From the NCBI RefSeq assembly GCF_003113265.1, contig NZ_PUIV01000017.1:1-64000 (forward strand): DNA of 64,000 nt, read 5' to 3'. Within the stretch, counting starts at the first letter, position 1; each line of letters begins with the position of its first letter. Both the position numbers and the translations under genes were made by a program. Source of the stretch: Methylosinus sporium. Lineage in GTDB: Bacteria; Pseudomonadota; Alphaproteobacteria; Rhizobiales; Beijerinckiaceae. This document shows, piece after piece, positions 1-64,000 of the stretch. The notes under the pieces are model-generated. The model did not search any database, was not told where the DNA came from, and saw nothing but the letters and a program-made list of their open reading frames with translations.

Positions 1-106
1 AGGCCTACAAACCCCGCGATTGCGGCATTTGCGAGAAGCGCGGCGGTCGCCCCGCTTCGCCCGCCGCGCTTCTCGCAAATGCCGCAATCGCGGGGTTTGT
101 AGGCCT
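1..106. repeat. Long perfect inverted repeat (46-bp arms, 14-nt loop)
   Basis: Bases 1-46 are the exact reverse complement of 61-106, with a 14-nt spacer at 47-60. As RNA or a cruciform this gives a 46-bp stem. There is no T-tract on either side, so it is not a typical intrinsic terminator. The arm begins at the first base of the window, so the true repeat may extend further left. Confidence 0.95.
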
Positions 107-383
107 CGCGCGCGCGGCCGCTTGTGGACAAACGGCGCCGCCCACGCCGGGACGTGACGAATTTCGGCCGCTCCCTTATACTCCGCCTCGAGATTCCGAC
201 GGCGACGGCGAACGCGCCGGCGTCGAGCTTCGGCGGCGCCTCGTGTAAGGTCCGCTCGAGCGCCGCGCGCGACCCGAGGGATTCGACGTCGGAGCGATCG
301 ACATTCGCTCCGAGCGACAAGCGAGAGCCTTTCCGATCCGATCGGATCGGCTCTGAAGAAGACGAAACACGAGAGGCCTTGCA
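107..383. promoter_or_regulatory. Leader region of cvpA-purF with an 18-bp palindrome
   Basis: This non-coding stretch lies before cvpA. It contains a perfect 18-bp palindrome at 333-350 built from overlapping CCGATC/GATCGG units, about 33 bp before the cvpA start. It could be an operator or an RNA hairpin in the leader. I see no clear sigma70 hexamers and no credible gene here. Confidence 0.45.
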
Positions 384-1070
384 ATGCCGTCCTATCTCGA
401 TCTCGCCGTCACCATTGTGGTGCTGGTCTCGGGCCTGCTCGCGCTGCTGCGCGGCTTCACGCGCGAAGTGCTGGCCATTTTGTCCTGGGTGGCGGCCGCA
501 GCAGCGGCCTATTATTTGCATCCGCTCGTCGTGCCTTACGTCAAGCCCTATGTCCCGAAGGACAATATCGCCCTGCTCGCGGCGGCGGCGATCGTCTTCT
601 TCGCGACTCTGGTGGTGGTGTCGCTGTTCACCGTGAAGCTCTCGGACGTCATCCTCGACTCCAAGATCGGCGCGCTGGACCGCACTTTGGGCTTCCTCTT
701 CGGCGCGGCGCGCGGTCTGCTTCTCGCAGTCGTGGCCTTTGTGTTCTACGCTTGGCTGGTGCCGGACACGAGCCAGCCGGAGTGGATCAAGAACGCCCGC
801 ACCAAGCCGGTGCTGCAAGCCTCCGGCGACAAGCTGCGCGAATATCTGCCCGACGACATCGAGGGCCTCGTCGCGAAGATCAAGACCAAAAAGGCGGGCG
901 TCGGCGCGGATGAGCCGCCGGCCGAATCCGACAGCGACGCCGGCAAAGGCGACGCCGAGCCTGCGCCCGAAAAGCGCGGCGATCTTACAAATCGCCCGTC
1001 CGTCGCCACATATGGCGCGAACGAACAACAGAAACTCGACGCCCTCGTCTCGGGTCACAAGGCGCGCTGA
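384..1070 (+). CDS. cvpA: CvpA family membrane protein
   Basis: The 228-residue protein has four predicted membrane segments (about residues 5-22, 28-46, 60-83 and 102-125) and a charged, Ala/Pro-rich cytoplasmic tail from about 150. The N-terminal pattern, with RGFTREVL after the first helix and GALDRTLGFLFGAARG before the last, is typical of the CvpA/colicin V production family. In Proteobacteria cvpA usually sits next to purF, as it does here: purF starts about 40 bp downstream, so the two are probably co-transcribed. The molecular role of CvpA is not settled; envelope homeostasis is proposed. The alphaproteobacterial C-terminal tail is longer than in E. coli (162 residues). Confidence 0.9.
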   Translation: MPSYLDLAVTIVVLVSGLLALLRGFTREVLAILSWVAAAAAAYYLHPLVVPYVKPYVPKDNIALLAAAAIVFFATLVVVSLFTVKLSDVILDSKIGALDRTLGFLFGAARGLLLAVVAFVFYAWLVPDTSQPEWIKNARTKPVLQASGDKLREYLPDDIEGLVAKIKTKKAGVGADEPPAESDSDAGKGDAEPAPEKRGDLTNRPSVATYGANEQQKLDALVSGHKAR

Positions 1071-1111
1071 GCGCTCGGGACTCTTCGGCGCAAATGGTGG
1101 AGTGGCGAAAC

Positions 1112-2659
<1,548 letters not shown>

Positions 2660-2669
2660 GCGGAATGAA

Positions 2670-2709
2670 TTGACGCCTGTGTGGGCCGCGCTATGATATC
2701 ATTGATATC
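2670..2709 (+). promoter_or_regulatory. Sigma70-like promoter with overlapping palindromic operator of the fitAB-type pair
   Basis: TTGACG (2670-2675) and TATGAT (2692-2697) are separated by 16 bp. The -10 box overlaps GATATC-ATT-GATATC (2695-2709), a near-perfect dyad. The antitoxin ATG follows at 2725. This is the expected arrangement for autorepression by a ribbon-helix-helix antitoxin; the assignment is from sequence only. Confidence 0.7.
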
Positions 2710-2724
2710 GTCTGGACGTTCCGC

Positions 2725-2976
2725 ATGGCTCAGCTGCTCGTACGCAATCTCGCCGACGACGTGAAGCAAAAGCTTCGGCGCCGAGCGTCGGAGCATGGGC
2801 GCAGCATGGAGGAAGAGGCGCGCCGCATCATAGAGGCGGCAGTCGGCGGCCAAGGGGCCGAAGACTATGGATGGGCCTCTCGCCTCTCTGCTCAATTCTC
2901 CGAATTCGGCTTCTCCGATGACGAGGCGAGCGTTTTTGAGCTCCGCGAAGCGGCGCGGCCGGCCGAATTCGATTGA
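2725..2976 (+). CDS. FitA/VapB-type ribbon-helix-helix antitoxin
   Basis: The 83-residue protein has an N-terminal Arc-like strand (AQLLVRNLADDVKQKL) and two helices ending in EEEARRIIEAAV at about 28-41. This is the FitA/VapB antitoxin pattern. The C-terminal half (about 45-83) should wrap around the toxin and block its active site. It overlaps the downstream toxin gene by 4 bp (TTGA), so translation is coupled. It probably represses its own promoter through the dyad at 2695-2709. Confidence 0.88.
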   Translation: MAQLLVRNLADDVKQKLRRRASEHGRSMEEEARRIIEAAVGGQGAEDYGWASRLSAQFSEFGFSDDEASVFELREAARPAEFD

Positions 2977-3392
2977 TCCTGCTCGACACGAATGTCGTCT
3001 CGGAACTCGTGAAAGCGAGACCGCATCCATTGGTCCTGGCGTGGCTCGATCGCCATCCTTTCTCTTCGGTCTGGATATCAACTATTTCCGTGATGGAGCT
3101 GCGCTTTGGCTTGGAGCTTCTCGACCCGAGCCGCAGGAAGGCGGAACTCGCCGCTGCGCTCGCCCGGCTGACGGAATCGACATTCGGCGACCGCATAGCG
3201 CCTTTCGACTTGAAGGCCGCCGAGGCGGCCGGCCGGCTCGCGGCCGCACGCCGCCGCAATGGAACGACCGTCGACCACCGCGACACACAGATCGCCGGCA
3301 TTGCTCTCGCCCATCGCGCGCGGCTCGTCACACGCAATATCCGCGATTTCGCCGACCTCGACGTCGAAGTCACGAATCCTTGGAATGAATGA
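2973..3392 (+). CDS. FitB/VapC-type PIN-domain toxin ribonuclease
   Basis: This 139-residue PIN-domain protein has the acidic catalytic set in place: D5 (LLDTN), E42 (SVMELRFG), D101/D104 (TTVDHRDTQIAG) and D125 (RNIRDF). The fold and the ending VTNPW match FitB-like members, which cleave RNA with Mg2+. It starts with TTG at 2973, overlapping the antitoxin stop, a weak start that would keep the toxin below the antitoxin. All catalytic residues are present, so the toxin is probably active. The RNA target cannot be told from sequence. Confidence 0.9.
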   Translation: MILLDTNVVSELVKARPHPLVLAWLDRHPFSSVWISTISVMELRFGLELLDPSRRKAELAAALARLTESTFGDRIAPFDLKAAEAAGRLAAARRRNGTTVDHRDTQIAGIALAHRARLVTRNIRDFADLDVEVTNPWNE

Positions 3393-3419
3393 GACGCTGG
3401 CGTTTCGCGCGCGCAAGTC

Positions 3420-3445
3420 GCCTCTCCCGACATGTCGGGAGAGGC
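3420..3445. terminator. Perfect 26-bp palindrome between convergent genes
   Basis: GCCTCTCCCGACA is followed directly by its reverse complement, 27 bp after the toxin stop and 12 bp before the autotransporter stop on the other strand. The position suggests a bidirectional terminator, although no long T-tract follows. Related CTCCC/GGGAG hairpins occur at 55911 and 59975. Confidence 0.6.
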
Positions 3446-3457
3446 GCAGCCGATCAT

Positions 3458-6400
3458 TCACCAGCTGTATTTCAGCCCGCCCTTGCCGCCGTAGCTGCGA
3501 GTGACGTCAGAGAACTCGCCCTGGAAATCGACGAAGAGCGCCAGCCGATCCTCGAGATAGAGCTGCGCGCCGGCCTTGATCTGCGCGAGATTATAGGCTT
3601 CCCGCGGACCGAAGACGGAGAAGCTCGCTCCCGGCAACGCGACCAGCGTATTGGTCATGCGCCGCTGCGGGAAGAACTCATGCACCCAGGCGACGCTGCC
3701 CGTGGGCGTGACGCGCCAGCCATTGTCGAGGCGGAAGCTGTCGGAGAAGCGCAGGCCGAGGAAGGTCGGCAGCGAGGTCGTCGACTGGCCCCGATTCGTC
3801 AGCGCCAGCGGGCTCGCCGGATTGAGGCCCTTCTCGGTGAAGGCGTCGGATTCGTAGAAGGCGACCTCCGCCGCGGCGAAGGGCGTCAGCTTCACGCGGC
3901 CGATGTCGAAGCCATGGCCGATCTCGCCGCGCGTGCGATATTCGCGCGAGGAGAAATCCGCCGTGAGCTTGTCATAGGGCAGAAAGCCGAAGCCGCCGGC
4001 CGTGCGCGTCGTCGAATTCTGAAAGACGCTGAAAGTCTCGCTCAATTCGACATAAGAGCGGCCGAAGAGACGGCTCGTATAGACGCCGCCGTGGAAAGCG
4101 GTGATCTCGCCGCTGCTCTGCTGCGACGCGACCGAGAAATTCGACGAGCTGCCGCCGGCCGCGACGCCGACGAGCCAATCGGGATCGATCTGATAATCGA
4201 GACCGATGATTCCGCCATAGTAATTGGCCTTGGCGGAAGGCGAGCCGAGGCCGGCGTCGGACGAGGTGTCCACTGCGCCGCCGAAGAAGGAGCCCCAGGC
4301 GCGCCAAGTGCGGGTGAAGACCGGCGGGCTCTTCACGACGATCGGACCTTTGCGCGATTGGAGCTTCGCATAGTTGAGCGCGCCGGCGACGCTCTCGCGC
4401 GAGGTGATTCCGGTGACGTCGCTGGTCTCGCCCGAGCGCCAGAAGGCGGCCTGATCGGCGATCGCCGAGCTCGCCAGCGCGCTGACATGGATCGCCGTCG
4501 ATTGCGCGCCCGCGAGGCCGGCGCCGCTCAGCGTGTCGAACACCGATTGCGCGCCCTGCGCGCTCTGCAGATAGAGCGTGTTGAAGAGGCTCGCGCCGGC
4601 CGCGCCATAGGGGCCCTTGCTCGCCGCCGTCAGCGCATTGGCCACAGCGAACTGATTGGCGCTCGCCGCCACTGCGCCGAAGGCGAGATCATTGCGGTTC
4701 AAGCTCAGATAGACATTATTCGCGTCATAGCCGAGCCGCGGCGTCAGAAAGGCGAGATTGGTTCCGACGCTGGAGAAGGCGCCGCTCAGCCCGCCCTGCG
4801 CGTTCAGGATCGTGTAGGACGTGCTCGGCAGATAGAGGCCGGAGCCGGCGAGAACATTCACCGAGCCGTTGAGCGAAGCCGTCCCCGTGACATTGGTCCG
4901 ATCCGCGAGCAAGGGCGTCGCGCGCACCGAATAGATCGCGCCCGACTGGAAGGCGAGCGCGCCCTTCACTGTCAGCGTTCCGATGGCGTCGACGGCGCCC
5001 GGCGCGAGCGTTCCGCCCGAGTTCACCGTCACATTGCTGACCGTTCCGGCGCCGGCGAGCGCGCCGCCCGCATTCACCGTGCTCGCCGAGACGATCGAGC
5101 CGGCGATCTCCAGCGTGCCGCCATTGACGATGGTCGGGCCGGTGTAAGTGTCGGTTCCGGTGAGCGTTAGATGGCCGGTTCCGTTGAGCGTGAGGCCGCC
5201 CACACCGGAAATGTCGTTGTTCCACGAATCCTTGGCGTTGAAGCCGCCCCGCGAGGCGTCCATCGTGATGGAGACTTGCGAGCCGAAGGAGCCATAGCCA
5301 TCCGCCGCGGCGAAGAGATTGAGCCGCGCATAGCCCGAGCCGTCGTCGAGCGGCTGGCCGGAGGGGAGCTCCGTCGTGGCCAGCACGTCGCGCAGCTGCG
5401 CCGTGGTGAGATAGGGAAAGCGGCTGGCGATCAGCACTTCCGCGCCGACGGGAACCACGGGCGCGAGATTGGTGGCGCCGACCGGCGAGAGGCCGTAGGT
5501 CAGCCAATAGGTGTAATTGGCCTTGTCGGTCGAGATGCTGCTGAAGCGATCGGTCGCCGAGGTCGCGGCGCAGGCGGCGACGCCGCCGGAGCATGTGTTC
5601 AGCAGCGCGCGAAGATCGCTCTGCGCAGCGGCAAAGAGCGCCGGGAAATCGCTGGTCGTGGTGATGGTTCCGCCGAGTAGGCCCGGCACGGTCCGATTGG
5701 CGTAATCGGGATTGCCGTTCAATATCTGCACCAGATCGTAATAAGTCTGGATGCGCGCGCCGATGACATCGAGCGGATAATGCGCGCCGAGCACGATGCG
5801 GCTGTTGCCGAATTCGGCGCCGCGCGTGATGAGCTGCTGATAGCGCTCGGGCACCATGATCGCGAGCAGCAGGCTCGAGGTGAAGCCATAGGTGGAATGG
5901 CCGCTCGGGAAGGAGGCGTTGCTCTTCAGCGTCGGAATGATCGCCGTGGCGGAATTGGTCGAGACGCCGAAATAGTCATTGGCGACGAAGGTCTGAATCT
6001 GCGTCGGCGCGACCTGCGCCGGACGGCTGTCGCCTACCGTATTGGCGTTGGCGGGCAGCGGATTATAGGCCTTGTCATAGACATTGAACTGGCCGCCCGC
6101 CGGCAGCGAGACGCCGACCGCCTGATGCGCCGGATTTCCGTCCGTGCTGCCATTGGCGAAATAATTCTTGGTGAAGGCGGAGTCGCCGGCCGTGATCAGC
6201 GTGTTGATCTGGGTGAAGAGGCTGGAGAAATTCGCCGAGAGGGTGGTCGCCGTGTAATTCGCCGCGACGGAATTCTTCGTCGCGAAGGTCGCGAAGAGAT
6301 TGGAGCCGAGCCCGTCCGCCACCGACATGCCATTCTGCATGGAGCCGACGAGCGAGGCGATCGTATTGTCGGAAATTGCCTGCGCGCGCACCGCCGCAGA

Positions 6401-6598
6401 GGAGTTATTGTTGATGTCGATCGCCGTGGCGAGATTTTGATCGAGCACAGTGACGCCCGCCGGCGTATTGCCGAGAAGGCTGAAGCCGGAGAGCAGATTG
6501 GCGTTGGCGATATTGGTCGCCGATTGCGCCATGGCGGCCTGAGGCGCAATGCCGAAAGCGCCGGCGAAAGCCGCCGAGGCCAAGAGACGTCTTTTCAT
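3458..6598 (-). CDS. Autotransporter with PAP2/class A acid phosphatase-like passenger
   Basis: The protein is about 1046 residues long. The signal peptide is residues 1-24, with AMA before Q25. The passenger begins with a PAP2-type phosphatase domain holding FPSGHSTYG (about 228) and SRIVLGAHYPLD (about 266), the two C-terminal signature blocks SR-x5-H-x3-D and PSGH. The first block ends in DSRP but lacks the usual K at the expected distance. A PATR-type repeat follows at about 480 (TLTGTDTYTGPTIVNGGTLE), then a beta-helical stretch. The last ~280 residues are an autotransporter beta-barrel ending in KYSW. The ATG at 6598 is chosen because GAGGAGAG lies 8 nt upstream; an ATG 18 bp earlier lacks one. 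Likely role: surface or secreted phosphatase. Confidence 0.88.
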   Translation of the reverse strand: MKRRLLASAAFAGAFGIAPQAAMAQSATNIANANLLSGFSLLGNTPAGVTVLDQNLATAIDINNNSSAAVRAQAISDNTIASLVGSMQNGMSVADGLGSNLFATFATKNSVAANYTATTLSANFSSLFTQINTLITAGDSAFTKNYFANGSTDGNPAHQAVGVSLPAGGQFNVYDKAYNPLPANANTVGDSRPAQVAPTQIQTFVANDYFGVSTNSATAIIPTLKSNASFPSGHSTYGFTSSLLLAIMVPERYQQLITRGAEFGNSRIVLGAHYPLDVIGARIQTYYDLVQILNGNPDYANRTVPGLLGGTITTTSDFPALFAAAQSDLRALLNTCSGGVAACAATSATDRFSSISTDKANYTYWLTYGLSPVGATNLAPVVPVGAEVLIASRFPYLTTAQLRDVLATTELPSGQPLDDGSGYARLNLFAAADGYGSFGSQVSITMDASRGGFNAKDSWNNDISGVGGLTLNGTGHLTLTGTDTYTGPTIVNGGTLEIAGSIVSASTVNAGGALAGAGTVSNVTVNSGGTLAPGAVDAIGTLTVKGALAFQSGAIYSVRATPLLADRTNVTGTASLNGSVNVLAGSGLYLPSTSYTILNAQGGLSGAFSSVGTNLAFLTPRLGYDANNVYLSLNRNDLAFGAVAASANQFAVANALTAASKGPYGAAGASLFNTLYLQSAQGAQSVFDTLSGAGLAGAQSTAIHVSALASSAIADQAAFWRSGETSDVTGITSRESVAGALNYAKLQSRKGPIVVKSPPVFTRTWRAWGSFFGGAVDTSSDAGLGSPSAKANYYGGIIGLDYQIDPDWLVGVAAGGSSSNFSVASQQSSGEITAFHGGVYTSRLFGRSYVELSETFSVFQNSTTRTAGGFGFLPYDKLTADFSSREYRTRGEIGHGFDIGRVKLTPFAAAEVAFYESDAFTEKGLNPASPLALTNRGQSTTSLPTFLGLRFSDSFRLDNGWRVTPTGSVAWVHEFFPQRRMTNTLVALPGASFSVFGPREAYNLAQIKAGAQLYLEDRLALFVDFQGEFSDVTRSYGGKGGLKYSW

Positions 6599-6736
6599 TT
6601 TTGTGGCTCTCCTCATGAGCTTAGCTCGAACTTTGCTGTTCCTTTGCCCCTATTGCTCCTTCGTGTATGCCTGATGACATCGCGGCCGGGACGGCGCGGC
6701 CCCGCTCTTGCTTTGCACGCGCTCGAAAGGGCTCTC

Positions 6737-7360
6737 ATGACGCCGGAAGCAGACGACAAGCGCCTCTACGCCCCCGCCGCCGCGCGCAATCGCGGGCCGA
6801 TCCTCGACGTGCTGCGCGAGGAGTTGCCGGCGGAAGGGCTCGTGCTGGAGATCGCCAGCGGCACGGGCGAGCATTCCGCGCATTTCGCGACCAATCTGCC
6901 GGGGCTCGTCTTTCAGCCCACAGACCGCGACGAAAGAGCGCGGGAGAGCGTCGCCGCCTGGGTCGCGGCGATGGGGCTTCCCAATCTCCGCACGCCGCTC
7001 GCGCTGGATGCGACGCAGCAGCCTTGGCCGGTCACGCAGGCGGATGCGATCGTCTGCATCAACATGATCCATATCTCGCCTTGGGAGTCGACGGAGAGCC
7101 TCTTCGCCACGGCGGCGGCGATGCTGCCGGAGGGCGCGCCAGTCTGCCTCTACGGCCCCTATAAGCGCGGCGGCGCCCATACCGCGCCCAGCAATGAGGA
7201 GTTCGACGCCAGCCTGCGCGCGAACAATCCCGCCTGGGGCGTGCGCGACCTAGAGACGGTGATCGCCTGCGCGCAGAAAAACGGGTTTACCGAGCCGCGC
7301 ATCGTGGAGATGCCGGCCAATAATCTGACCCTCGTGTTTCGCCTGCTTCGTGCTAGATAG
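6737..7360 (+). CDS. DUF938 SAM-dependent methyltransferase-like protein
   Basis: The 207-residue protein has a Rossmann-type SAM motif I (VLEIASGTGEHS, about residues 36-47). It also has the DUF938 hallmarks: N-terminal RLYAPAAARNRGPIL, central INMIHISPWE and YGPYKRGG. The family is widespread in Proteobacteria, but no substrate is established. ATG 6737 has GAAAGG 6 nt upstream; an in-frame ATG at 6674 would add 21 residues with no conserved content. It is divergent from the autotransporter, with a shared region of about 140 bp. The Uma2-like gene follows after 6 bp. Confidence 0.85.
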   Translation: MTPEADDKRLYAPAAARNRGPILDVLREELPAEGLVLEIASGTGEHSAHFATNLPGLVFQPTDRDERARESVAAWVAAMGLPNLRTPLALDATQQPWPVTQADAIVCINMIHISPWESTESLFATAAAMLPEGAPVCLYGPYKRGGAHTAPSNEEFDASLRANNPAWGVRDLETVIACAQKNGFTEPRIVEMPANNLTLVFRLLRAR

Positions 7361-7366
7361 GCGCTC

Positions 7367-7918
7367 ATGACAGCGCCCGCCCGCGAGCCGATGACGATAG
7401 CGGACTTCCTCGCCTGGTCGGAACGGCATGAGGAAGGCCATTATGAGCTCGTCGATGGCGAGATCGTCCCCATGCCGCGCGAGCCGTCCGAGCATGTGGC
7501 GGCCAAGGGCAAGATCTGGCGCGCCGTCGCCGAGGCTCTGGCCCGCGTCGGCGCGCCTTGCGAGGCCTATGTCGGCGGCCTGGGCGTCGCAGTGGATGCG
7601 CAAAATGTCTATGAGCCCGACATTCTGGTGAATTGCGGCGCTCCGATCGCGACGGAAGACATGCTGGCCCCCGCCCCTATCGTCGTCGTCACGGTTCTCG
7701 GCCCCTCCTCCGATACGAACGACGAGAGCGTGAAGCGTGAGGGCTATTTCCGTGTGGCGAGCCTCGCCCATTATCTCATCGTCGATCTCGCCCGCCGCGC
7801 CGTGACGCATTGCCGCCGTGACGACGGGGCGGCCTTGCGAGAAGAGACCGTGACCGAAGGGTCGATCCGGCTCGATCCGCCGGGCCTCGACCTCGCGCTG
7901 AAGGATATTTTCGCATGA
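7367..7918 (+). CDS. Uma2 family (DUF820) protein, putative restriction endonuclease-like fold
   Basis: This 183-residue protein has the Uma2 layout: N-terminal MTIADFLAW..HYELVDGEI, YEPDILV near 82, and AHYLIVDL near 130. Uma2 proteins carry a PD-(D/E)xK nuclease-like fold and are common in Cyanobacteria. Where members usually read VEVLSPS, this one reads VTVLGPS, so the expected catalytic Glu is Thr and the protein may be inactive. Its stop overlaps the start of the following SDR by 4 bp (ATGA). Function unknown. Confidence 0.8.
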   Translation: MTAPAREPMTIADFLAWSERHEEGHYELVDGEIVPMPREPSEHVAAKGKIWRAVAEALARVGAPCEAYVGGLGVAVDAQNVYEPDILVNCGAPIATEDMLAPAPIVVVTVLGPSSDTNDESVKREGYFRVASLAHYLIVDLARRAVTHCRRDDGAALREETVTEGSIRLDPPGLDLALKDIFA

Positions 7919-8643
7919 CTCTGGAAGGCCGCGTCGCCCTCGTCACCGGCGCCTCGCGCGGCATAGGCCGCGCGCTCGCCGTCGCTCTCGCGCGCGAGGG
8001 CGCGCATGTCGTCGCGCTGGCGCGCGGGCAAGGCGCGCTCGAATTCCTCTATGACGAGATCGTCGGCTTCGGCGGTCAGGCGACCATCGTCCCGCTCGAC
8101 GTCACCGAGTTCGACAATCTCGACCGGCTCGGCGCCTGTATTCACGAGCGCTGGAAGAAGCTCGACATGCTCGTCGGCAACGCCGGCCTGCTCGGCCCGG
8201 TGACGCCGCTGCCGCATGTCGATCCGCCGCAATGGAGCCGTCTCTTCGACGTGAATGTCACCGCCAATTGGCGCCTCATTCGCGCGATGGACGTTCTCTT
8301 GCGCGCATCCGACGCCGGACGCGCGGTGTTCGTCACCTCCGGCGCGGCGCATCGCATCAAGCCCTATTGGGGGCCTTACGCCGTCACCAAAGCGGCGCTG
8401 AACGCGCTCGGCCGCACTTACGCCGCCGAGACGCAGAACACCTCACAAGTGAAGGTGATGCTGGCCAATCCCGGCCCGCTGCGCACGCAGATGCGCGCCG
8501 CCGCAATGCCGGGCGAAGATCCGATGACGCTGCGCACGCCGGAAGATCTGGCGCCCAAGCTCGTCGCTCTGTGCCGCCCGGATTGGAGCGAGACCGGCAA
8601 GCTCTACGACTTTCCGACCGACAGCATCATCGATTTCGCGTGA
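7915..8643 (+). CDS. SDR family NAD(P)-dependent oxidoreductase
   Basis: A classical short-chain dehydrogenase of 242 residues: cofactor motif TGASRGIG (11-18), NAG near 86, and catalytic S142, Y155 and K159 (YAVTK) with the standard Ser-Tyr spacing. The substrate is not identifiable. It resembles YciK-type SDRs in size and in the loop after the active site (NPGPLRTQMR). Translation is coupled to the Uma2-like gene. It faces the DUF992 gene convergently, with only 36 bp between their stops. Confidence 0.88.
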   Translation: MTLEGRVALVTGASRGIGRALAVALAREGAHVVALARGQGALEFLYDEIVGFGGQATIVPLDVTEFDNLDRLGACIHERWKKLDMLVGNAGLLGPVTPLPHVDPPQWSRLFDVNVTANWRLIRAMDVLLRASDAGRAVFVTSGAAHRIKPYWGPYAVTKAALNALGRTYAAETQNTSQVKVMLANPGPLRTQMRAAAMPGEDPMTLRTPEDLAPKLVALCRPDWSETGKLYDFPTDSIIDFA

Positions 8644-8679
8644 GCGCCCGAAAGGCGCCCACGCCGCTCCGCCTCACCC

Positions 8680-9258
8680 TCAGCGGTGATGATGATGATG
8701 ATGATGATGGTGGTGTCGGTGGCAGAAACGGCCGTGATGGCGGCCGTGGCGACCGACCGGCTCCGGCACGTAGCGCAGGCTGAGATGGCCGACGCCGGCC
8801 GAGAGAATGAGACCCGTATTCGCCTCGACCGAAATCGGCTGCAGCGTCACAGTGTCATTGGAGCCGCCGACGAGCACCGAGCCGCCGCCGCCGACGCCGA
8901 GCGCGAAAGAGCCATGCGCGCCGACATAATCGCCGGCGAGAGCGCCCGGACCCGTGGCGCCGCTCGCCGCCACAACGCCCCAAGCGAGCTCGCCCGGGCC
9001 GCCGACGCCGATCACCGCGCCGACATTGGTGACGCTGCCGACATAATGGACCGGCGGCGCGCCGCTCTCATCCTCGAAAAGACAATCGACCGTGCGCTCC
9101 TCGACGACGATGGCGACCGTGTCGCCGGAGAGCTTGCACTCCAGCACGCCGGCGCGGCCATGCGCCGAGGCGGAGACCGGCGCGAGCGTCGCCAGCAGAG
9201 CCGCGACGCCGACCGGCGCGGCCGCCAAACGAAACAGAGACTCGAGATAAGCCGTCAT
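8680..9258 (-). CDS. DUF992 secreted protein with native poly-His tail
   Basis: The 192-residue protein has a signal peptide (cleavage after about residue 33, SASAHG). A DUF992 domain follows: VLECKLSG, the Cys pair C41/C59 region, GALAGDYVGA, VLVGGSNDTVTLQPISV and TGLILSAGVGHLSLR. DUF992 proteins are small periplasmic proteins of unknown function in Alphaproteobacteria. The unusual part is the C-terminus, which is His/Arg-rich and ends in a run of ten His before a final Arg. This is encoded by a (GAT)7-type trinucleotide run on the plus strand (from 8688) and suggests metal binding. The start has an excellent GGAGGTGA Shine-Dalgarno. Confidence 0.85.
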   Translation of the reverse strand: MTAYLESLFRLAAAPVGVAALLATLAPVSASAHGRAGVLECKLSGDTVAIVVEERTVDCLFEDESGAPPVHYVGSVTNVGAVIGVGGPGELAWGVVAASGATGPGALAGDYVGAHGSFALGVGGGGSVLVGGSNDTVTLQPISVEANTGLILSAGVGHLSLRYVPEPVGRHGRHHGRFCHRHHHHHHHHHHR

Positions 9259-9339
9259 AGTCACCTCCCCTTTGTCGCCGCGCCCCCCGCCCTCTGCGGC
9301 AAAACATGCGCGGCGCTTTCGAAAGCCCGTCTTGTGCTT

Positions 9340-9422
9340 CACCGTCACATAAGGACAGAGAAGGCCCTCTGAAAGTGCGTCCCCGCACAGGGCCGCGCTC
9401 GCCCTTGCAGCGCGGGCTTTTT
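9340..9422 (+). ncRNA. Candidate structured leader or small RNA with terminator
   Basis: GGCCCT (9363-9368) pairs with AGGGCC (9389-9394) around an inner GTGCG/CGCAC stem. A second hairpin, CCGCGCT (9393-9399) with AGCGCGG (9409-9415), ends in five T (9418-9422). The two stems share two bases. This lies upstream of the EcsC-family gene and divergent from DUF992, so the terminator cannot serve an upstream plus-strand gene nearby. It may be an attenuator or a small RNA. No known RNA family was recognised. Confidence 0.35.
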
Positions 9423-9472
9423 CATCCGATCTTAGCGGCCGGGGCGGGAGCGATCGGAGAGGAAAAACAAGC

Positions 9473-10300
9473 GTGTCGCAGGGACTTCCCGTCGTGATCG
9501 AGCGGCCGATGACGGAGGCCGACCGCGCCGCTCTGCAAGCGGCGGTCGAAATTCTGGAGCGCGAGAGCTTCGCCGAACGGCTCACCGCGCTGGCCGGACG
9601 GCAGATCGGCTTCGCCGGCCGCATCATTCCCACAGCCTTGCAGGAAGTGGCCGCGAGCGCGACCCGCCGCGGCATCAAATCGGCCCTGCGCGTCGCGATC
9701 TCGAGCCTCGATCCCGCCGCCCCGGCGCGCGACGCCTCGCGGCTGCATCTGCGCCTCGCCGCGGCGAGCGGCGCGATCGGCGGCGCCATCGGCCTCGCCA
9801 GCCTGCCGATCGAGCTGCCGGTCTCCACCGTGATCATGCTGCGCTCGATCGCCGACATCGCCCGCAGCGAGGGCGAGAACCTCGCCGATCCAGAATCGAC
9901 GATCGCCTGCCTGCAGGTCTTCGCGCTCGGCGGCCATGCGGAGGAAGGCAACATCCTAGAGGGCGGCTATCTCGCCATTCGCGGCCTGCTCGCCAAAACG
10001 GTGAGCGACGCCGCGCATTATGTCGCCGCGACCGCGGTCGCCGACGAGACGGCGCCGGTGCTGGCGCGGCTCATCGCGCAAATTTCGACGCGCTTCGGCG
10101 TCGTCGTCTCGCAAAAGGCGGCGGCGCAGGCGGCGCCCATACTCGGGGCCTTGGGCGGCGCGGCGGTCAATATCGCCTTCACACGGCATTTCCAATCGCT
10201 GGCGCGCGGCCATTTCACCGTGCGGCGATTGGAGCGCGCCTATGGCCGCGAGATCGTCTTTGGCGAATATGCACGCATGGCCGGACGCGCGGCCGCCTGA
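9473..10300 (+). CDS. EcsC family protein
   Basis: The 275-residue protein matches the EcsC family: ALQAAVEILERESFAERLTALAG at the N-terminus, then a hydrophobic Gly/Ala-rich centre (GAIGGAIGLASLPIELPVSTVIMLRSIADIARSEGE, about 95-130). The C-terminus is FTRHFQSLARGHFTVRRLER. The family is named after B. subtilis EcsC, encoded with the EcsAB ABC transporter, but its biochemical role is unclear. It starts with GTG 9473 after GGAGAGG. No ABC transporter genes are adjacent, so this is a stand-alone member. It ends 22 bp from the convergent AlgJ-like gene. Confidence 0.85.
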   Translation: MSQGLPVVIERPMTEADRAALQAAVEILERESFAERLTALAGRQIGFAGRIIPTALQEVAASATRRGIKSALRVAISSLDPAAPARDASRLHLRLAAASGAIGGAIGLASLPIELPVSTVIMLRSIADIARSEGENLADPESTIACLQVFALGGHAEEGNILEGGYLAIRGLLAKTVSDAAHYVAATAVADETAPVLARLIAQISTRFGVVVSQKAAAQAAPILGALGGAAVNIAFTRHFQSLARGHFTVRRLERAYGREIVFGEYARMAGRAAA

Positions 10301-10322
10301 CTCGATCGACGCGCGCGCGAGC

Positions 10323-11540
10323 CTATTTCGCCACTTCCGCCGGATGCAGCGCGCGCCAGAGATTTTCCACCTGGCTCAGCGTGCCTATATTGGCCTCGTT
10401 CTCCTCGAGCAGAATGGCGTCGGCCTCTTCCGCGCTGGCGCGCAGCTTGGCGAGATCGGCCGGCCGGCGCTCGCCATTGCCGGTCTCGCCGGGCGCCGTG
10501 TGATAGCGGACGAGATCGAAATCATCATTGGCGAGCCGCATGGAGAACCAATAATCGATCTGCGGCGGGCAAGGCGCCGCGGCGAGCGAGACGATGATCT
10601 CGCGCACGAAGCTGCCGCCGAGCGCGAGCAGCTTGGGCGCGCGCGCGCATTGCGCCTTCGTATCGGGCGCGCGCAGAATGGTCGCGACGGGATAATGCGG
10701 ATCGGGCCAGAGAAGATTGAGCAGATCGAGCAGATCGCGATCCGTTCCCACGGCGACATTGTCGCGACGCCAGTCGAAATCGAAAGGGCCGAGGCCCGCT
10801 TCATCGCCGATGAGGCGCGTCGCCTCGCGCGTCGCCAGCGAGGCGCCGAGCAGATTCCAATGCGTGCCGCCGCGCGGAAAGAAGTCTATGTCGAAATCCT
10901 TTTTGCGCGCCTCCAGCAGCGCCGGCGAATCGACGAAGCGCAGCCCGCGCGCCTCTAGCGCCGCGCGATAGGGCGTGAGCTTGTCGATGGTTCCGCGCGC
11001 CTGCGCCGGGCATTTCATTCCGGCGGGCAAATACTGCGGATATTGCGAGGCCTTGGATGGCGAAATCACATAGGCGAAACCTTTTCCGCGCGCATGGGCG
11101 GCGGCCTCGTTCTCGGCGACGCGCTGCGCCCAGCGCGAGAGCGCCGTCTCCTCGGGCGGCGCGCCGCGGCGGCAGAATTCATCGATATAGAAACGCTCGA
11201 ACAATTGCGCGTCGCGCCCGATGACGAGGCCGCTCGCGCCGGAGGCGCCGAACAGCGAATAGAGCAGCTGATTGCGCGCGCGCACCGCGAAGGGAAACAC
11301 CGGCAGCGATTGCGCGAGATTGTCCGAGAAGCTCTTCTGCGTCTCGCCGGAAAGGATTTTCGCGAGCGAAACCTCCGTCGGCGCCGGCTTGGCGACGCCA
11401 GCGAGCGGATTTGCGCTGCGCAGCCGCAATTTCGGATAGTCGCGCTCGACCGCGTAATTCCAAAGGTTCGCGAGAAAGAAGAACAGGACAGCGCCGGCGG
11501 CGGCGTAGATGGGCGAGCGATGCAGAAGCGTGCGGCGCAT
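10323..11540 (-). CDS. AlgJ/AlgX-like SGNH O-acetyltransferase partner
   Basis: The 405-residue protein has one N-terminal membrane anchor (about 9-27) and an extracytoplasmic SGNH/AlgX-like domain. Visible motifs are GLVIGRDAQLF (about 105), PSKASQYPQYLP, GGTHWN near 225 (the conserved GTHW catalytic motif) and LALGGSF near 300. AlgJ/AlgX proteins finish O-acetyl transfer onto exopolysaccharide in the periplasm, using acetyl groups delivered by an MBOAT partner. The MBOAT gene lies immediately upstream, with 2 bp between stop and start. The polysaccharide substrate is not identifiable; no synthase gene is nearby. Confidence 0.85.
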   Translation of the reverse strand: MRRTLLHRSPIYAAAGAVLFFFLANLWNYAVERDYPKLRLRSANPLAGVAKPAPTEVSLAKILSGETQKSFSDNLAQSLPVFPFAVRARNQLLYSLFGASGASGLVIGRDAQLFERFYIDEFCRRGAPPEETALSRWAQRVAENEAAAHARGKGFAYVISPSKASQYPQYLPAGMKCPAQARGTIDKLTPYRAALEARGLRFVDSPALLEARKKDFDIDFFPRGGTHWNLLGASLATREATRLIGDEAGLGPFDFDWRRDNVAVGTDRDLLDLLNLLWPDPHYPVATILRAPDTKAQCARAPKLLALGGSFVREIIVSLAAAPCPPQIDYWFSMRLANDDFDLVRYHTAPGETGNGERRPADLAKLRASAEEADAILLEENEANIGTLSQVENLWRALHPAEVAK

Positions 11541-11542
11541 CG

Positions 11543-12970
11543 TCAGAACCGGAAATAGATGAAGGGCTTGAACGGATCGGCGAGGCCCTTGCCGACCGCG
11601 CAGACAAAGAGCAGCGCGAGAAAAGCGTTGAGCGCGAAGGCGTGACGCTGCGCCAGCAGGCTCGCGGAGAGCCTGTCGCCGAAGGAGAGATAGAGCCGCT
11701 GTGAGAGGCAGATCGCCGCCGCTAGGGCGAGCACGACGAAGTGATAGGCGGGAATAGCGACCGGCTCGGCGCCGCCCGCGAGAGGCCGCGCCATTGCGAG
11801 ATAGAAGGCGCCCGCCTGCTCGAGGGAAGAAGCGCGAAACACGGTCCAGCCGATCGTCACCACGACGAAAGTCAGAAGATTGGCGAGGAAGACCGGGCGG
11901 CGCTTCAGCCAATCGAGCAGGAACAGCCGATCGAGCACCAGGAAGAGGCCATTATAGGCGCCCCAGGCGACATAGGTCCAAGCCGCGCCGTGCCACAGGC
12001 CCGAGGCGAGGAAGCAGAGCCAGAGATTGACCTGCGTGCGCGTTTCGCCGCGCCGATTGCCGCCGAGCGGAATGTAGAGATAGTCGCGAATCCAGGAGGT
12101 GAGCGACATGTGCCAGCGGCGCCAGAATTCGCTGACGCTCGCCGCCACATAGGGCATGTCGAAATTCTCCTGCAGCCGAAAGCCGAACATGCGCGCGAGG
12201 CCGATCGCCATGTCGGAATAGCCGGAGAAATCGAAATAGATCTGAAAGGTGAAGAACAGCACGCCCGCCCATGCGTCGAAAAAGCCGATGCGCGACGCGT
12301 CTTGCGAAAAGACGAGATCGGCGCCGCCGGCCAGCGTGTCGGCGATGAGCAGCTTCTTGCCGACGCCGAGCATGAAGCGCGCGAAACCTTCAGTGAAATC
12401 CTCGCTGGTCGCATGGCGGAACCGCGCCAATTGCTCGGCGATATCGTGATATTTGACGATCGGCCCGGCGAGGAGCTTCGGAAAGAAGAACACATAGAAA
12501 GCATAGAGCGAGAGACTCTGCGCCGGCTTGGTCACGCCGCGATGCACGTCGACGAGAAAGGTGATCTTCTCGAAGACGATGAAGGAGACGCCGATCGGCA
12601 GCGCGACCGACGAGAAGGCGAGCCCCGGCATGGTGAGCGCGCGCAGAACGACGTCGAGATTGGCGACGAGAAAGCCCGCATATTTGAAATAGACGAGCAG
12701 GCCGAGATTGGCCGAGACGCCGAGCGCGAGCCAGAGCTTGCGCGATTTATGCTCGGGCGGAAGCGCTGCTATGCGGCGCGCGATGAAGACATCGGCGAAA
12801 GCGGAGCCGAGCACGACGAAGACGAAGAGCGGCTCACTCCAGGCGTAGAAGAAGAGGCTCGCCGCGAGCAGAATGGCGAGGCGCGCGCCGCGATCGCCGC
12901 CGACGAGCAGATAGAGGCCATAGACCGCGGGCGCGAAGAGAAACAGGTACAGCGGTTCGTAAAAGAGCAT
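11543..12970 (-). CDS. MBOAT family O-acyltransferase (AlgI-like)
   Basis: The 475-residue polytopic protein has at least ten membrane segments. It carries the AlgI signatures: LLVYFKYAGF, ALPIGVSFIVFEKI, FFPKLLAGPI, FDFSGYSDMAIGLARMFG, FWRRWHMSLTSWIRDYLYIPLGG and the invariant His in LWHGAAW. It would move acetyl groups across the inner membrane for polysaccharide O-acetylation, with the AlgJ-like protein encoded next. The ATG at 12970 follows a GAGAGG-like sequence. It is divergent from marC, with about 175 bp between starts. Confidence 0.93.
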   Translation of the reverse strand: MLFYEPLYLFLFAPAVYGLYLLVGGDRGARLAILLAASLFFYAWSEPLFVFVVLGSAFADVFIARRIAALPPEHKSRKLWLALGVSANLGLLVYFKYAGFLVANLDVVLRALTMPGLAFSSVALPIGVSFIVFEKITFLVDVHRGVTKPAQSLSLYAFYVFFFPKLLAGPIVKYHDIAEQLARFRHATSEDFTEGFARFMLGVGKKLLIADTLAGGADLVFSQDASRIGFFDAWAGVLFFTFQIYFDFSGYSDMAIGLARMFGFRLQENFDMPYVAASVSEFWRRWHMSLTSWIRDYLYIPLGGNRRGETRTQVNLWLCFLASGLWHGAAWTYVAWGAYNGLFLVLDRLFLLDWLKRRPVFLANLLTFVVVTIGWTVFRASSLEQAGAFYLAMARPLAGGAEPVAIPAYHFVVLALAAAICLSQRLYLSFGDRLSASLLAQRHAFALNAFLALLFVCAVGKGLADPFKPFIYFRF

Positions 12971-13144
12971 CCTCTCGTCCGCGGCCCTTTCCCTCGTGGA
13001 GGACTGCGTCTTAGCAGAGTGGCGGCGCGCGAACAATCGGCGGCGCAGGCTCGGCTCGCGAGCGAAAGCGCGGCGGGAGCGTCGGCTGGCGCATCGCCCG
13101 CGGGGCGCTATCTGGCTCTGCGACGCTCGCCCGCCGGAGGCCGG

Positions 13145-13771
13145 ATGGATATCGACTATCTCGTCTCGGCCTTTGTGACGCTGCTCGTCGTCGTCGAGCC
13201 GCTCGGCCTCGCGCCCGTCTTCGTCGCCGCGACCTCCGGCCTCGAAGCGCGGACCAAACGCGCAATCGCCTTTCGCGCCAGCGTCTATGCGCTCGCGATT
13301 CTGGCGGGCTCGGCGCTGATCGGCCAGCGGCTGCTCGGGGCCATGGGCATTTCCATTCCGGCCTTCCGCATCGCCGGTGGATTTCTTTTGTTTTCGATCG
13401 CCTCCGAAATGGTGTTCGGCGTGCGCATACAGCGCGATTCCAAAGCGGCGGAAAAGGCGCTCGCCGAGCATGTGCACAATATCGCCGCCTATCCGCTGGC
13501 GATTCCGCTGATGGCCGGTCCCGGCGCCATCACCGCGACCGTGCTGCTGGCCAGCGACGCGCATGGCGATGTGACGCTTCTCGCGAGCCTGATCGCGGTG
13601 ATCGCCGCCATAATGGCGATTTGCCTGATCTTCTGCCTGATCGCGGGAGAGGTGGCGCAATTCTTCGGCACGGCGGCCAATGTCGTGCTGACGCGATTGC
13701 TGGGCGTGCTGCTCGCCGCCCTCGCCGTGCAATTCGTCGCCGATGGCGCGCGGGCGTTTCTGCAAGGGTGA
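13145..13771 (+). CDS. MarC family integral membrane protein
   Basis: The 208-residue protein has six predicted membrane segments and the MarC/NAAT signatures: VEPLGLAPVFVAAT near the start, FRIAGGFLLFSIASEMVFG, and AYPLAIPLMAGPGAITA near 120-135. Despite the name, E. coli MarC is not a proven drug exporter, and some archaeal members transport neutral amino acids. It is monocistronic, with a strong hairpin at 13774-13803 right after the stop. Confidence 0.9.
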   Translation: MDIDYLVSAFVTLLVVVEPLGLAPVFVAATSGLEARTKRAIAFRASVYALAILAGSALIGQRLLGAMGISIPAFRIAGGFLLFSIASEMVFGVRIQRDSKAAEKALAEHVHNIAAYPLAIPLMAGPGAITATVLLASDAHGDVTLLASLIAVIAAIMAICLIFCLIAGEVAQFFGTAANVVLTRLLGVLLAALAVQFVADGARAFLQG

Positions 13772-13773
13772 GC

Positions 13774-13803
13774 GGCGACGCGATCTCGCGGGATCGCGTC
13801 GCC
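13774..13803. terminator. 12-bp stem hairpin between convergent marC and petC
   Basis: GGCGACGCGATC (13774-13785) pairs perfectly with 13792-13803 around a 6-nt loop, 3 bp after the marC-family stop and 8 bp before the cytochrome c1 stop. It probably acts as a bidirectional terminator; no T-run follows on the plus strand. Confidence 0.7.
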
Positions 13804-13811
13804 GTCTCGCG

Positions 13812-14669
13812 TCAGTGGTGGACGTTCGCCCAGATCTTGCGCTTGGTGAAATACACCAGGAAGGACAGGACGATCAGGAAGCCGACCACCTTCAGGCCGA
13901 TCGACTTGCGCTCCTCGAGATGCGGCTCCGCGGCCCACATCAGGAAAGCGCTGACATCCTTCGCATATTGGGCCGCCGTCTGCGGCGTTCCATCGTCATA
14001 GGTCACGGCGCCGTCCGAGAGTGGCGGCGGCATGCCGGTGCGGCGGCCGGGCATATAGAGGTTATAATATTGGCCGGGCGCCAGCTCGACGCCCTGCGGC
14101 GCATCCACATAGCCGGTGAGCAGAGCGACGATATAATCGACGCCATGCTCCTGATAGGAGAAGCCGGGCAAAGCGTCGGCGAGGAACAGCGGGAAGCCGC
14201 GCGAATAGCCGCGCGCCTTGGCGAGAACCGACATGTCCGGCGGATAGGCGCCGTTGAGCGCCGCCCGCGCCGCCTGCTCATTGGGGAAGGGCGGCGGGAC
14301 GCGGTCGCTGAGCCGGCCGGGGCGCTCGAAATAATCGCCGGCGTCGTTGGGGCCGTCCTTGATCTTATAGCTCTCGGCCAGCGCCTTGGCCTCCGCCTCG
14401 GAGATCTCCGGCCCGCCCTTCTCGGCGAAATTGCGGAAGGCGAGGCGCGAGATCGAGTGGCAGCTCGAGCAGACCTCCTTATAGACCTTGTAGCCGCGGC
14501 GAAGCTGCGCATTGTCGTAATGGCCGAAGGCGCCGGCGAAGCTCCATTCCTGCCGCGGCGGCTTGGGCTGCGAATGCGCGCCGCCCTCCTCGGCCAGAGC
14601 GGCGCCCGCCGCGCCGGCGAGGGCCGCCGCCATGACGATGGACTTCCAAGAGTCGACAACCGACTTCAT
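13812..14669 (-). CDS. petC: Cytochrome c1 of the bc1 complex
   Basis: The 285-residue protein has a signal peptide (cleavage near residue 26). The heme c motif is CSSCH (C67, C70, H71), and a Met ligand candidate lies in RTGMPPPL. A C-terminal membrane anchor (about 255-275, VVGFLIVLSFLVYF) ends in KRKIWANVHH. It passes electrons from the Rieske protein to soluble cytochrome c. Start ATG 14669 has GAGGAGC upstream. Some Hyphomicrobiales encode cytochrome b and c1 as one fused precursor; here they are separate genes 22 bp apart. Last gene of petABC. Confidence 0.95.
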   Translation of the reverse strand: MKSVVDSWKSIVMAAALAGAAGAALAEEGGAHSQPKPPRQEWSFAGAFGHYDNAQLRRGYKVYKEVCSSCHSISRLAFRNFAEKGGPEISEAEAKALAESYKIKDGPNDAGDYFERPGRLSDRVPPPFPNEQAARAALNGAYPPDMSVLAKARGYSRGFPLFLADALPGFSYQEHGVDYIVALLTGYVDAPQGVELAPGQYYNLYMPGRRTGMPPPLSDGAVTYDDGTPQTAAQYAKDVSAFLMWAAEPHLEERKSIGLKVVGFLIVLSFLVYFTKRKIWANVHH

Positions 14670-14691
14670 GATCGATGCTCCTCGACGCGCG

Positions 14692-15942
14692 TCACGCATG
14701 GGGCTTCTCCTCCGGGGTGGCGGCCTCGCCGAGGGAGGCGGCGATGGAGCGCGGCTCCGGCAGCGTCTGCTCATATTTGCCGAGCAGCGGCAGCACGACG
14801 AGGAAGTGCAGGAAGTAATAGGCCATCAATATGCGGGCGGCGATGAGATAGACGCCCTCCGCCGGCTGCGCGCCGAGATAGCCGAGGCCGACCGCGACGA
14901 AGACGAAGACCCAGTAGAACTTCTTGAAGGCCGGACGATAGACGCCCGAGCGCACCTTCGACGTGTCGAGCCAGGGCAGCGCCGCCACGATGAGGATCGA
15001 GGCGAACAGCGCGATGACGCCGATCAGCTTGTTGGGGATGGCGCGCAGGATCGCGTAGAAGGGCAGGAAATACCATTCCGGCACGATATGCGGCGGCGTC
15101 ACCAGCGGATTGGCCTCGATGTAATTGTCGGGATGGCCCGTGTAGTTCGGCACGAAGAAGGTGAGCCATGCGAAGAGCCCGACGAAGACCACGAGGCCGA
15201 CGGCGTCCTTCAGCGTCGCATAGGGCGTGAAGGGCACCGTCTCCTTCTCGATGTCCTTGACCTCGACGCCGGTCGGATTGTTCTGCCCCGTCACATGCAG
15301 CGCCCAGACATGAAGGCCGACGATGGCCACGATGACGAAGGGCAGCAGATAATGCAGCGCGAAGAAGCGGTTGAGCGTGGCGTTGTCGACCGAATAGCCG
15401 CCGAGCAGCCAAGTGGTGATGGAATTGCCCACATAGGGAATGGCGGTGAAGAGATTGGTGATCACCGTCGCGGCCCAGAAGGACATCTGGCCCCAGGGCA
15501 GCACATAGCCCAAAAAGCCCGTCGCCATCATCAGCATGAAGATCACGACGCCGAGGATCCACAGCACCTCGCGCGGCTCCTTATAGGAGCCGTAATACAT
15601 GCCGCGAAAGATGTGGATATAGACGGCGAGGAAGAACATGGAGGCGCCATTGGCGTGCGCATAGCGCAGCGCCCAGCCCCAATTCACATCGCGCATGATG
15701 TGCTCGATCGAATCGAAGGCGAGCGTCGTCTCCGGCGTGTAATGCATCGCGAGAACGATGCCGGTCACGATCTGCGCGACCAGCATGAAGGAGAGGATCG
15801 CGCCGAAGGTCCAAAGATAGTTGAGATTCTTCGGAACGGGATAGGCGACGAAGGATTCGTGGATGAAGCCGAGGATCGGCAGGCGCCGCTCGAGCCAGCG
15901 CGCAAAGCCGCTCTTCGGCGTGTAAGTCGAATGTCCGGTCAT
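14692..15942 (-). CDS. petB: Cytochrome b of the bc1 complex
   Basis: The 416-residue protein has eight membrane helices. Cytochrome b hallmarks are [12 protein letters not shown], the Qo-site helix with [13 protein letters not shown], and [19 protein letters not shown]. Heme-ligating His residues lie in the second and fourth helices (for example the [17 protein letters not shown] and [18 protein letters not shown] regions). It oxidises quinol and carries hemes bL and bH in the inner membrane. The C-terminus has about 20 extra hydrophilic residues. It lies between petA (40 bp) and petC (22 bp). Confidence 0.97.
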
Positions 15943-15982
15943 GAATGTCGTCTCGGAGGTTGGGACGGCGACGGGGCCGCGA

Positions 15983-16501
15983 TCAGCCGATCTTGATCTT
16001 GGTGTCGCTCAGGAAAGCGTAATCGGGCACTTCGAGATTGCTCGGAGCCGGACCGCTGCGAATGCGGCCGGAGGTGTCGTAGGTGGAGCCGTGGCAGGGG
16101 CAGAACCAGCCGTGGAACTCGCCCTCATGGCCGGTGGGAATGCAGCCCAGATGCGTGCAGACGCCGACGACGACCAGCCATTCCGGCTTTTTCACGCGCG
16201 CCGAATCGGCCTGCGGGTCGGGCAGCTCGGCGAGCGGGACGTTCTGCGCGGCCTCGATCTCCTGTTTGGTGCGGTGCCGCACGAAAACGGGCTTGCCGCG
16301 CCATTTGACGGTGACGATCTGCCCCTCGGGAATGGCCGAAATGTCGAGCTCCGTCGAAGCCAGCGCCAGCGTCGAAGCATCCGGATTCATCTGCGCGATC
16401 AGCGGCCATACGGCGGCGCCCGCTGCGACCGTCGCCGCGGCCCCCGTGGCGAGGAACAAAATATCCCGGCGGTTCGGCTCCGCCTTTGTCGCATTGCTCA
16501 C
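15983..16501 (-). CDS. petA: Rieske iron-sulfur subunit of the bc1 complex
   Basis: The 172-residue protein has a twin-arginine type N-terminal anchor ([20 protein letters not shown]). The [2Fe-2S] motifs are CTHLGC (C115, H117, C120) and CPCHGS (C134, C136, H137). The start is GTG 16501, since no in-frame ATG precedes the Tat motif and GAGAGAGG lies about 9 nt upstream. Length is typical. First gene of petABC. A perfect 8-bp inverted repeat at 16560-16581, about 60 bp upstream, is a candidate operator or mRNA hairpin. Confidence 0.96.
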
Positions 16502-16827
16502 TTTCTGGAACCTCTCTCGCGAGTTCGACCTTGGCCCCCTTGCCTCTCGGCTCGGAACACGAATAGAAACAAATCTATTCGCGAGGGCGCGCCTGTTTTG
16601 AGCAGTTTGGCGTGAGACCGCAAGCGGCCTTCGCGTCGCTGCGACAAATAGCGCGCTTGCCGCCGCCTCGGGATCAGTGGCGCAGCAGCCCGCTGTTGTC
16701 CACAAACGGCTCGCAGGAAAATTTGTCAACCGCCAGACCCGCGCCGGGCCTGCAGCGCCACGGACGCCTCTTGACGGGAGCGGCGCCGGCGGCCCTCATG
16801 CGGGCTCCCGAAGTGGAGCGCATCGAA
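16502..16827. promoter_or_regulatory. Divergent petA / LysE-family promoter region with CGAATAGA dyad
   Basis: This region lies between the petABC and LysE-type starts. CGAATAGA (16560-16567) and TCTATTCG (16574-16581) form a perfect 8-bp inverted repeat with a 6-bp AT-rich spacer, in otherwise GC-rich DNA. It is placed where a regulator of petABC could bind. I found no convincing sigma70 boxes and no gene. Confidence 0.45.
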
Positions 16828-17469
16828 GTGAGCGGCCGTTATCTGGTTTTCGTGGCGACGGTTGTCAGCCTGATCGCGGTTCCAGGACCGGATATGCTCT
16901 ATGTGCTCGGCCGCTCGCTGGCCTCCGGCGGACGGGCGGGCTGCTTTTCCGCGGCCGGCATAGCGTCTGGCTATGCGCTGCTCACCCTGCTGGTGGCGGC
17001 GGGGTTTCAGCTCGTCTTCGAGGCGTTTCCGGCGCTGTTCCTCGCCCTCAAATATATAGGCGTCGCCTATCTCTCCTGGCTCGCTTTTCGGCTCGTCCGC
17101 TCGGAGGGCGGGCTCCACGCGCCGAGCCGCGGCCCCAGGCGCAGCGAATGGGCCTCCTTCTCGGCCGGCGTCGCGACCAGCCTGCTCAATCCCAAGGGAC
17201 TTCTCTTCTATTTCGCCATATTGCCGCAATTCTTCGCGCCCGCCGACGGGCCGTTCTGGCGCCATGCGCTCGTCTATGGCTGGACGACGAGCTTTCTGTG
17301 CCTCACGCTCTATTCCGCGCTCGGCTATGCGGCGAGCTATGGCGCGCGGCGGTGGACGCCGGAACCGTCGGCGAGTCGCGATCTCTCACGGCTCGCCGGC
17401 GTTCTGCTGCTCGTGTCGGTGCTGGCGATGCTGGGCGCCGAATGGAGCGGCGTCGCCACCCCGCGCTGA
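16828..17469 (+). CDS. LysE/RhtB family amino-acid exporter
   Basis: From GTG 16828 the protein is 213 residues, the normal LysE/RhtB length. That start has GGAG 9 nt upstream and puts the conserved VPGPDMLYV motif at about residue 20, where the family has it. An ATG at 16798 would add 10 residues. Six membrane segments are predicted, with GVATSLLNPKGLLFYFAILPQF (second half of the family signature) near 115-136. Likely exports an amino acid or small metabolite; substrate unknown. It stands alone, convergent with the small porin gene. Confidence 0.85.
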   Translation: MSGRYLVFVATVVSLIAVPGPDMLYVLGRSLASGGRAGCFSAAGIASGYALLTLLVAAGFQLVFEAFPALFLALKYIGVAYLSWLAFRLVRSEGGLHAPSRGPRRSEWASFSAGVATSLLNPKGLLFYFAILPQFFAPADGPFWRHALVYGWTTSFLCLTLYSALGYAASYGARRWTPEPSASRDLSRLAGVLLLVSVLAMLGAEWSGVATPR

Positions 17470-17489
17470 CCGTCCGCCGCGCCCCGGCC

Positions 17490-18251
17490 TCATTTGGTCA
17501 GGATCGGCGCCGGCGGCGCAGCGGCGGGCGTCGCGAAATGATAATTGACGCCGCCACGCACGATATGGCCGGCGCTCTTCACATTGAGCGGGACGGCGCC
17601 GAAATTGGTGGAATAGGCGACGCCAGAATCCGCGAGCTCCGTATAGAGATATTCGCCCTTCACCGTGATTTTGTCGGACCATGCGTATTCGACGCCGGCG
17701 CCCGCGGTCCAGCCGGCGCGCACCGTCGTTCCGGTGGAGAGCTGGCCGAGGGTCAGCGGAAGCTGGGAGGTGAAAGCCGTCGGCACGAAATCACTCCCAT
17801 AGGCGAGACCCGCCGTTCCGTATATGAGCCAGTTGCGCGTGAAGGCGTAGCCGGCGCGGCCGCGGAATGTGCCGAACACGCCGGTCTCCGTCGCGCTCGG
17901 CGTGTTCCAGCCGACCGTCTCCGCATTCTGCGACCCGCGATAGCCGAAATCGGCTTCGAGGCCGAGGACGATCGTCGGCGTCCATTGCCAATTATAGCCG
18001 AGCGTTCCGCCGCCGAGGAAGCCCGCGCCGCGAATGGGCGTGTCGCGCAAATAGGTGAAGGTCCCCTCGCCGAGCAGCGCGCCAGCATAGGCGCCGACAT
18101 AAAACCCCTGCCAGCTGAACGCGGGAGCCGGGGCCGCCAGCGGAGCGGGCGGCGCCTTGGCGGAAGGAAGATCGGCGGCGATGGCGGAGCCCGCCGCTAG
18201 CGCGCCGACAAGGGCGCCGATCAGCCGAAGCCTGTCATTCATATATCGCAT
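17490..18251 (-). CDS. Outer-membrane beta-barrel protein (Omp25/RopB-like small porin family)
   Basis: The 253-residue protein has a signal peptide ending AIAADLP. A Pro/Ala linker and an eight-stranded barrel pattern follow: WQGFYVGAYAG, GTLGYNW, VLGLEADFGYRG, GVFGTFRGRAGYAF, WLIYGTAGLAYG, AGAGVEYAWS, VKGEYLYTEL and VRGGVNYHF. This is the alphaproteobacterial outer-membrane beta-barrel family that includes Brucella Omp25/Omp31. The end is atypical: after the last strand (YHF) there is a short Ala/Pro-rich tail. Start ATG 18251 has GGAG 7 nt upstream. Confidence 0.87.
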   Translation of the reverse strand: MRYMNDRLRLIGALVGALAAGSAIAADLPSAKAPPAPLAAPAPAFSWQGFYVGAYAGALLGEGTFTYLRDTPIRGAGFLGGGTLGYNWQWTPTIVLGLEADFGYRGSQNAETVGWNTPSATETGVFGTFRGRAGYAFTRNWLIYGTAGLAYGSDFVPTAFTSQLPLTLGQLSTGTTVRAGWTAGAGVEYAWSDKITVKGEYLYTELADSGVAYSTNFGAVPLNVKSAGHIVRGGVNYHFATPAAAPPAPILTK

Positions 18252-18319
18252 GTTTGCACTCCTCTAACGCTCGTCGCCGCGCGCCGCTCCACGCGAGCGC
18301 AGCGAAAGCGGCCAAAACT

Positions 18320-20887
18320 TCAATAGAGCTTGACGGTCAGCGTGCCGCCGAAAGTGCGCGGCTGCGCCTGCAGCGTCACGGTCGCCGCCGACGTGACCGA
18401 TCCCGGACTCCAGGCGGTGACGTAGCGCTGATCGAAGAGATTCTTCGTCCAGAACATCAGCTGCCAGCTCTCGTCGTCGGCGCGCAGTCCCGCTCCCGCA
18501 TTCACCAGCGCATAGGCTGGCTGCCAATATTGGAAGACGGAATAAGGATTGGTGAGCCGCTGCTTGTCGCGCCAGGACAGATTCGCATAGAGGATTCCGG
18601 TGACGGGACGGTTGGCCCAGCCGCCGACATCGGCGAAGAGATTGCCGAGCGGAAGCTCGTAATTGGCGCCGGCGTTGAACGACCACAGCGGGAAATTCTC
18701 GAATCGTGAGTTGTCGCGATTGAGCGACGCCGGCGCGGCCGGCTGGCCCGCCACCGTCGGCCAGAGCCAATCGGCCGGCGGCGGCGATTTGTCGAAATTG
18801 ATGTAGCGCGCTTCCGCATAGGCGCCGTTGAGCGTGAGCCACAGGCGCTCGACCGGGCTCCAGCGCGCGTCGAGTTCTATGCCGCGCAGACGCACATGAC
18901 CGATGTTGCCGAGATAGTTGCGACGCAAGACCTGGCCGGTGCTGTCGCGATAGTCGGTGTTCACGAGCTGCGCCTGATAATTGAAAATATCGTTCCAATA
19001 GACGTTGGCGTTGACGATGAGCTTATTGTCGAGCCAATTGGTCTTGACGCCGAACTCATAGTCCCAGGACACCTCCGGCTTGGTGATGACGGGCTGAAAC
19101 TGCTTGAAGTTGCCCTTGTCGTCGAGGATCGGCTGCGCATCCGTATTGGTCGCGCCGGATTTCTCGCCGCGCGCCACCGAGCCATAGACGAGGACGTTCT
19201 CATTGTAGCGATAGGACGGATTGAAGAGGCCGGAGAGCGAGTTGAAATATTTCGTCACAGCGCCCGTATCGTAGAAGCCGACGCCGCCGCCGCCGCGGAT
19301 TGCGGCGTCCACCACAGCAGGATTGAGGCCGACGCCCCAAGCCTCGTCCCAGGCGAACACCGAGCCTTCGCGAATCTCATAAGTGTCGCGCAGGCCGAAG
19401 GTCAGCGCCCATTGCTCGTCGATGTGATAGGTCCCCTGCCCGAAGGCCGCGACGCTGAAGGTCGTCGCCTTGCCGTCGCGATGACTCTTGAAGCCGTTGA
19501 GCAGCGAGTTGCGCTGCGCGATCGCCGTCGCCGAGCTGCCCGAGTTGAACCAGCGTCCGGCGTCGGAGCCGAAATCGAAATGATTGAGGGACCAGACGCG
19601 CTCATAGAGCGAATAGAGGCCGGTCTGCCATTCGAAGGTCTGCTCCTTGGGCGAGGTGAGGCGAATCTCCTGCGAGAATTGATCGACGGAGACGTCATAG
19701 GCGTTGGAAGTGATCTCGTTGAGCTGCTCGCCGAGCGAGTTGCGCGGATGCAGGCGAAACTCGCGCCAAGCGGAGATAGAGGTGAGCGTGTTCTCGCCGA
19801 GGCTCCAGGTGAATGTGTCGGAGACGCCGATCGTGCGCTGATCGAGCGTGCCGACGCGCGTCTGAAAGCGCGTGTAGGGATCGTAGGTGAGGATCGGCTT
19901 GCCGAGACGATTGGCCAGCGTCGTCGCATAAGACGCGCCGAGCGTTCCATTGGCGAAGAGCGGCACGGAGTCGCCGATCACGCCGCTGCCGGAATTGTTA
20001 TATTCATGCGAGGTGGAGCGGTCGAAGATGAGCCGGTTGGTGATCTCGTCGCCGACATAATAGAGCTGGCCGCGCACGCCCCAGCGATCATTGTTGAGAT
20101 AGCTCGCGCCGGTGACGGCGTCGCGTATCCAGCCGTCGCCCTTGTCGAGATAGAAAGTGACGCGATAGGCGAGCTTGTCGTCGATGATCGGGCCGGTGAC
20201 GTTGAGCTTCTCGATGAAGCGATTGTAATTGGCGAAAGACGACTCGATCGTCGCCGAGCGCGTGAAAGCCGGCAATTGCGTGCGGATGACGACCGCGCCG
20301 ACCGTCGTGTTCTTGCCGAGCAGCGTGCCCTGCGGGCCGCGCGCCACCTCGAAAGATTGCAGATCGACGAAGTCCTGCCACTGAAAGCCGACATGGGTGT
20401 AGAAAACATCGTCGACGATATAGCCGACCGACGCCTCCGAGCCGTCGGCGCCGCCCGATGACGCGCCCGTGCCGCCGGCGACGCCTCGGATCGCCGTGCC
20501 GGAGGTGCGCGGGTTGGAGATGTTCGGACGATAATTGGGGACCTTCTCGGCGAAATCGGACAAACGCTCGAGACGCTCGCGCTCGGCCGCCTTGGGGCCG
20601 ACGACGCTGACGGGCAGAGGAACGTCCTGCGCCTTCTCCTCGCGATTGCGCGCCGTGACGGTGACGTCGTCGACCTGCGCGCTCGCCGCGGCGGCGCCGG
20701 CCCGGCCGACCACCGGATCGGGGATCGGCGCCGGAGCCGTTTGCGCCGCAGCCGAGCCGCCACATGCCATTCCAACGGCCAGAACGCCGGCCGCCGCCAA
20801 TGACGCAAAACCGACGCTGCGCAACAAATTCGCACGCGACGCGCCGCCTGTTCCCCTCGCTTTCGGCATCACTGAATTCTTCCCCAT
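18320..20887 (-). CDS. TonB-dependent receptor
   Basis: The 855-residue protein has a signal peptide (cleavage around 48, SAAAQT), a TonB box (VDDVTVTARN), a plug domain with VARGPQGTLLGKNTTVGAV, and a 22-strand barrel ending in GGTLTVKLY with an aromatic C-terminus. It imports a metal complex or similar ligand across the outer membrane, powered by TonB-ExbBD. The neighbouring PepSY membrane protein suggests a ferric siderophore or another metal complex; the ligand cannot be named. Start 20887 is the first ATG; 20869 (MPKARG) is an alternative with GGGGAAG upstream. No FecIR-type regulators are adjacent. Confidence 0.92.
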   Translation of the reverse strand: MGKNSVMPKARGTGGASRANLLRSVGFASLAAAGVLAVGMACGGSAAAQTAPAPIPDPVVGRAGAAAASAQVDDVTVTARNREEKAQDVPLPVSVVGPKAAERERLERLSDFAEKVPNYRPNISNPRTSGTAIRGVAGGTGASSGGADGSEASVGYIVDDVFYTHVGFQWQDFVDLQSFEVARGPQGTLLGKNTTVGAVVIRTQLPAFTRSATIESSFANYNRFIEKLNVTGPIIDDKLAYRVTFYLDKGDGWIRDAVTGASYLNNDRWGVRGQLYYVGDEITNRLIFDRSTSHEYNNSGSGVIGDSVPLFANGTLGASYATTLANRLGKPILTYDPYTRFQTRVGTLDQRTIGVSDTFTWSLGENTLTSISAWREFRLHPRNSLGEQLNEITSNAYDVSVDQFSQEIRLTSPKEQTFEWQTGLYSLYERVWSLNHFDFGSDAGRWFNSGSSATAIAQRNSLLNGFKSHRDGKATTFSVAAFGQGTYHIDEQWALTFGLRDTYEIREGSVFAWDEAWGVGLNPAVVDAAIRGGGGVGFYDTGAVTKYFNSLSGLFNPSYRYNENVLVYGSVARGEKSGATNTDAQPILDDKGNFKQFQPVITKPEVSWDYEFGVKTNWLDNKLIVNANVYWNDIFNYQAQLVNTDYRDSTGQVLRRNYLGNIGHVRLRGIELDARWSPVERLWLTLNGAYAEARYINFDKSPPPADWLWPTVAGQPAAPASLNRDNSRFENFPLWSFNAGANYELPLGNLFADVGGWANRPVTGILYANLSWRDKQRLTNPYSVFQYWQPAYALVNAGAGLRADDESWQLMFWTKNLFDQRYVTAWSPGSVTSAATVTLQAQPRTFGGTLTVKLY

Positions 20888-21042
20888 GTCCCGCCGCGCG
20901 CGGCTCTCGTGAGACGCGGCGCGGGTTACGCTCGCTCCACCATGGCGCGCTTACGTATAATATCTATAGATTACGTATATTTATAAGAGCGCGTCAACAG
21001 CTGCGCTCGACCTCTTCGCAACGCTGCGACTTTCTGGAGCCG

Positions 21043-21064
21043 CCTGTGGCGCCGACGCCACAGG
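21043..21064. repeat. 9-bp stem hairpin
   Basis: CCTGTGGCG (21043-21051) pairs with 21056-21064 around a CCGA loop, between the PepSY gene terminator and the receptor promoter. It may add to termination or lie in the receptor transcript leader. Confidence 0.5.
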
Positions 21065-21083
21065 ACGATACGCGCGAACGAAG

Positions 21084-21116
21084 AGAGCCCCGCCTCCTCG
21101 AGGGAGGCGGGGCTCT
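21084..21116 (-). terminator. Terminator hairpin after the PepSY gene
   Basis: A 14-bp perfect GC-rich stem (21084-21097 with 21103-21116) has a 5-nt loop and lies 50 bp beyond the PepSY protein stop. It separates that gene from the TonB receptor, so the receptor is probably transcribed from its own promoter. Confidence 0.75.
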
Positions 21117-21166
21117 TCTAGTCTATCCTATGATATCAATAGAGATTGAGATCGGCTGCGCGCCGG

Positions 21167-22777
21167 TCAGGCGGTCTGCGCGGCGCGACTTTCGCGCTTT
21201 TCGCCGCTCGCCGCCTGCGGAGCCGGAAGCGAGCGCCGCAGACGCCGCCAGGCCAACACCACGGCGCTGGCGCTTAGCGCGACGCCGAAGGAAATCCACA
21301 CGCCCATCCAGCCCCACCAGAGCCAATGATTGCGGAACCAGCCGAAATCCCAATGATGCACGGCCGAATAGAGCCAACGATAGGCGCGCCGGCTCGTGTC
21401 GAATTTCGCGAGCAGGCGGCCGTCCGCCGGATCGATATAGAGCGATGTGCGCTCCGCATCCGCGAAATCGACGCGCAGCACGGGCAAGGGCTTGTCCAGC
21501 GCCGTCTGTCGATGATTGGCGAAATAATAGGAATCATAATCGGCGAGCGTCTCGGCGCCGGCGATGGCGGCGCCCTCCTTCAGCCGTTCCGCGGCGGCGA
21601 GCAGCGCCGGCTCGCCGAGGCTCGCGACGGCCCCCGGCGCAGAGACGGCGCGGCGCGCGCCGTCACGCGATTGGGCGATCAGCAGCGCCTCCTCGCCCAA
21701 TCGGCTCCAGGAGAGCTCCACGACATCGGCCGAAAGGCCGAGCGTTGCGGAAGGCCGCCACTCGCGCAGGGTCTGCGGCAACCCGGCGCCGCGATAGCGC
21801 CCGAGTTCCTCGCGGCTCGCCGTCGCCTGCGAGAATATCTGCCCCGGATTGGTGGAGAGAAAGCCGCTCGCAGCCCAGCCGAAAGCGAAAGTCCCGCCGA
21901 TGAGGCCGGCCCAAAAGTGATATTTCAGCCAGCTCTCTCGATAGGGCTGCGTGCGGCCGCGCGCATAGGTCGGACGGCCGAAAAATCCCGGCCTCCACTT
22001 GATCCAGCCGAGGACGATTCCGGTGAAAGCGCCGACGGCCGCGAAAAATCCGGCATAGGTCAGAGCGTCGCGCCGATAATCGCCGGCGCCGAGCGCGTCC
22101 AGCCAGCGGAAGAGATGCAGCCAATTGCCGGCATAGACGAAAGCGCGCTCGACCCGCGTCGCCACTTGCGCGACCTCGCCGCTGCGCGCGGAGACGATGA
22201 TCTGCGTTCCCGCCGCATCGCCGACCGCAAAGCGATGGAAAGGCTTCAGCGCCTCCGCATTGCGCAGGCCGACGGCCGCCTCCACCGTGTCGAGATAGAG
22301 CAGCGAGGGCGCGCCGAGCCAGTCGCGCGCGATGCGCTCGGCCGCCTCGCGGTCGAATTCGAGCAGCGCGCCAGTGGTCGCGGAAAGAGCGAAACGGCGG
22401 CCGGCGTCGTCCTCGACGAGCCAGACCGGCTCCTCGCCGATCCGCAGCAGCCGCGCATCGGCGACGCCGCGCTCGCTCTTGGCGCCGCCGTGGTCGGCGC
22501 GCGCGCGCGCCGCGCCGCCCCCCATTCCACCCCCGCCCATTCCGCCGCCGCCCGCTTTCACGGCCTGCGCGCGCGCCGGAGCGCTCGCGGTCAGCGCCTC
22601 GCCGAGCGAGAGCCAGCCATCCTGCGGGAGCAGCGCCGGCGCATGAGCGAGCCGCTGCGCGCGATCGATCGTCGGCGAGCCGATGAAAGCAATGGAAAGT
22701 CCAGTCGAGAACCAGACGAGCATGAACAGCGCCAATACGACGCCCACCCATCGATGAAGGAAAAGCAAGATCGACAT
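21167..22777 (-). CDS. PepSY-associated transmembrane protein
   Basis: The 536-residue protein begins MSILLFLHRWVGVVLALFML, the usual start of PepSY-TM proteins, so I chose ATG 22777 rather than the longer frame. About four membrane helices flank periplasmic PepSY-like segments (around 60-100 and 370-430). The end has VHHWDFGWFRN and WISFGVALSASAVVLAW. Such proteins are often encoded with TonB receptors and are proposed to act as inner-membrane reductases in siderophore-iron release. A Gly/Met-rich insert (about 72-85) lies in the first periplasmic loop. It is upstream of the receptor but separated by a terminator. Confidence 0.85.
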   Translation of the reverse strand: MSILLFLHRWVGVVLALFMLVWFSTGLSIAFIGSPTIDRAQRLAHAPALLPQDGWLSLGEALTASAPARAQAVKAGGGGMGGGGMGGGAARARADHGGAKSERGVADARLLRIGEEPVWLVEDDAGRRFALSATTGALLEFDREAAERIARDWLGAPSLLYLDTVEAAVGLRNAEALKPFHRFAVGDAAGTQIIVSARSGEVAQVATRVERAFVYAGNWLHLFRWLDALGAGDYRRDALTYAGFFAAVGAFTGIVLGWIKWRPGFFGRPTYARGRTQPYRESWLKYHFWAGLIGGTFAFGWAASGFLSTNPGQIFSQATASREELGRYRGAGLPQTLREWRPSATLGLSADVVELSWSRLGEEALLIAQSRDGARRAVSAPGAVASLGEPALLAAAERLKEGAAIAGAETLADYDSYYFANHRQTALDKPLPVLRVDFADAERTSLYIDPADGRLLAKFDTSRRAYRWLYSAVHHWDFGWFRNHWLWWGWMGVWISFGVALSASAVVLAWRRLRRSLPAPQAASGEKRESRAAQTA

Positions 22778-23092
22778 TCGTGACGCTCCGCCTCGCGCTG
22801 AATGGCCGCCGGCGTCGATCCGCCCGCGGCGAAATCCCGAAAAATCGTCACGAAACATAAATGACAAATACGACTAGGTAAATAGGAATATATCCAGTTT
22901 TCCGCGCTATTGCAGCGCGATGCGCGCCTGCGCCGCCACCCGCCCGGCGACGAATCGCGGGATCGCCACAAGCGGATTCTCCACAATCGCCGAGGCGTCG
23001 CCTCCGGCGCTAGCGTTCCCCCTGCGCCTGAGACGATCGCGACGTCGCACGAAATCGCGATCGATCGGTGAAGGCGATCTGCGGAGGAGCGG
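22778..23092. promoter_or_regulatory. Divergent intergenic region, PepSY gene / 23093 gene
   Basis: The stretch is AT-rich at about 22850-22905, probably holding the PepSY gene promoter on the minus strand. A small hairpin CGCGCT-ATTGC-AGCGCG lies near 22905-22921. No gene and no firm promoter hexamers were recognised. Confidence 0.35.
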
Positions 23093-23977
23093 ATGGGCGT
23101 CTATATCGCGCATACTCGACGCAAAACGAAACCGCACAAGCCGGAGATATCGGCGATCGACGCTGCGGCGATCGCGGCGCGCGAGCAGGCGCTCGCCGCG
23201 TTGCGCGAGCAGCAGCGCATAGAGGCAGAGCGCGCCCGCGCCGAGAAAGCCGCGCGCGCATTGCGGCGCGCGGTCGGCAAGCGCATGAACGCCTGCGATC
23301 CCGACACATCGGGACGTCGCCGCACGGCGGCGCGCGCGGCTGGAATCATGCTGATCTCGGCGACCGGCGGCGTGCGCACGCAGAGCGTCACTCTGTTTCG
23401 CGGCTCGGGACGCGCCGGCTCCGATCTCTGGCTCGCCGATGTGCAATTCGAGCAGGAGAGAGGCGTCGCGCATTTCATCAATGATCTCGCCACGCCGGCC
23501 GACAAGGACGCGCTCCATGCGATGCGCGCGCTGGCGCCGCGCATCGCCGAGCATATTTTCATCGGCGCCCCGCCGCAGGACGGCGTCGACGATCGCAATA
23601 TGAACACCGCCTTTCGGCTGGCCCAATCTTTCATGCACAAGACTCACTACACGGCCTCGCTCTCCGAGGAGGAGAAGGAGCGGCTGAGCCTCGCGATCTT
23701 CGAGGAGATGCAATCGGTCACGGCCATGCGCCTGCGACATTTGCACAAGGAGCTCGAGCGCATCGTCGAGACGCTGATGCACAAGACGAAACTCTCGCGC
23801 TCGGAATGCAATGGCGTCCTCGCGCCGATCTATGAAGGATACGAGGAATTCCGCCGCGCCGAGCAGGAAGGCCGGCCGCAGCGCGCGCCGCGATATCTCG
23901 AGACGCCCGCCGAGCGATCGCCCTCTGTCCAAATGGAAGAGGAGGACATTCCCGCGACCGGAACGCATGGCCGCTGA
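23093..23977 (+). CDS. Hypothetical coiled-coil protein
   Basis: This 294-residue protein is not recognised. The start has a strong GGAGGAG. Residues 20-62 form an Ala/Arg/Glu-rich helix, probably a coiled coil. The middle (about 85-140) looks globular (ISATGGVRTQSVTLFRGSGRAGSDLWLADVQ in two blocks), and 175-245 is helical and charged. The C-terminus is acidic. There is no signal peptide or membrane segment, so it is likely cytoplasmic. It stands alone, convergent with the YidH-like gene (6 bp between stops). Codon use matches the window. Confidence 0.7.
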   Translation: MGVYIAHTRRKTKPHKPEISAIDAAAIAAREQALAALREQQRIEAERARAEKAARALRRAVGKRMNACDPDTSGRRRTAARAAGIMLISATGGVRTQSVTLFRGSGRAGSDLWLADVQFEQERGVAHFINDLATPADKDALHAMRALAPRIAEHIFIGAPPQDGVDDRNMNTAFRLAQSFMHKTHYTASLSEEEKERLSLAIFEEMQSVTAMRLRHLHKELERIVETLMHKTKLSRSECNGVLAPIYEGYEEFRRAEQEGRPQRAPRYLETPAERSPSVQMEEEDIPATGTHGR

Positions 23978-23983
23978 GCGGCC

Positions 23984-24379
23984 TCAGCCGATCGCGAGAT
24001 AGACGACGAATCCCGAGCCGAGCAGCAGCAGCGCGGAGAGAATGACGAGCTCGACGACGCCCGCGTCGAATCCATGCTGCGCCTCATCGGCGATGAGACG
24101 CCGCGTGTGAATGAAACGCACGGTTGCGACTATGATAAGCACAACGCCGCCGAGCGCCAGCAGGCCCCCGCCTCCCCCGCTCGTCAAAGGTCCCGACAAT
24201 TTTTCGAAACGCCGCAATATCGCGCCGCGCTCCGCCTCGGGAAGCGTGAGGCTGATCGTGCGCACGAACAGATCGAATTTTTCGATCACGAAGCCGAGCG
24301 CCATGATCGCTATGCCGGTGCGAACCCATGCGAGAAACGTCCGCTCATTGGCGGCATGGCTGACATAGTCGCGTATCAT
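23984..24379 (-). CDS. YidH/DUF202 family inner-membrane protein
   Basis: The 131-residue protein starts [20 protein letters not shown], the classical DUF202/YidH N-terminus. Three membrane segments follow (about 20-38, 72-92, 110-130). ATG 24379 has GAGGAG upstream; longer frames lack it. Function unknown; related domains occur in VTC-type membrane complexes of yeast. It stands alone between two unrelated genes. Confidence 0.87.
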
Positions 24380-24513
24380 GGCGTCTCCTCTCGCGGCTCC
24401 GGACGGATGCCGGCGGATCATATGCGGGGCGACGAGACGACGCACATTGATCCGCTTCGATGGCGCGATAAATAGCCCCTCGTCGATCCGCAGACATCTT
24501 CGGAGCTTCCGCC

Positions 24514-24789
24514 ATGATCTATCCGTTGACGCGCCTGTCGGCCGCCATGCTGATCGCCGCGACCGCGGCCTCCGCCCAGGATTGCCGATCGACGAGCGAT
24601 TCGGGAGCCACGCGGTGCATCTCCGGCGTGCTCTACAGATGCACATGCACGCGCGGCGTCGGCGCGACGACCTGCACATGGGACAATGCGGCGGCGCTCT
24701 GCTCGGCGCTCTCCGAGCGGAACGTCCCTATGGGCGAGGGAGACGCGAAGGAAGAGACGCCGGCGAGCGCCGCCGCGCCGACCCCGTGA
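24514..24789 (+). CDS. Small secreted Cys-containing hypothetical protein
   Basis: The 91-residue protein has a signal peptide (cleavage after ASAQ, about residue 22). The mature protein is only about 69 residues, with six Cys (about 24, 35, 43, 45, 54, 63), so three disulfides are possible. The tail is acidic and Ala/Pro-rich. The family is not recognised. GGAGC lies upstream of the ATG. It is convergent with the serine acetyltransferase gene, 3 bp apart. Confidence 0.6.
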
Positions 24790-24792
24790 CGC

Positions 24793-25767
<975 letters not shown>

Positions 25768-25879
25768 CCGCGCCGCCCCTCAACTCAGTCTATAAATCTA
25801 CTACACTAATGTGGGATGGAGGACAACTGGCGCGAGGGCGCGCGAGCGCCTAATCTCGCGGCGAAGACCGAGGAAAAAG

Positions 25880-27934
25880 ATGACGATCGAAAATCCGCTG
25901 CTCTCGCCGCCGCCCTCCGCCTCGTCCCCCGCTTTCGGCCTGCCGGCCTTCGGCGCGCTGAAGGCCGAGCACTACCGTCCCGCTTTCGAGGCCGGCATGG
26001 TGGAAAATCTGGCCGAGATCGCGCGCATCGCCGAAAATCCCTCGCCGCCCGATTTCGAGAACACGATCGCCGCTCTCGAGCGCTCCGGCCGCCTTCTGGC
26101 CCGCGTAGGCGGCGTCTTCTGGAATCTCTCCGCGACCGACTCCACGCCTGAGCTTCAGGAGATCGAGCGCGAAATGTCCGGCGCGCTGGCGCGGCACGAG
26201 AATGAGATATTGCTGAACGCCGCGCTGTTCGCCCGCGTCGACGCGCTCCATGCGCGTCGCGACGCGCTGGCGCTGACGGCGGAGCAGGCGCGCGTGCTGG
26301 AGCTCACGCATAAGCGCTTCCTGCGCGCCGGCGCGAAACTCGACGAGACGGCGAAGCGCCGCATGGCGGAGATTTCCGAGCGCCTCGCTACTCTCACCAC
26401 TTCTTTCGCGCAGAATGTCCTCGCCGACGAGGCCGATTATCTCCTGCTGCTCGAGGAGAGCGATCTCGACGGACTGTCGGAAGATTTCCGCGCCTCGGCG
26501 GCGCAGGTCGCGCAAGAGCGCGGCGCGCCGGGCAAATATGGCGTCACCCTCGCGCGCTCGAGCGTCGAGATTTTCCTGCAGAGCTCGACGCGCCGCGATC
26601 TGCGCGAGACCGCTTTTCGCGCCTGGGCCAGCCGCGGCGAGAATGGCGGCGCGACCGACAATCGCGCGCTGATCGCCGAGATTTTGCGCCTGCGCGAGGA
26701 GCGCGCCCGGCTCAACGGCTTCGCCAATTTCGCCGCCTATAAGCTCGACGATACTATGGCGAAGACGCCAAAAGCCGTGCGCGAGCTGCTCGACCGCGTC
26801 TGGGCGCCGGCGCTCGCCGCGGCGAAGGCCGAGCGCGACGATCTTCAAGCGCTGGCGGAACGCGACGGCGCCAATGTCGCGATCGACGCCGCCGACTGGC
26901 GCCATTACGCCGAGCGCGTGCGCAAGGAGCGCTATGATCTCGATCAGGCGGAGATGCGCCCCTATTTCCGGCTCGATCGGATGATCGCCGCCGCCTTTCA
27001 TGTCGCGGAGCGCTTGTTCGGCCTCTCCTTTGTCGAGGTGGAAGGGCTCGATCTCTATCACCCGAGCGTGCGCGCCTTCGACGTCCGCGATGCGACAGGC
27101 GAGCATGTCGCGCTCTTTCTGGGCGATTATTTCGCGCGGCCCTCCAAGCGCGGCGGCGCCTGGATGTCGGAGTTTCGCGGCCAGGAGAATCTCGACGAAC
27201 GCATTCGTCCGATCGTCGTCAATGTGCTGAATTTCTCACGCGCGCCCGATGGCGCGCCGACGCTGCTCAGCCTCGACGACGCGCGCACTTTGTTTCACGA
27301 ATTCGGCCATGCGCTGCACGGCATGTTGTCGGACGTCACCTATCCGCTCGTCGCCGGCACGAGCGTCGCGCGCGATTTCGTCGAGCTGCCCTCGCAGCTC
27401 TATGAGCATTGGCTGCTGGAGCCGGAAATTCTCCGCGCCTATGCGCGCCACGCCGAGACCGGCGCGCCCATGCCGGAGGAATTGCTCGAGCGCATTCAAA
27501 AGTCGCGACACTTCAACCAGGGCTTCGCCAGCGTCGAATTCTGCGCCTCCGCCTATGTCGATCTCGATCTGCACGAAAGCGCCATCGACGAGAGCTTCGA
27601 TGCGCTTCGCTTCGAGCGCGAGAGCCTCGCGCGCATATCGATGCCGGAAGAGATCGTCATGCGGCACAGAACGCCGCATTTCACCCATGTCTTCGCCGGC
27701 GACGGCTATTCGGCGGGCTATTACTCCTATCTCTGGGCGGAAACGCTGGACGCCGACGCCTATGAGGCTTTCCTCGAGGCCGGCGATCCTTTCGCGCCCG
27801 ACATTGCGGAGCGCCTGCGCCGTCACATCTACGCCGCCGGCGGAACGCGGGACCCGGCCGAGGCCTATGTGGCCTTTCGCGGCCGAATGCCGAATGTCGA
27901 CGCGCTGCTGCGTCAGCGCGGCTTCGCTCGGTAA
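25880..27934 (+). CDS. dcp: M3 family peptidyl-dipeptidase (Dcp-like)
   Basis: The 684-residue zinc peptidase has HEFGH (H473, E474, H477) within LFHEFGHALHGMLS, and a downstream Glu in the conserved region DFVELPSQLYEHW (about 500). Size and C-terminal GDGYSAGYYSYLWAE match Dcp/oligopeptidase A-type M3A enzymes, which cleave dipeptides or short peptides in the cytoplasm. No signal peptide. ATG 25880 has AGGAAAA upstream; the longer frame adds 23 basic residues not typical of the family. Monocistronic. Confidence 0.93.
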   Translation: MTIENPLLSPPPSASSPAFGLPAFGALKAEHYRPAFEAGMVENLAEIARIAENPSPPDFENTIAALERSGRLLARVGGVFWNLSATDSTPELQEIEREMSGALARHENEILLNAALFARVDALHARRDALALTAEQARVLELTHKRFLRAGAKLDETAKRRMAEISERLATLTTSFAQNVLADEADYLLLLEESDLDGLSEDFRASAAQVAQERGAPGKYGVTLARSSVEIFLQSSTRRDLRETAFRAWASRGENGGATDNRALIAEILRLREERARLNGFANFAAYKLDDTMAKTPKAVRELLDRVWAPALAAAKAERDDLQALAERDGANVAIDAADWRHYAERVRKERYDLDQAEMRPYFRLDRMIAAAFHVAERLFGLSFVEVEGLDLYHPSVRAFDVRDATGEHVALFLGDYFARPSKRGGAWMSEFRGQENLDERIRPIVVNVLNFSRAPDGAPTLLSLDDARTLFHEFGHALHGMLSDVTYPLVAGTSVARDFVELPSQLYEHWLLEPEILRAYARHAETGAPMPEELLERIQKSRHFNQGFASVEFCASAYVDLDLHESAIDESFDALRFERESLARISMPEEIVMRHRTPHFTHVFAGDGYSAGYYSYLWAETLDADAYEAFLEAGDPFAPDIAERLRRHIYAAGGTRDPAEAYVAFRGRMPNVDALLRQRGFAR

Positions 27935-27996
27935 GAGCGCGAGCGCAGCGTCGCGCCCCACGAATGTCACATTCGTCGCCGCTATGCTGTGATCGC

Positions 27997-29160
27997 ATGA
28001 CGAAGCCTCCCTCCCCCTCCAAGCGCAGCGCCATCGCGCCCTTCATCGCGATGGATGTGCTGAGCGAAACGCGCGAGCTCGAGCGGCAGGGCCGCCGCAT
28101 CGTCCATATGGAGCTGGGCGAGCCCGGCGCTCCGGCGCCGCGCGCCGTGCGCGAGGCCGCAACGCGCTCGCTCGCCGAAGGCGCCATAGGCTATGCCGAA
28201 GCGCTCGGCCGCCCGGCGCTGCGCCAGCGCATCGCGCGCCATTATGGCGAGGCCTATGGCGTCGACGTCTCGCCGGAACGCGTCATCGTCGCCACCGGAT
28301 CGTCGGGGGCGTTCCTATTGGCCTTTCTCGCCGGCTTCGATCCGGGCGCGCGCATCGCCATGACGGCGCCGGGCTATCCGGCCTACGCCAATATTCTCGC
28401 CTCGCTCGGCCTCGAGTCCGTGCTGATCGATGTCGGCGCCGACACGCTCTATTCGCCGACCGCCGCTCTGCTCGAGGCGGCGCATCGCGCAAAGCGCCTC
28501 GACGGCGCGCTGCTGGCGAGCCCGGCCAATCCCACCGGCGCGATGATTCCGAGCGACGAATTTCAAAAAATCTGCGCCTTCTGCGAAGACGCCGGAATTC
28601 TCTTCGTCTCCGACGAAATCTATCACGGCCTCTCCTATGAGCGGCCTTGCGAGACGGCGCTGGCGCATTCGCGCAACGCCATCGTCGTGAACAGCTTTTC
28701 GAAATATTATGCGATGACCGGCTGGCGGCTCGGCTGGCTAGTCGCGCCCGAATCTTTGGTGCGGCCGATGGAGCGGCTGCAGCAATCGCTCGCCATTTCG
28801 GCGCCGACGCTGGCCCAGATCGCCGCGCTCGAGGCTTTCGAGGCGAAGGCGGAGCTCGAGGCGGTGAAGGCGAGTTATGCGCGCAGCCGCGCGCTGCTGC
28901 TGGAACGGCTGCCGCGCTTGGGCTTCGCCGAATTCGCGCCACCGGACGGCGCCTTTTACATCTACGCCGATATCTCGCGTTTTTCCGCGGATTCGGCGGC
29001 CTTCTGCAAGCGAATGCTCGAGGAGGCCGGCGTCGCCGTCACGCCGGGAATCGATTTCGATCGCGCGCGCGGCAAGCGAATGCTGCGCTTCTCCTACGCC
29101 GGAGCGGAGAGCGAGGTGCGCCTCGGCCTCGACCGCCTCGCCGCTTGGCTCGGAAAGTGA
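27997..29160 (+). CDS. Class I/II PLP-dependent aminotransferase
   Basis: The 387-residue fold-type I aminotransferase has PLP Lys236 in VNSFSKYYAMTGWRLGW. Other conserved blocks are ANPTGAMI (Asn for the PLP ring), SDEIYHGLSY (Asp to pyridine N, Tyr) and a C-terminal Arg in KRMLRFSYAG. It is closest in pattern to the aspartate/aromatic AspC-like subgroup; the amino donor cannot be fixed. ATG 27997 starts the conserved N-terminus (SKRSAIAPFIAMDVL). It is convergent with the sensor kinase gene, 9 bp apart. Confidence 0.9.
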   Translation: MTKPPSPSKRSAIAPFIAMDVLSETRELERQGRRIVHMELGEPGAPAPRAVREAATRSLAEGAIGYAEALGRPALRQRIARHYGEAYGVDVSPERVIVATGSSGAFLLAFLAGFDPGARIAMTAPGYPAYANILASLGLESVLIDVGADTLYSPTAALLEAAHRAKRLDGALLASPANPTGAMIPSDEFQKICAFCEDAGILFVSDEIYHGLSYERPCETALAHSRNAIVVNSFSKYYAMTGWRLGWLVAPESLVRPMERLQQSLAISAPTLAQIAALEAFEAKAELEAVKASYARSRALLLERLPRLGFAEFAPPDGAFYIYADISRFSADSAAFCKRMLEEAGVAVTPGIDFDRARGKRMLRFSYAGAESEVRLGLDRLAAWLGK

Positions 29161-29169
29161 ACCGACCTT

Positions 29170-30507
29170 TTAAAACAAAGGTAGCGTAACGGCGACGCGC
29201 GCGCCGCCTTTCACAGCGCGGCCGATCGTCACCTCGCCGCCATGCGCCTCGACGAGCGCGCGCACAATGGCGAGGCCGAGGCCGGCGCCGCCCGCGCCGC
29301 GACTGCGCGATGTCTCCAGCCGGCTGAACGGCTCCAGCATCAGCGCGCGCTGCGCCTCTGGAATTCCCGGCCCTTCGTCCTCCACGGCGATCTCGACGCA
29401 GGCGCCGCGCGACGTGAGAGAAACATGCGCGGCATGGCCATATTTCAGCGCATTGTCGATGAGATTGGCGAAGACGCGACGCAGAGCCAATCGATCGCCG
29501 AGAACGATCGCATCGGCGACGCCGCCAAAATCTATATCGACAGCAGCGCTCTGCGCACGATCCTCGACCTCGGCGCGAAGCAGCGCCGCGACATCGATCA
29601 TCTCGCGCACGAGCTCTCCGGCGCCGGCGCGGCTCGAGAGAAGCGCATCGTCGAGCAGCCGGATCATATCGTCTATGTCTGCAACGGCGCGGCTCCGCTC
29701 GCCATCGTCGGCGATCGCTTCGACGCGCAGCCGCAGGCGCGTCGCGAATGTGCGCACATCATGCGAAATGCCGCCGATCAGCGCCATGCGCGCGCGCAGG
29801 AGACCGAAGAGCCGCGCCTGCAATCGCTCGAACGCGACGACGAGCGCGCGCACTTCCGGCGCATTGCCGCGCCGGCGCGGCAACGGCGCCGGCGCGCCGG
29901 AAAGATCGATCGCGTCGACCACGGCGGCGAGACGCGCGATCGGCTTCGTCTCGCGATGCATGACGAGCAGCGCGCCGAGCGCCACGAGCGTGCCGAAAAG
30001 GCCGGCGAGCAGCCCGACCGGAACGCCCGAACGCGCCACCATCATCGCGCCGCGCGTGTCGATGAGCAGCGTCTCGCCGCCCCGCAATGAAATGCGGAAC
30101 TCGAGCGCATTGGAGAGCGCGCCCGCGAGACGCGGAAATCGGCGGCCGATCGACAAAGTGGGGCGCCATTCCAAAACCAGCGCGCGGCCATCCAGCGCGT
30201 CGGCATAGTCGCGGCGAATGTCGTCCGCGACGAGCGGACCGGACGGCGCCGCGACCACGCCGGCCGGCAAAAGCCGCGGCGCGAATAGGGGCGACGCCAC
30301 CGCCTCCAGCGCCAGCGCGCGCATTTGCGACGGCGTGCGCTCGATCAGCTCGACGACGGCGGCGACATGTTCGGGCGTCGGCCGCGCCCGCGCGCTCTCA
30401 TCGGCGGTGAAGCGATAGAGAGCAGCGATGGCGGCGACCCAAACAGCGGTCAGGCTCACGATGACGATGAGCGTGAGGCGCGCGGCTATGGTCCAGCGCG
30501 ACATCAT
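29170..30507 (-). CDS. Two-component sensor histidine kinase (EnvZ/TctE type)
   Basis: The 445-residue protein has two membrane helices (about 10-30 and 155-178) around a periplasmic domain, then HAMP (about 180-230). The phospho-acceptor is His249 in GGISHDVRT; the ATPase domain has NLIDNALKYG (N box), DEGPGIPEA (G1) and GGAGLGLAI (G2). The start overlaps the upstream response-regulator stop (ATGA), so they are one operon. The usual LRTPLT after the His is VRTFATR, a small departure. Signal and targets unknown. Confidence 0.92.
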   Translation of the reverse strand: MMSRWTIAARLTLIVIVSLTAVWVAAIAALYRFTADESARARPTPEHVAAVVELIERTPSQMRALALEAVASPLFAPRLLPAGVVAAPSGPLVADDIRRDYADALDGRALVLEWRPTLSIGRRFPRLAGALSNALEFRISLRGGETLLIDTRGAMMVARSGVPVGLLAGLFGTLVALGALLVMHRETKPIARLAAVVDAIDLSGAPAPLPRRRGNAPEVRALVVAFERLQARLFGLLRARMALIGGISHDVRTFATRLRLRVEAIADDGERSRAVADIDDMIRLLDDALLSSRAGAGELVREMIDVAALLRAEVEDRAQSAAVDIDFGGVADAIVLGDRLALRRVFANLIDNALKYGHAAHVSLTSRGACVEIAVEDEGPGIPEAQRALMLEPFSRLETSRSRGAGGAGLGLAIVRALVEAHGGEVTIGRAVKGGARVAVTLPLF

Positions 30508-31217
30508 GAGAGGCGCCGGACCTCGGCTTTGAACAAATAGCCGCCATTGCGCACAGTGGCGATGAGATCGCCGCTCGCCCCCGCCGCATCGAGCTTCTTG
30601 CGCAGGCGCGAGACCAGCATGTCGATCGCGCGGTCGAAAGGATCGGCGTTGCGGCCATACGTCCAATCGAGCAATTGATCGCGCGTCAGCACGCGGCGCG
30701 GATGCTGGACGAAACAGGCGAGCAAATCGAATTCCGCGCTGGTCAGCGCGATCGGCGCGCCGGCCGATTCGAAGTTGCGCGCGTCGAGATCGAGCACGAA
30801 GCGATCGAAAGAATAGCGCCGGCTCGCCGGTCGGCTCGGCTCCGCCTGGGCGCGGCGCAGCAGCGCGCGCACGCGAGCGAGCAATTCGCGCGGCCCGAAA
30901 GGCTTCGTCAGATAATCATCGGCGCCCATTTCGAGGCCGACGACGCGATCGATCTCGTCGCTTTTCGCCGTCAGCATCAGGATCGGCAGAGAATCGCTCG
31001 CGCGCAAGCGCCGGCAGATCGAGAGGCCATCCTCGCCCGGCAGCATCAGATCGAGGATCAGCAAATCCGGCCGTGCGCGAGAGAGCGATTCGTCCATCGC
31101 TCGCGCATTCTGAGCGAGAATGAGCTCGAAGCCCTCGCGGCGCAAAAAATCGCCGACCAGCCGGCCGATCTCGGGATCGTCCTCCACCATCAGAATTCGG
31201 GCCGCGGGCGCGCTCAT
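30504..31217 (-). CDS. OmpR-family response regulator
   Basis: The 237-residue protein has a receiver domain with the acidic pocket (E12, D13, D14), phospho-acceptor D56 in LILDLMLPG, T84 and K105 (TKPFG). A winged-helix DNA-binding domain from about 135 ends in DLIATVRNGGYLF. It is encoded directly before its partner kinase with a 4-bp overlap. Its own target promoters are unknown; the divergent gene at 31400 is one candidate because they share the upstream region. Confidence 0.94.
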   Translation of the reverse strand: MSAPAARILMVEDDPEIGRLVGDFLRREGFELILAQNARAMDESLSRARPDLLILDLMLPGEDGLSICRRLRASDSLPILMLTAKSDEIDRVVGLEMGADDYLTKPFGPRELLARVRALLRRAQAEPSRPASRRYSFDRFVLDLDARNFESAGAPIALTSAEFDLLACFVQHPRRVLTRDQLLDWTYGRNADPFDRAIDMLVSRLRKKLDAAGASGDLIATVRNGGYLFKAEVRRLS

Positions 31218-31399
31218 GAGGCGAATGTCGATCCATCGCGCCTTTCAGGCAAGAGCGCGGGAGGCGCTGTTACACGATGTTACGAAAGCCCGACAAAAGG
31301 AGACGAAAAGTCGCGCGATGGTGATCGGCGCAGGACGAAGCGCGCGCATCCTCATCCTCACGTCGAAGCATCGACGGCAAGAGGAAGAGGAGATTTCAC

Positions 31400-31699
31400 A
31401 TGTTTCGATCCATCGCCGCTCCGGCTCTGGCCGTGCTGACGATATTCGCCGCCGTCTCCGAGGCCGACGCCTGGACGCGCAGCGGCTCTTTCACCGGCCC
31501 GCGTGGGACGAGCAATTGGAACGCTTCGAGAAGCTGCGGCGGCGGCTCTTGCTCCTGGGGGCGCGGCGCCTCCGGTCCGCACGGCGCCTGGAGCCGCTCC
31601 GGCGCCGCGAGCTGCGCCGGCGGCGTCTGCAATGTCAGCGGCCAAGGCTCGGGACGAGGCGGCCGATCCTATAGCTATTCCCGCTCCGTCTCGCGTTGA
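31400..31699 (+). CDS. Small secreted Gly/Ser-rich hypothetical protein
   Basis: The 99-residue protein has a signal peptide (cleavage after SEADA, about residue 24). The mature part is rich in Gly, Ser and Arg with four Cys (about 46, 51, 72, 77) in two CGGGSC/CAGGVC-type pairs separated by 25 residues. It also has Trp and GPRG/GPHG repeats and ends in a Ser/Tyr/Arg stretch. The family is not recognised. GAGGAG precedes the ATG. It is divergent from the response-regulator operon. Likely periplasmic or surface. Confidence 0.65.
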   Translation: MFRSIAAPALAVLTIFAAVSEADAWTRSGSFTGPRGTSNWNASRSCGGGSCSWGRGASGPHGAWSRSGAASCAGGVCNVSGQGSGRGGRSYSYSRSVSR

Positions 31700-31718
31700 G
31701 CCGCCAGGACATCGCATC

Positions 31719-32606
31719 ATGCCGCAACTCACGAACTCTCCGATAGACCTCCATGCGAGGCTGATCATTCTCGCCGCCGCCATCGGCTTCATGGCGCTCG
31801 AATATGCGTTCGCGCGTTTTACCGCGCACGAGCGTCACGATCTGCGCGAGAGCGCCGCCTCGCTGGGCGTAGCGCTCGGGCGCTCGCTGCTGCGCGGGGC
31901 CGAGGCGCTGATCATGGCCGGGCCTTACGCCTTCGCCTATGAGCATCGCCTCCTCGATTTCGATCCGACGAGCGCGCTCGCTCTCGTGGCGCTCTTCATC
32001 GGCGTCGAATTCTTCTATTATTGGGACCATCGCGCCTCGCATCGCGTGCGCTGGCTGTGGGCGACGCATAGCGTTCATCATTCACCGACGCGCATGAATT
32101 ATACGGCGGCGGTGCGGCTCGGATGGACGGCGGGGCTCTCGGGCAATTTCCTGTTCTTCCTGCCGCTCGCCTTCATCGGCTTCCACCCCATCGCCATAGC
32201 GCTGATGCTGACGGGCAATCTGCTCTACCAGTTCTTCATCCATACAGAACTCTGCCCGCGCTTGGGCGCGCTGGAATATGTGCTCAACACGCCGGCGCAT
32301 CATCGCGTGCATCACGCCTCCAACGAATCCTGTCTCGACAGAAATTACGGCGGCGTGCTGATCGTCTTCGATCGCCTATTCGGCACATTCGCCGAGGCGC
32401 CGAAGCAGGAAGCGCTGCGCTACGGGCTCGTCGGCGGAACGCCGAGCTTCAATCCGCTGAAGATCGCGCTCGGCGAATGGGCCGCAATGTTCCGCGACGC
32501 CGCCTCCGCCGCCGATTGGCCCGCTGCGCTGTGGACATTGTTCGCGCCGCCCGGCGCTTCCGAGGAAACGCCCCGCCCCGGCGAGGCGAAGACCATCCCG
32601 GCCTGA
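31719..32606 (+). CDS. Sterol desaturase / fatty acid hydroxylase superfamily protein
   Basis: The 295-residue membrane protein has the di-iron His clusters of the superfamily: WDHRASH (about 105), HSVHHS (about 119) and HHRVHH (about 198), inside four or so membrane segments. It starts FMALEYAFARFTAHERHDLRES, as in the ERG3-like branch with sterol C5-desaturases and alkylglycerol monooxygenase-like proteins. Substrate unknown. This is a different subfamily from the FA2H-like gene at 47978. It follows the small protein gene by 19 bp and may be co-transcribed with it. Confidence 0.85.
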   Translation: MPQLTNSPIDLHARLIILAAAIGFMALEYAFARFTAHERHDLRESAASLGVALGRSLLRGAEALIMAGPYAFAYEHRLLDFDPTSALALVALFIGVEFFYYWDHRASHRVRWLWATHSVHHSPTRMNYTAAVRLGWTAGLSGNFLFFLPLAFIGFHPIAIALMLTGNLLYQFFIHTELCPRLGALEYVLNTPAHHRVHHASNESCLDRNYGGVLIVFDRLFGTFAEAPKQEALRYGLVGGTPSFNPLKIALGEWAAMFRDAASAADWPAALWTLFAPPGASEETPRPGEAKTIPA

Positions 32607-32625
32607 GCTTTTCAAAAAGAGGAGA

Positions 32626-32868
32626 ATGACGATGAACAAGACAAAGCTTTACGCCCTCGCCGCAGCGGCGCTCGCCCTGGCCACGGGTCCGGCCGCCGCG
32701 CAGACGTCGCCCGCCGGCGCCAAGGCCGATGTGATGAAAAAAGCCTGCAAGGCGGATTATCGGCGCTTCTGCAGCGGCGTCATGCCCGGCGGCGGCCGCA
32801 TCATCGCCTGCCTGCAGAACCACGCGTCGGAACTCGAGCCGGATTGTGCGAAGGCGCTCGGCAAATAG
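32626..32868 (+). CDS. Small secreted cysteine-rich-repeat protein
   Basis: The 80-residue protein has a signal peptide ending AAAQTS (about residue 26) and one GLG1-type cysteine-rich repeat: C41, C49, C62 and C74 in the pattern KACKADYRRFCSG..GGGRIIACLQNH..PDCAKAL. Such small periplasmic proteins are common in Hyphomicrobiales; function unknown. It sits 19 bp after the desaturase-family gene and ends before a strong terminator at 32890, so 31400-32868 could be one transcript. Confidence 0.8.
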   Translation: MTMNKTKLYALAAAALALATGPAAAQTSPAGAKADVMKKACKADYRRFCSGVMPGGGRIIACLQNHASELEPDCAKALGK

Positions 32869-32889
32869 GCTCCGCTACAGAAAAGAAAG

Positions 32890-32923
32890 GCGCGACGGCC
32901 GCTCGAGGCCGTCGCGCTTTTTT
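32890..32923 (+). terminator. Intrinsic terminator
   Basis: An 11-bp perfect GC stem (32890-32900 with 32907-32917, 6-nt loop) is followed by six T at 32918-32923. It lies 21 bp after the cysteine-rich protein stop and just before the convergent rne stop. The opposite strand has a CTTTCTTTT tract, so it probably works both ways. Confidence 0.9.
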
Positions 32924-32925
32924 CG

Positions 32926-35874
32926 TCACTCGCCGCCGAGCGAGGCCTTGGCCCGCTGCCACCAGCCGCCCTTCTTGGGACGATTGGGGTCGGCCTCGGT
33001 AATGATCGTCTCGGTCGACTTGCGCGGCGGAGCCGGCGGAGCGACGGCCTCATGCACGATCGGAGACGGCGGAGCCGCAGGCTCCGGCGCAGGGGCCGCG
33101 GGAGCGGAAGCCTCCGCAGGCGCCGGGAGAGCCTCGGGCGCAGGCGCGCTCGGGGCGGCGGCTTCGACCGGCGGAGCCGAAGCGGCCGGAGCTTCCGGGG
33201 CCGGAGCCTCCGGGGCCGACGCCTCGGCGATCTGGGCCGCCTCCGTCACGGCGGGAGCCGGAGGCGCCTCGGTCGCCTCATAAGGCGGAATATGCGCCTC
33301 GGCCGCAGAGACGGCCGTCTCGGCGACGCCCTCGTCGAGCGGGAAGGCGCCCTGCTCGCGAAACTCGGGCGGCAGCGGCGAGGATCGCGTCCAGCGGCCG
33401 GCGCGACGACCGCGTCCGCCGCGGCTGCCACGTTCCGCCGGCCGCGGAACCTCATTGGCCGGCGCGGCGGGCACGCCATCGATCTCCGCGACAATGGCGA
33501 GGCCTTCATCCGACGGCTGCTCGGCGCCCGGCGCCGGCGCTTCTCCGCCGGACAGTCCGCCGCCGCGTCCGCGACGACGGCGCCGACGGCGGCCGCGGGC
33601 CTGACCCTCGCCCTCCTCCCCGGTGAAAGGCGCGCGTTCCGCACGCTCTTCCCGCCGCGGAGCCTCCGGCCGACGCTCGGCAATGATTTCGCCTTCGTCC
33701 GCCTCGGCCTCGGTCTCGGCCGGCTCGATCTCCTCCTCGAGATCGGCGAGCGAATCGACACGCAGCGGCTGCTGCGTCGGAAGCTCGCGCACGCCGGTGG
33801 CCGGCTCGCCGCGCTCCAGCGCATGATAGGAGGTGCCGGTAAGGCTGTCGTCCGCCGAAACGGTGATGGCGACGCCGAAGCGGCGCTCCAGCGCCTGCAG
33901 ATGGCCGCGCTTCTGATTGAGAATATAGAGCGCCACCACAGTGCGCGTGCGCAGGATGATGTCATGCGCCGCGCTCTTGATGAGCGCATCCTCGAGCACA
34001 CGCAGCACATGCAGCGCGATGGAGGCGGTGGAGCGCACCGTGCCGGCGCCGGCGCAATGCGGACAGGGCACGGTCGAGCCCTCGAGCACGCCGGCGCGGA
34101 TGCGCTGGCGCGACATTTCGAGCAGGCCGAAATGCGAGATGCGACCGACCTGAATGCGGGCGCGGTCGTTCTTCAGCGCGTCCTTCAAGCGGCGCTCGAC
34201 CGAACGATTGTTGCGGCTCTCTTCCATGTCGATGAAATCGACGACGATGAGGCCGGCGAGATCGCGCAAGCGCAGCTGGCGGGCGACCTCGTCGGCCGCC
34301 TCCAGATTGGTGCGCAGCGCCGTGTCCTCGATATTGTGCTCGCGCGTGGAGCGACCCGAGTTCACGTCTATGGCGACCAGCGCCTCGGTCTGATTGATGA
34401 CGAGATAGCCGCCCGATTTCAGCGTCACCTGATTGGAGAAGAGCGCGTCGAGCTGCGCCTCCGCGCCGGCGGCGGCGAAGATCGGATTGGGATCGCGATA
34501 GAGGCGGACGTTCTTGGCGTGGCTCGGAATGAGCATACGCATGAAATCCTTGGCCTCGCGATAGGACTCCTCGCCGGAGACGATGACCTCCTCGACGTCG
34601 CGGCCGTAGAGATCGCGAATGGCGCGCTTGATGAGCGAGCCTTCCTCATATACGAGCGTCGGCGCGGAAGAGCGCAAGGTCAATTCGCGCACGCTCTCCC
34701 ACATGCGCAGCAAATATTCGAAGTCGCGCTTGACCTCGGCCTTGGTGCGCGTCGCGCCGGCGGTGCGCAGAATGACGCCCATGCCCTCCGGCACCTCGAG
34801 CTCCTGCACGATTTCCTTGAGGCGCTTGCGATCGGCGCCGTCGGTGATCTTGCGGGAGATGCCGCCGCCGCGCGCGGTGTTGGGCATCAGCACGGAATAG
34901 CGGCCGGCGAGCGAGAGATAGGTGGTCAGCGCCGCGCCCTTGTTGCCGCGCTCTTCCTTGACGACCTGCACGAGCAGAACCTGGCGGCGCTTGATGACCT
35001 CCTGGATCTTATACTGACGGCGCGAGCGCGAAGGCCGGTGCGGAACCTCTTCCATGGCGTCGCCGCCGATATGCTCGACGTGCTCTTCCTCGTCCTCGTG
35101 CTCTTCTTCCTCGTCATGGTCGTCGTCGCGGCGGCGCGCCTCGGCCTCCTCGCGCTCCGCCTCATGCTCCTCGTCGCGCTCTTCCTGGCGGCGGGCCTTG
35201 GCCTCGTGATCGGCCTCGGCCGGCTCGACGGGCGCCTCTTCGGCATGGCCGACCTCGACGACGCCGAAGCCTTGCGGATCGACGGAAATCGGCGCCTCGG
35301 CCGCCTCCGGCGCGAGCGTCTCCGCGACAGGCGCCGATTCGGGCTCGGCGCTCTCGACGCTCAGGTCCTGCGCCGGCGTCTCGGCTTGCGCTCGCGTCTC
35401 GGCCTCGACAGGACCAGCCGCCTCGACGGCCGGGGCCTCGGCCTCGGCGCCCTCCTCGTTTTCGGGCGCGCTTTCGGAAATCACCTCATCGGCGTTGGCG
35501 CGCTTCTCTGCGCCGTCCGAATGGCGGCGGCGCGAGCGGCGGCGTCCGCCGCTGTGCTGGCGCGGCTCCTCGTCCTCCTGCTGATGGACGCGGCTCTCCT
35601 CCTCGAGCAGAGCGATTCGATCGGCGACGGGAATCTGATAATAATCCGGGTGAATTTCGGCGAAGGCCAGAAAGCCGTGACGATTGCCGCCGTAATCCAC
35701 AAAGGCGGCCTGGAGCGAGGGCTCCACGCGCGTGACCTTGGCGAGATAGATGTTGCCGCGCAGAGGCCTTTTGTCGGCGGCTTCGAAGTCGAATTCCTGA
35801 ACGCGATTGCCGCGTAGCACGACTACGCGGGTTTCCTCCGGGTGGGAGGCGTCGATGAGCATTTTGTTGGCCAT
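32926..35874 (-). CDS. rne: Ribonuclease E
   Basis: The 982-residue endoribonuclease starts MANKMLIDASHPEETRVVV, the alphaproteobacterial N-terminus, so ATG 35874 is chosen. The S1 domain (from about 38) is interrupted by a long Glu/Ala/Arg-rich acidic insertion (about 90-285), usual in this class. The catalytic DNase I-like domain has AIDVNSG and VVDFIDME (metal-binding Asp), and the Zn-link motif is CPHCAG. The C-terminal third is disordered, with Arg-rich (RGRRRRRRRG-like) and Pro/Ala-rich segments that scaffold the degradosome and bind RNA. The upstream 700-bp region may be a long autoregulated leader. Confidence 0.96.
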   Translation of the reverse strand: MANKMLIDASHPEETRVVVLRGNRVQEFDFEAADKRPLRGNIYLAKVTRVEPSLQAAFVDYGGNRHGFLAFAEIHPDYYQIPVADRIALLEEESRVHQQEDEEPRQHSGGRRRSRRRHSDGAEKRANADEVISESAPENEEGAEAEAPAVEAAGPVEAETRAQAETPAQDLSVESAEPESAPVAETLAPEAAEAPISVDPQGFGVVEVGHAEEAPVEPAEADHEAKARRQEERDEEHEAEREEAEARRRDDDHDEEEEHEDEEEHVEHIGGDAMEEVPHRPSRSRRQYKIQEVIKRRQVLLVQVVKEERGNKGAALTTYLSLAGRYSVLMPNTARGGGISRKITDGADRKRLKEIVQELEVPEGMGVILRTAGATRTKAEVKRDFEYLLRMWESVRELTLRSSAPTLVYEEGSLIKRAIRDLYGRDVEEVIVSGEESYREAKDFMRMLIPSHAKNVRLYRDPNPIFAAAGAEAQLDALFSNQVTLKSGGYLVINQTEALVAIDVNSGRSTREHNIEDTALRTNLEAADEVARQLRLRDLAGLIVVDFIDMEESRNNRSVERRLKDALKNDRARIQVGRISHFGLLEMSRQRIRAGVLEGSTVPCPHCAGAGTVRSTASIALHVLRVLEDALIKSAAHDIILRTRTVVALYILNQKRGHLQALERRFGVAITVSADDSLTGTSYHALERGEPATGVRELPTQQPLRVDSLADLEEEIEPAETEAEADEGEIIAERRPEAPRREERAERAPFTGEEGEGQARGRRRRRRRGRGGGLSGGEAPAPGAEQPSDEGLAIVAEIDGVPAAPANEVPRPAERGSRGGRGRRAGRWTRSSPLPPEFREQGAFPLDEGVAETAVSAAEAHIPPYEATEAPPAPAVTEAAQIAEASAPEAPAPEAPAASAPPVEAAAPSAPAPEALPAPAEASAPAAPAPEPAAPPSPIVHEAVAPPAPPRKSTETIITEADPNRPKKGGWWQRAKASLGGE

Positions 35875-36590
35875 GAGAAACTCTTTGCGGCGCGACGCGA
35901 GGCGACGCCGGCGGTCTCGAGCGAACATCCCCTAGAGGATGATGCGACCGCGGTCCGGCGAAGCGTCGGAGCGTCGACGCGTGTTTTCTGGGAGTTGGTG
36001 TCGATCGCGAAACATCGGATACGCGAACCGGCGCGACCGCCGGCGGACTGGGCGAGAGGCCCGACCGGCCGCCGAAGCGAATCCGACCGGGAGCCGAAGT
36101 GACGACGGCTCGGCGCGACAGCGCGAATCGATTGCTCCGCCGGCGCGCGATACTCGCGAGCTGAGCGGGGCCTCGATCGGCGGCATGTCATGGACTTCGC
36201 CATGAGCTCGTACTTCGCCATGAGCTCGTCACAAAAACCTTATGTCACAGCGCCTTACGGCGGCGCCCGCCCGTCCGGAACCCGCGCGCGAGGCGTGCAT
36301 TCGAACGTGTTCGTTCCGCGGAAAACGCGCCGTCCGTCCCGAGACGGTTCCCAGCGCCGAGAGCAATGAAATACGCGCGGCGTATTTCGGACCCTTCCAC
36401 GGAACGTTTCCATACATAATGTCTCGAAGGCGACACCGCAAGTTGGGCGGGCCCATTCCGCGCCTTCGCCCACAGCCTGTCCTAAACTTCGCGTTAACCA
36501 GATATCCTCAGAAAGATTTCGGGCTCGCGCCCATGCGCGAGCCGCGCCATATTGTTTTCGGGCGAGCGCGCGAGCGGGGCGATTTTCGAA
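35875..36590. promoter_or_regulatory. 716-bp divergent region between rne and the amidase gene
   Basis: I see no credible gene; short frames here have no family pattern. It probably contains the long rne 5' leader, as rne is autoregulated through its leader in E. coli. A perfect 18-bp tandem duplication lies at 36194-36229. An AT-richer section at about 36480-36560 likely holds the amidase promoter. Hexamers could not be assigned with confidence. Confidence 0.4.
36194..36229. repeat. Perfect tandem duplication, 2 x 18 bp
   Basis: ACTTCGCCATGAGCTCGT occurs at 36194-36211 and again directly at 36212-36229 with no mismatch, about 320 bp upstream of rne and 360 bp upstream of the amidase gene. 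It is either a recent duplication or a pair of binding sites. Confidence 0.9.
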
Positions 36591-37943
36591 ATGAACGACA
36601 GGCGACCGAGGGGAGCTCGGCCTTTGCGGGCTCAGGATCGGTCGGGCCGGCTCGCGCCTCGGCGACGATTTTCCGCGGTGGCTCTGGCCTTTAGCTTGGC
36701 TTTCGCCCCATTCGGCGCCGGCGCGGAGCCGGCGCCGCCGGCCGAGCCGGTGTCGGCGATCGCCGCGCGAATCGAGCAGAAGAAGGACCGGGCGCGCCTC
36801 GTCTTCGAGACGACGGCAGAGGTGACGCCGACCGTCTTTCCCGTCGCCGATCCGTACCGAATCGTCGTCGATCTGCCGGAAATGGCCTTCCGGCTCGACC
36901 CCGAAATCGGCCGCCCGGCCAAGGACAAGCGCGGCGCGGACGATCTCGTCGCCTCCTTCCGCTTCGGCCATTTCGCGCCGGGACGGTCGCGAATCGTCAT
37001 CGATCTCGCGCGTCCGGCCAAAATCATCCGCGCCGAGAGCGATTCGAAGCTGAAGTCTCCCCGTTTCGTCGTCGAGCTCGAAGCGACCGACCCCGCGAGC
37101 TTTGCCGCAGAGGCGGCCCGAAGAGCGCCGGCCGCCGTCCCGAGAATCGCACAGAGCGCGGCCGTGGAGCCGCCTCCGCCGCCGCCGGGAAGCAAGCCCA
37201 TGCTGATCATCGACCCCGGTCATGGCGGCGTCGACGTCGGCGCGGCCGGACCGCATGGCGAGCAGGAGAAGACCATCGTCCTCGAATTCGCCCGCGTGCT
37301 GAAGGCCAAGCTCGAGGCGAGCGGCAGACTGCGCGTGGCCCTCACCCGCAATGAAGACGCCTTTATGGCGCTCGACGAGCGGGTGCGCGTCGCTCGCCAG
37401 GCAGGCGCCGAATTGTTCTTGTCGATTCATGCGGATACGCTCGGCGAGGCGAGCGTCGAAGGGGCGACGGTCTATACGGTCTCCGGCCGCGCCTCGGACG
37501 CCGAGGCGGCGAAGATCGCGGAAAAAGAGAATTTCGCCGATCGCGCCGCCGGGCTGGAGCCGAAATCGGAGGACGCCGGCGAGGTCGGCGACATTCTCTA
37601 CGACCTCACCCGCCGCGAGACCCGCGCCTATAGCCGCGTCTTCGCCCGCACGCTGATCGCCTATTGGCAAACCTTCGGCCATCTCAACAAGAATCCGAGC
37701 CGTTCCGCCGGCTTCGTCGTGCTGAAGGCCTTCGATATTCCCTCGGTTCTGCTCGAGCTCGGCTATCTTTCGAGCGCGCGCGATCTCTCGCGGCTCGTCT
37801 CGCCGGAATGGCGCGAACGCGCGGCCGCGGCCACAGCGCAGGCGATCGAGCGCTATTTCGAGGAACGCCAGGATCCGGCTCGCGAGCAGGCGCAGGCCAG
37901 CGCGCCGGCGCAAGCCGTGGCCGCGACCGCGCGCCCACAATAA
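36591..37943 (+). CDS. amiC: N-acetylmuramoyl-L-alanine amidase (AmiC type)
   Basis: The 450-residue protein has an export signal (about 22-43, ALAFSLAFAPFGAGAEP), an AMIN domain (about 55-165) and an amidase_3 domain from about 203. The latter has the Zn ligands: His in IIDPGHGGVD, Glu in GEQEKTI, His in FLSIHAD, and the catalytic Glu in SVLLELGYLSS. It cleaves the peptide from glycan in peptidoglycan during cell separation. ATG 36591 starts the signal region after a basic stretch. It lies before mrcA in the conserved rne/ami/mrcA neighbourhood. Confidence 0.93.
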   Translation: MNDRRPRGARPLRAQDRSGRLAPRRRFSAVALAFSLAFAPFGAGAEPAPPAEPVSAIAARIEQKKDRARLVFETTAEVTPTVFPVADPYRIVVDLPEMAFRLDPEIGRPAKDKRGADDLVASFRFGHFAPGRSRIVIDLARPAKIIRAESDSKLKSPRFVVELEATDPASFAAEAARRAPAAVPRIAQSAAVEPPPPPPGSKPMLIIDPGHGGVDVGAAGPHGEQEKTIVLEFARVLKAKLEASGRLRVALTRNEDAFMALDERVRVARQAGAELFLSIHADTLGEASVEGATVYTVSGRASDAEAAKIAEKENFADRAAGLEPKSEDAGEVGDILYDLTRRETRAYSRVFARTLIAYWQTFGHLNKNPSRSAGFVVLKAFDIPSVLLELGYLSSARDLSRLVSPEWRERAAAATAQAIERYFEERQDPAREQAQASAPAQAVAATARPQ

Positions 37944-38086
37944 AACATAAAAACTGGCATAAGGATGGGCGCGGATGCGGGGCCGATTCGGGTTTCCGTC
38001 GCGATAAAATATCTCTAAACGAGACGCCGACGGCGCGACGCGCGCCAGATTTCACGGCAATGCGTCTCCTTCGAGGATCATCCTTC

Positions 38087-40504
38087 ATGCGTCTGCTCGT
38101 CCGGTTCTTCGGCTTCCTCTTCGCGACCGGCGCCATCGTCTTCCTGATCGCCGTGACGGCCGCCGCCGGCGTCGTCTATGTGTTCTCGAAAGACCTGCCG
38201 GACACGGCGCAATTACGCAATTACGAGCCGCCGGTCACGACGCGCATCCACGCCAATGACGGCTCCATTCTCGCCGAATATTCGCGCGAGCGCCGGCTGT
38301 TCCTGCCGAGCTCGGCGATTCCGCCGCTCGTCAAGCAGGCCTTCATCTCGGCCGAGGACAAGAATTTCTACACGCACAACGGCGTCGATTTCGAAGGCAT
38401 CGCCCGCGCCGCCTCGATCCTCGCCCAAGGCGGCCGGCACATGCAGGGCGCCTCCACCATCACCCAGCAGGTGGCCAAGAACTTCCTCGTCGGCAATGAG
38501 CGCAGCTTCGAGCGCAAGATCCGCGAGGCGCTGATCTCCTTCCGTATAGAGGCGGCCTATCCCAAGGACCGCATCCTCGAGCTCTATCTCAACGAGATCT
38601 ATCTCGGCCTCGGCAATTACGGCGTCGCCGCCGCGGCGCTGAATTATTTCAACAAATCGGTCTATGAGCTGACGATACCGGAAGCCGCCTATCTCGCCGC
38701 TCTGCCCAAGGCGCCGAACAACTATCACCCCTTCCTGCATCGCGACCGCGCGCTCGAGCGCCGCAATTATGTCATCGATCGCATGGTCGCCGACGGCTTC
38801 GTCTCGCAGAAGGACGGCGACAAGGCCAAGACCGAGCCGCTCGGCGTCAATCCGCGCGTCACCTCGCCCAACACCTATGTCGCCGGCTTCTTCGCCGAGG
38901 AGGTGCGCCGCGAGCTGCTCGACAAATATGGGGACAAGAAGCTTTATGAGGGCGGCCTCTCGGTGCGCTCGACGCTCGACCCCAAGATGCAGGCCATCAC
39001 GCGCAAGGCGTTGGCCGACGGCCTCGTGCGCTTCGACGAGGCGCATGGTTTCCGCGGGCCGATGCGCCATATCGACATCTCCTATGATTGGGGCCTGCCG
39101 CTCGCCGATATTCCGGCTCTGGGTGATGTGAAGCCCTGGCGTCTCGCCGTGGTGCTGGAGACGAATGACAGCTTCGCCCGCATCGGCCTGCAGCCCGGGC
39201 GCGAGAAATCCGGCGAGGTGGCGCGCGAGCGCGAGACCGGCCAGCTCGGCCAGGAAGGGATGCGCTGGGCCGGCCGCAGCATTCGCGCCGCCCTGTCGCC
39301 GGGCGACGTCATTTATGTCGAGCCGCTCTCGGGCCGGCCGGGACAGTTTCGGCTGCGCCAGATTCCGGAAATCTCCGGCGCCATGGTGGCGATGGACCCC
39401 TATACGGGCCGCGTCTTCGCCATGGTCGGCGGCTTTTCTTATGATCAATCGGAGTTCAACCGCGCGACGCAGGCGCTGCGCCAGCCGGGCTCCTCCTTCA
39501 AGCCCTTCGTCTACGCCACCGCGCTCGACAATGGCTACACGCCCTCCTCCTCCATTCTGGACGAGCCGATCACCATCGTGCAGGCCAATGGCGAGAGCTG
39601 GACGCCGGAGAATTTCGAAGGCGCGCATGGCACCGGCGCACATCCGCTGCGCTATGGCATAGAGCACTCCAAGAATATGATGACGGTGCGCCTCGCCAAG
39701 GACGTCGGAATGCCGCTGATCGCCGAATACGCCAAACGCTTCGGCATTTATGACGAAATGCCGCTCTATCTGCCCATGGCGCTCGGCGCCGGCGAGACGA
39801 CGGTGATGCGCATGGTGACCGCCTATTCCATGCTCTGCAATGGCGGCAAACGGGTGAAGGCGACGCTGATCGACCGCATTCAGGACCGCTGGGGCAAGAC
39901 GATCTACCGCCATGACGAGCGCCAGTGCCTGGGCTGCGACGCCCCCAAATGGGAGAGCCAGAACGAGCCCAAGCTGATCGACAAGCGCGAGCAAGTGCTC
40001 GATCCACTCACCGCCTATCAGATCACCTCGATCATGGAGGGCGTCATCGAGCGCGGCACCGGGCAGTCGATCAAGGCCGTGGGCAAGCATCTCGCCGGCA
40101 AGACGGGCACCACCAACGAGGCCAAGGATCTGTGGTTCGTCGGCTTCTCGCCCGATCTCGCCGTCGGCGTCTATATCGGATACGACCGCCCGCGCCCCGT
40201 CGGCGAGGGCAAGAGCGCGCAGGCGGCGACCTATGCCGCGCCGATCTTTCGCGACTTCATGACGGTGGCGCTGAAGGACAAGCCCGACGTGCCCTTCCGC
40301 GTGCCGCCGGGAATCAAGCTGATCTCGGTCGATCCGCATTCGGGCCTGCGCTCCAAGGGCGCCGGCTCGATCCTCGAGGCCTTCAAGCCCGGCACTGCGC
40401 CTCCGGATTCCTACTCCCCGGCCGGCAGCGACGGCGGGCTCCAGTCTGGAGCCGCGCAGGATGTGGACAAGCAGGTGGGCAGCGGAACGGGCGGGTTGTA
40501 CTGA
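38087..40504 (+). CDS. mrcA: Penicillin-binding protein 1A (bifunctional transglycosylase/transpeptidase)
   Basis: The 805-residue protein has an N-terminal membrane anchor (about 7-32). The GT51 domain holds ISAEDKNFYTHNGVD (catalytic Glu) and GASTITQQVAKN. An OB-like insert is followed by a transpeptidase with PGSSFKPF (nucleophile Ser near 469), SKN and KTGTT motifs. It polymerises and crosslinks peptidoglycan. ATG 38087 has GAGG upstream; an in-frame ATG at 38060 is possible. In many Alphaproteobacteria prfB follows mrcA, but here a nucleotidyltransferase/HEPN pair follows instead. Confidence 0.95.
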   Translation: MRLLVRFFGFLFATGAIVFLIAVTAAAGVVYVFSKDLPDTAQLRNYEPPVTTRIHANDGSILAEYSRERRLFLPSSAIPPLVKQAFISAEDKNFYTHNGVDFEGIARAASILAQGGRHMQGASTITQQVAKNFLVGNERSFERKIREALISFRIEAAYPKDRILELYLNEIYLGLGNYGVAAAALNYFNKSVYELTIPEAAYLAALPKAPNNYHPFLHRDRALERRNYVIDRMVADGFVSQKDGDKAKTEPLGVNPRVTSPNTYVAGFFAEEVRRELLDKYGDKKLYEGGLSVRSTLDPKMQAITRKALADGLVRFDEAHGFRGPMRHIDISYDWGLPLADIPALGDVKPWRLAVVLETNDSFARIGLQPGREKSGEVARERETGQLGQEGMRWAGRSIRAALSPGDVIYVEPLSGRPGQFRLRQIPEISGAMVAMDPYTGRVFAMVGGFSYDQSEFNRATQALRQPGSSFKPFVYATALDNGYTPSSSILDEPITIVQANGESWTPENFEGAHGTGAHPLRYGIEHSKNMMTVRLAKDVGMPLIAEYAKRFGIYDEMPLYLPMALGAGETTVMRMVTAYSMLCNGGKRVKATLIDRIQDRWGKTIYRHDERQCLGCDAPKWESQNEPKLIDKREQVLDPLTAYQITSIMEGVIERGTGQSIKAVGKHLAGKTGTTNEAKDLWFVGFSPDLAVGVYIGYDRPRPVGEGKSAQAATYAAPIFRDFMTVALKDKPDVPFRVPPGIKLISVDPHSGLRSKGAGSILEAFKPGTAPPDSYSPAGSDGGLQSGAAQDVDKQVGSGTGGLY

Positions 40505-40531
40505 AGCGGGGCGGGAAGCGATGTTCGGCCG

Positions 40532-40849
40532 ATGATGACAGCGATCGATCCGATCATGAGCCGCTTCCGCGCCGCGCTCGGCGAGGCTTACGGCCCGCGG
40601 CTCGAACGAGTCGTGCTATTCGGCTCGAGGGCGCGCGGCGATGCGCGTCCCGATTCCGATTATGACGTGGCGATTTTTCTGACGGATATGGAGAGCTTCG
40701 GCCGCGAGGCGGATCGGATCGCCGAGATCGAGACAGACATTCTCTACGACACCGGGGCCGTCATCAACGCCCTGCCCTTCATCGCAGCAGCCTATCGCGA
40801 GCCGACCGCGCTGATGGGAGAGCTACGACGCGAAGGCGTCGATCTGTGA
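40532..40849 (+). CDS. MNT-type nucleotidyltransferase antitoxin
   Basis: The 105-residue protein has the minimal nucleotidyltransferase pattern GSRARG-x5-SDYD (about 32-44), with the catalytic Asp pair in SDYDVAIF. MntA-type proteins next to HEPN proteins act as antitoxins, in characterised cases by AMPylating the HEPN toxin. The third Asp is less clear (ETDILYD near 68-74). It overlaps the HEPN gene by 4 bp (GTGA). The second ATG (MTAID) is 3 bp further in. Confidence 0.87.
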   Translation: MMTAIDPIMSRFRAALGEAYGPRLERVVLFGSRARGDARPDSDYDVAIFLTDMESFGREADRIAEIETDILYDTGAVINALPFIAAAYREPTALMGELRREGVDL

Positions 40850-41235
40850 AAGCGGAAGCCGCCGACTTTCTCGAGAAGGCGCGCGAGGATCTGAGCGACG
40901 CCCGAAAGATCGCCGCGATCGGACTCTCCAAAGTCGCCGCTCGTTGCGCTTATTACGCCGCTTTTCACGCAGCCGAAGCCTTCATCATCGAAGCGACCGG
41001 AAAGAGCGTGAAGACCCACTCCGGCGCGAGAGCCGAGTTCGCTCGTCTGGCGAAAGACAGCGGAGCGATCGACAAGTCGCTGCCGAAATTCCTCGCGAAA
41101 GCCTATATTTACAAGGAAATCAGCGACTATGGCGCCGGTCCCGGCGCCGATGTCACGCCCTCTGACGCAGAAGAGGCGATCGTGGCGGCGACGCACTTCA
41201 TCGATAGCATAGCGGCTTTGCTGGCTAGAGAGTGA
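40846..41235 (+). CDS. HEPN-domain toxin
   Basis: The 129-residue all-helical HEPN protein has the RNase-type motif as RCAYYAAFH (R-x7-H, about 33-41), near but not identical in spacing to the common R-x4-6-H. The N-terminal segment AADFLEKAREDLSDARKIA is typical of this HEPN branch. HEPN proteins cleave RNA when freed from the MNT partner. GTG start overlapping the antitoxin stop. It is convergent with ccmB, 5 bp between stops. Confidence 0.86.
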   Translation: MKAEAADFLEKAREDLSDARKIAAIGLSKVAARCAYYAAFHAAEAFIIEATGKSVKTHSGARAEFARLAKDSGAIDKSLPKFLAKAYIYKEISDYGAGPGADVTPSDAEEAIVAATHFIDSIAALLARE

Positions 41236-41240
41236 CGCCT

Positions 41241-41912
41241 CTACTCCCCCGCGCTCCGCAGCGCCGCCGCAGCGGCGAAGGGGCAGAGCGCCAGCGCGCC
41301 GAGGCTGATCGCGCATAAAATAGCGAAAGGCGCGGCGAAGGACACTGTGCCGCCCGTCGCCGCCTCCGCCGCCGAGACGCCGAAAATCAGCACCGGAATC
41401 GTCAGCGGCAGCACCAGCAGCGCCATCAACAGGCCGCCGCGGCGCAGCGTCACCGTCGCCGCCGCGCCGATGGCGCCGATCAGCGTCAGCGCCGGCGTGC
41501 CGGCCAGCAGCGTCAAGGTCACGGCGGCGAGCGCCGTCTCCTCCTGCTGGAGCATCAGGCCGAGGAAGGGCGCGGCGAGCGTCAGCGGCAGGCCGGTCGT
41601 CACCCAATGGGCGGCGCATTTCGCCAGAACCGCCAGCTCGAGCGGCGCGCGGCCGAGGTGAAAGAGATCGAGCGAGCCATCCTCGAGATCGGCCTGGAAC
41701 AGCCGATCGAGGCAGAGAAGGCTCGCCAGCAGTGCCGCGATCCACAAGATCGCCGGACCGATGCGGGCGAGGAGATTGGGGTCCGGGCCGATGGCGAAGG
41801 GGACGATCGAGACCATCACCAGAAAAAACACGACCCCCATGGTCGCCGAGCCGCCGATGCGGCGAGCGACGCGCAAATCGCGCAGGAAGAGAGCGAGAAG
41901 CGGAGAATTCAC
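41241..41912 (-). CDS. ccmB: Heme exporter protein CcmB
   Basis: The 223-residue ABC permease has six membrane segments. CcmB features are LFLRDLRVARRIGG near the start and VFFLVMVSIVPFAIGPD, then LDRLFQADLEDGSLDLF. With CcmA it powers System I cytochrome c maturation, releasing holo-CcmE. It overlaps ccmA by 4 bp (ATGA). ccmC normally follows, but here the HEPN toxin gene lies convergently 5 bp away, so the rest of the system must be elsewhere. Confidence 0.94.
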   Translation of the reverse strand: MNSPLLALFLRDLRVARRIGGSATMGVVFFLVMVSIVPFAIGPDPNLLARIGPAILWIAALLASLLCLDRLFQADLEDGSLDLFHLGRAPLELAVLAKCAAHWVTTGLPLTLAAPFLGLMLQQEETALAAVTLTLLAGTPALTLIGAIGAAATVTLRRGGLLMALLVLPLTIPVLIFGVSAAEAATGGTVSFAAPFAILCAISLGALALCPFAAAAALRSAGE

Positions 41913-42586
41913 GAATTCGCCCCCAGCGCCAGCTCGCGCGCATCCTCGAGGCCGAGCGGCTCGTGAGTCGCGGCGATGATCATTCCGCCGAGCGCGCGAT
42001 GCTCCATCATCAGCCGGGCGAGTCGCACCCGCGAGGCGGCGTCGAGCGCGCTGGTCGGCTCGTCGAGCAGCCAGAGCGGCCGGAAGACCACCAGCAGCCG
42101 GGCGAGCGCGATGCGGCGCTTCTGCCCAGCGGAGAGCATGGCGACCGGCGTCTCCGAAAGATGCGCGAGCCCTACGCGCTCCAGCGCCTCCGCCGGGGCG
42201 AGGCTGCGCCGATCCGGCTCCTCCCCCAGAAATTGCGCCCAGAATTCCAGATTTTCACGGGCGCTGAGCGGCGCCTTCAGCCCATCGGCATGGGCGAGAT
42301 AATGGAGCAGCGTCGCCGGCTCTTCCGCCTCCGTGGCGCCCTCGATCGCGATATGGCCGGAAAGACGCGGCAAAAGGCCCGCGAGCGCCCGCAAAAGCGT
42401 CGATTTGCCGGCGCCGTTGCGGCCGGTGACGATCAGCGCCTCGCCGCTCGCGAGCGAGAAGCCGAGGCCCGCCAGCACGCGCCGGCCGCCGCGGGCGACC
42501 GCGAGATCGTCCACCCGCAGGCGCCGCCATCCCGAAGGTCGGAGCCCGGAGTCCGGCAGCGGCGAGAGAGGCGGTTCTGAACTCAT
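41909..42586 (-). CDS. ccmA: Heme exporter ATP-binding protein CcmA
   Basis: The 225-residue ABC ATPase has Walker A GRNGAGKST (about 50), signature LSAGQKRR (about 145), Walker B LWLLDEP and the switch His in AATHEP. Pattern and pairing with ccmB identify CcmA. I start at ATG 42586; a longer frame to 42646 adds 20 residues not seen in the family. The product works at the inner membrane with CcmB and CcmC in cytochrome c maturation, which supplies the c-type hemes of petC. Confidence 0.94.
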   Translation of the reverse strand: MSSEPPLSPLPDSGLRPSGWRRLRVDDLAVARGGRRVLAGLGFSLASGEALIVTGRNGAGKSTLLRALAGLLPRLSGHIAIEGATEAEEPATLLHYLAHADGLKAPLSARENLEFWAQFLGEEPDRRSLAPAEALERVGLAHLSETPVAMLSAGQKRRIALARLLVVFRPLWLLDEPTSALDAASRVRLARLMMEHRALGGMIIAATHEPLGLEDARELALGANS

Positions 42587-42729
42587 AGCTCGCAATAGAA
42601 CAAGTTCTGTCCGAAAGAAATCGCCTCGCGCGGGCGAGGCGATCAAATCGTTCGTCGAACGACCCGTCCGATTCCGATGGCGCTCTCACGCTCCGAAATA
42701 CATTGCGTCTTACTCCGGCCCCGAGCCGA

Positions 42730-43974
42730 TCACTGCCCATCCACCATCGCGGTCGCGCTCGCATGAGAAGACAGGTCCGTCGCCTTGACTGTGGCCTGGG
42801 AGACATTCACAAGATGCACATCAATACGCGCCGTGACCGCCCCGACAGTCGTCGCGACCGACTGGAGTTCTCCGAAGCTCGTTGTCGTCGGAGCGCCGCC
42901 GGCTGTGATGCTGTATTCGATATTGACATTGCCATTCGGCGTAAAGTTCGTTCCATCTACTCTAAAGAACCTTCCGCCCGCATCCGTCAACGAGGAAATT
43001 GAGATTTGAGGCGTGACGCCGATGGGCTGAGTTCTGACGCCCGTAGCTGGGCTCCACCACAGAGAGCCGCGCTGGAAATCCTGCCGCCGGATGGGCGCCC
43101 CTTGATGTTCCTGGTATTCGGCCGTGATCGGATAGCCGAGCGCGCTCCGTTCCCAACCCATATCGGCCCATTTCTGACGGATCGCGCCATATATCTCGAC
43201 GGCGCCGGTTTGCGGCGTCCAATATATCGACGCCTCTGGCTTGCCGGGCGAATGAATAGCGCGAAAATGGTTGTATCTGCCGACCGTGTCTGGCGTCGTC
43301 GATTCGTCAATTATCGGATAGCCTAGCGCGCGCTCCCATCCAAGCTGCGCCCATTTGCCCCTGATAGCGCCGTAGACCGCGTGCGCCCCGGTCTCGGGCG
43401 TCCAGTAGATCGACGCCTCCGGTTTACCCGCCAAGTGAACCGCGCGAAAGTGATTGTATCTCCCGATGCTGTCGGGCGCCGTCGATTCGTCGGTAATCGG
43501 ATAGCCCAGGGCGCGCTCCCATCCAAGCTGCGCCCATTTGCCCCTGATAGCGCCGTAAACCGCGTGCGCCCCGGTCTCGGGCGTCCAGTAGATCGACGCC
43601 TCCGGCTTACCCGCCAAGTGAACCGCGCGAAAATGATTGTATCTCCCGATGCTGTCGGGCGCCGTCGATTCGTCGGTAATCGGATAGCCGTAATTTTCGA
43701 ATCCGGTTTGTGCCCACTTCTGTCCGATTGCGCCCCAGACGGCGTTCGCGCCGGTCTCTGGATGCCAATATATAAATCCAAATGCGAAGCGATTGAAGCG
43801 ACCGCCATAGCGCGCATCCGCCTCGTCGGAACGCGCGTCGCCGAGCGTTCCACGTTCGCCGCCCAGCGCCCGCCACTTGTCTCCGATCGCGCCATAGACA
43901 GCGAAAGCGCAAGCTGCCGTGGCGCAGAGGTTTCCAACGACAACAAGTCCGATCAAATATTTGTGATTACTCAC
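42730..43974 (-). CDS. LGFP-repeat secreted protein
   Basis: The 414-residue protein has a signal peptide (about 1-24). Five or so LGFP-type repeats follow (VYGAIRGKWAQLG..LGYPITDES..GRYNHF). Units 2 and 3 are a 61-residue (183-bp) tandem nearly identical at DNA level (two visible differences in about 120 bp). The last ~90 residues form a separate beta-rich, Ig-like domain. LGFP repeats are best known from cell-wall-linked actinobacterial proteins. GTG start 43974 after GGGAGG, 5 nt spacing. Local base composition is more AT-rich than neighbours, suggesting transfer. Likely surface or envelope binding; no enzyme domain. Confidence 0.85.
   Translation of the reverse strand: MSNHKYLIGLVVVGNLCATAACAFAVYGAIGDKWRALGGERGTLGDARSDEADARYGGRFNRFAFGFIYWHPETGANAVWGAIGQKWAQTGFENYGYPITDESTAPDSIGRYNHFRAVHLAGKPEASIYWTPETGAHAVYGAIRGKWAQLGWERALGYPITDESTAPDSIGRYNHFRAVHLAGKPEASIYWTPETGAHAVYGAIRGKWAQLGWERALGYPIIDESTTPDTVGRYNHFRAIHSPGKPEASIYWTPQTGAVEIYGAIRQKWADMGWERSALGYPITAEYQEHQGAPIRRQDFQRGSLWWSPATGVRTQPIGVTPQISISSLTDAGGRFFRVDGTNFTPNGNVNIEYSITAGGAPTTTSFGELQSVATTVGAVTARIDVHLVNVSQATVKATDLSSHASATAMVDGQ
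43378..43746 (-). repeat. Two 183-bp near-identical tandem repeats in the LGFP gene
   Basis: The sequence starting at 43381 recurs at 43564, a period of 183 bp (61 codons). About 120 bp show only two visible substitutions before the copies diverge. Further, more diverged units flank them. This indicates recent duplication or gene conversion and a risk of assembly collapse. Confidence 0.9.
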
Positions 43975-44408
43975 TCAAACCTCCCGCCTCACAGGTTTCA
44001 AGAAACATTCGAAACTCTCCGCTCTCGGCAAAGATCAAGAAATACGTCGTAATACGCTTATTGTTCTACGAGAAAGCAGAGACTGTTTGATCTTACGAAA
44101 TATTCGACGCTTCGTGCATCATCCGTTTGGGGGAGACGGCATTGGGCGGCAGAGGCTGCTGCAGCTGCAGCTGCAGCTGCGCATGAGCCGACGCAACTAT
44201 GGAGGCGTCGACCGCTCAGAATCGGCCAAAGTCGCCAATGGCGAGCTCCCGATGTGTAAGGAGGGATGCTTTCGCTGGCGCTCCCGGCCGGAAGAATGCT
44301 AAGCCTTCCTGCCGACGGCGGGTGCCACGACAATCGTTCCGCGCCCGCTCTTCCATTGGAGCGACCGCGCCCTTCGAGCGCGGCGAAAAGATCGGGACAA
44401 CGCGCTAA
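43975..44408. promoter_or_regulatory. 434-bp region upstream of the lipid operon, with (GCTGCA)n tract
   Basis: The stretch is non-coding as far as I can see; the open frames have no family pattern. The first ~130 bp are AT-richer and probably hold the LGFP gene promoter. A hexamer tract GCTGCA, about 3.8 copies, spans 44158-44180. A hairpin CCGCGC/GCGCGG lies near 44370. The promoter of the spt operon should be here but cannot be fixed. Confidence 0.4.
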
Positions 44409-45650
44409 GTGGCGAAGCATAACAGCCTTTCGGATTACGCATCGAGACGATTTCGTTTCGCCGGCAATGCGCTCCTCCAATATCACGATCCCTTCTTCGC
44501 GCAGATCGATCGGCTTCGCGCCGATTTCGAGGCGAAGGGAACGCATTTCGTCAGCTTCGCCAATTACGACTATCTCGGCCTCGCCAATCACCCCAAGATT
44601 CTGGAGGAGGCCGATCGCGAGCTGCATCGGCTCGGCGTCGGCGCGCTGGCCTCGCGCCTCGTCGGCGGCGAGCGCTCGACGCACAAGCCCTTCGAGGCGG
44701 AGATCGCCGAATTTCTCGGCATGGAGGCGGCGCTGACGCTGGTCTCCGGCTATCTCGCCAATGTGACGACCATCTCCTGGCTGCTCGGCAAGCGCGACGC
44801 TCTGTTCATCGACGAGCTCGCCCACAACAGCATCGTCGCCGGCTGCGAAGCCTCGCCGGCCGAGGTCATCAAGTTCCGCCACAACGACTTCGAGCATCTG
44901 GACCATCTCCTCGCCAAGAAGCGCCAGGACTTCCGCCATGTGCTCATCGTCGTCGAGGGCATATACAGCATGGACGGCGACACCGCCGATCTGCCGCGAC
45001 TCGTGGAGCTGAAAGACCGCCACGACGCCTGGCTGATGGTCGATGAGGCGCATTCGCTCGGCGTGCTGGGCGAGACGGGCCGCGGCCTCGCCGAGCTGCA
45101 GGGCGTCGATCCCGGCCGGCTCGATCTCGTCGTCGGCACAATGTCGAAGACGCTCGCCTCCTGCGGCGGCTTCGTCTGCGCGAAAAAGCCGGTCATCGAC
45201 TGGTTCCGCTACACGCTGCCGGGCTTCGTCTACAGCGTCGGCCTCTCGCCGGTGATTCTCGCCTCGGCGCGCACCGCTCTGCGGCTGATGCAGGAGGAGA
45301 GCTGGCGCGTCGGCAAGCTCGCGCGCAACGCGGAGCTCTTCCGCGACTACGCCCATGCCAATGGGCTGAGCACCGGGCCGGCGATCGGCCGCGGCGTGGT
45401 GCCGATTCTGTTCCAGGACAGCGTCGAGACCATGTGGGCCTCGCAGCATCTGCTCGGCCTCGGCTTCTATGTGCCGCCGATCGTGCAGATCGGCGTGCCC
45501 AAAGACCAACCGCGTCTGCGTTTCTTCCTCTCCGCCAATCATTCCGAGGATGAGATTCGCGCCGTGCTCGACGCGCTGCGCGATCTGCCGCCGGTGGCCG
45601 CAGAGGCGCATGAATTGGTGAAAAAGGCGATGGCGGGCGCGAGCCTGTGA
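44409..45650 (+). CDS. Alpha-oxoamine synthase, probable serine palmitoyltransferase
   Basis: The 413-residue PLP enzyme of the alpha-oxoamine synthase family (SPT, BioF, Kbl, HemA) has PLP Lys247 in GTMSKTLASCGGF. Other blocks are FANYDYLGLANHP, ASRLVGGERSTHKPFE, DELAHNSIVAGC and VDEAHSLGVLGETGRG. It would condense an acyl thioester with an amino acid. The downstream genes (DEGS-like desaturase, FA2H-like hydroxylase, N-acyltransferase-like) make serine plus palmitoyl thioester (SPT) the best assignment. It starts with GTG directly after an in-frame stop, with only a weak GGGA upstream. First gene of a four-gene operon. No bio genes are nearby, which argues against BioF. Confidence 0.82.
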   Translation: MAKHNSLSDYASRRFRFAGNALLQYHDPFFAQIDRLRADFEAKGTHFVSFANYDYLGLANHPKILEEADRELHRLGVGALASRLVGGERSTHKPFEAEIAEFLGMEAALTLVSGYLANVTTISWLLGKRDALFIDELAHNSIVAGCEASPAEVIKFRHNDFEHLDHLLAKKRQDFRHVLIVVEGIYSMDGDTADLPRLVELKDRHDAWLMVDEAHSLGVLGETGRGLAELQGVDPGRLDLVVGTMSKTLASCGGFVCAKKPVIDWFRYTLPGFVYSVGLSPVILASARTALRLMQEESWRVGKLARNAELFRDYAHANGLSTGPAIGRGVVPILFQDSVETMWASQHLLGLGFYVPPIVQIGVPKDQPRLRFFLSANHSEDEIRAVLDALRDLPPVAAEAHELVKKAMAGASL

Positions 45651-45660
45651 GGGTAACGAG

Positions 45661-45724
45661 GGAGTGAGCGGGGCGTAAAGAAACGCAGGCCGCCGCTCGC
45701 GACCGCCTGCTCCCCACTCGCTCC
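45661..45724. repeat. Imperfect stem-loop between the spt and acyltransferase genes
   Basis: GGAGTGAGCGGGG (45661-45673) pairs with CCCCACTCGCTCC (45712-45724) at 11 of 13 positions, enclosing a GCAGGC/GCCTGC stem (45685-45690 and 45705-45710). It has no T-tract. It may be an attenuating or mRNA-stabilising element inside the operon. Confidence 0.5.
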
Positions 45725-45783
45725 GCTCTCCCGCGTCGATATGCCAGCTTTCGCTCGCTTCTCTAGCTCGATAGGTGTTCGCT

Positions 45784-46977
45784 ATGGCCGGCATCGAGAT
45801 TGTTCCTGTCGATAATCTTTTGCGATTCCTGACCTTCTGCAAGCTGCCGCGTCTCATCTATAAGGGCCAGAAAGGCTTCGCGCCTTCGCTCGACGCCGAG
45901 CGCTGGAATCTCTACAGCCACAAGCTCAATCCGCATTTCAAGCATGTCGAGGCGCAGGAGTTTCTGGCGCGCAGGGACGGCAAATGGGTCGGCCGCATCG
46001 GCGCGCAGGTCTATAAGCCCGAGATTCAGCCCGTCTCCACCTCGCGCTGGCAATTCGGCTCGCTCGACGCCATCGACGACATAGAGGTGGTGCGCGCGTT
46101 GACGCAGGCCGCAGAGGAATGGCTGCGCGCGCGCGGCGCGGAGACCATCGTCGGCCCCTTCGCACCGGACATCAATGGCGAAAGCGGCATGCTGATCGAC
46201 GGCTTCGAAGCGACGCCGATGTTTCTGATGCCCTGGCATCCGCCCTATCTGTCGCGGCTCATCGAGGCGCTGGGCTATGACAAGGCGAAGGATCTGATCT
46301 CCTACCGTCATCTCTCCGCGGAGCAGGATCTCAGCAAGGAACGCCGCATCGCGGATCGCCCCGAATGGCGCAACCGCTTGAAGATTCGCCAGCTCGATCG
46401 CGATCATCTGAAGCAGGGCGAAACCGCGCTGATGTCCGATCTCTTCAACGACGCCTGGCGCGGCAATTGGGGCTTCGTGCCGCTCGGCAAGGACGAACTC
46501 GACGGCTTCGCGGACCTCATGAAATATGTGATGCCGCCGGAATTCGGCATTGTGCTCGAATTCGACGGCGCGCCGGTCTCCTTCGCGGTGGCGCTGCCCA
46601 ATCTGCACGAGATCACCGCCGATTTCGACGGCAAGCTGCTGCCCTTCAATCTGTTCAAGCTGATCTCGCGCATCCGCAAGCACAAATTCTCGACCGCGCG
46701 CCTGCTGCTGCTCGGCACGCGCAAGACGCTGCAGAACAGCGCCACGGGCGGCGCGATCCTGCTGTCGCTGATCGAGGACATGCGGCGACGCAGCTGCGTC
46801 GACGCCAGCATCGTCGCGCTCGAGGCCGGCTGGGTGCTGGAGGACAATATGGGCATGCGCAAGCCGATCGAAATGTTCGGCGGCAAAATCGACAAGATTC
46901 ACCGCGTCTATGAGAAGCGCGTGGCGGGCGCGCCGCCCGCTGCAACCGAGGCTGTGAGAGAAGAGGCGACTCCATGA
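45784..46977 (+). CDS. GNAT-like N-acyltransferase, candidate bacterial ceramide synthase
   Basis: The 397-residue soluble protein has a duplicated GNAT-like pattern: IVGPFAPDINGESGMLIDGF (about 127-146) and PMFLMPWHPPYLSRLIEALGY, then a second half (about 210-380) with FVPLGKDELDGFADL and ALEAGWVLEDNMGMRKPIE. GNAT-fold acyltransferases are known as bacterial ceramide synthases (bCerS in Caulobacter); this gene lies directly after the SPT-like gene and overlaps the desaturase gene. It would acylate the amino group of the sphingoid base. Homology to bCerS itself is inferred, not shown. ATG 45784 with AGGTG upstream is preferred over GTG 45775. Confidence 0.65.
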   Translation: MAGIEIVPVDNLLRFLTFCKLPRLIYKGQKGFAPSLDAERWNLYSHKLNPHFKHVEAQEFLARRDGKWVGRIGAQVYKPEIQPVSTSRWQFGSLDAIDDIEVVRALTQAAEEWLRARGAETIVGPFAPDINGESGMLIDGFEATPMFLMPWHPPYLSRLIEALGYDKAKDLISYRHLSAEQDLSKERRIADRPEWRNRLKIRQLDRDHLKQGETALMSDLFNDAWRGNWGFVPLGKDELDGFADLMKYVMPPEFGIVLEFDGAPVSFAVALPNLHEITADFDGKLLPFNLFKLISRIRKHKFSTARLLLLGTRKTLQNSATGGAILLSLIEDMRRRSCVDASIVALEAGWVLEDNMGMRKPIEMFGGKIDKIHRVYEKRVAGAPPAATEAVREEATP

Positions 46978-47969
46978 ATGTCATCTCGATTTCTTCGACG
47001 TCCTCCGCCGATCGCTCGCATGTCGAGCGTCGCCGCCTCATTCTCGAGGCGCATCCGGAAGTGAGGACGCTGTTCGGCAAGGACGATCTCACTTTCAAGA
47101 TCACCGCCGGCATATTCGCCGGCCAGCTGCTGATCGCCGCCATTCTCGGCTGGCTCGGCCTCTCCTATTGGCCCCTGACCTTGCTGCTCGCCATTTGCGT
47201 CGGCGCCTTCGCCAATCACGCAGCTTTCGTCGCCATTCATGACGCAATCCATAATTGCGTGTTCGACAACACGCTCTACAACAAGCTCACCGCTCTGCTC
47301 GCCGATCTGCCCAACGCCTTTCCGACGGCGATGGGCTTTCGCTGCTATCACATCAAGCATCACTCGCATCTGTCAGCCTATGATTACGACGCCGACGTTC
47401 CGAGCCATTGGGAAGTGGAGTGGGTGGGCGACAGCACATGGCGCAAGGCGCTGTGGCTGTTCTTCTTCCCGGCGATCCAGCTGGCGCGCCTCTCCCGGCT
47501 CAAGGGCACTGTGCCGATCATGGGCCTGTGGACCTATATCAACGCGGCCGTCATCCTGCTCTTCGACATCTTCGTGCTCTGGGCCTTCGGCCCTAATGCG
47601 CTGCTCTATCTGATCCTCTCCTTCTGGTTCTCGGTCGGCGGGCTGCATCCCTTGAGCGCGCGCTGGGTGCAGGAGCATTTCGCCTTCGGCCCCAATCAGG
47701 GCACGTTCGACTATTACGGCCCGCTCAACAAAGTCGCGCTCAACATCGGCTATCACAACGAGCATCACGACTTTCACGAGATTCCCTGGCGCCGCCTGCC
47801 GGAGCTCACCGAAATGGCGCCCGAGTTCTACAAGCCGCTCGGCGCGCATTATTCGTGGTTCGCCCTGCTCGTCACCTTTGTCTTCGACCCGCGCTATTCG
47901 CTGCGGACGCGCTCCGCCAATGTGGAGGCCGCCAGCGCCGCGCAGCTCGTTCCCGTCCCGGCGGAGTAG
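46974..47969 (+). CDS. DEGS-like sphingolipid Delta4-desaturase
   Basis: The 331-residue integral membrane desaturase has three His boxes: HDAIH (H89, H93), HIKHH (H126, H129, H130) and HNEHH (H261, H264, H265). It carries the N-terminal Lipid_DES motif (HVERRRLILEAHPEV, 16-30). It also carries DEGS-specific blocks: YDADVPSHWEVEW, FDYYGPLNKVALNIGYHNEHH and DFHEIPWRRLPEL, which line up closely with eukaryotic dihydroceramide Delta4-desaturases. It should introduce a 4,5-double bond into a sphinganine-based lipid, needing an electron donor not encoded nearby. It overlaps the acyltransferase gene by 4 bp. Confidence 0.87.
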   Translation: MNVISISSTSSADRSHVERRRLILEAHPEVRTLFGKDDLTFKITAGIFAGQLLIAAILGWLGLSYWPLTLLLAICVGAFANHAAFVAIHDAIHNCVFDNTLYNKLTALLADLPNAFPTAMGFRCYHIKHHSHLSAYDYDADVPSHWEVEWVGDSTWRKALWLFFFPAIQLARLSRLKGTVPIMGLWTYINAAVILLFDIFVLWAFGPNALLYLILSFWFSVGGLHPLSARWVQEHFAFGPNQGTFDYYGPLNKVALNIGYHNEHHDFHEIPWRRLPELTEMAPEFYKPLGAHYSWFALLVTFVFDPRYSLRTRSANVEAASAAQLVPVPAE

Positions 47970-47977
47970 AGTTTCCC

Positions 47978-48622
47978 ATGACTGCGACCGAACACGAGGC
48001 GCTCGACGCCTCGCCGCGCCTCTTCGAGAGCGACCTTCTCGACAAATATTCGCGCGTCCATCATCTGACCCCGCCGCTCGTCTATGGGCCGATCATTCTC
48101 TGGCTGATCGCCTATGCGAGCAATTATGCGAGCGCGGGCTATATCCTCCTCGCCTTCGTCGCCGGCTATGCGGCCTGGACGCTCACCGAATATTTCGGCC
48201 ATCGCTTCCTGTTCCATACGGTGTTTCCGCTGCCCTTCGGGCTCGGGCCGCGCTTCCAGTTCCTCATCCATGGCGTGCATCACATCTATCCGAGCGATCC
48301 GCTGCGGCTCGTCATGCCGCCGCTGCTGTCGACGCCGATCATGCTGATCGCGCTCTCGCTCATCCGCCTCGTCTTCGGCGGCGATTTCGCCTGGCCCATG
48401 CTGGCGGGCTTCATCGCCGGCTATGTGCTCTATGACTGCGTGCATTATTGGACGCATCACGGCCAGCCCAAATCCAAGCTCGGCCATCTGGTGCGCCGGC
48501 TGCACATGCTGCATCATTTCCGTGATCCGGAGCGCGGCTTCGGCGTCCATGCGATCTGGTGGGATTACGTCTTCGGCACCAATTACGAGCAGGGCCAGAC
48601 GCCCGGAAACCGCGCGGTGTGA
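47978..48622 (+). CDS. FA2H/Scs7-like sphingolipid fatty acid 2-hydroxylase
   Basis: The 214-residue membrane enzyme has the di-iron His motifs in FA2H order: HRFLFH (75-80), HGVHH (98-102), DCVHYWTHH (153-161) and HMLHH (176-180), plus WDYVFGT. The spacing and surrounding text (IYPSDPLRLVMPP, GYVLYDCVHYWTHHG, GFGV) match fatty acid 2-hydroxylases acting on ceramide acyl chains. Unlike yeast Scs7 and human FA2H it has no cytochrome b5 domain. The start is 8 bp after the desaturase stop with GGAG overlapping that stop. Last gene of the operon. Confidence 0.86.
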   Translation: MTATEHEALDASPRLFESDLLDKYSRVHHLTPPLVYGPIILWLIAYASNYASAGYILLAFVAGYAAWTLTEYFGHRFLFHTVFPLPFGLGPRFQFLIHGVHHIYPSDPLRLVMPPLLSTPIMLIALSLIRLVFGGDFAWPMLAGFIAGYVLYDCVHYWTHHGQPKSKLGHLVRRLHMLHHFRDPERGFGVHAIWWDYVFGTNYEQGQTPGNRAV

Positions 48623-48735
48623 CGGGCTTATCGTCGCAGGACCTACTATGCGCCGCTTTCGGTCATAAATGAGCCGAGGCGCCGGCGCATAGGACGCATA
48701 GGCAGGCGTCCGCCGCGCCTCGAGCGAGCCGAACC

Positions 48736-50328
48736 ATGTCGAGCCTCAAAGGTCCGCCTGTGGCGAGTTCCGATCTGCAGCGCGCCGAGCATGGCCGTAT
48801 CCGCGCGATCTTCGTCGCGCTCGCGCCGCAGCTCGTACGGTGGTATCGCTCCTCGCTGTCCTGGCGCCTCGCCATCGGCCTGCTCGCCGCGGCCGCGGGC
48901 GTCGTCTGGCGGCTGCTCATCGCCGGCGAGAGCGGCGGCCACACCTATGTCACCTTCTATCTCCCGGTCCTCGTCGCCTCCTTCACCGGCGGCGCTGTGT
49001 CCGGCGCTCTGACACTGCTCCTCAGCGCCGCCGTCGCCCAGCTCTGGATCGCGCGGATCGAGGGCCTCGAGGACGCGCTCGCTTTCGCCACCTTCCTCAC
49101 GACCAATGGCCTCATCGTCGTCGTCGGCGAAGCCTTCCAGCGCACGCTGACCCATATCGACAACCTCGAGACGCGCCATGCGATGGAGCGGCTCGCGGCG
49201 CAGAATGCGCGGCTCGTCGAGCAGTTCGGCAATGTCGCGCTGGCGGCGCCGGGAGTCGTCTTCTCCTTCCGGCTCGACACGGGCGGCTTCAGCTCCTGCC
49301 CCTATCTCGCCGAGAATGTGCGCACCGTTTTCGGCGTCGCGCCGGATGAGATTTCCGCCAACGCCGCGCCCATGCTCCGCCGCATCGACGGCGCCGACGC
49401 CGAACGGATGCGCGCCAGTTTCGCGCGTTCGGCGGCGCAGATGACGCTGCTGCGCGAAGAATTCCGCTACAGCCATCCCACCAAGGGGACGATCTGGCTG
49501 GAGACGCAGGCGCAGCCGGTGCGTCAGGCGGACGGCTCCACCGTCTGGCACGGCTATGCGCAGGATGTGACGGAGCGCAAGCGCGAGGAGGCGGCACGGC
49601 TCGAGGCCGAGCGCGCATTGGAACAGCGCATCGTCGAGCTCGAGCGCGCCAATGAGCGGCTCGCCCGCTTCGCCTATGTCGCCTCGCATGATCTGCAGGA
49701 GCCGCTGCGCAAGATCGTGGCCTTCTCGCAAATGCTCGACGCGGCCGTCTCCGCCTCCGATCAGAAGGACATTTCCTATGCGAGCGAGGTGATGCGCGGC
49801 TCGGCGCTGCGGGCGCGCGAATTGGTGGAGGATCTGCTCGTCTATTCACGCATCGTCGACGCCCCGCTGAAGGTGCAGCGGCGCGAGCTGCGCGTCGAGA
49901 TCCAATCGGCTCTGACCGACCTCTCCGAGCTGATCGAGGAATCGAAGGCAGATGTGACCCTCGATGCGCCGCGGGTCCAGTTCGAGGCGGACCCTCCGCA
50001 ATTCGCGCGGCTCATGCATAATCTGGTCAGCAATGCGATCAAATTCCGAAGGCAGGGGGAGACGCCGCGCATCGCCATCGCCGGCCATGTCGAGGACGGG
50101 CTGCTCCGCCTCTCCGTCTCGGACGACGGCGTCGGCTTCGAGGCGAAATATGCGAAAGCCATCTTCGAGCCGTTCAAGCGCCTGCACAGCAAATCGGATT
50201 ATCCCGGCACCGGCATCGGTCTCGCCATTTGCAAGACGATCGCCGATCGCCACGGCTGGATGCTGACCGCGCGGTCGCAGCCGCTACAGGGCGCGACATT
50301 CGAGGTGACGATGCGCTTGCCGAGCTGA
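48736..50328 (+). CDS. DUF4118/PAS sensor histidine kinase
   Basis: The 530-residue kinase has an N-terminal basic segment, a four-helix KdpD-like DUF4118 membrane domain (about 42-135) and a PAS/PAC domain (about 160-285, ending HGYAQDVTERK). A short coiled coil precedes HisKA with the His in AYVASHDLQEPLRK (about 318). The ATPase has NLVSNAIKF, DDGVGFE and TGIGLAI. HDLQEPLRK is typical of phytochrome-like and PAS kinases. No response regulator is adjacent, so it is an orphan by position. It follows the lipid operon by 113 bp; co-regulation is possible but unproven. Confidence 0.9.
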   Translation: MSSLKGPPVASSDLQRAEHGRIRAIFVALAPQLVRWYRSSLSWRLAIGLLAAAAGVVWRLLIAGESGGHTYVTFYLPVLVASFTGGAVSGALTLLLSAAVAQLWIARIEGLEDALAFATFLTTNGLIVVVGEAFQRTLTHIDNLETRHAMERLAAQNARLVEQFGNVALAAPGVVFSFRLDTGGFSSCPYLAENVRTVFGVAPDEISANAAPMLRRIDGADAERMRASFARSAAQMTLLREEFRYSHPTKGTIWLETQAQPVRQADGSTVWHGYAQDVTERKREEAARLEAERALEQRIVELERANERLARFAYVASHDLQEPLRKIVAFSQMLDAAVSASDQKDISYASEVMRGSALRARELVEDLLVYSRIVDAPLKVQRRELRVEIQSALTDLSELIEESKADVTLDAPRVQFEADPPQFARLMHNLVSNAIKFRRQGETPRIAIAGHVEDGLLRLSVSDDGVGFEAKYAKAIFEPFKRLHSKSDYPGTGIGLAICKTIADRHGWMLTARSQPLQGATFEVTMRLPS

Positions 50329-50370
50329 CGGCCGCGCCCTGGATTTGCGAGATGCGACCGAGACCAGATC

Positions 50371-51381
50371 ATGCATGAGCTTTTCGCGCTCGCCGCGCGC
50401 TGCCGCGCCCTAACCGGCCGGATGCGCTATCTCGGAGCGTCGGGGCTCACTTTAGCCGCGCTCGCGCTGCTGGCGCTGCTGCGCGACCGGCTGCCGCCCG
50501 GCGAGCTGCTCTTGTTTCTGCCCGCCGTTCTGCTGTCCGCCCTGTTTTTCGGCGGCGAGGCCGGCGGCTGGTCGGCAGCCTTCAGCGCCGCGCTCGCCGC
50601 CTTGTTCCTGTTCCAGGGAGAAGGCTTCGCCGTCTCCGACCCGGCGGAAGCGCTCGCGCTCGTGCTGTTCATCTGCGTCGCGCTCTTCGTCGTCTATGTG
50701 CTGCAAGAATTCTCGAACGCGATCGACCGGCGCGACGACGAGACGGCCGCCGCCCAGGCGCTGGCGACCAAGACCGAGCGATTGAGGCGGCTGTATCTAC
50801 AAGAGATGGCGCATCGCACGAAGAATGATCTGCAATTCGCCGGCTCCATGCTGCAGATCGAGGCGCGCGCGCTCGACGATGAAAGCGCGCGCGCTGCTCT
50901 GCTCGCGGTGGCGAGCCGCATTGCCGTGATGAGCCGCGTCTATGCGCTTCTCCAGCACGGCGACATGTCCGATGTTTCGATGAAGCCGCTCATCGGCGAT
51001 CTCTGCGCCAATCTTCGGCTGGCGCTCGTCGGCGTGCGGCCGATCGCGCTGCGGACGGAGGTGGCCGATTGCACGCTCGGCGTGGACGAAGCCCGCGCGC
51101 TCGCGCTCATCGTCAATGAGCTCGTCGGCAATGCGCTGAAATACGCCTTTCCCGAGGATCGTCCCGGAACGGTGCGCGTGCGCTTGAGCCGCGACGGCGA
51201 CGATCTGACTTTGACGGTGGAGGATGACGGCGTCGGGCCCGTCTCGACCGAAGCGAAGGGCGCCGGCGTCGGGCAGAAGCTGGCGCGCTCGCTCGGCCAG
51301 CAGCTCGGCGGCGCTCTCGTCATCGAGCCGGGCGAAAAAGGCCTGCGCTGCGAGCTGCGCTTCCCGGCCCCGCCCAGGTGA
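50371..51381 (+). CDS. HWE/HisKA_2-type sensor histidine kinase
   Basis: The 336-residue kinase has four N-terminal membrane helices (about 20-110, DUF4118-like) and a HisKA_2 domain with the acceptor His in EMAHRTKNDLQFAGSMLQ (about 150). The ATPase domain has LIVNELVGNALKYAF, DDGVGP and GVGQKLARSL. These kinases are common in Alphaproteobacteria and often feed general stress pathways. It is 42 bp after the preceding kinase, so the two are probably co-transcribed. No receiver protein is encoded beside them. Confidence 0.9.
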   Translation: MHELFALAARCRALTGRMRYLGASGLTLAALALLALLRDRLPPGELLLFLPAVLLSALFFGGEAGGWSAAFSAALAALFLFQGEGFAVSDPAEALALVLFICVALFVVYVLQEFSNAIDRRDDETAAAQALATKTERLRRLYLQEMAHRTKNDLQFAGSMLQIEARALDDESARAALLAVASRIAVMSRVYALLQHGDMSDVSMKPLIGDLCANLRLALVGVRPIALRTEVADCTLGVDEARALALIVNELVGNALKYAFPEDRPGTVRVRLSRDGDDLTLTVEDDGVGPVSTEAKGAGVGQKLARSLGQQLGGALVIEPGEKGLRCELRFPAPPR

Positions 51382-51390
51382 GGCGAACGC

Positions 51391-51816
51391 TCACCCGGCC
51401 CGCAGCTCGATTTCCTCTATATCCTCGTCCGAGAGGCCGAAGTGATGGCCGATCTCATGGACCAGGACATGGGTGATGACTTCTTGCAGCGTGTCCTCGC
51501 CATCCGCCCAATAATCGAGGAGCGGACGGCGATAGAGCCAGATCATATTCGGCGGCTCGCCGGTATGTCCCGTCGCATCGCGCTGGGCGAGGCCATGGCC
51601 GCGAAACAATCCCAAGAGATCGAACTCCGTCTCGCATTCCATCTCCTCGAGGATTTCCTCGTCCGGAAAATCCTCGACATGGATCACGAGCCCTTCGCAG
51701 AGCCGCGTGAAGCGCGACGGCAGCGATGCGAAAGCCGCATCGGCCAGAACCTCGAAATCCTCGAGCGAAGGGGCGCGCAGGCCGGCGAGAACGCTGTCGT
51801 CGAGAGGCGAGGCCAT
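51391..51816 (-). CDS. Metallopeptidase family protein (minimal zincin)
   Basis: The 141-residue protein has HEIGHHFGLSDEDIEEIE near the C-terminus, the zinc-binding HExxH of the small single-domain zincin-like family. Upstream conserved blocks are FTRLCEGLVIHVEDFPDEE and NMIWLYRRPLLDYWA. The ATG at 51816 has GGAGGT about 8 nt upstream. Function unknown; a cytoplasmic protease is inferred. It is 7 bp downstream of leuC and may share its transcript. Confidence 0.87.
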   Translation of the reverse strand: MASPLDDSVLAGLRAPSLEDFEVLADAAFASLPSRFTRLCEGLVIHVEDFPDEEILEEMECETEFDLLGLFRGHGLAQRDATGHTGEPPNMIWLYRRPLLDYWADGEDTLQEVITHVLVHEIGHHFGLSDEDIEEIELRAG

Positions 51817-51823
51817 TCCGAGA

Positions 51824-53233
51824 CTACCTCCAGCTGCGAACATCCACGAAATGGCCGGCGATGGCCGCCGCCGCCGCCATGGCCGGCGACACGAGATGGG
51901 TGCGGCCCTTGAAGCCCTGACGGCCCTCGAAATTGCGGTTCGAGGTCGAGGCGCAGCGCTCGCCCGGCGCGAGACGATCCGGATTCATCGCGAGGCACAT
52001 CGAGCAGCCCGGCTCGCGCCATTCGAAGCCGGCGGCGGTGAACACTTTGTCCAGCCCCTCCGCCTCGGCCTGCGCCTTCACGAGGCCCGAGCCCGGCACG
52101 ACGATGGCGTTGACCTTGGCGTTGATCTGCTTGCCGGCGACCACGGTCGCGGCGGCGCGAAGATCCTCGATGCGGCCATTGGTGCAGGAGCCGATAAAGA
52201 CGCGATCGATGGCGATGTCGCTCGCCTTCTCGCCGCCCTTCAGGCCCATATATTCGAGCGCGCGGGCGATAGCCTGACGCTTGGCCGGACTGGCGACGCT
52301 GTCCGGCGTCGGCACGAGGCCGGTGATCGGCATCACATCCTCAGGCGAGGTGCCCCAGGTGAGGGTCGGCGGCAGGGCGGCGGCGTCGAGCACGATCACG
52401 CGGTCGTAATGCGCGCCTTCGTCGGAGCGCAGCGTCTCCCAATAGCGGACGGCGGCGTCGAATATTTCGCCCTGCGGGGCCTTGGGCCGGCCGCGGAGAT
52501 ATTCGTAAGTCTTCTCGTCCGGCGCGACGAGGCCGGCGCGGGCGCCGCCTTCGATCGACATGTTGCAGACGGTCATGCGGCCCTCGATCGAGAGATCGCG
52601 GATCGCCTCGCCCGCATATTCGATCACATGGCCGGTGCCGCCGGCGGTGCCGATCTCGCCGATGATGGCGAGAATAATGTCCTTGGCGGTCGCGCCCTCG
52701 GCCAGCTTGCCGTCGACGCGCACCAGCATATTGGCGGCCTTTTTCTGGATCAGCGTCTGCGTCGCCAGAACATGCTCGACCTCCGAGGTGCCGATGCCGT
52801 GGGCGAGCGCGCCGAAGGCGCCATGGGTGGAGGTGTGGCTGTCGCCGCAGACGATCGTCGTGCCGGGCAGAGTGAAGCCCTGCTCCGGGCCGACGATATG
52901 CACGACGCCCTGACGCGAATCATGCTCATTGTAATATTCGACGCCGAATTCCGCGGCGTTGATGGCGAGCTGCTCGACCTGCGCCTTGCTCTCGGGATCG
53001 GTGATCGGCAGAGAGCGGTCGGTCGTCGGCACATTATGGTCGACGACGGCCAGCGTCTTGCCCGGCGCGCGGACCTTGCGGCCGGAGGTGCGCAGCCCCT
53101 CGAAGGCCTGCGGGCTCGTCACCTCATGAATCAAATGGCGATCGATGTAGATGAGGGACGCGCCGTCCTCCTGCTCGTGAACCACATGATCGTCCCAGAT
53201 CTTGTCGTAGAGCGTGCGCGGGCGTCCTGCCAT
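51824..53233 (-). CDS. leuC: 3-isopropylmalate dehydratase large subunit
   Basis: The 469-residue aconitase-family enzyme of leucine synthesis isomerises 2- to 3-isopropylmalate. The [4Fe-4S] Cys ligands are in FIGSCTNGR (about 345) and [10 protein letters not shown] (about 405-408). N-terminal [39 protein letters not shown] (in parts) is standard LeuC. The small subunit LeuD is not in the window. In Hyphomicrobiales leuC is often near rplS; here they are about 2 kb apart. Confidence 0.97.
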
Positions 53234-53370
53234 TTGTCTCGTTCCTGCTCCGAGCCGTAAAAAGAACCGTAATTCGGCCTCGACCGAACCGGGTAGGCTG
53301 TTCTACTCGCAACATGGGCGGCTTGGAAGCATGTAATCTCGCCGACGCCCCAGCGGGAGGTCCCTTCGAC

Positions 53371-54372
53371 GTGACGCGAATATCGACGGCGCCGCCACAA
53401 GCGCTGACGGCGGCGCTGGAGCGCCTGTTGGACGAGCGCTCGCGCCGGGCTCTGGCGGAGCGGGCGGCGCGCATTTCCGCCCTCTATCGCTCCGGGGGAA
53501 CGACGGCGCAGGCGATCCTCTGTGAGGACGACGCTCTCGCCTACGCCCTCTATCGGCTTCCGGCCACCTATGCGGCGACCGTCCATGTGCTCGGCCGGCT
53601 CACGGAGCGGGCGCCGGATTTCTCGCCGCGCCGAATGCTGGACCTCGGCGCCGGCCTCGGGACCGCGAGCCTCGCCGCGCGTGCGATCTGGCCGCAGATC
53701 GACGAGAATGCGCTGCTCGACCGTAGCGAGCCCTTTCTCGCGCTCGCCCGCCGGCTCGCCGGCCCGGCCTTGGAAAAGGCGCGAATCATCGCCGGCGATC
53801 TGTCCGCGCCGCCCGCGCTCGGCGCGCCTTTCGATCTCGTCGTCGCCAGCTATGCGCTGACCGAGATCGCGGAAAGCAGCCTCGACCACGCCATCGACGC
53901 CGCCTGGGCGAATTGCGCCGGCGCTCTGATCCTCGTCGAGCCCGGCACGCCGCGCGATTATGCACGGCTGATGCGGATGCGGGCGCGGCTCATCGCCTCG
54001 GGCGCGCGCGTCTCCCTGCCCTGCCCGCATTCGGCGCCCTGCCCGCTGGAGCCGCCGGACTGGTGTCATTTCTCGGTGCGGCTCGCCCGCTCGCGTGACC
54101 ATAAGCTGCTCAAAGGCGCCGACGCGCCCTTCGAGGACGAGAAATTCGCCTATCTGGCGGCGACGAGAGAGGAGGCGGCGATCGCTCCGGCCCCGGCTCG
54201 GATGCTGGCGCGGCCAGAGGTCCTAAAGCATGGATTAAGGATAAAGCTTTGCACTGTGGCGGGAATCGAAGAAGTTACGGTGCCAAAGCGCGATAAACAG
54301 ACCTTCGCGCCTATAAAAAAGAAAGACTGGGGCGACGAAGTCGTCCAAGGGGAAACACCGGCGAGGGAATGA
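53371..54372 (+). CDS. Rsm22-family small ribosomal subunit methyltransferase-like protein
   Basis: The 333-residue protein of the Rsm22 family has SAM motif MLDLGAGLGTAS (about 95), SYALTEI and the Cys-containing signature CPHSAPCPLEPPDWCHF (about 215-232). It ends in basic KRDKQTFAPIKKKDWGDE. Mitochondrial Rsm22/METTL17 is linked to small-subunit assembly. I prefer GTG 53371 because GGGAGG lies 10 nt upstream; ATG 53314 has no Shine-Dalgarno and adds 19 residues. The VOC gene begins 1 bp after the stop. Confidence 0.87.
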   Translation: MTRISTAPPQALTAALERLLDERSRRALAERAARISALYRSGGTTAQAILCEDDALAYALYRLPATYAATVHVLGRLTERAPDFSPRRMLDLGAGLGTASLAARAIWPQIDENALLDRSEPFLALARRLAGPALEKARIIAGDLSAPPALGAPFDLVVASYALTEIAESSLDHAIDAAWANCAGALILVEPGTPRDYARLMRMRARLIASGARVSLPCPHSAPCPLEPPDWCHFSVRLARSRDHKLLKGADAPFEDEKFAYLAATREEAAIAPAPARMLARPEVLKHGLRIKLCTVAGIEEVTVPKRDKQTFAPIKKKDWGDEVVQGETPARE

Positions 54373-54373
54373 C

Positions 54374-54790
54374 ATGCAGCGCCCGAGGGTCGCGCCCTAT
54401 CTCACCGTCTCGCCGGCCGCAGGCGCGATCGCTTTCTACACCGCCGCTTTCGGCGCGCAGCAACGGGCGCTGATGCCTTCCATGGATGGAATGCGCATCG
54501 CCCATTGCGAGCTCGCCATCAATGGCGGCTCGGTGATGCTCGCCGACGTCTTTCCAGAATTGGGCCACGCCAGAATGCCGCTACCCGGCGAGCAGGTCAC
54601 CGCCTCAGTGAGCCTGGAATATGACAAAGCGCATGAGGTGGACGAGATCGTCACCCGCGCGACCCAGCTCGGCGCCAAGGTCGAGACGCAGCCGACCAAC
54701 ACTTTTTGGGGCACGCGCTACGCCGCGCTGCGCGATCCCTTCGGCCACAGATGGATTTTGAACGCGCCGCTCGATTCCTCGGGCGGCTGA
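54374..54790 (+). CDS. VOC/glyoxalase-fold protein (PhnB-like)
   Basis: The 138-residue protein has the paired beta-alpha-beta-beta-beta VOC fold: PYLTVSPAAGAIAFYTAAFGAQ at the start, VMLADVFPE in the middle and AALRDPFGHRWIL at the end. The pattern is PhnB-like (formerly DUF1428/3-demethylubiquinone type annotations). Function unknown. It is translated right after the Rsm22-like gene. Confidence 0.87.
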   Translation: MQRPRVAPYLTVSPAAGAIAFYTAAFGAQQRALMPSMDGMRIAHCELAINGGSVMLADVFPELGHARMPLPGEQVTASVSLEYDKAHEVDEIVTRATQLGAKVETQPTNTFWGTRYAALRDPFGHRWILNAPLDSSGG

Positions 54791-54808
54791 GCTTCAGCAA
54801 GCGCGGCG

Positions 54809-55255
54809 TCACGGCTCGACGAAGAAAGACCGCCGCATCGAGGTCCAGGTTTCGAGCGCCAGCTCGATCTCCGACGGCGATTCGCAGCAAAATTGCGCCA
54901 GCGGCGAAGCGTCGCCGACAAGAATGGACGGAACCACCGCCGCCCGCGCCGGCGTCACGGCGCCGGACACGCTGGCGGCGATGACGAAAGCCTGATCGAA
55001 AGGCCGCGCGGCCTCGATCGCCCGAGCCAGCGGCTCCGCGCCCTCGCCGGCGTCATGGAGATTGGCGAAGCGGCCGGCGAGGCCGAGCCCTTCCGCCACA
55101 GCGGCGAGGGCCTGCGTCCCTGCCGCAAATGCGATATGGGTCCAGCCCTTGGCGGCCAGCGCCTCCAGCGTCTCCGCCGCGCCATCTACGAGCCGCCAAT
55201 CCGGCTCGCGGCGCGCGACGACGCCCTCGAAATCCCAGAACAGGATTTTGCTCAT
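54809..55255 (-). CDS. HAD-like protein with altered catalytic motif
   Basis: The 148-residue protein starts MSKILFWDFEGVVARREPDW. The layout fits a small HAD fold, with TLEALAAKGWTHIAFAAGT as motif II-like and VLVGD-like ILVGDASPL late in the chain. The usual DxDGT/V is DFEGVV, so the second catalytic Asp is Glu, and motif III Lys is unclear. It may be a non-catalytic or divergent HAD. It is about 100 bp downstream of rplS. Confidence 0.65.
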   Translation of the reverse strand: MSKILFWDFEGVVARREPDWRLVDGAAETLEALAAKGWTHIAFAAGTQALAAVAEGLGLAGRFANLHDAGEGAEPLARAIEAARPFDQAFVIAASVSGAVTPARAAVVPSILVGDASPLAQFCCESPSEIELALETWTSMRRSFFVEP

Positions 55256-55335
55256 CGATTCTCTCGCATAGAAACGATGAAGCGATCCTGCGGCCTACCG
55301 CCATACAGGATCGCTCCGCCACGCTTCGCAATGTC

Positions 55336-55356
55336 GGAAAAGGCTCCGGGAGCCTT
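55336..55356 (-). terminator. rplS terminator overlapping its stop codon
   Basis: AAGGCTC (55340-55346) pairs with GAGCCTT (55350-55356) around CGG. On the minus strand the stem is followed by TTTTCC. The stem includes the rplS stop codon. Confidence 0.65.
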
Positions 55357-55759
55357 ACTCGGCCGCGGGGGCCGGCTTGTCCTTGGCCTTGGCCTTATTG
55401 TCGATGCGCTCGGCGATACGGGCGGATTTGCCGCGACGGTCGCGCAGATAATAGAGCTTGGCGCGGCGGACCTTGCCGCGGCGGACCAGCTTGATCGAGT
55501 CGACCAGCGGCGAATGGAGGGGGAACACGCGCTCCACGCCCTCGCCATAGGAAATCTTGCGGACGGTGAAGGCCTCGTTGAGGCCGCCGCCCTGGCGGGA
55601 GATCACCACGCCCTCATAGGCCTGGATGCGGGAGCGGTCGCCTTCCTTCACCTTCACATTGACGATGACGGTGTCGCCGGGGCGGAATTCCGGGATCGAC
55701 TTGCCTTCGAGAAGGCGGGCCGATTGCTCGGCGTCGAGTTGCTCGATGATGGAGGGCAT
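55355..55759 (-). CDS. rplS: 50S ribosomal protein L19
   Basis: The 134-residue protein matches L19: [29 protein letters not shown] (in two blocks), [37 protein letters not shown], and an Ala/Lys/Pro-rich C-terminal extension common in Alphaproteobacteria. It has an AGGAG Shine-Dalgarno before the ATG. trmD, often upstream of rplS, is not here; a divergent rhodanese gene lies on the other side. Confidence 0.97.
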
Positions 55760-55910
55760 GAAAAAAAACTCCTGCCGTTTCGCCTGTCGCCGCCGCGGCG
55801 GCTCAAAGCGAGCGTTTCGGGACGCTGTTTTGATTTGGACGCGTCGCCATACACGAGGCGGCGCCGATTGTCGAGAGAGGGCGCTAAACCAAGGAACGCG
55901 CGCTCACCCT

Positions 55911-55929
55911 CCCCTTCAGGGGGAGGTAA
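55911..55929. repeat. CCTCCCC/GGGGAGG intergenic hairpin
   Basis: A short inverted repeat with 7-bp arms lies between the divergent rplS and glpE genes. Its CTCCCC/GGGGAG composition resembles hairpins at 3420 and 59975 and may belong to the same dispersed intergenic family. Confidence 0.45.
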
Positions 55930-56036
55930 GGAACGCCTCTTCCGGCAGCTCTTCTCCGACGCACGGTTGGCCCCGTCTTCGCATGGCGCGGCCGGAGCGG
56001 CGCCGCGGGCGCCTTTTAAAAGCGCGAGACCGAACA

Positions 56037-56348
56037 ATGGCGCAAGACTTTCGCAGGATCGACGTCGCCGCCGCGCGCGACGTGATGAGCCGCGGCGAGA
56101 CGCTCGTCCTCGACGTGCGCGACCCGCAATCCTTCGCGCGCGGCCACATAGAGGGCGCGGAGAACGCCTCCCAGGACGATATGACCTATTATCTCTTCGA
56201 GACGCCGAAGAACAAGCCGGTCATCGTCTGCTGCTATCACGGCAATTCCAGCCAGTCCTACGCCCGCATCTTCGCCGATATGGGCTTTGCCGAGGTCTAC
56301 AGCCTCGACGGCGGCTATGACGCCTGGGCGGCGGCCGAGCGGGCCTGA
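56037..56348 (+). CDS. glpE: Thiosulfate sulfurtransferase GlpE-like rhodanese
   Basis: The 103-residue single rhodanese domain has LVLDVRDPQSFARGHIEGA and the active loop CCYHGNSSQSYA (catalytic Cys at about 64, loop pattern C-x3-G-x-S as in GlpE). It transfers sulfane sulfur from thiosulfate to thiol or cyanide acceptors. Start ATG 56037 is the only one close to the domain edge. It is monocistronic or co-transcribed with trpS (85 bp downstream). Confidence 0.87.
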   Translation: MAQDFRRIDVAAARDVMSRGETLVLDVRDPQSFARGHIEGAENASQDDMTYYLFETPKNKPVIVCCYHGNSSQSYARIFADMGFAEVYSLDGGYDAWAAAERA

Positions 56349-56432
56349 GGCGGGATAGTTGCGCTCGGGTTCTTGCGCTCGGGCGCCCGCATTGTCATAA
56401 GGGCCGCCGGCCTCAACCACTCGGCGCTCCTC

Positions 56433-57467
56433 ATGACCAGCTTTCTGCAGCGCGTCTTCTCCGGCGTGCAGTCCACCGGCAATCTGCATCTCGGCAATTA
56501 TCTCGGCGCGATCGTCAAATTCGTCGAGCTGCAGCAGAGCTTCGACTGCCTCTATTGCGTCGTGGACCTGCACGCCATCACCGTGCCGCAGGACCCGATC
56601 GCGCTGCGCAACAACACGCGCGAGATCGCCGCGGCCTTCATCGCCTGCGGCATCGATCCGAAGAAGAACATCGTTTTCAATCAGAGCCAGGTGGCCGAGC
56701 ACGCCGAGCTGGCGTGGGTGCTCAATTGCGTCGCCCGCATCGGCTGGCTGAACCGCATGACGCAGTTCAAGGACAAGGCCGGCAAGGATCGCGAGAACGC
56801 CTCCATGGGCCTGCTCGACTATCCGGTACTGATGGCCGCCGACATTCTGCTCTATCGCGCCACCCATGTGCCGGTCGGCGAGGATCAGAAGCAGCATTTG
56901 GAGCTCGCCCGCGACATTGCGCAGAAGTTCAACAACGACTTCGCCGAATCGATCGCGCGCAACGGCTTCAACGACGCTTTCTTCCCGCTGCCGGAGCCGC
57001 TGATCTCCGGCCCGGCGACGCGCGTGATGAGCCTGCGCGACGGCACGAAGAAAATGTCGAAATCGGACGCGTCCGATTATTCGCGCATAAATCTCTCCGA
57101 CGACGCCGATCAGATCGCGCAGAAGGTGCGCAAGGCCAAGACCGATCCCGACGCCCTGCCGTCGGAGGAGAAAGGCCTCGAGGGACGGCCGGAGGCGGAT
57201 AATCTCGTCGGCATTTTCGCGGCGCTGTCGCAGCGCACGAAAGCCGATGTCCTCGGCGAATTCGGCGGCTCCAATTTCTCGACTTTCAAAGTCGCCCTCG
57301 TCGACCTCGCCGTGACGAAGCTCTCGCCGATCACCGCCGAGATGCGCAAGCTGATGGCGGACGCAGCCTATATCGACGATGTGCTGCGCGACGGCTCCGC
57401 GCGGGCGCGGGAACTGGCGCGCACGAATATGGATGCGGTGAAGGATATCGTCGGCTTTTTGCGCTGA
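56433..57467 (+). CDS. trpS: Tryptophanyl-tRNA synthetase
   Basis: The 344-residue class I synthetase has a HIGH-like motif in [16 protein letters not shown] (about 10-25) and KMSKS in [15 protein letters not shown] (about 206). It also has [33 protein letters not shown] in conserved blocks. Length is usual. ATG 56433 begins directly at the conserved N-terminus. It is convergent with glcF, 10 bp between stops. Confidence 0.97.
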
Positions 57468-57477
57468 CCGATCTGCT

Positions 57478-58758
57478 TTAGGCGAGCGGCTTCGGGCCGC
57501 CGCTCGCCCAGTCCAGCAATTGCACCGTATGGACAATGGGAATCGCCGTCCCCTGCCCGATCTGAATCATGCAGCCGAGATTGCCGGCGGCGATGGCCTG
57601 CGGCGCGACCAATCGGATATTGGCGACCTTGCGCTCGCGCAACGCGCTCGCCAGCTCGCCCTGCAGGAGATTATAGGTTCCCGCCGAGCCGCAGCAGATG
57701 TGGCTCTCGGGCACGGGAACGACCTCGAAGCCGGCGCGGCGCAGCAGCTCCATCGGCAGATCGGCGATCTTCTGCCCATGCTGCAATGAGCAGGCGGAAT
57801 GATAGGCGACGCGCAGCCGTCCGACATCGACCGACGGCGCGAAATCGAGAGCGGCGACGATCTCCGTCACGTCGCGCGCCATTGCGGCGATGCGCGCGGC
57901 CTTTTGCGCGAGCGCGGGGTCATCGCGGAACATATGGCCATAGTCTTTGACCGTCGTTCCGCAGCCGGATGTGTCAATGACGATGTGATCGAGCCCGCCG
58001 CATTCGATCTCGCGCGTCCAGGCCTCGATATTGTGGCGCGCGAGCGCATGTGACTCCGCGCTCTTGCCGAGATGATGCGGCAGCGCGCCGCAACAGCCGG
58101 CGCCCTCCGCCACCACTATTTCCGCGCCGAGACGCGTCAGCAGCCGCGCGGTCGCTTCATGAATTTTCGTGTCGAGCACGGTCTGCGCGCAGCCGCTCAG
58201 CAGCGCGACGCGCATTTTGCGCGCGCCCTGCGCGGCGAGGCTTTGCGGGCGATCGATCGGCGAAGGCGTGGGTAGACGGGCCGGCGCCATTGCGATCATG
58301 TCCCGCATGCGTCGCGGCAGCAGGCCGGCGAATGGACGCGCCAACGCCGCGGCGCGCATGGACCGGCGAAACAGCGCCGGCCGCGTCAGCACAAAAGCGA
58401 GCGTCGCGCGCAACATGCGATCGAGGAGCGGACGCCGATAGGTCTTCTCAATATGCGTACGCGCATGATCGACGAGATGCATGTAATGCACGCTCGACGG
58501 ACAGGTCGTCATGCAGGAGAGGCAGGAAAGGCAGCGGTCGACATGACGCACGGTGCGCTCGTCTGCGGCGCGGCCGTTCTCCAGCATCTCCTTCATGAGA
58601 TAGATGCGCCCGCGCGGCGAATCGAGTTCGTCTCCGGTGAGCAGATAGGTCGGACATGTCGCCGTGCAGAAGCCGCAATGGACGCAGGCGCGCAGGATTT
58701 TCTCCGACTGCGACATGTCGGAATCGGCGAGCAGCTCGGGGGAGAAATGCGTCAGCAT
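57478..58758 (-). CDS. glcF: Glycolate oxidase iron-sulfur subunit
   Basis: The 426-residue protein has two [4Fe-4S] motifs, CVHCGFCTATCP (about 32-43) and CLSCLSCMTTCP (about 81-92). Two CCG-type domains follow (CCGALPHH and CCGSAGTYN). It carries electrons from GlcDE during glycolate oxidation to glyoxylate. It lies 9 bp downstream of glcE. glcD, the catalytic subunit, is not next to them. Confidence 0.95.
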   Translation of the reverse strand: MLTHFSPELLADSDMSQSEKILRACVHCGFCTATCPTYLLTGDELDSPRGRIYLMKEMLENGRAADERTVRHVDRCLSCLSCMTTCPSSVHYMHLVDHARTHIEKTYRRPLLDRMLRATLAFVLTRPALFRRSMRAAALARPFAGLLPRRMRDMIAMAPARLPTPSPIDRPQSLAAQGARKMRVALLSGCAQTVLDTKIHEATARLLTRLGAEIVVAEGAGCCGALPHHLGKSAESHALARHNIEAWTREIECGGLDHIVIDTSGCGTTVKDYGHMFRDDPALAQKAARIAAMARDVTEIVAALDFAPSVDVGRLRVAYHSACSLQHGQKIADLPMELLRRAGFEVVPVPESHICCGSAGTYNLLQGELASALRERKVANIRLVAPQAIAAGNLGCMIQIGQGTAIPIVHTVQLLDWASGGPKPLA

Positions 58759-58767
58759 CGCTTAACT

Positions 58768-59943
58768 CTAGAACTCCGCGCGCAAGCGGCCGCGCTCTAG
58801 AATGAAGCGCGGATCGAACGCCTCCTTCACGCGCCGCGTGAGCGAGGCGAGAGCGGAAGGCTGCGGATGGAACACATCCACGCGCGCGCGAATATCGGCG
58901 TCGGCGCGAATGAGCGTCGCATGGCCGCCGAGCGCATAGACGATGGCGCGTATGACCGTCGCATGAGCGTCCGCCGCCGTCTCGAGGCGCAGCCAGACGA
59001 GGCCGCCGGCCCAATCATAGAAATGCGCGATGAGCGGCGCGTCGGCGCCGCGCAGCCTCTCGACGAAAGCGAAACCGTCCGTCGGCGCGAGCGAGACGCG
59101 CCATATGACGCCCTCCCCCGCGATCGGCTCGGCGTCGCGAAGGCGCGACCAGAATGCGCGGCTTTCGTCTGCTGCGAGAACGCTCGTCGCGCCGCCGAAA
59201 TCGGCGAGAAAGCGCGCGAGATCATCACGACGCGTCGTGACGGAAATCGGAGGCCCTTCGAGCCGCAGCGCCGCCGCGTCGCCCTGCGGATCATAGGCGA
59301 GGCTCGACACTTCATAAGGCGAGCCGGACGCTTTGCGCAGCGCTGCGAGGCCCTTCTCCGCGCCGAGGCTGGAGAGCAGCAAGGTCTCCTCCGTCTCCGC
59401 CTTTGGCAACACCTTCAACGTCAGCTCGGTGAGCGCGGCGAGCGTACCATAGGAGCCGGCGACGAGCTTGGAGAGATCATAGCCGGTGACATTCTTCATC
59501 ACGCGGCCGCCGGATTTGACGATCTCGCCGCGGCCGGTGACGCTGCGAAAACCGAGAAGATGATCGCGCGCCGCGCCCGCCTTTATCCGTCGCGGGCCGG
59601 AGGCGTTGACGGCAATCACGCCGCCGATGGTGGCGTCGTCGCGCGCGCCGCCGAGCAGCGCCGCATGATCCATCGGCTCGAAGGCCAATTGCTGATTTTG
59701 CGCATCGAGCAGCGCGACGATCTCGCGCAAGGGCGTTCCCGCGCGCGCCGTCAGCACCAGCTCTTGCGGCTCATAGAGCGTGACGCCGGAGAGCCCCACG
59801 AGCGAGAGCACATGCTCGTGCGCCACAGCGCGTCCGAGCGCGGCTTTAGAGCCATGGCCTTCGATCGACAAAGGCGCATCTCGAGCGAGCGCGGCGCGGA
59901 TGGCCTCGGCGACGTCGGCTTCGTCTCTCGGCGTCAGGCGCAT
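58768..59943 (-). CDS. glcE: Glycolate oxidase FAD-binding subunit
   Basis: The 391-residue PCMH-type FAD protein begins LTPRDEADVAEAIRAALARDAPLSIEGHGSK, has ALLGGARDDATIGGVIAVNASGPRRIKAGAARDHLLG (in blocks) and SGGRVMKNVTGYDLSKLVAGSYGTL, all typical of GlcE. It is the smaller flavin subunit partner of GlcD. It is followed directly by glcF. Upstream is only a hairpin and aspS, so glcD is absent from the local operon. Confidence 0.95.
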   Translation of the reverse strand: MRLTPRDEADVAEAIRAALARDAPLSIEGHGSKAALGRAVAHEHVLSLVGLSGVTLYEPQELVLTARAGTPLREIVALLDAQNQQLAFEPMDHAALLGGARDDATIGGVIAVNASGPRRIKAGAARDHLLGFRSVTGRGEIVKSGGRVMKNVTGYDLSKLVAGSYGTLAALTELTLKVLPKAETEETLLLSSLGAEKGLAALRKASGSPYEVSSLAYDPQGDAAALRLEGPPISVTTRRDDLARFLADFGGATSVLAADESRAFWSRLRDAEPIAGEGVIWRVSLAPTDGFAFVERLRGADAPLIAHFYDWAGGLVWLRLETAADAHATVIRAIVYALGGHATLIRADADIRARVDVFHPQPSALASLTRRVKEAFDPRFILERGRLRAEF

Positions 59944-59974
59944 GTGACGTGCTTCCCGAGTCGCGCCGCGCGAC

Positions 59975-60000
59975 TCCTTCTCCCACGAGTGGGAGAAGGA
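59975..60000. terminator. 12-bp palindromic hairpin between aspS and glcE
   Basis: TCCTTCTCCCAC (59975-59986) and its reverse complement (59989-60000) are separated by GA. It lies 16 bp downstream of the aspS stop, on the minus strand, and upstream of glcE. Probably the aspS terminator, although T-tracts are short. Confidence 0.6.
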
Positions 60001-60015
60001 TAGCGGCGGCGAGAC

Positions 60016-61794
60016 TCAGCCCTTCTCGGGCAGGTTCAGCCTTATGTGCAATTCGCGCAGCTGCTTGGCCGTCGCCTCGGAGGGCGCGCCCATCAGCAGA
60101 TCCTCGGCGCGCTGATTCATCGGGAACAGCACCACCTCGCGCAGATTCTCCTCGCCCGCGAGCAGCATCACGATGCGATCGACGCCCGGCGCAATGCCGC
60201 CATGTGGCGGCGCGCCATATTGGAAGGCGCGATACATGCCGCCGAATTTCTCGATCAGCACATTCTCGCCATAGCCGGCGATCTCGAACGCCTTCTTCAT
60301 AATGTCCGGGCGATGGTTTCGGATCGCGCCCGAGGACAATTCGATGCCGTTGCAGACGATGTCGTATTGATAGGCGAGAAGATCGAGCGGGTCCTTCGAC
60401 TCCAACGCCTCCAGGCCGCCCTGCGGCATGGAGAAGGGATTGTGCGAGAAGTCGATCTTCTTGTCGTCTTCGTTGTATTCATACATCGGGAAGTCGACGA
60501 TCCAGCAGAATTCGAAGACATCGGTCTTCGACAGCCCGAGCTCGGTTCCGACGCGCAGACGCGCGGCGCCGGCGAGCTTGGCCGCCTTCAGCTCCTCGCC
60601 GGCCGAGAAGAACAATGCATCGCCGGCCTTCACGCCGCCCTTGGCGGCGAGCGCGGCCAGCGCCTCCGGCGGGATGAACTTCGCGATCGGCCCCTTGCCG
60701 ATCAGCGCGCCATTCTCCTCGTCGAAGATGATGTAGCCGAGGCCCGGCGCGCCTTCCGAACGCGCCCAATCATTGAGCTTGTCGAAGAAGCTGCGCGGCT
60801 GCGCGGCGGCGCCCGGCGCCGGAATAGCGCGCACCACTTTGCCCTTGAAGGCTTTGAAGCTCACATCGTCGCGCGCGAATTCCGCGCTGACGTCGGCGAT
60901 GATGAGCGGATTGCGCAAATCCGGCTTGTCAGAGCCATATTTCAGCATGGCGTCGCGGAAGGCGATCTTGGGGAAGCTCTGCGTCACCGGCTTGCCGCCG
61001 CCGAATTCCTCGAACACGCCGCGCAGCACGGGCTCGACGCAAGCAAACACGTCTTCCTGCGTCACGAAGCTCATTTCGATATCGAGCTGGTAGAACTCGC
61101 CGGGGCTGCGGTCGGCGCGGGCGTCCTCGTCGCGGAAACAGGGCGCGATCTGGAAATAGCGATCGAAGCCCGCCACCATCAAGAGCTGCTTGAACTGCTG
61201 CGGCGCCTGCGGCAACGCGTAGAATTTGCCGGGATGAATGCGCGAGGGCACCAGAAAGTCGCGCGCGCCCTCGGGCGAGGAGGCGGTGAGGATCGGCGTC
61301 TGGAACTCGAAAAAGCCCTGGGACTTCATGCGCTGGCGCAGCGAATCGATCACCTGGCCGCGCAGCATGATATTGGCGTGCAGCTTCTCGCGGCGCAGGT
61401 CCAGGAAGCGGTATTTGAGCCGCGTCTCCTCAGGATAGGGAAGGTCGCCGAAGACCGGCAGCGGCAACTCGGCGGCGGGGCCGAGCACCTCGATCTCGGT
61501 GACATAGACCTCGACGAGGCCGGTCGGCATATCGGGATTTTCTGTGCCGGCGGGGCGCTTGCGCACCTCGCCGTCGAGGCGCGCGACCCATTCGGAGCGC
61601 AGTTTTTCCGCGGCTTTGAAGGCCGGCGAATCGGGATCGACCACGCATTGCGTGAGGCCGTAATGGTCGCGCAGATCGATGAACAGAACCCCGCCGTGGT
61701 CGCGAATGCGGTGGCACCAGCCGGAGAGCCGGATTTTCTCGCCGGCATGGGCCTCGCGCGACTCTCCACAATTATGCGAACGATAGCGATGCAT
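60016..61794 (-). CDS. aspS: Aspartyl-tRNA synthetase (non-discriminating type possible)
   Basis: The 592-residue class II synthetase begins [20 protein letters not shown] and has an OB-fold anticodon domain. Motif 2 is [24 protein letters not shown] (in blocks) and motif 3 [17 protein letters not shown] insertion is present (about 290-410). Length is standard for bacterial AspRS. Whether it charges only tRNA-Asp cannot be told here. The protein ends [13 protein letters not shown]. Confidence 0.97.
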
Positions 61795-62510
61795 CTCGAG
61801 TGTCTTTGTGTTCGTAGGGAGGGATGTTTCTAGCCGCGGAGAAGCGCAGGGGGAAGGGGCGGTGTCAAGCGGCGGGGCGGCTCATGTCTCGATCGGGTGA
61901 AGGAGCGAATCCCCGACCCTCGTCCTGAGGAGCCGCCGCAGGCGGCGTCTCGAAGGACGGTCGCGAGCCGAATTCATGGGTTTCTCGCTGCGGCCGTCCT
62001 TCGAGACGCCCGCTTCGCGGGCTCCTCAGGACGAGGGGTTGGGAACTTCGTCCTTCGCCCATAGGGCCTGACCTTGGTGTCTTCATGGTGAAATTCGAAC
62101 CACGACGACACGAAGAGGCGCCCCGCCGCCGGAATCCGGCGCGGGAGGATGGGAGGTCCGGGACGCCGCGGCTCCGTTCGGCCGTGGCGTAAAAAGAGAC
62201 GCGCATCGAAGCCGGAAAGCATCCCGGACCACGGCCGCCTTTTCTGTTCGCCGCCTGCGGGCTCAGGGTTGTTTTCCCCTTTCGGGTAGTCTACCCCCGC
62301 GCGAGCCTCGGAAATTCGGCCGACTTTCGCATGTGTTCCCACATGCCTCAGCACGAAGGAGAAGCCGTGCCGGCGGCGTGGCGTCGCTCGAGACGAGAGA
62401 GGGTCTGCCCCCGCCCTTACGAACCGCGCCCCCGCCGACGCCGCCTACCCTTCAAGGCGACGCCCCACCGGCGGAGGCAGGGAAGAAGATAGGAATTTAG
62501 TCCGCAGACG
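61795..62510. other. 716-bp gene-free stretch with palindromic repeat element
   Basis: No convincing coding sequence lies here; the short frames derive from repeat DNA. It holds the inverted repeat at 61917-62037, a small palindrome CGCCGGA-A-TCCGGCG near 62135, and GC-rich low-complexity sequence at 62400-62480. It separates housekeeping aspS from the AT-richer RelA/SpoT patch. Confidence 0.6.
61917..62037. repeat. REP-like intergenic inverted repeat (about 44-bp arms)
   Basis: The outer arms CCCTCGTCCTGAGGA (61917-61931) and TCCTCAGGACGAGGG (62023-62037) are perfect complements. The inner arms GTCTCGAAGGACGG (61947-61960) and CCGTCCTTCGAGAC (61994-62007) are too. Each arm has its own small GC hairpin between. 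The pattern resembles dispersed intergenic palindromes common in Hyphomicrobiales. Confidence 0.85.
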
Positions 62511-63635
62511 TCAAGGGTGGGGGGTGATGATCCAAAATGTATCGCTATTGGTCGGAGCCATCCACCACGTAGCTCGCCGCAGCAATTCCTTCCGCTTTGA
62601 ATTTTCGAGAAACCCACGCCATCTCTCTACAAACAACCCGTACTTCCAAGGATGACGATCGAAAAACCCGTCTCCCAATGCGGCCAATAGCATCAATTCA
62701 AAGCGTTTTGTCTGACCTTGACGCCCGCCTTCGGCAAGAAAGCTGAGCCGATCGTCATCGTAAGGAGCTATTGCAGCCTCAACTTGCTGAAGATCATGAA
62801 AGCCGAGATCTTTTAGGAGCCTCGTAGTCCAATCGTAGGACCAAGACGAAATTCTTCCATCTGCTCCAAGCCTTTTATCAAGAAAAAATTTCAGTGAGTT
62901 TGGTGTTATTTTAATACCTGTCAGATTTCCATGCTGGACCATCGACTTCGCATGACTTTCCAACTCTTGATCTGCATTTTGTATGGCTTGAAACTCTCGG
63001 TCTGCGATCTCCAGCATCCCAGCAAGTGCCATAAAGCGACGACGTATTTCTGTTGGAATTGTCTTGGATGATTTATATTGTATGTCGTGCTCAATTTCTG
63101 CCCATGCGTGCTGTAGAATAGTACGAAGCTGAACCTCAACGATCGCCCCTGAAAATCTATGATACTCAGAAAGGCGAGTCCTATCGCCCTTAATTTGAAG
63201 AAGATAGTGAATGCTTTGATAGCCAAACCTATCCTCTTCAATCAGTGCCAGCCCCTTGTTAGATTTCTCTAAAATGTCAAACTCTTCATTTAAGATACTA
63301 TCAACGTCAGCTAATGTTCCAGGGAAATGCGTAATTACGCGAACAACTGCAAGATCCGTAATATCCTTCAATGGATTCTTATATTTTGGCAAATTAGGGT
63401 CAATCTCAAGAGGAATCGCCGCCCTCCGGCCAAAACTCTCCGCATCTTTGGCGCGAGACTGAATAGAGTGTACTTTAACGCCTCTATTTTTAATGCACTC
63501 TTGAATTATTCTAGCAACAACTGTACACAAATCTTGTTAAAAAGGCTGAACTCGCAAATATTCCGCAACAGCCGCCTGCGAGTGCGCATCAATGCTACGC
63601 TCTTCAACGCAAATATTCTCTTGCATCTCAGACAT
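62511..63635 (-). pseudogene. RelA/SpoT-domain protein gene with in-frame nonsense codon
   Basis: The gene encodes a stand-alone (p)ppGpp synthetase-type domain: VKVHSIQSRAKDAESF, DITDLAVVRVITHFP, EEDRFGYQSIHYLL, VEVQLRTILQHAWAEIEHD. From ATG 63635 translation runs 32 residues (ending YLRVQPF) to TAA at 63537-63539. It then continues in the same frame with QDLCTVVARIIQECIKN, just where family members continue. Replacing TAA by a sense codon gives a normal 374-residue protein. Without it, only a TTG at 63530 could start the rest. The gene is clearly AT-richer than its surroundings, suggesting acquisition. Related single-domain synthetases serve as stress alarmone enzymes or toxins; activity here is doubtful. 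Confidence 0.8.
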
Positions 63636-63686
63636 ATACCGTCTCTATTTCAATTCAGTTATGATCCCCATGTCCTCAACACCCCC

Positions 63687-63989
63687 TCACCGCGTAAACC
63701 GCAGCGCTGCGAACAGCAGTCCGCCGACCGCGAGCTGCGTCACCACCATCCAGCGCAGGATTTCGACCTTCAGATTGGCCGCGCTCGTCTCGATCTTGGA
63801 TTCGAGCCGGTCCATGTCGGATTTGATCTTCGTCTCGAGCCGATCGATGTCGGATTTCGCGGCGACGCCGTCGCGCAGAGCGACGTCCAACGCCTCGGCG
63901 TGAGCGCGCGCTTCTTTCTCGTCGACGCCGGCTTCCCGCAGGCGATCGACATAAGCGAGACGGTCGAAAACAAAGGCCGATGAGCTCAT
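63687..63989 (-). CDS. CCDC90/DUF1640-like coiled-coil membrane protein
   Basis: The 100-residue protein begins SSSAFVFDRLAYVDRLREAGVDEKEARAHAEAL, a CCDC90-type N-terminal helix. A heptad coiled coil follows (about 45-70, DIDRLETKIKSDMDRLESKIE in blocks), then a C-terminal membrane helix (about 78-97). Small proteins of this type are often encoded near TA systems or phage-like regions; function unknown. It lies about 50 bp upstream of the broken RelA/SpoT gene on the same strand. Confidence 0.8.
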   Translation of the reverse strand: MSSSAFVFDRLAYVDRLREAGVDEKEARAHAEALDVALRDGVAAKSDIDRLETKIKSDMDRLESKIETSAANLKVEILRWMVVTQLAVGGLLFAALRFTR

Positions 63990-64000
63990 GGGCCAAAAGA

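Follow-up and report, generated by a model that had tools for sequence, protein, structure and literature searches.

A four-gene operon of Methylosinus sporium as the candidate lipid-core half of a two-cluster bacterial glycosylceramide pathway

Four consecutive genes on a contig of Methylosinus sporium raise the question of whether an alphaproteobacterium could make ceramides that are modified in the eukaryotic manner. The window analysed was a single stretch of 64,000 nucleotides (contig NZ_PUIV01000017.1, positions 1 to 64,000). When the open reading frames and coordinates were rechecked, the arrangement given by the initial annotation was confirmed: four genes on the same strand, separated by a 133-bp gap, a 4-bp overlap and an 8-bp gap (Table 1). 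Pfam domains were assigned to P1 (PF00155), P3 (PF00487 and PF08557) and P4 (PF04116). For P2, an alternative in-frame GTG is present at 45775. The GC content of the operon (0.60-0.65 per kb) is close to that of its surroundings, and there is therefore no sign of recent acquisition; a plasmid search returned 0 matches, and none of the 39 matches in a search for viral-contig patterns was a relative. As set out below, the operon is likely to be one of two clusters that make up a sphingolipid pathway, the one for the lipid core, in Methylosinus and in related Methylocystaceae and Beijerinckiaceae.

Table 1. Genes of the operon and the protein families to which their products are provisionally assigned
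Gene	Position	Strand	Start codon	Length (aa)	Assignment
P1	44409-45650	+	GTG	413	Alpha-oxoamine synthase, non-canonical SPT candidate
P2	45784-46977	+	ATG	397	bCerS/Aca/YghO family, GNAT-fold N-acyltransferase
P3	46974-47969	+		331	DEGS-family Delta4-desaturase (or C4-hydroxylase), membrane His-box enzyme
P4	47978-48622	+	ATG	214	FA2H/Scs7-like acyl-chain 2-hydroxylase without cytochrome b5 domain

P2 was compared with Escherichia coli YghO, to which it is 37% identical over 378 residues (231 bits; E 7e-77, calculated for a single comparison). In passages of PMC9386255, YghO is listed as an aca orthologue, and the Caulobacter gene CC_1154, placed with YghO among the aca/CerS genes, is described there and in parts of PMC11324152 as required for ceramide formation; the family member compared with P2 was YghO. 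P2 matched no Pfam or NCBIfam model at E <= 0.001, and a relative with 32% identity (L110) matched the GNAT domain PF00583 at 49 bits. A structural model of P2 (mean pLDDT 77) matched 110 PDB chains at E <= 0.001, and at the top of the best 50 of these were tandem GNATs (best E 1.8e-12). P2, first described as a GNAT-like acyltransferase candidate, can thus be named more closely and is, judged by sequence, a homologue of bacterial ceramide synthase.

Assignment of P1 is less simple. The predicted PLP-binding lysine is indeed Lys247, within GTMSKTLASCGG, and the protein matches PF00155 at 158 bits. Its top PDB matches are two serine palmitoyltransferase (SPT) chains, 3a2b and 8guh (219.6 bits), with Kbl (1fc4) near at 215.9 bits, and it is 34% identical to Spt of E. 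coli BL21 (207 bits). P1 scored below all three NCBIfam SPT cut-offs (NF047599, 302 of 500; NF047600, 273 of 640; NF047603, 217 of 670), one of which E. coli Spt cleared as a control (NF047599, 599 of 500), and it reached the cut-off of no NCBIfam equivalog. In the phylogenetic tree, P1 fell outside the clade formed by 13 canonical proteobacterial SPT rows and PDB 3a2b (support 99/96) and within a clade of its own (100/99) that included the alpha-oxoamine synthase (AOS) genes adjoining the desaturase gene (DES) in L111 and L114. Of the original description of P1 as an SPT, the alpha-oxoamine synthase with Lys247 stands, and P1 is at most a candidate for an SPT in the strict sense.

Phylogeny had been suggested as a check on whether P1 belongs with BioF or HemA instead, and it returned a mixed answer. 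HemA was nearest to P1 in the unconstrained tree, without real support (88/57), and in the AU test union with SPT (p-AU 0.156) and union with BioF (p-AU 0.274) both stand, neither being rejected. P1 was rejected as the HemA of this organism, which has its own HemA on contig C46 (TIGR01821, 569 bits; cut-off 339). A biotin role is disfavoured, and no more than that, because the likely BioF of the genome, on C17, also misses the BioF cut-off (344 of 426).

The position of P1 below the SPT cut-offs and outside the canonical clade would also fit an enzyme that uses cysteate, giving sulfonolipids, or alanine or glycine, giving 1-deoxyceramides, so that the product would be a ceramide analogue; a cysteate fatty acyltransferase (28eh) is among the PDB relatives of P1, at 138.6 bits. 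Against this, the SPT chains head the PDB matches, although with Kbl as close as noted above, and the linked glycosyltransferase described below would need a C1 hydroxyl that deoxy and sulfono bases lack, an argument drawn from co-occurrence. Use of another amino acid is accordingly judged improbable, and P1 is retained as a non-canonical SPT candidate.

P3 was annotated as DEGS-like as opposed to an ordinary fatty acid desaturase, and the domain content agrees with this: in addition to PF00487 (72 bits), the protein carries the Lipid_DES domain PF08557 (32.2 bits; cut-off 23), which the other fatty acid desaturase of the genome lacks. Lipid_DES was present in all four distant P3 homologues scanned (L099, L101, L114 and L115), and the histidine boxes H89..H93, H126xxHH and H261NEHH were invariant across 18 homologues. 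When the PDB was searched with a profile of 18 desaturases, nothing relevant was returned. The P3 model (mean pLDDT 80), compared by Foldseek, had 0 PDB matches at E <= 0.001; its two best-ranked matches (E 1.8e-3 and 2.4e-3) were to chains from FtsHi motor complexes of chloroplasts, and AlkB ranked third. Against BFVD, one match at E 7e-4 was obtained, along with other giant-virus desaturases. The P3-family tree comprised 32 rows, all bacterial.

P3 would therefore be a DEGS-family sphingolipid Delta4-desaturase or C4-hydroxylase, the regiochemistry being predicted from family membership. Enzymes of the DEGS2 type are bifunctional, a precedent for the alternative that P3 acts within a ceramide pathway as a C4- or acyl-chain hydroxylase, to give a phytosphingosine-like base or an extra acyl hydroxyl. 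A further precedent is CC_0202 of Caulobacter, a DesA-family desaturase/hydroxylase that passages of PMC11324152 report to hydroxylate the amide-linked acyl chain. Given that P3 has an N-terminal Lipid_DES domain and that a separate FA2H-like enzyme is already encoded in the operon, this alternative is considered unlikely, though less so than a change of amino acid; its C4-hydroxylase part overlaps with the preferred explanation, and the likelihoods assigned to the readings do not sum to one.

That separate enzyme is P4, in which PF04116 (56 bits) was the sole domain found. The FA2H-like assignment made at the outset holds: at E <= 10 the only PDB matches were to Scs7 (4zr1, E = 8e-23; 4zr0, 2e-22), and the His motifs of P4 align with those of Scs7. 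Unlike the yeast enzyme, P4 has no fused cytochrome b5 domain detectable with Pfam; the title of a paper cited in the literature consulted refers to a functional Arabidopsis homologue without this domain.

The half of the pathway absent from the first reading of the window lies on another contig of the same genome, C16, where an acyl carrier protein (ACP), a ketoacyl synthase (KAS), a MaoC dehydratase, an SDR reductase, a GT21 glycosyltransferase and a GT2 glycosyltransferase are clustered. In some relatives the operon and a C16-type cluster are adjacent, and the ACP gene is likewise operon-linked. The C16 ACP is 28% identical to its E. coli counterpart over 58 residues (30 bits). The abstract of PMC9386255 describes co-occurrence of canonical SPT with AcpR and AasR. 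No AasR-like gene was found adjoining either cluster; AasR-like matches were located on C11 (35%) and C12 (37%), within much longer reading frames (1068 and 2898 aa, respectively). A close CerR of the NAD epimerase type was not found in the genome, where the best of three matches gave 51 bits and 32%.

The GT21 protein matches PF13506 at 152 bits, and its only PDB matches are to ceramide glucosyltransferase (26qf and 26qs, 107 bits). Because these two entries are matched better by an HpnI-like paralogue encoded on C11 (140 bits), this match is unspecific, and the PDB score was dropped as sole proof of a ceramide glucosyltransferase. Since the rest of the pathway is encoded in the C16 cluster, a glycosylceramide is the probable end product.

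To what extent these genes travel together was assessed at two levels. P1, P2 and P3 occurred together in 55 of 80 desaturase loci and on a single strand in 53 of those 55, which excludes a chance arrangement; the 80 loci scored best among at least 573 relatives and are biased toward close ones. Within the DNA covered, P3 stood alone in 18 loci (Bacteroidota, Phreatobacter-like bins and one Rhizobiales bin), and in 10 the order P1-P2-P3 was followed by convergent GT2, SDR, MaoC, KAS and ACP genes, with GT21 detected in three of the 10. In an Opitutaceae bin from another phylum (L114), GT2, CerS, AOS and DES genes are found together. Among 119 genomes of the family, DES and the ceramide synthase gene (CerS) were each present in 28, an identical set, and the FA2H-like hydroxylase (FAH, 27), GT21 (27) and SDR (25) were found, at the levels applied, in DES genomes only, with cut-offs chosen after the score gaps had been seen. 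The SDR failed in G009 and G050, which are near-complete or partial genomes, with scores no better than those of strangers. The 28 DES genomes represent only nine genera, such that one shared gain is possible. The FAH gene begins no more than 3.5 kb from DES in 14 of the 27 genomes that have it, and no more than 3.5 kb from GT21 in 14 (both in two, neither in one), and the hydroxylase is therefore tied to both halves of the pathway.

These distributions bear on a reading outside sphingolipids, in which hopanoids or the acyl chains of phospholipids would be the substrates of the desaturase and hydroxylase, and P1 and P2 would form an unrelated N-acyl amino ketone. Passages of PMC6460317 propose that a protein of the FA_hydroxylase superfamily desaturates hopanoids in Methylovulum, also a methanotroph, and among NCBIfam models at E <= 0.01 the operon-linked GT21 matches HpnI alone (149.5 of 310 bits). 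The identical distribution of CerS and DES, shared by FAH in all but one genome, argues against such a division of labour. Moreover, GT21 of any kind at E <= 1e-30 is present in 57 of the 119 genomes, 30 of them outside the DES set; thus, it is the operon-linked type that tracks DES, and not GT21 as a whole. This reading is regarded as very improbable, and the sulfonolipid, 1-deoxyceramide and hopanoid readings are all kept as low rivals.

Enzyme families, linkage and co-occurrence can be read from the sequences themselves, and ceramide synthesis by this gene set is a well-supported prediction from them. The best reading is a variant bacterial pathway with a Delta4-unsaturated (or C4-hydroxylated), 2-hydroxylated glycosylceramide as its predicted product; in the following scheme we infer every substrate, the order of steps, the products, the regiochemistry, the sugar and the amino-acid substrate. 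An acyl chain synthesised or elongated by the linked KAS, MaoC and perhaps SDR would be carried on the dedicated C16 ACP, and P1 would join the acyl group, as acyl-ACP or acyl-CoA, to serine to yield 3-ketosphinganine. N-Acylation by P2 and 3-keto reduction by the SDR, in either order, would give dihydroceramide, followed by C4-C5 desaturation (or C4 hydroxylation) by P3, 2-hydroxylation of the amide-linked acyl chain by P4, and addition of one or more sugars by GT21 and then perhaps GT2. The initial view of a eukaryote-like ceramide operon therefore survives in its DEGS-type oxygenase, Scs7/FA2H-type hydroxylase and bCerS, with P1 as a candidate SPT; the two oxygenases support the expectation that the predicted lipids are nearer to eukaryotic ceramides than to dihydroceramides.

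The matches listed in open-licence PMC included no description of the operon, none of a Lipid_DES enzyme from bacteria and none of sphingolipids from Methylocystaceae or Beijerinckiaceae; novelty in print is thus only weakly tested. A 2020 taxonomy paper states, in the text available, that alphaproteobacterial sphingolipids are apparently restricted to Sphingomonadales (PMC7179689), and excerpts of later papers describe their synthesis by Caulobacter and others with canonical SPT, AcpR, AasR, CerR and CerS (PMC9386255, PMC11324152). Of the ceramide structures in a Black Sea study, which attributes them to bacteria, approximately half carry a single double-bond equivalent in the base; the word "desaturase" is absent from that text (PMC11334938). 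Methanotrophs with a different co-inherited set that includes DEGS-, FA2H- and GT21-type enzymes offer specific genes, and strains already in culture, on which the prediction can be tested. The set is also relevant to how ceramide modification arose in eukaryotes and to whether glycosylceramides that are unsaturated or hydroxylated can serve as markers of eukaryotes. Slightly under even odds are given to the more specific proposal that, in type II methanotrophs and related Beijerinckiaceae, a dedicated ACP and a fatty-acid elongation module are coupled directly to a new SPT lineage for the synthesis of a Delta4-unsaturated, 2-hydroxylated glucosylceramide. If true, bacteria would possess the full eukaryotic complement of modifying enzymes (DEGS, FA2H and GT21), and such glucosylceramides from soils and wetlands would be unusable as eukaryotic markers.

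The Methylosinus set can be compared with three known systems. An alpha-oxoamine synthase, a YghO-type ceramide synthase and a dedicated ACP are common to it and to the dihydroceramide pathway of Caulobacter and E. coli BL21 (aasR, cerR, acpR, spt and bcerS). By contrast, the tree places P1 apart from the canonical SPT clade, the clusters lack an adjoining AasR-like gene and the genome a close CerR, roles in which KAS, MaoC and SDR may serve as replacements, and DEGS-, FA2H- and GT21-type enzymes are added. Sphingomonas, another alphaproteobacterium, makes glycosphingolipids in which a sugar is placed on ceramide, as in the product predicted here; the known ones are made via canonical SPT, and we know of no DEGS-type desaturase in that pathway, both points of difference. 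With the eukaryotic core (SPTLC, KDSR, DEGS1/2, FA2H/Scs7 and UGCG), the Methylosinus set shares the Lipid_DES family, a hydroxylase matching Scs7 and the GT21 family, and its SDR is a possible counterpart of the ketoreductase. The eukaryotic ceramide synthase is of the LAG1/CerS type, whereas that of Methylosinus would be a bacterial GNAT-type enzyme, P4 stands without cytochrome b5, and the acyl supply is probably ACP-linked.

The initial annotation described four frames on one strand, with a 133-bp gap, a 4-bp overlap and an 8-bp gap, and this arrangement was confirmed for the genes of the α-oxoamine synthase (P1), ceramide synthase candidate (P2), desaturase (P3) and hydroxylase (P4). The window comes from a Methylosinus-like genome: P3 identities were 98, 93 and 74% in three same-genus genomes, and two records under the name Methylosinus gave 93 and 88%. 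An LGFP-repeat protein (six matched stretches) is encoded upstream of P1, on the opposite strand; a listed sRNA family, Methylosinus-1 RNA (Rfam RF03108; 210 bits, gathering 145), was also detected in the window.

Coordinates of the operon and of additional features (L, loci around desaturase homologues or, for L176, around the GT21 paralogue)
Feature	Sequence	Position	Strand
Operon P1-P4	Window	44409-48622	+
LGFP-repeat protein	Window	42730-43974	-
Methylosinus-1 RNA	Window	62222-62432	-
HpnI-like GT21 paralogue	Host contig C11	402197-403288	
Same gene	L176	2198-3289	-
α-Oxoamine synthase	L110, Verrucomicrobiota bin	7819-9135	
α-Oxoamine synthase	L115, Verrucomicrobiota bin	13551-14864	
115-124-residue frame	L106	11000-11353	
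115-124-residue frame	L107	10988-11335	
115-124-residue frame	L095	7070-7444	
115-124-residue frame	L113	9481-9834	
Oxidoreductase	L104, Phreatobacter bin	10924-12006	-

The strongest single anchor for a ceramide pathway is P2. Pfam and NCBIfam searches returned no match for it at E ≤ 0.001; it shares 37% identity with E. coli BL21 YghO across 378 residues (231 bits). In the predicted model (11 sequences; mean pLDDT 77), tandem GNATs were the top matches and N-myristoyltransferases ranked lower; the candidate earlier called GNAT-like is a YghO homologue. The aca N-acyltransferase genes are described as including yghO (ECD_02850) and Caulobacter CC_1154, and YghO as possibly the N-acyltransferase (PMC9386255); dihydroceramide formation is reported to require CC_1154 (PMC11324152). 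In E. coli BL21, yghO is adjoined by genes for a fatty acyl-AMP ligase, an epimerase-type protein, an ACP and Spt. Three family genomes (G022, G023 and G062) hold a P2 homologue of 36-42% identity with no desaturase match, and perhaps encode a plain dihydroceramide pathway.

P1 is best described from its sequence as an α-oxoamine synthase that is not a canonical serine palmitoyltransferase (SPT). The initial reading of an α-oxoamine synthase holds, with the PLP lysine, Lys247, within GTMSKTLASCGG, and P1 is a candidate for a non-canonical SPT. P1 scored below all three NCBIfam SPT cut-offs (302/500, 273/640 and 217/670) and below those for BioF (347/426), Kbl (285/460) and HemA (235/339); the control, E. 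coli Spt, reached its own SPT cut-off. Two SPT chains headed the PDB search at 219.6 bits, Kbl following at 215.9. A 37-row tree grouped P1 with its orthologues in a clade of their own (17 rows, 100/99), which includes the synthases adjoining desaturases in L111 (alphaproteobacterial bin) and L114 (Opitutaceae bin), and the SPT clade (14 rows, 99/96) excluded P1. Topology tests did not reject union of P1 with SPT (0.156), BioF (0.274) or Kbl (0.08), and the free-tree pairing with HemA at 88/57 is not real support. E. coli Spt found a match at E ≤ 1e-60 in 50 of 385 genomes of the class and none in the host. Given that the synthases near the desaturases of L110 and L115 belong to another lineage than P1, the desaturase is paired with at least two synthase types. 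An FA2H-like gene adjoins the L115 desaturase, and a ceramide-synthase homologue lies ∼7 kb from the L110 desaturase.

Both oxygenase family assignments were supported. P3 matches FA_desaturase at 72 bits and Lipid_DES at 32.2 bits, above the cut-off of 23, as expected of the proposed DEGS-like enzyme; Lipid_DES was not found in the other fatty acid desaturase of the host. Both domains are kept in all four distant homologues scanned (Bacteroidota, two Verrucomicrobiota and Phreatobacter), and an alignment of 18 sequences shows no variation in the three His boxes or in GYHNEHHDF. With one genome scanned per species, at least 573 relatives were detected, and bacterial members of the family are thus not rare. 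In a tree of 32 bacterial rows, P3 belongs to a 13-row clade of methanotrophs/Beijerinckiaceae (100/99), separate from a mainly Bacteroidota-Verrucomicrobiota group that lacks firm support. In several Bacteroidota loci a 115-124-residue frame, backed by cross-locus similarity, directly follows the desaturase; the L106 copy had no Pfam match. The L104 oxidoreductase (FAD, NAD and 2Fe-2S domains), convergent with its desaturase, is a possible electron donor for a desaturase that lacks cytochrome b5. P4, proposed as FA2H-like, has an FA_hydroxylase domain, and its PDB matches were to Scs7 only (E = 8e-23), with coinciding His motifs; it showed no cytochrome b5 domain.

Operon neighbors in relatives include GT2, SDR, ketoacyl synthase (KAS) and ACP-like genes, and in L071 the adjacent gene encodes a GT21. 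The host homologues lie on another contig, C16, on one strand in the order ACP (93 residues), KAS (414), MaoC-like dehydratase, SDR (265), GT21 (393) and GT2 (430). The MaoC-like start is unsure, since the domain occupies residues 111-186 of a 226-residue frame. At set bit cut-offs, among the best-scoring 80 of at least 573 desaturase loci, many incomplete, P1 and P2 were each present in 57, P4 in 38, GT2 in 19, MaoC in 17, SDR in 16, KAS in 14, ACP in 13 and GT21 in 5; 18 showed P3 with no other pathway gene in the DNA covered. Ten of these 80 showed P1-P2-P3 followed by convergent GT2, SDR, MaoC, KAS and ACP, three also with P4 and a detected GT21.

Across 119 family genomes, with cut-offs placed in score gaps after the lists were seen, P3 (E < 1e-100) and P2 (E < 1e-130) occurred in the same 28, GT21 (E < 1e-80) and P4 (E < 1e-60) in 27 each and SDR (E < 1e-80) in 25. 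The 28 come from 9 of 43 sampled genera and so represent far fewer than 28 independent cases. G102 (84% complete) lacked GT21, P4 and SDR at these levels, and in G009 and G050 the best SDR matches (1e-54 to 1e-56) were no better than those of genomes outside the 28. No genome outside the 28 reached any of the five levels; weaker matches there were P3-like in 6 (5.6e-8 to 1e-3), P2-like in 5 (1e-39 to 1e-83), GT21-like in 30 (1e-32 to 1e-57), P4-like in 7 (1.7e-13 to 1.4e-17) and SDR-like in 11 (1e-47 to 1e-53). Of the 27 genomes with P4, 14 have its gene start within 3.5 kb of P3 and 14 within that distance of GT21; two are counted in both groups, and in one the gene lies near neither.

At E ≤ 1, the operon-linked GT21 matched only ceramide glucosyltransferase entries in the PDB (E = 9e-30, 107 bits). 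The HpnI-like paralogue on host contig C11 matched the same entries better (E = 6e-40, 140 bits), and the predicted sugar-transfer step therefore rests on co-occurrence with ceramide genes rather than on this match. Both missed the HpnI cut-off of 310 (149.5 and 172-176, respectively). The 6 kb read around the paralogue includes an autotransporter-like frame.

From enzyme family, linkage and co-occurrence we infer a pathway in which the C16 ACP, with KAS and MaoC, would supply an acyl group that P1 would condense with serine; P2 would N-acylate, SDR would reduce the ketone, P3 would form the 4,5 double bond or else add a hydroxyl at C4, P4 would 2-hydroxylate the acyl chain and GT21/GT2 would glycosylate. 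An SDR acting as 3-ketosphinganine reductase has a described precedent in BT_0972 of Bacteroides (PMC9278070); the C16 enzyme may just as well serve as reductase in an elongation module. Given that no close CerR was found in the host (best match 51 bits) and no AasR-like gene adjoins either cluster, the KAS-MaoC-SDR set may replace these two enzymes of the Caulobacter and E. coli BL21 dihydroceramide pathway. Every enzyme family involved is already known; no report of the combination appeared among the matches listed in open-licence literature. As P1 misses the SPT cut-offs, the gene set is filed as a putative new variant of bacterial sphingolipid biosynthesis, apart from the canonical SPT-based pathway.
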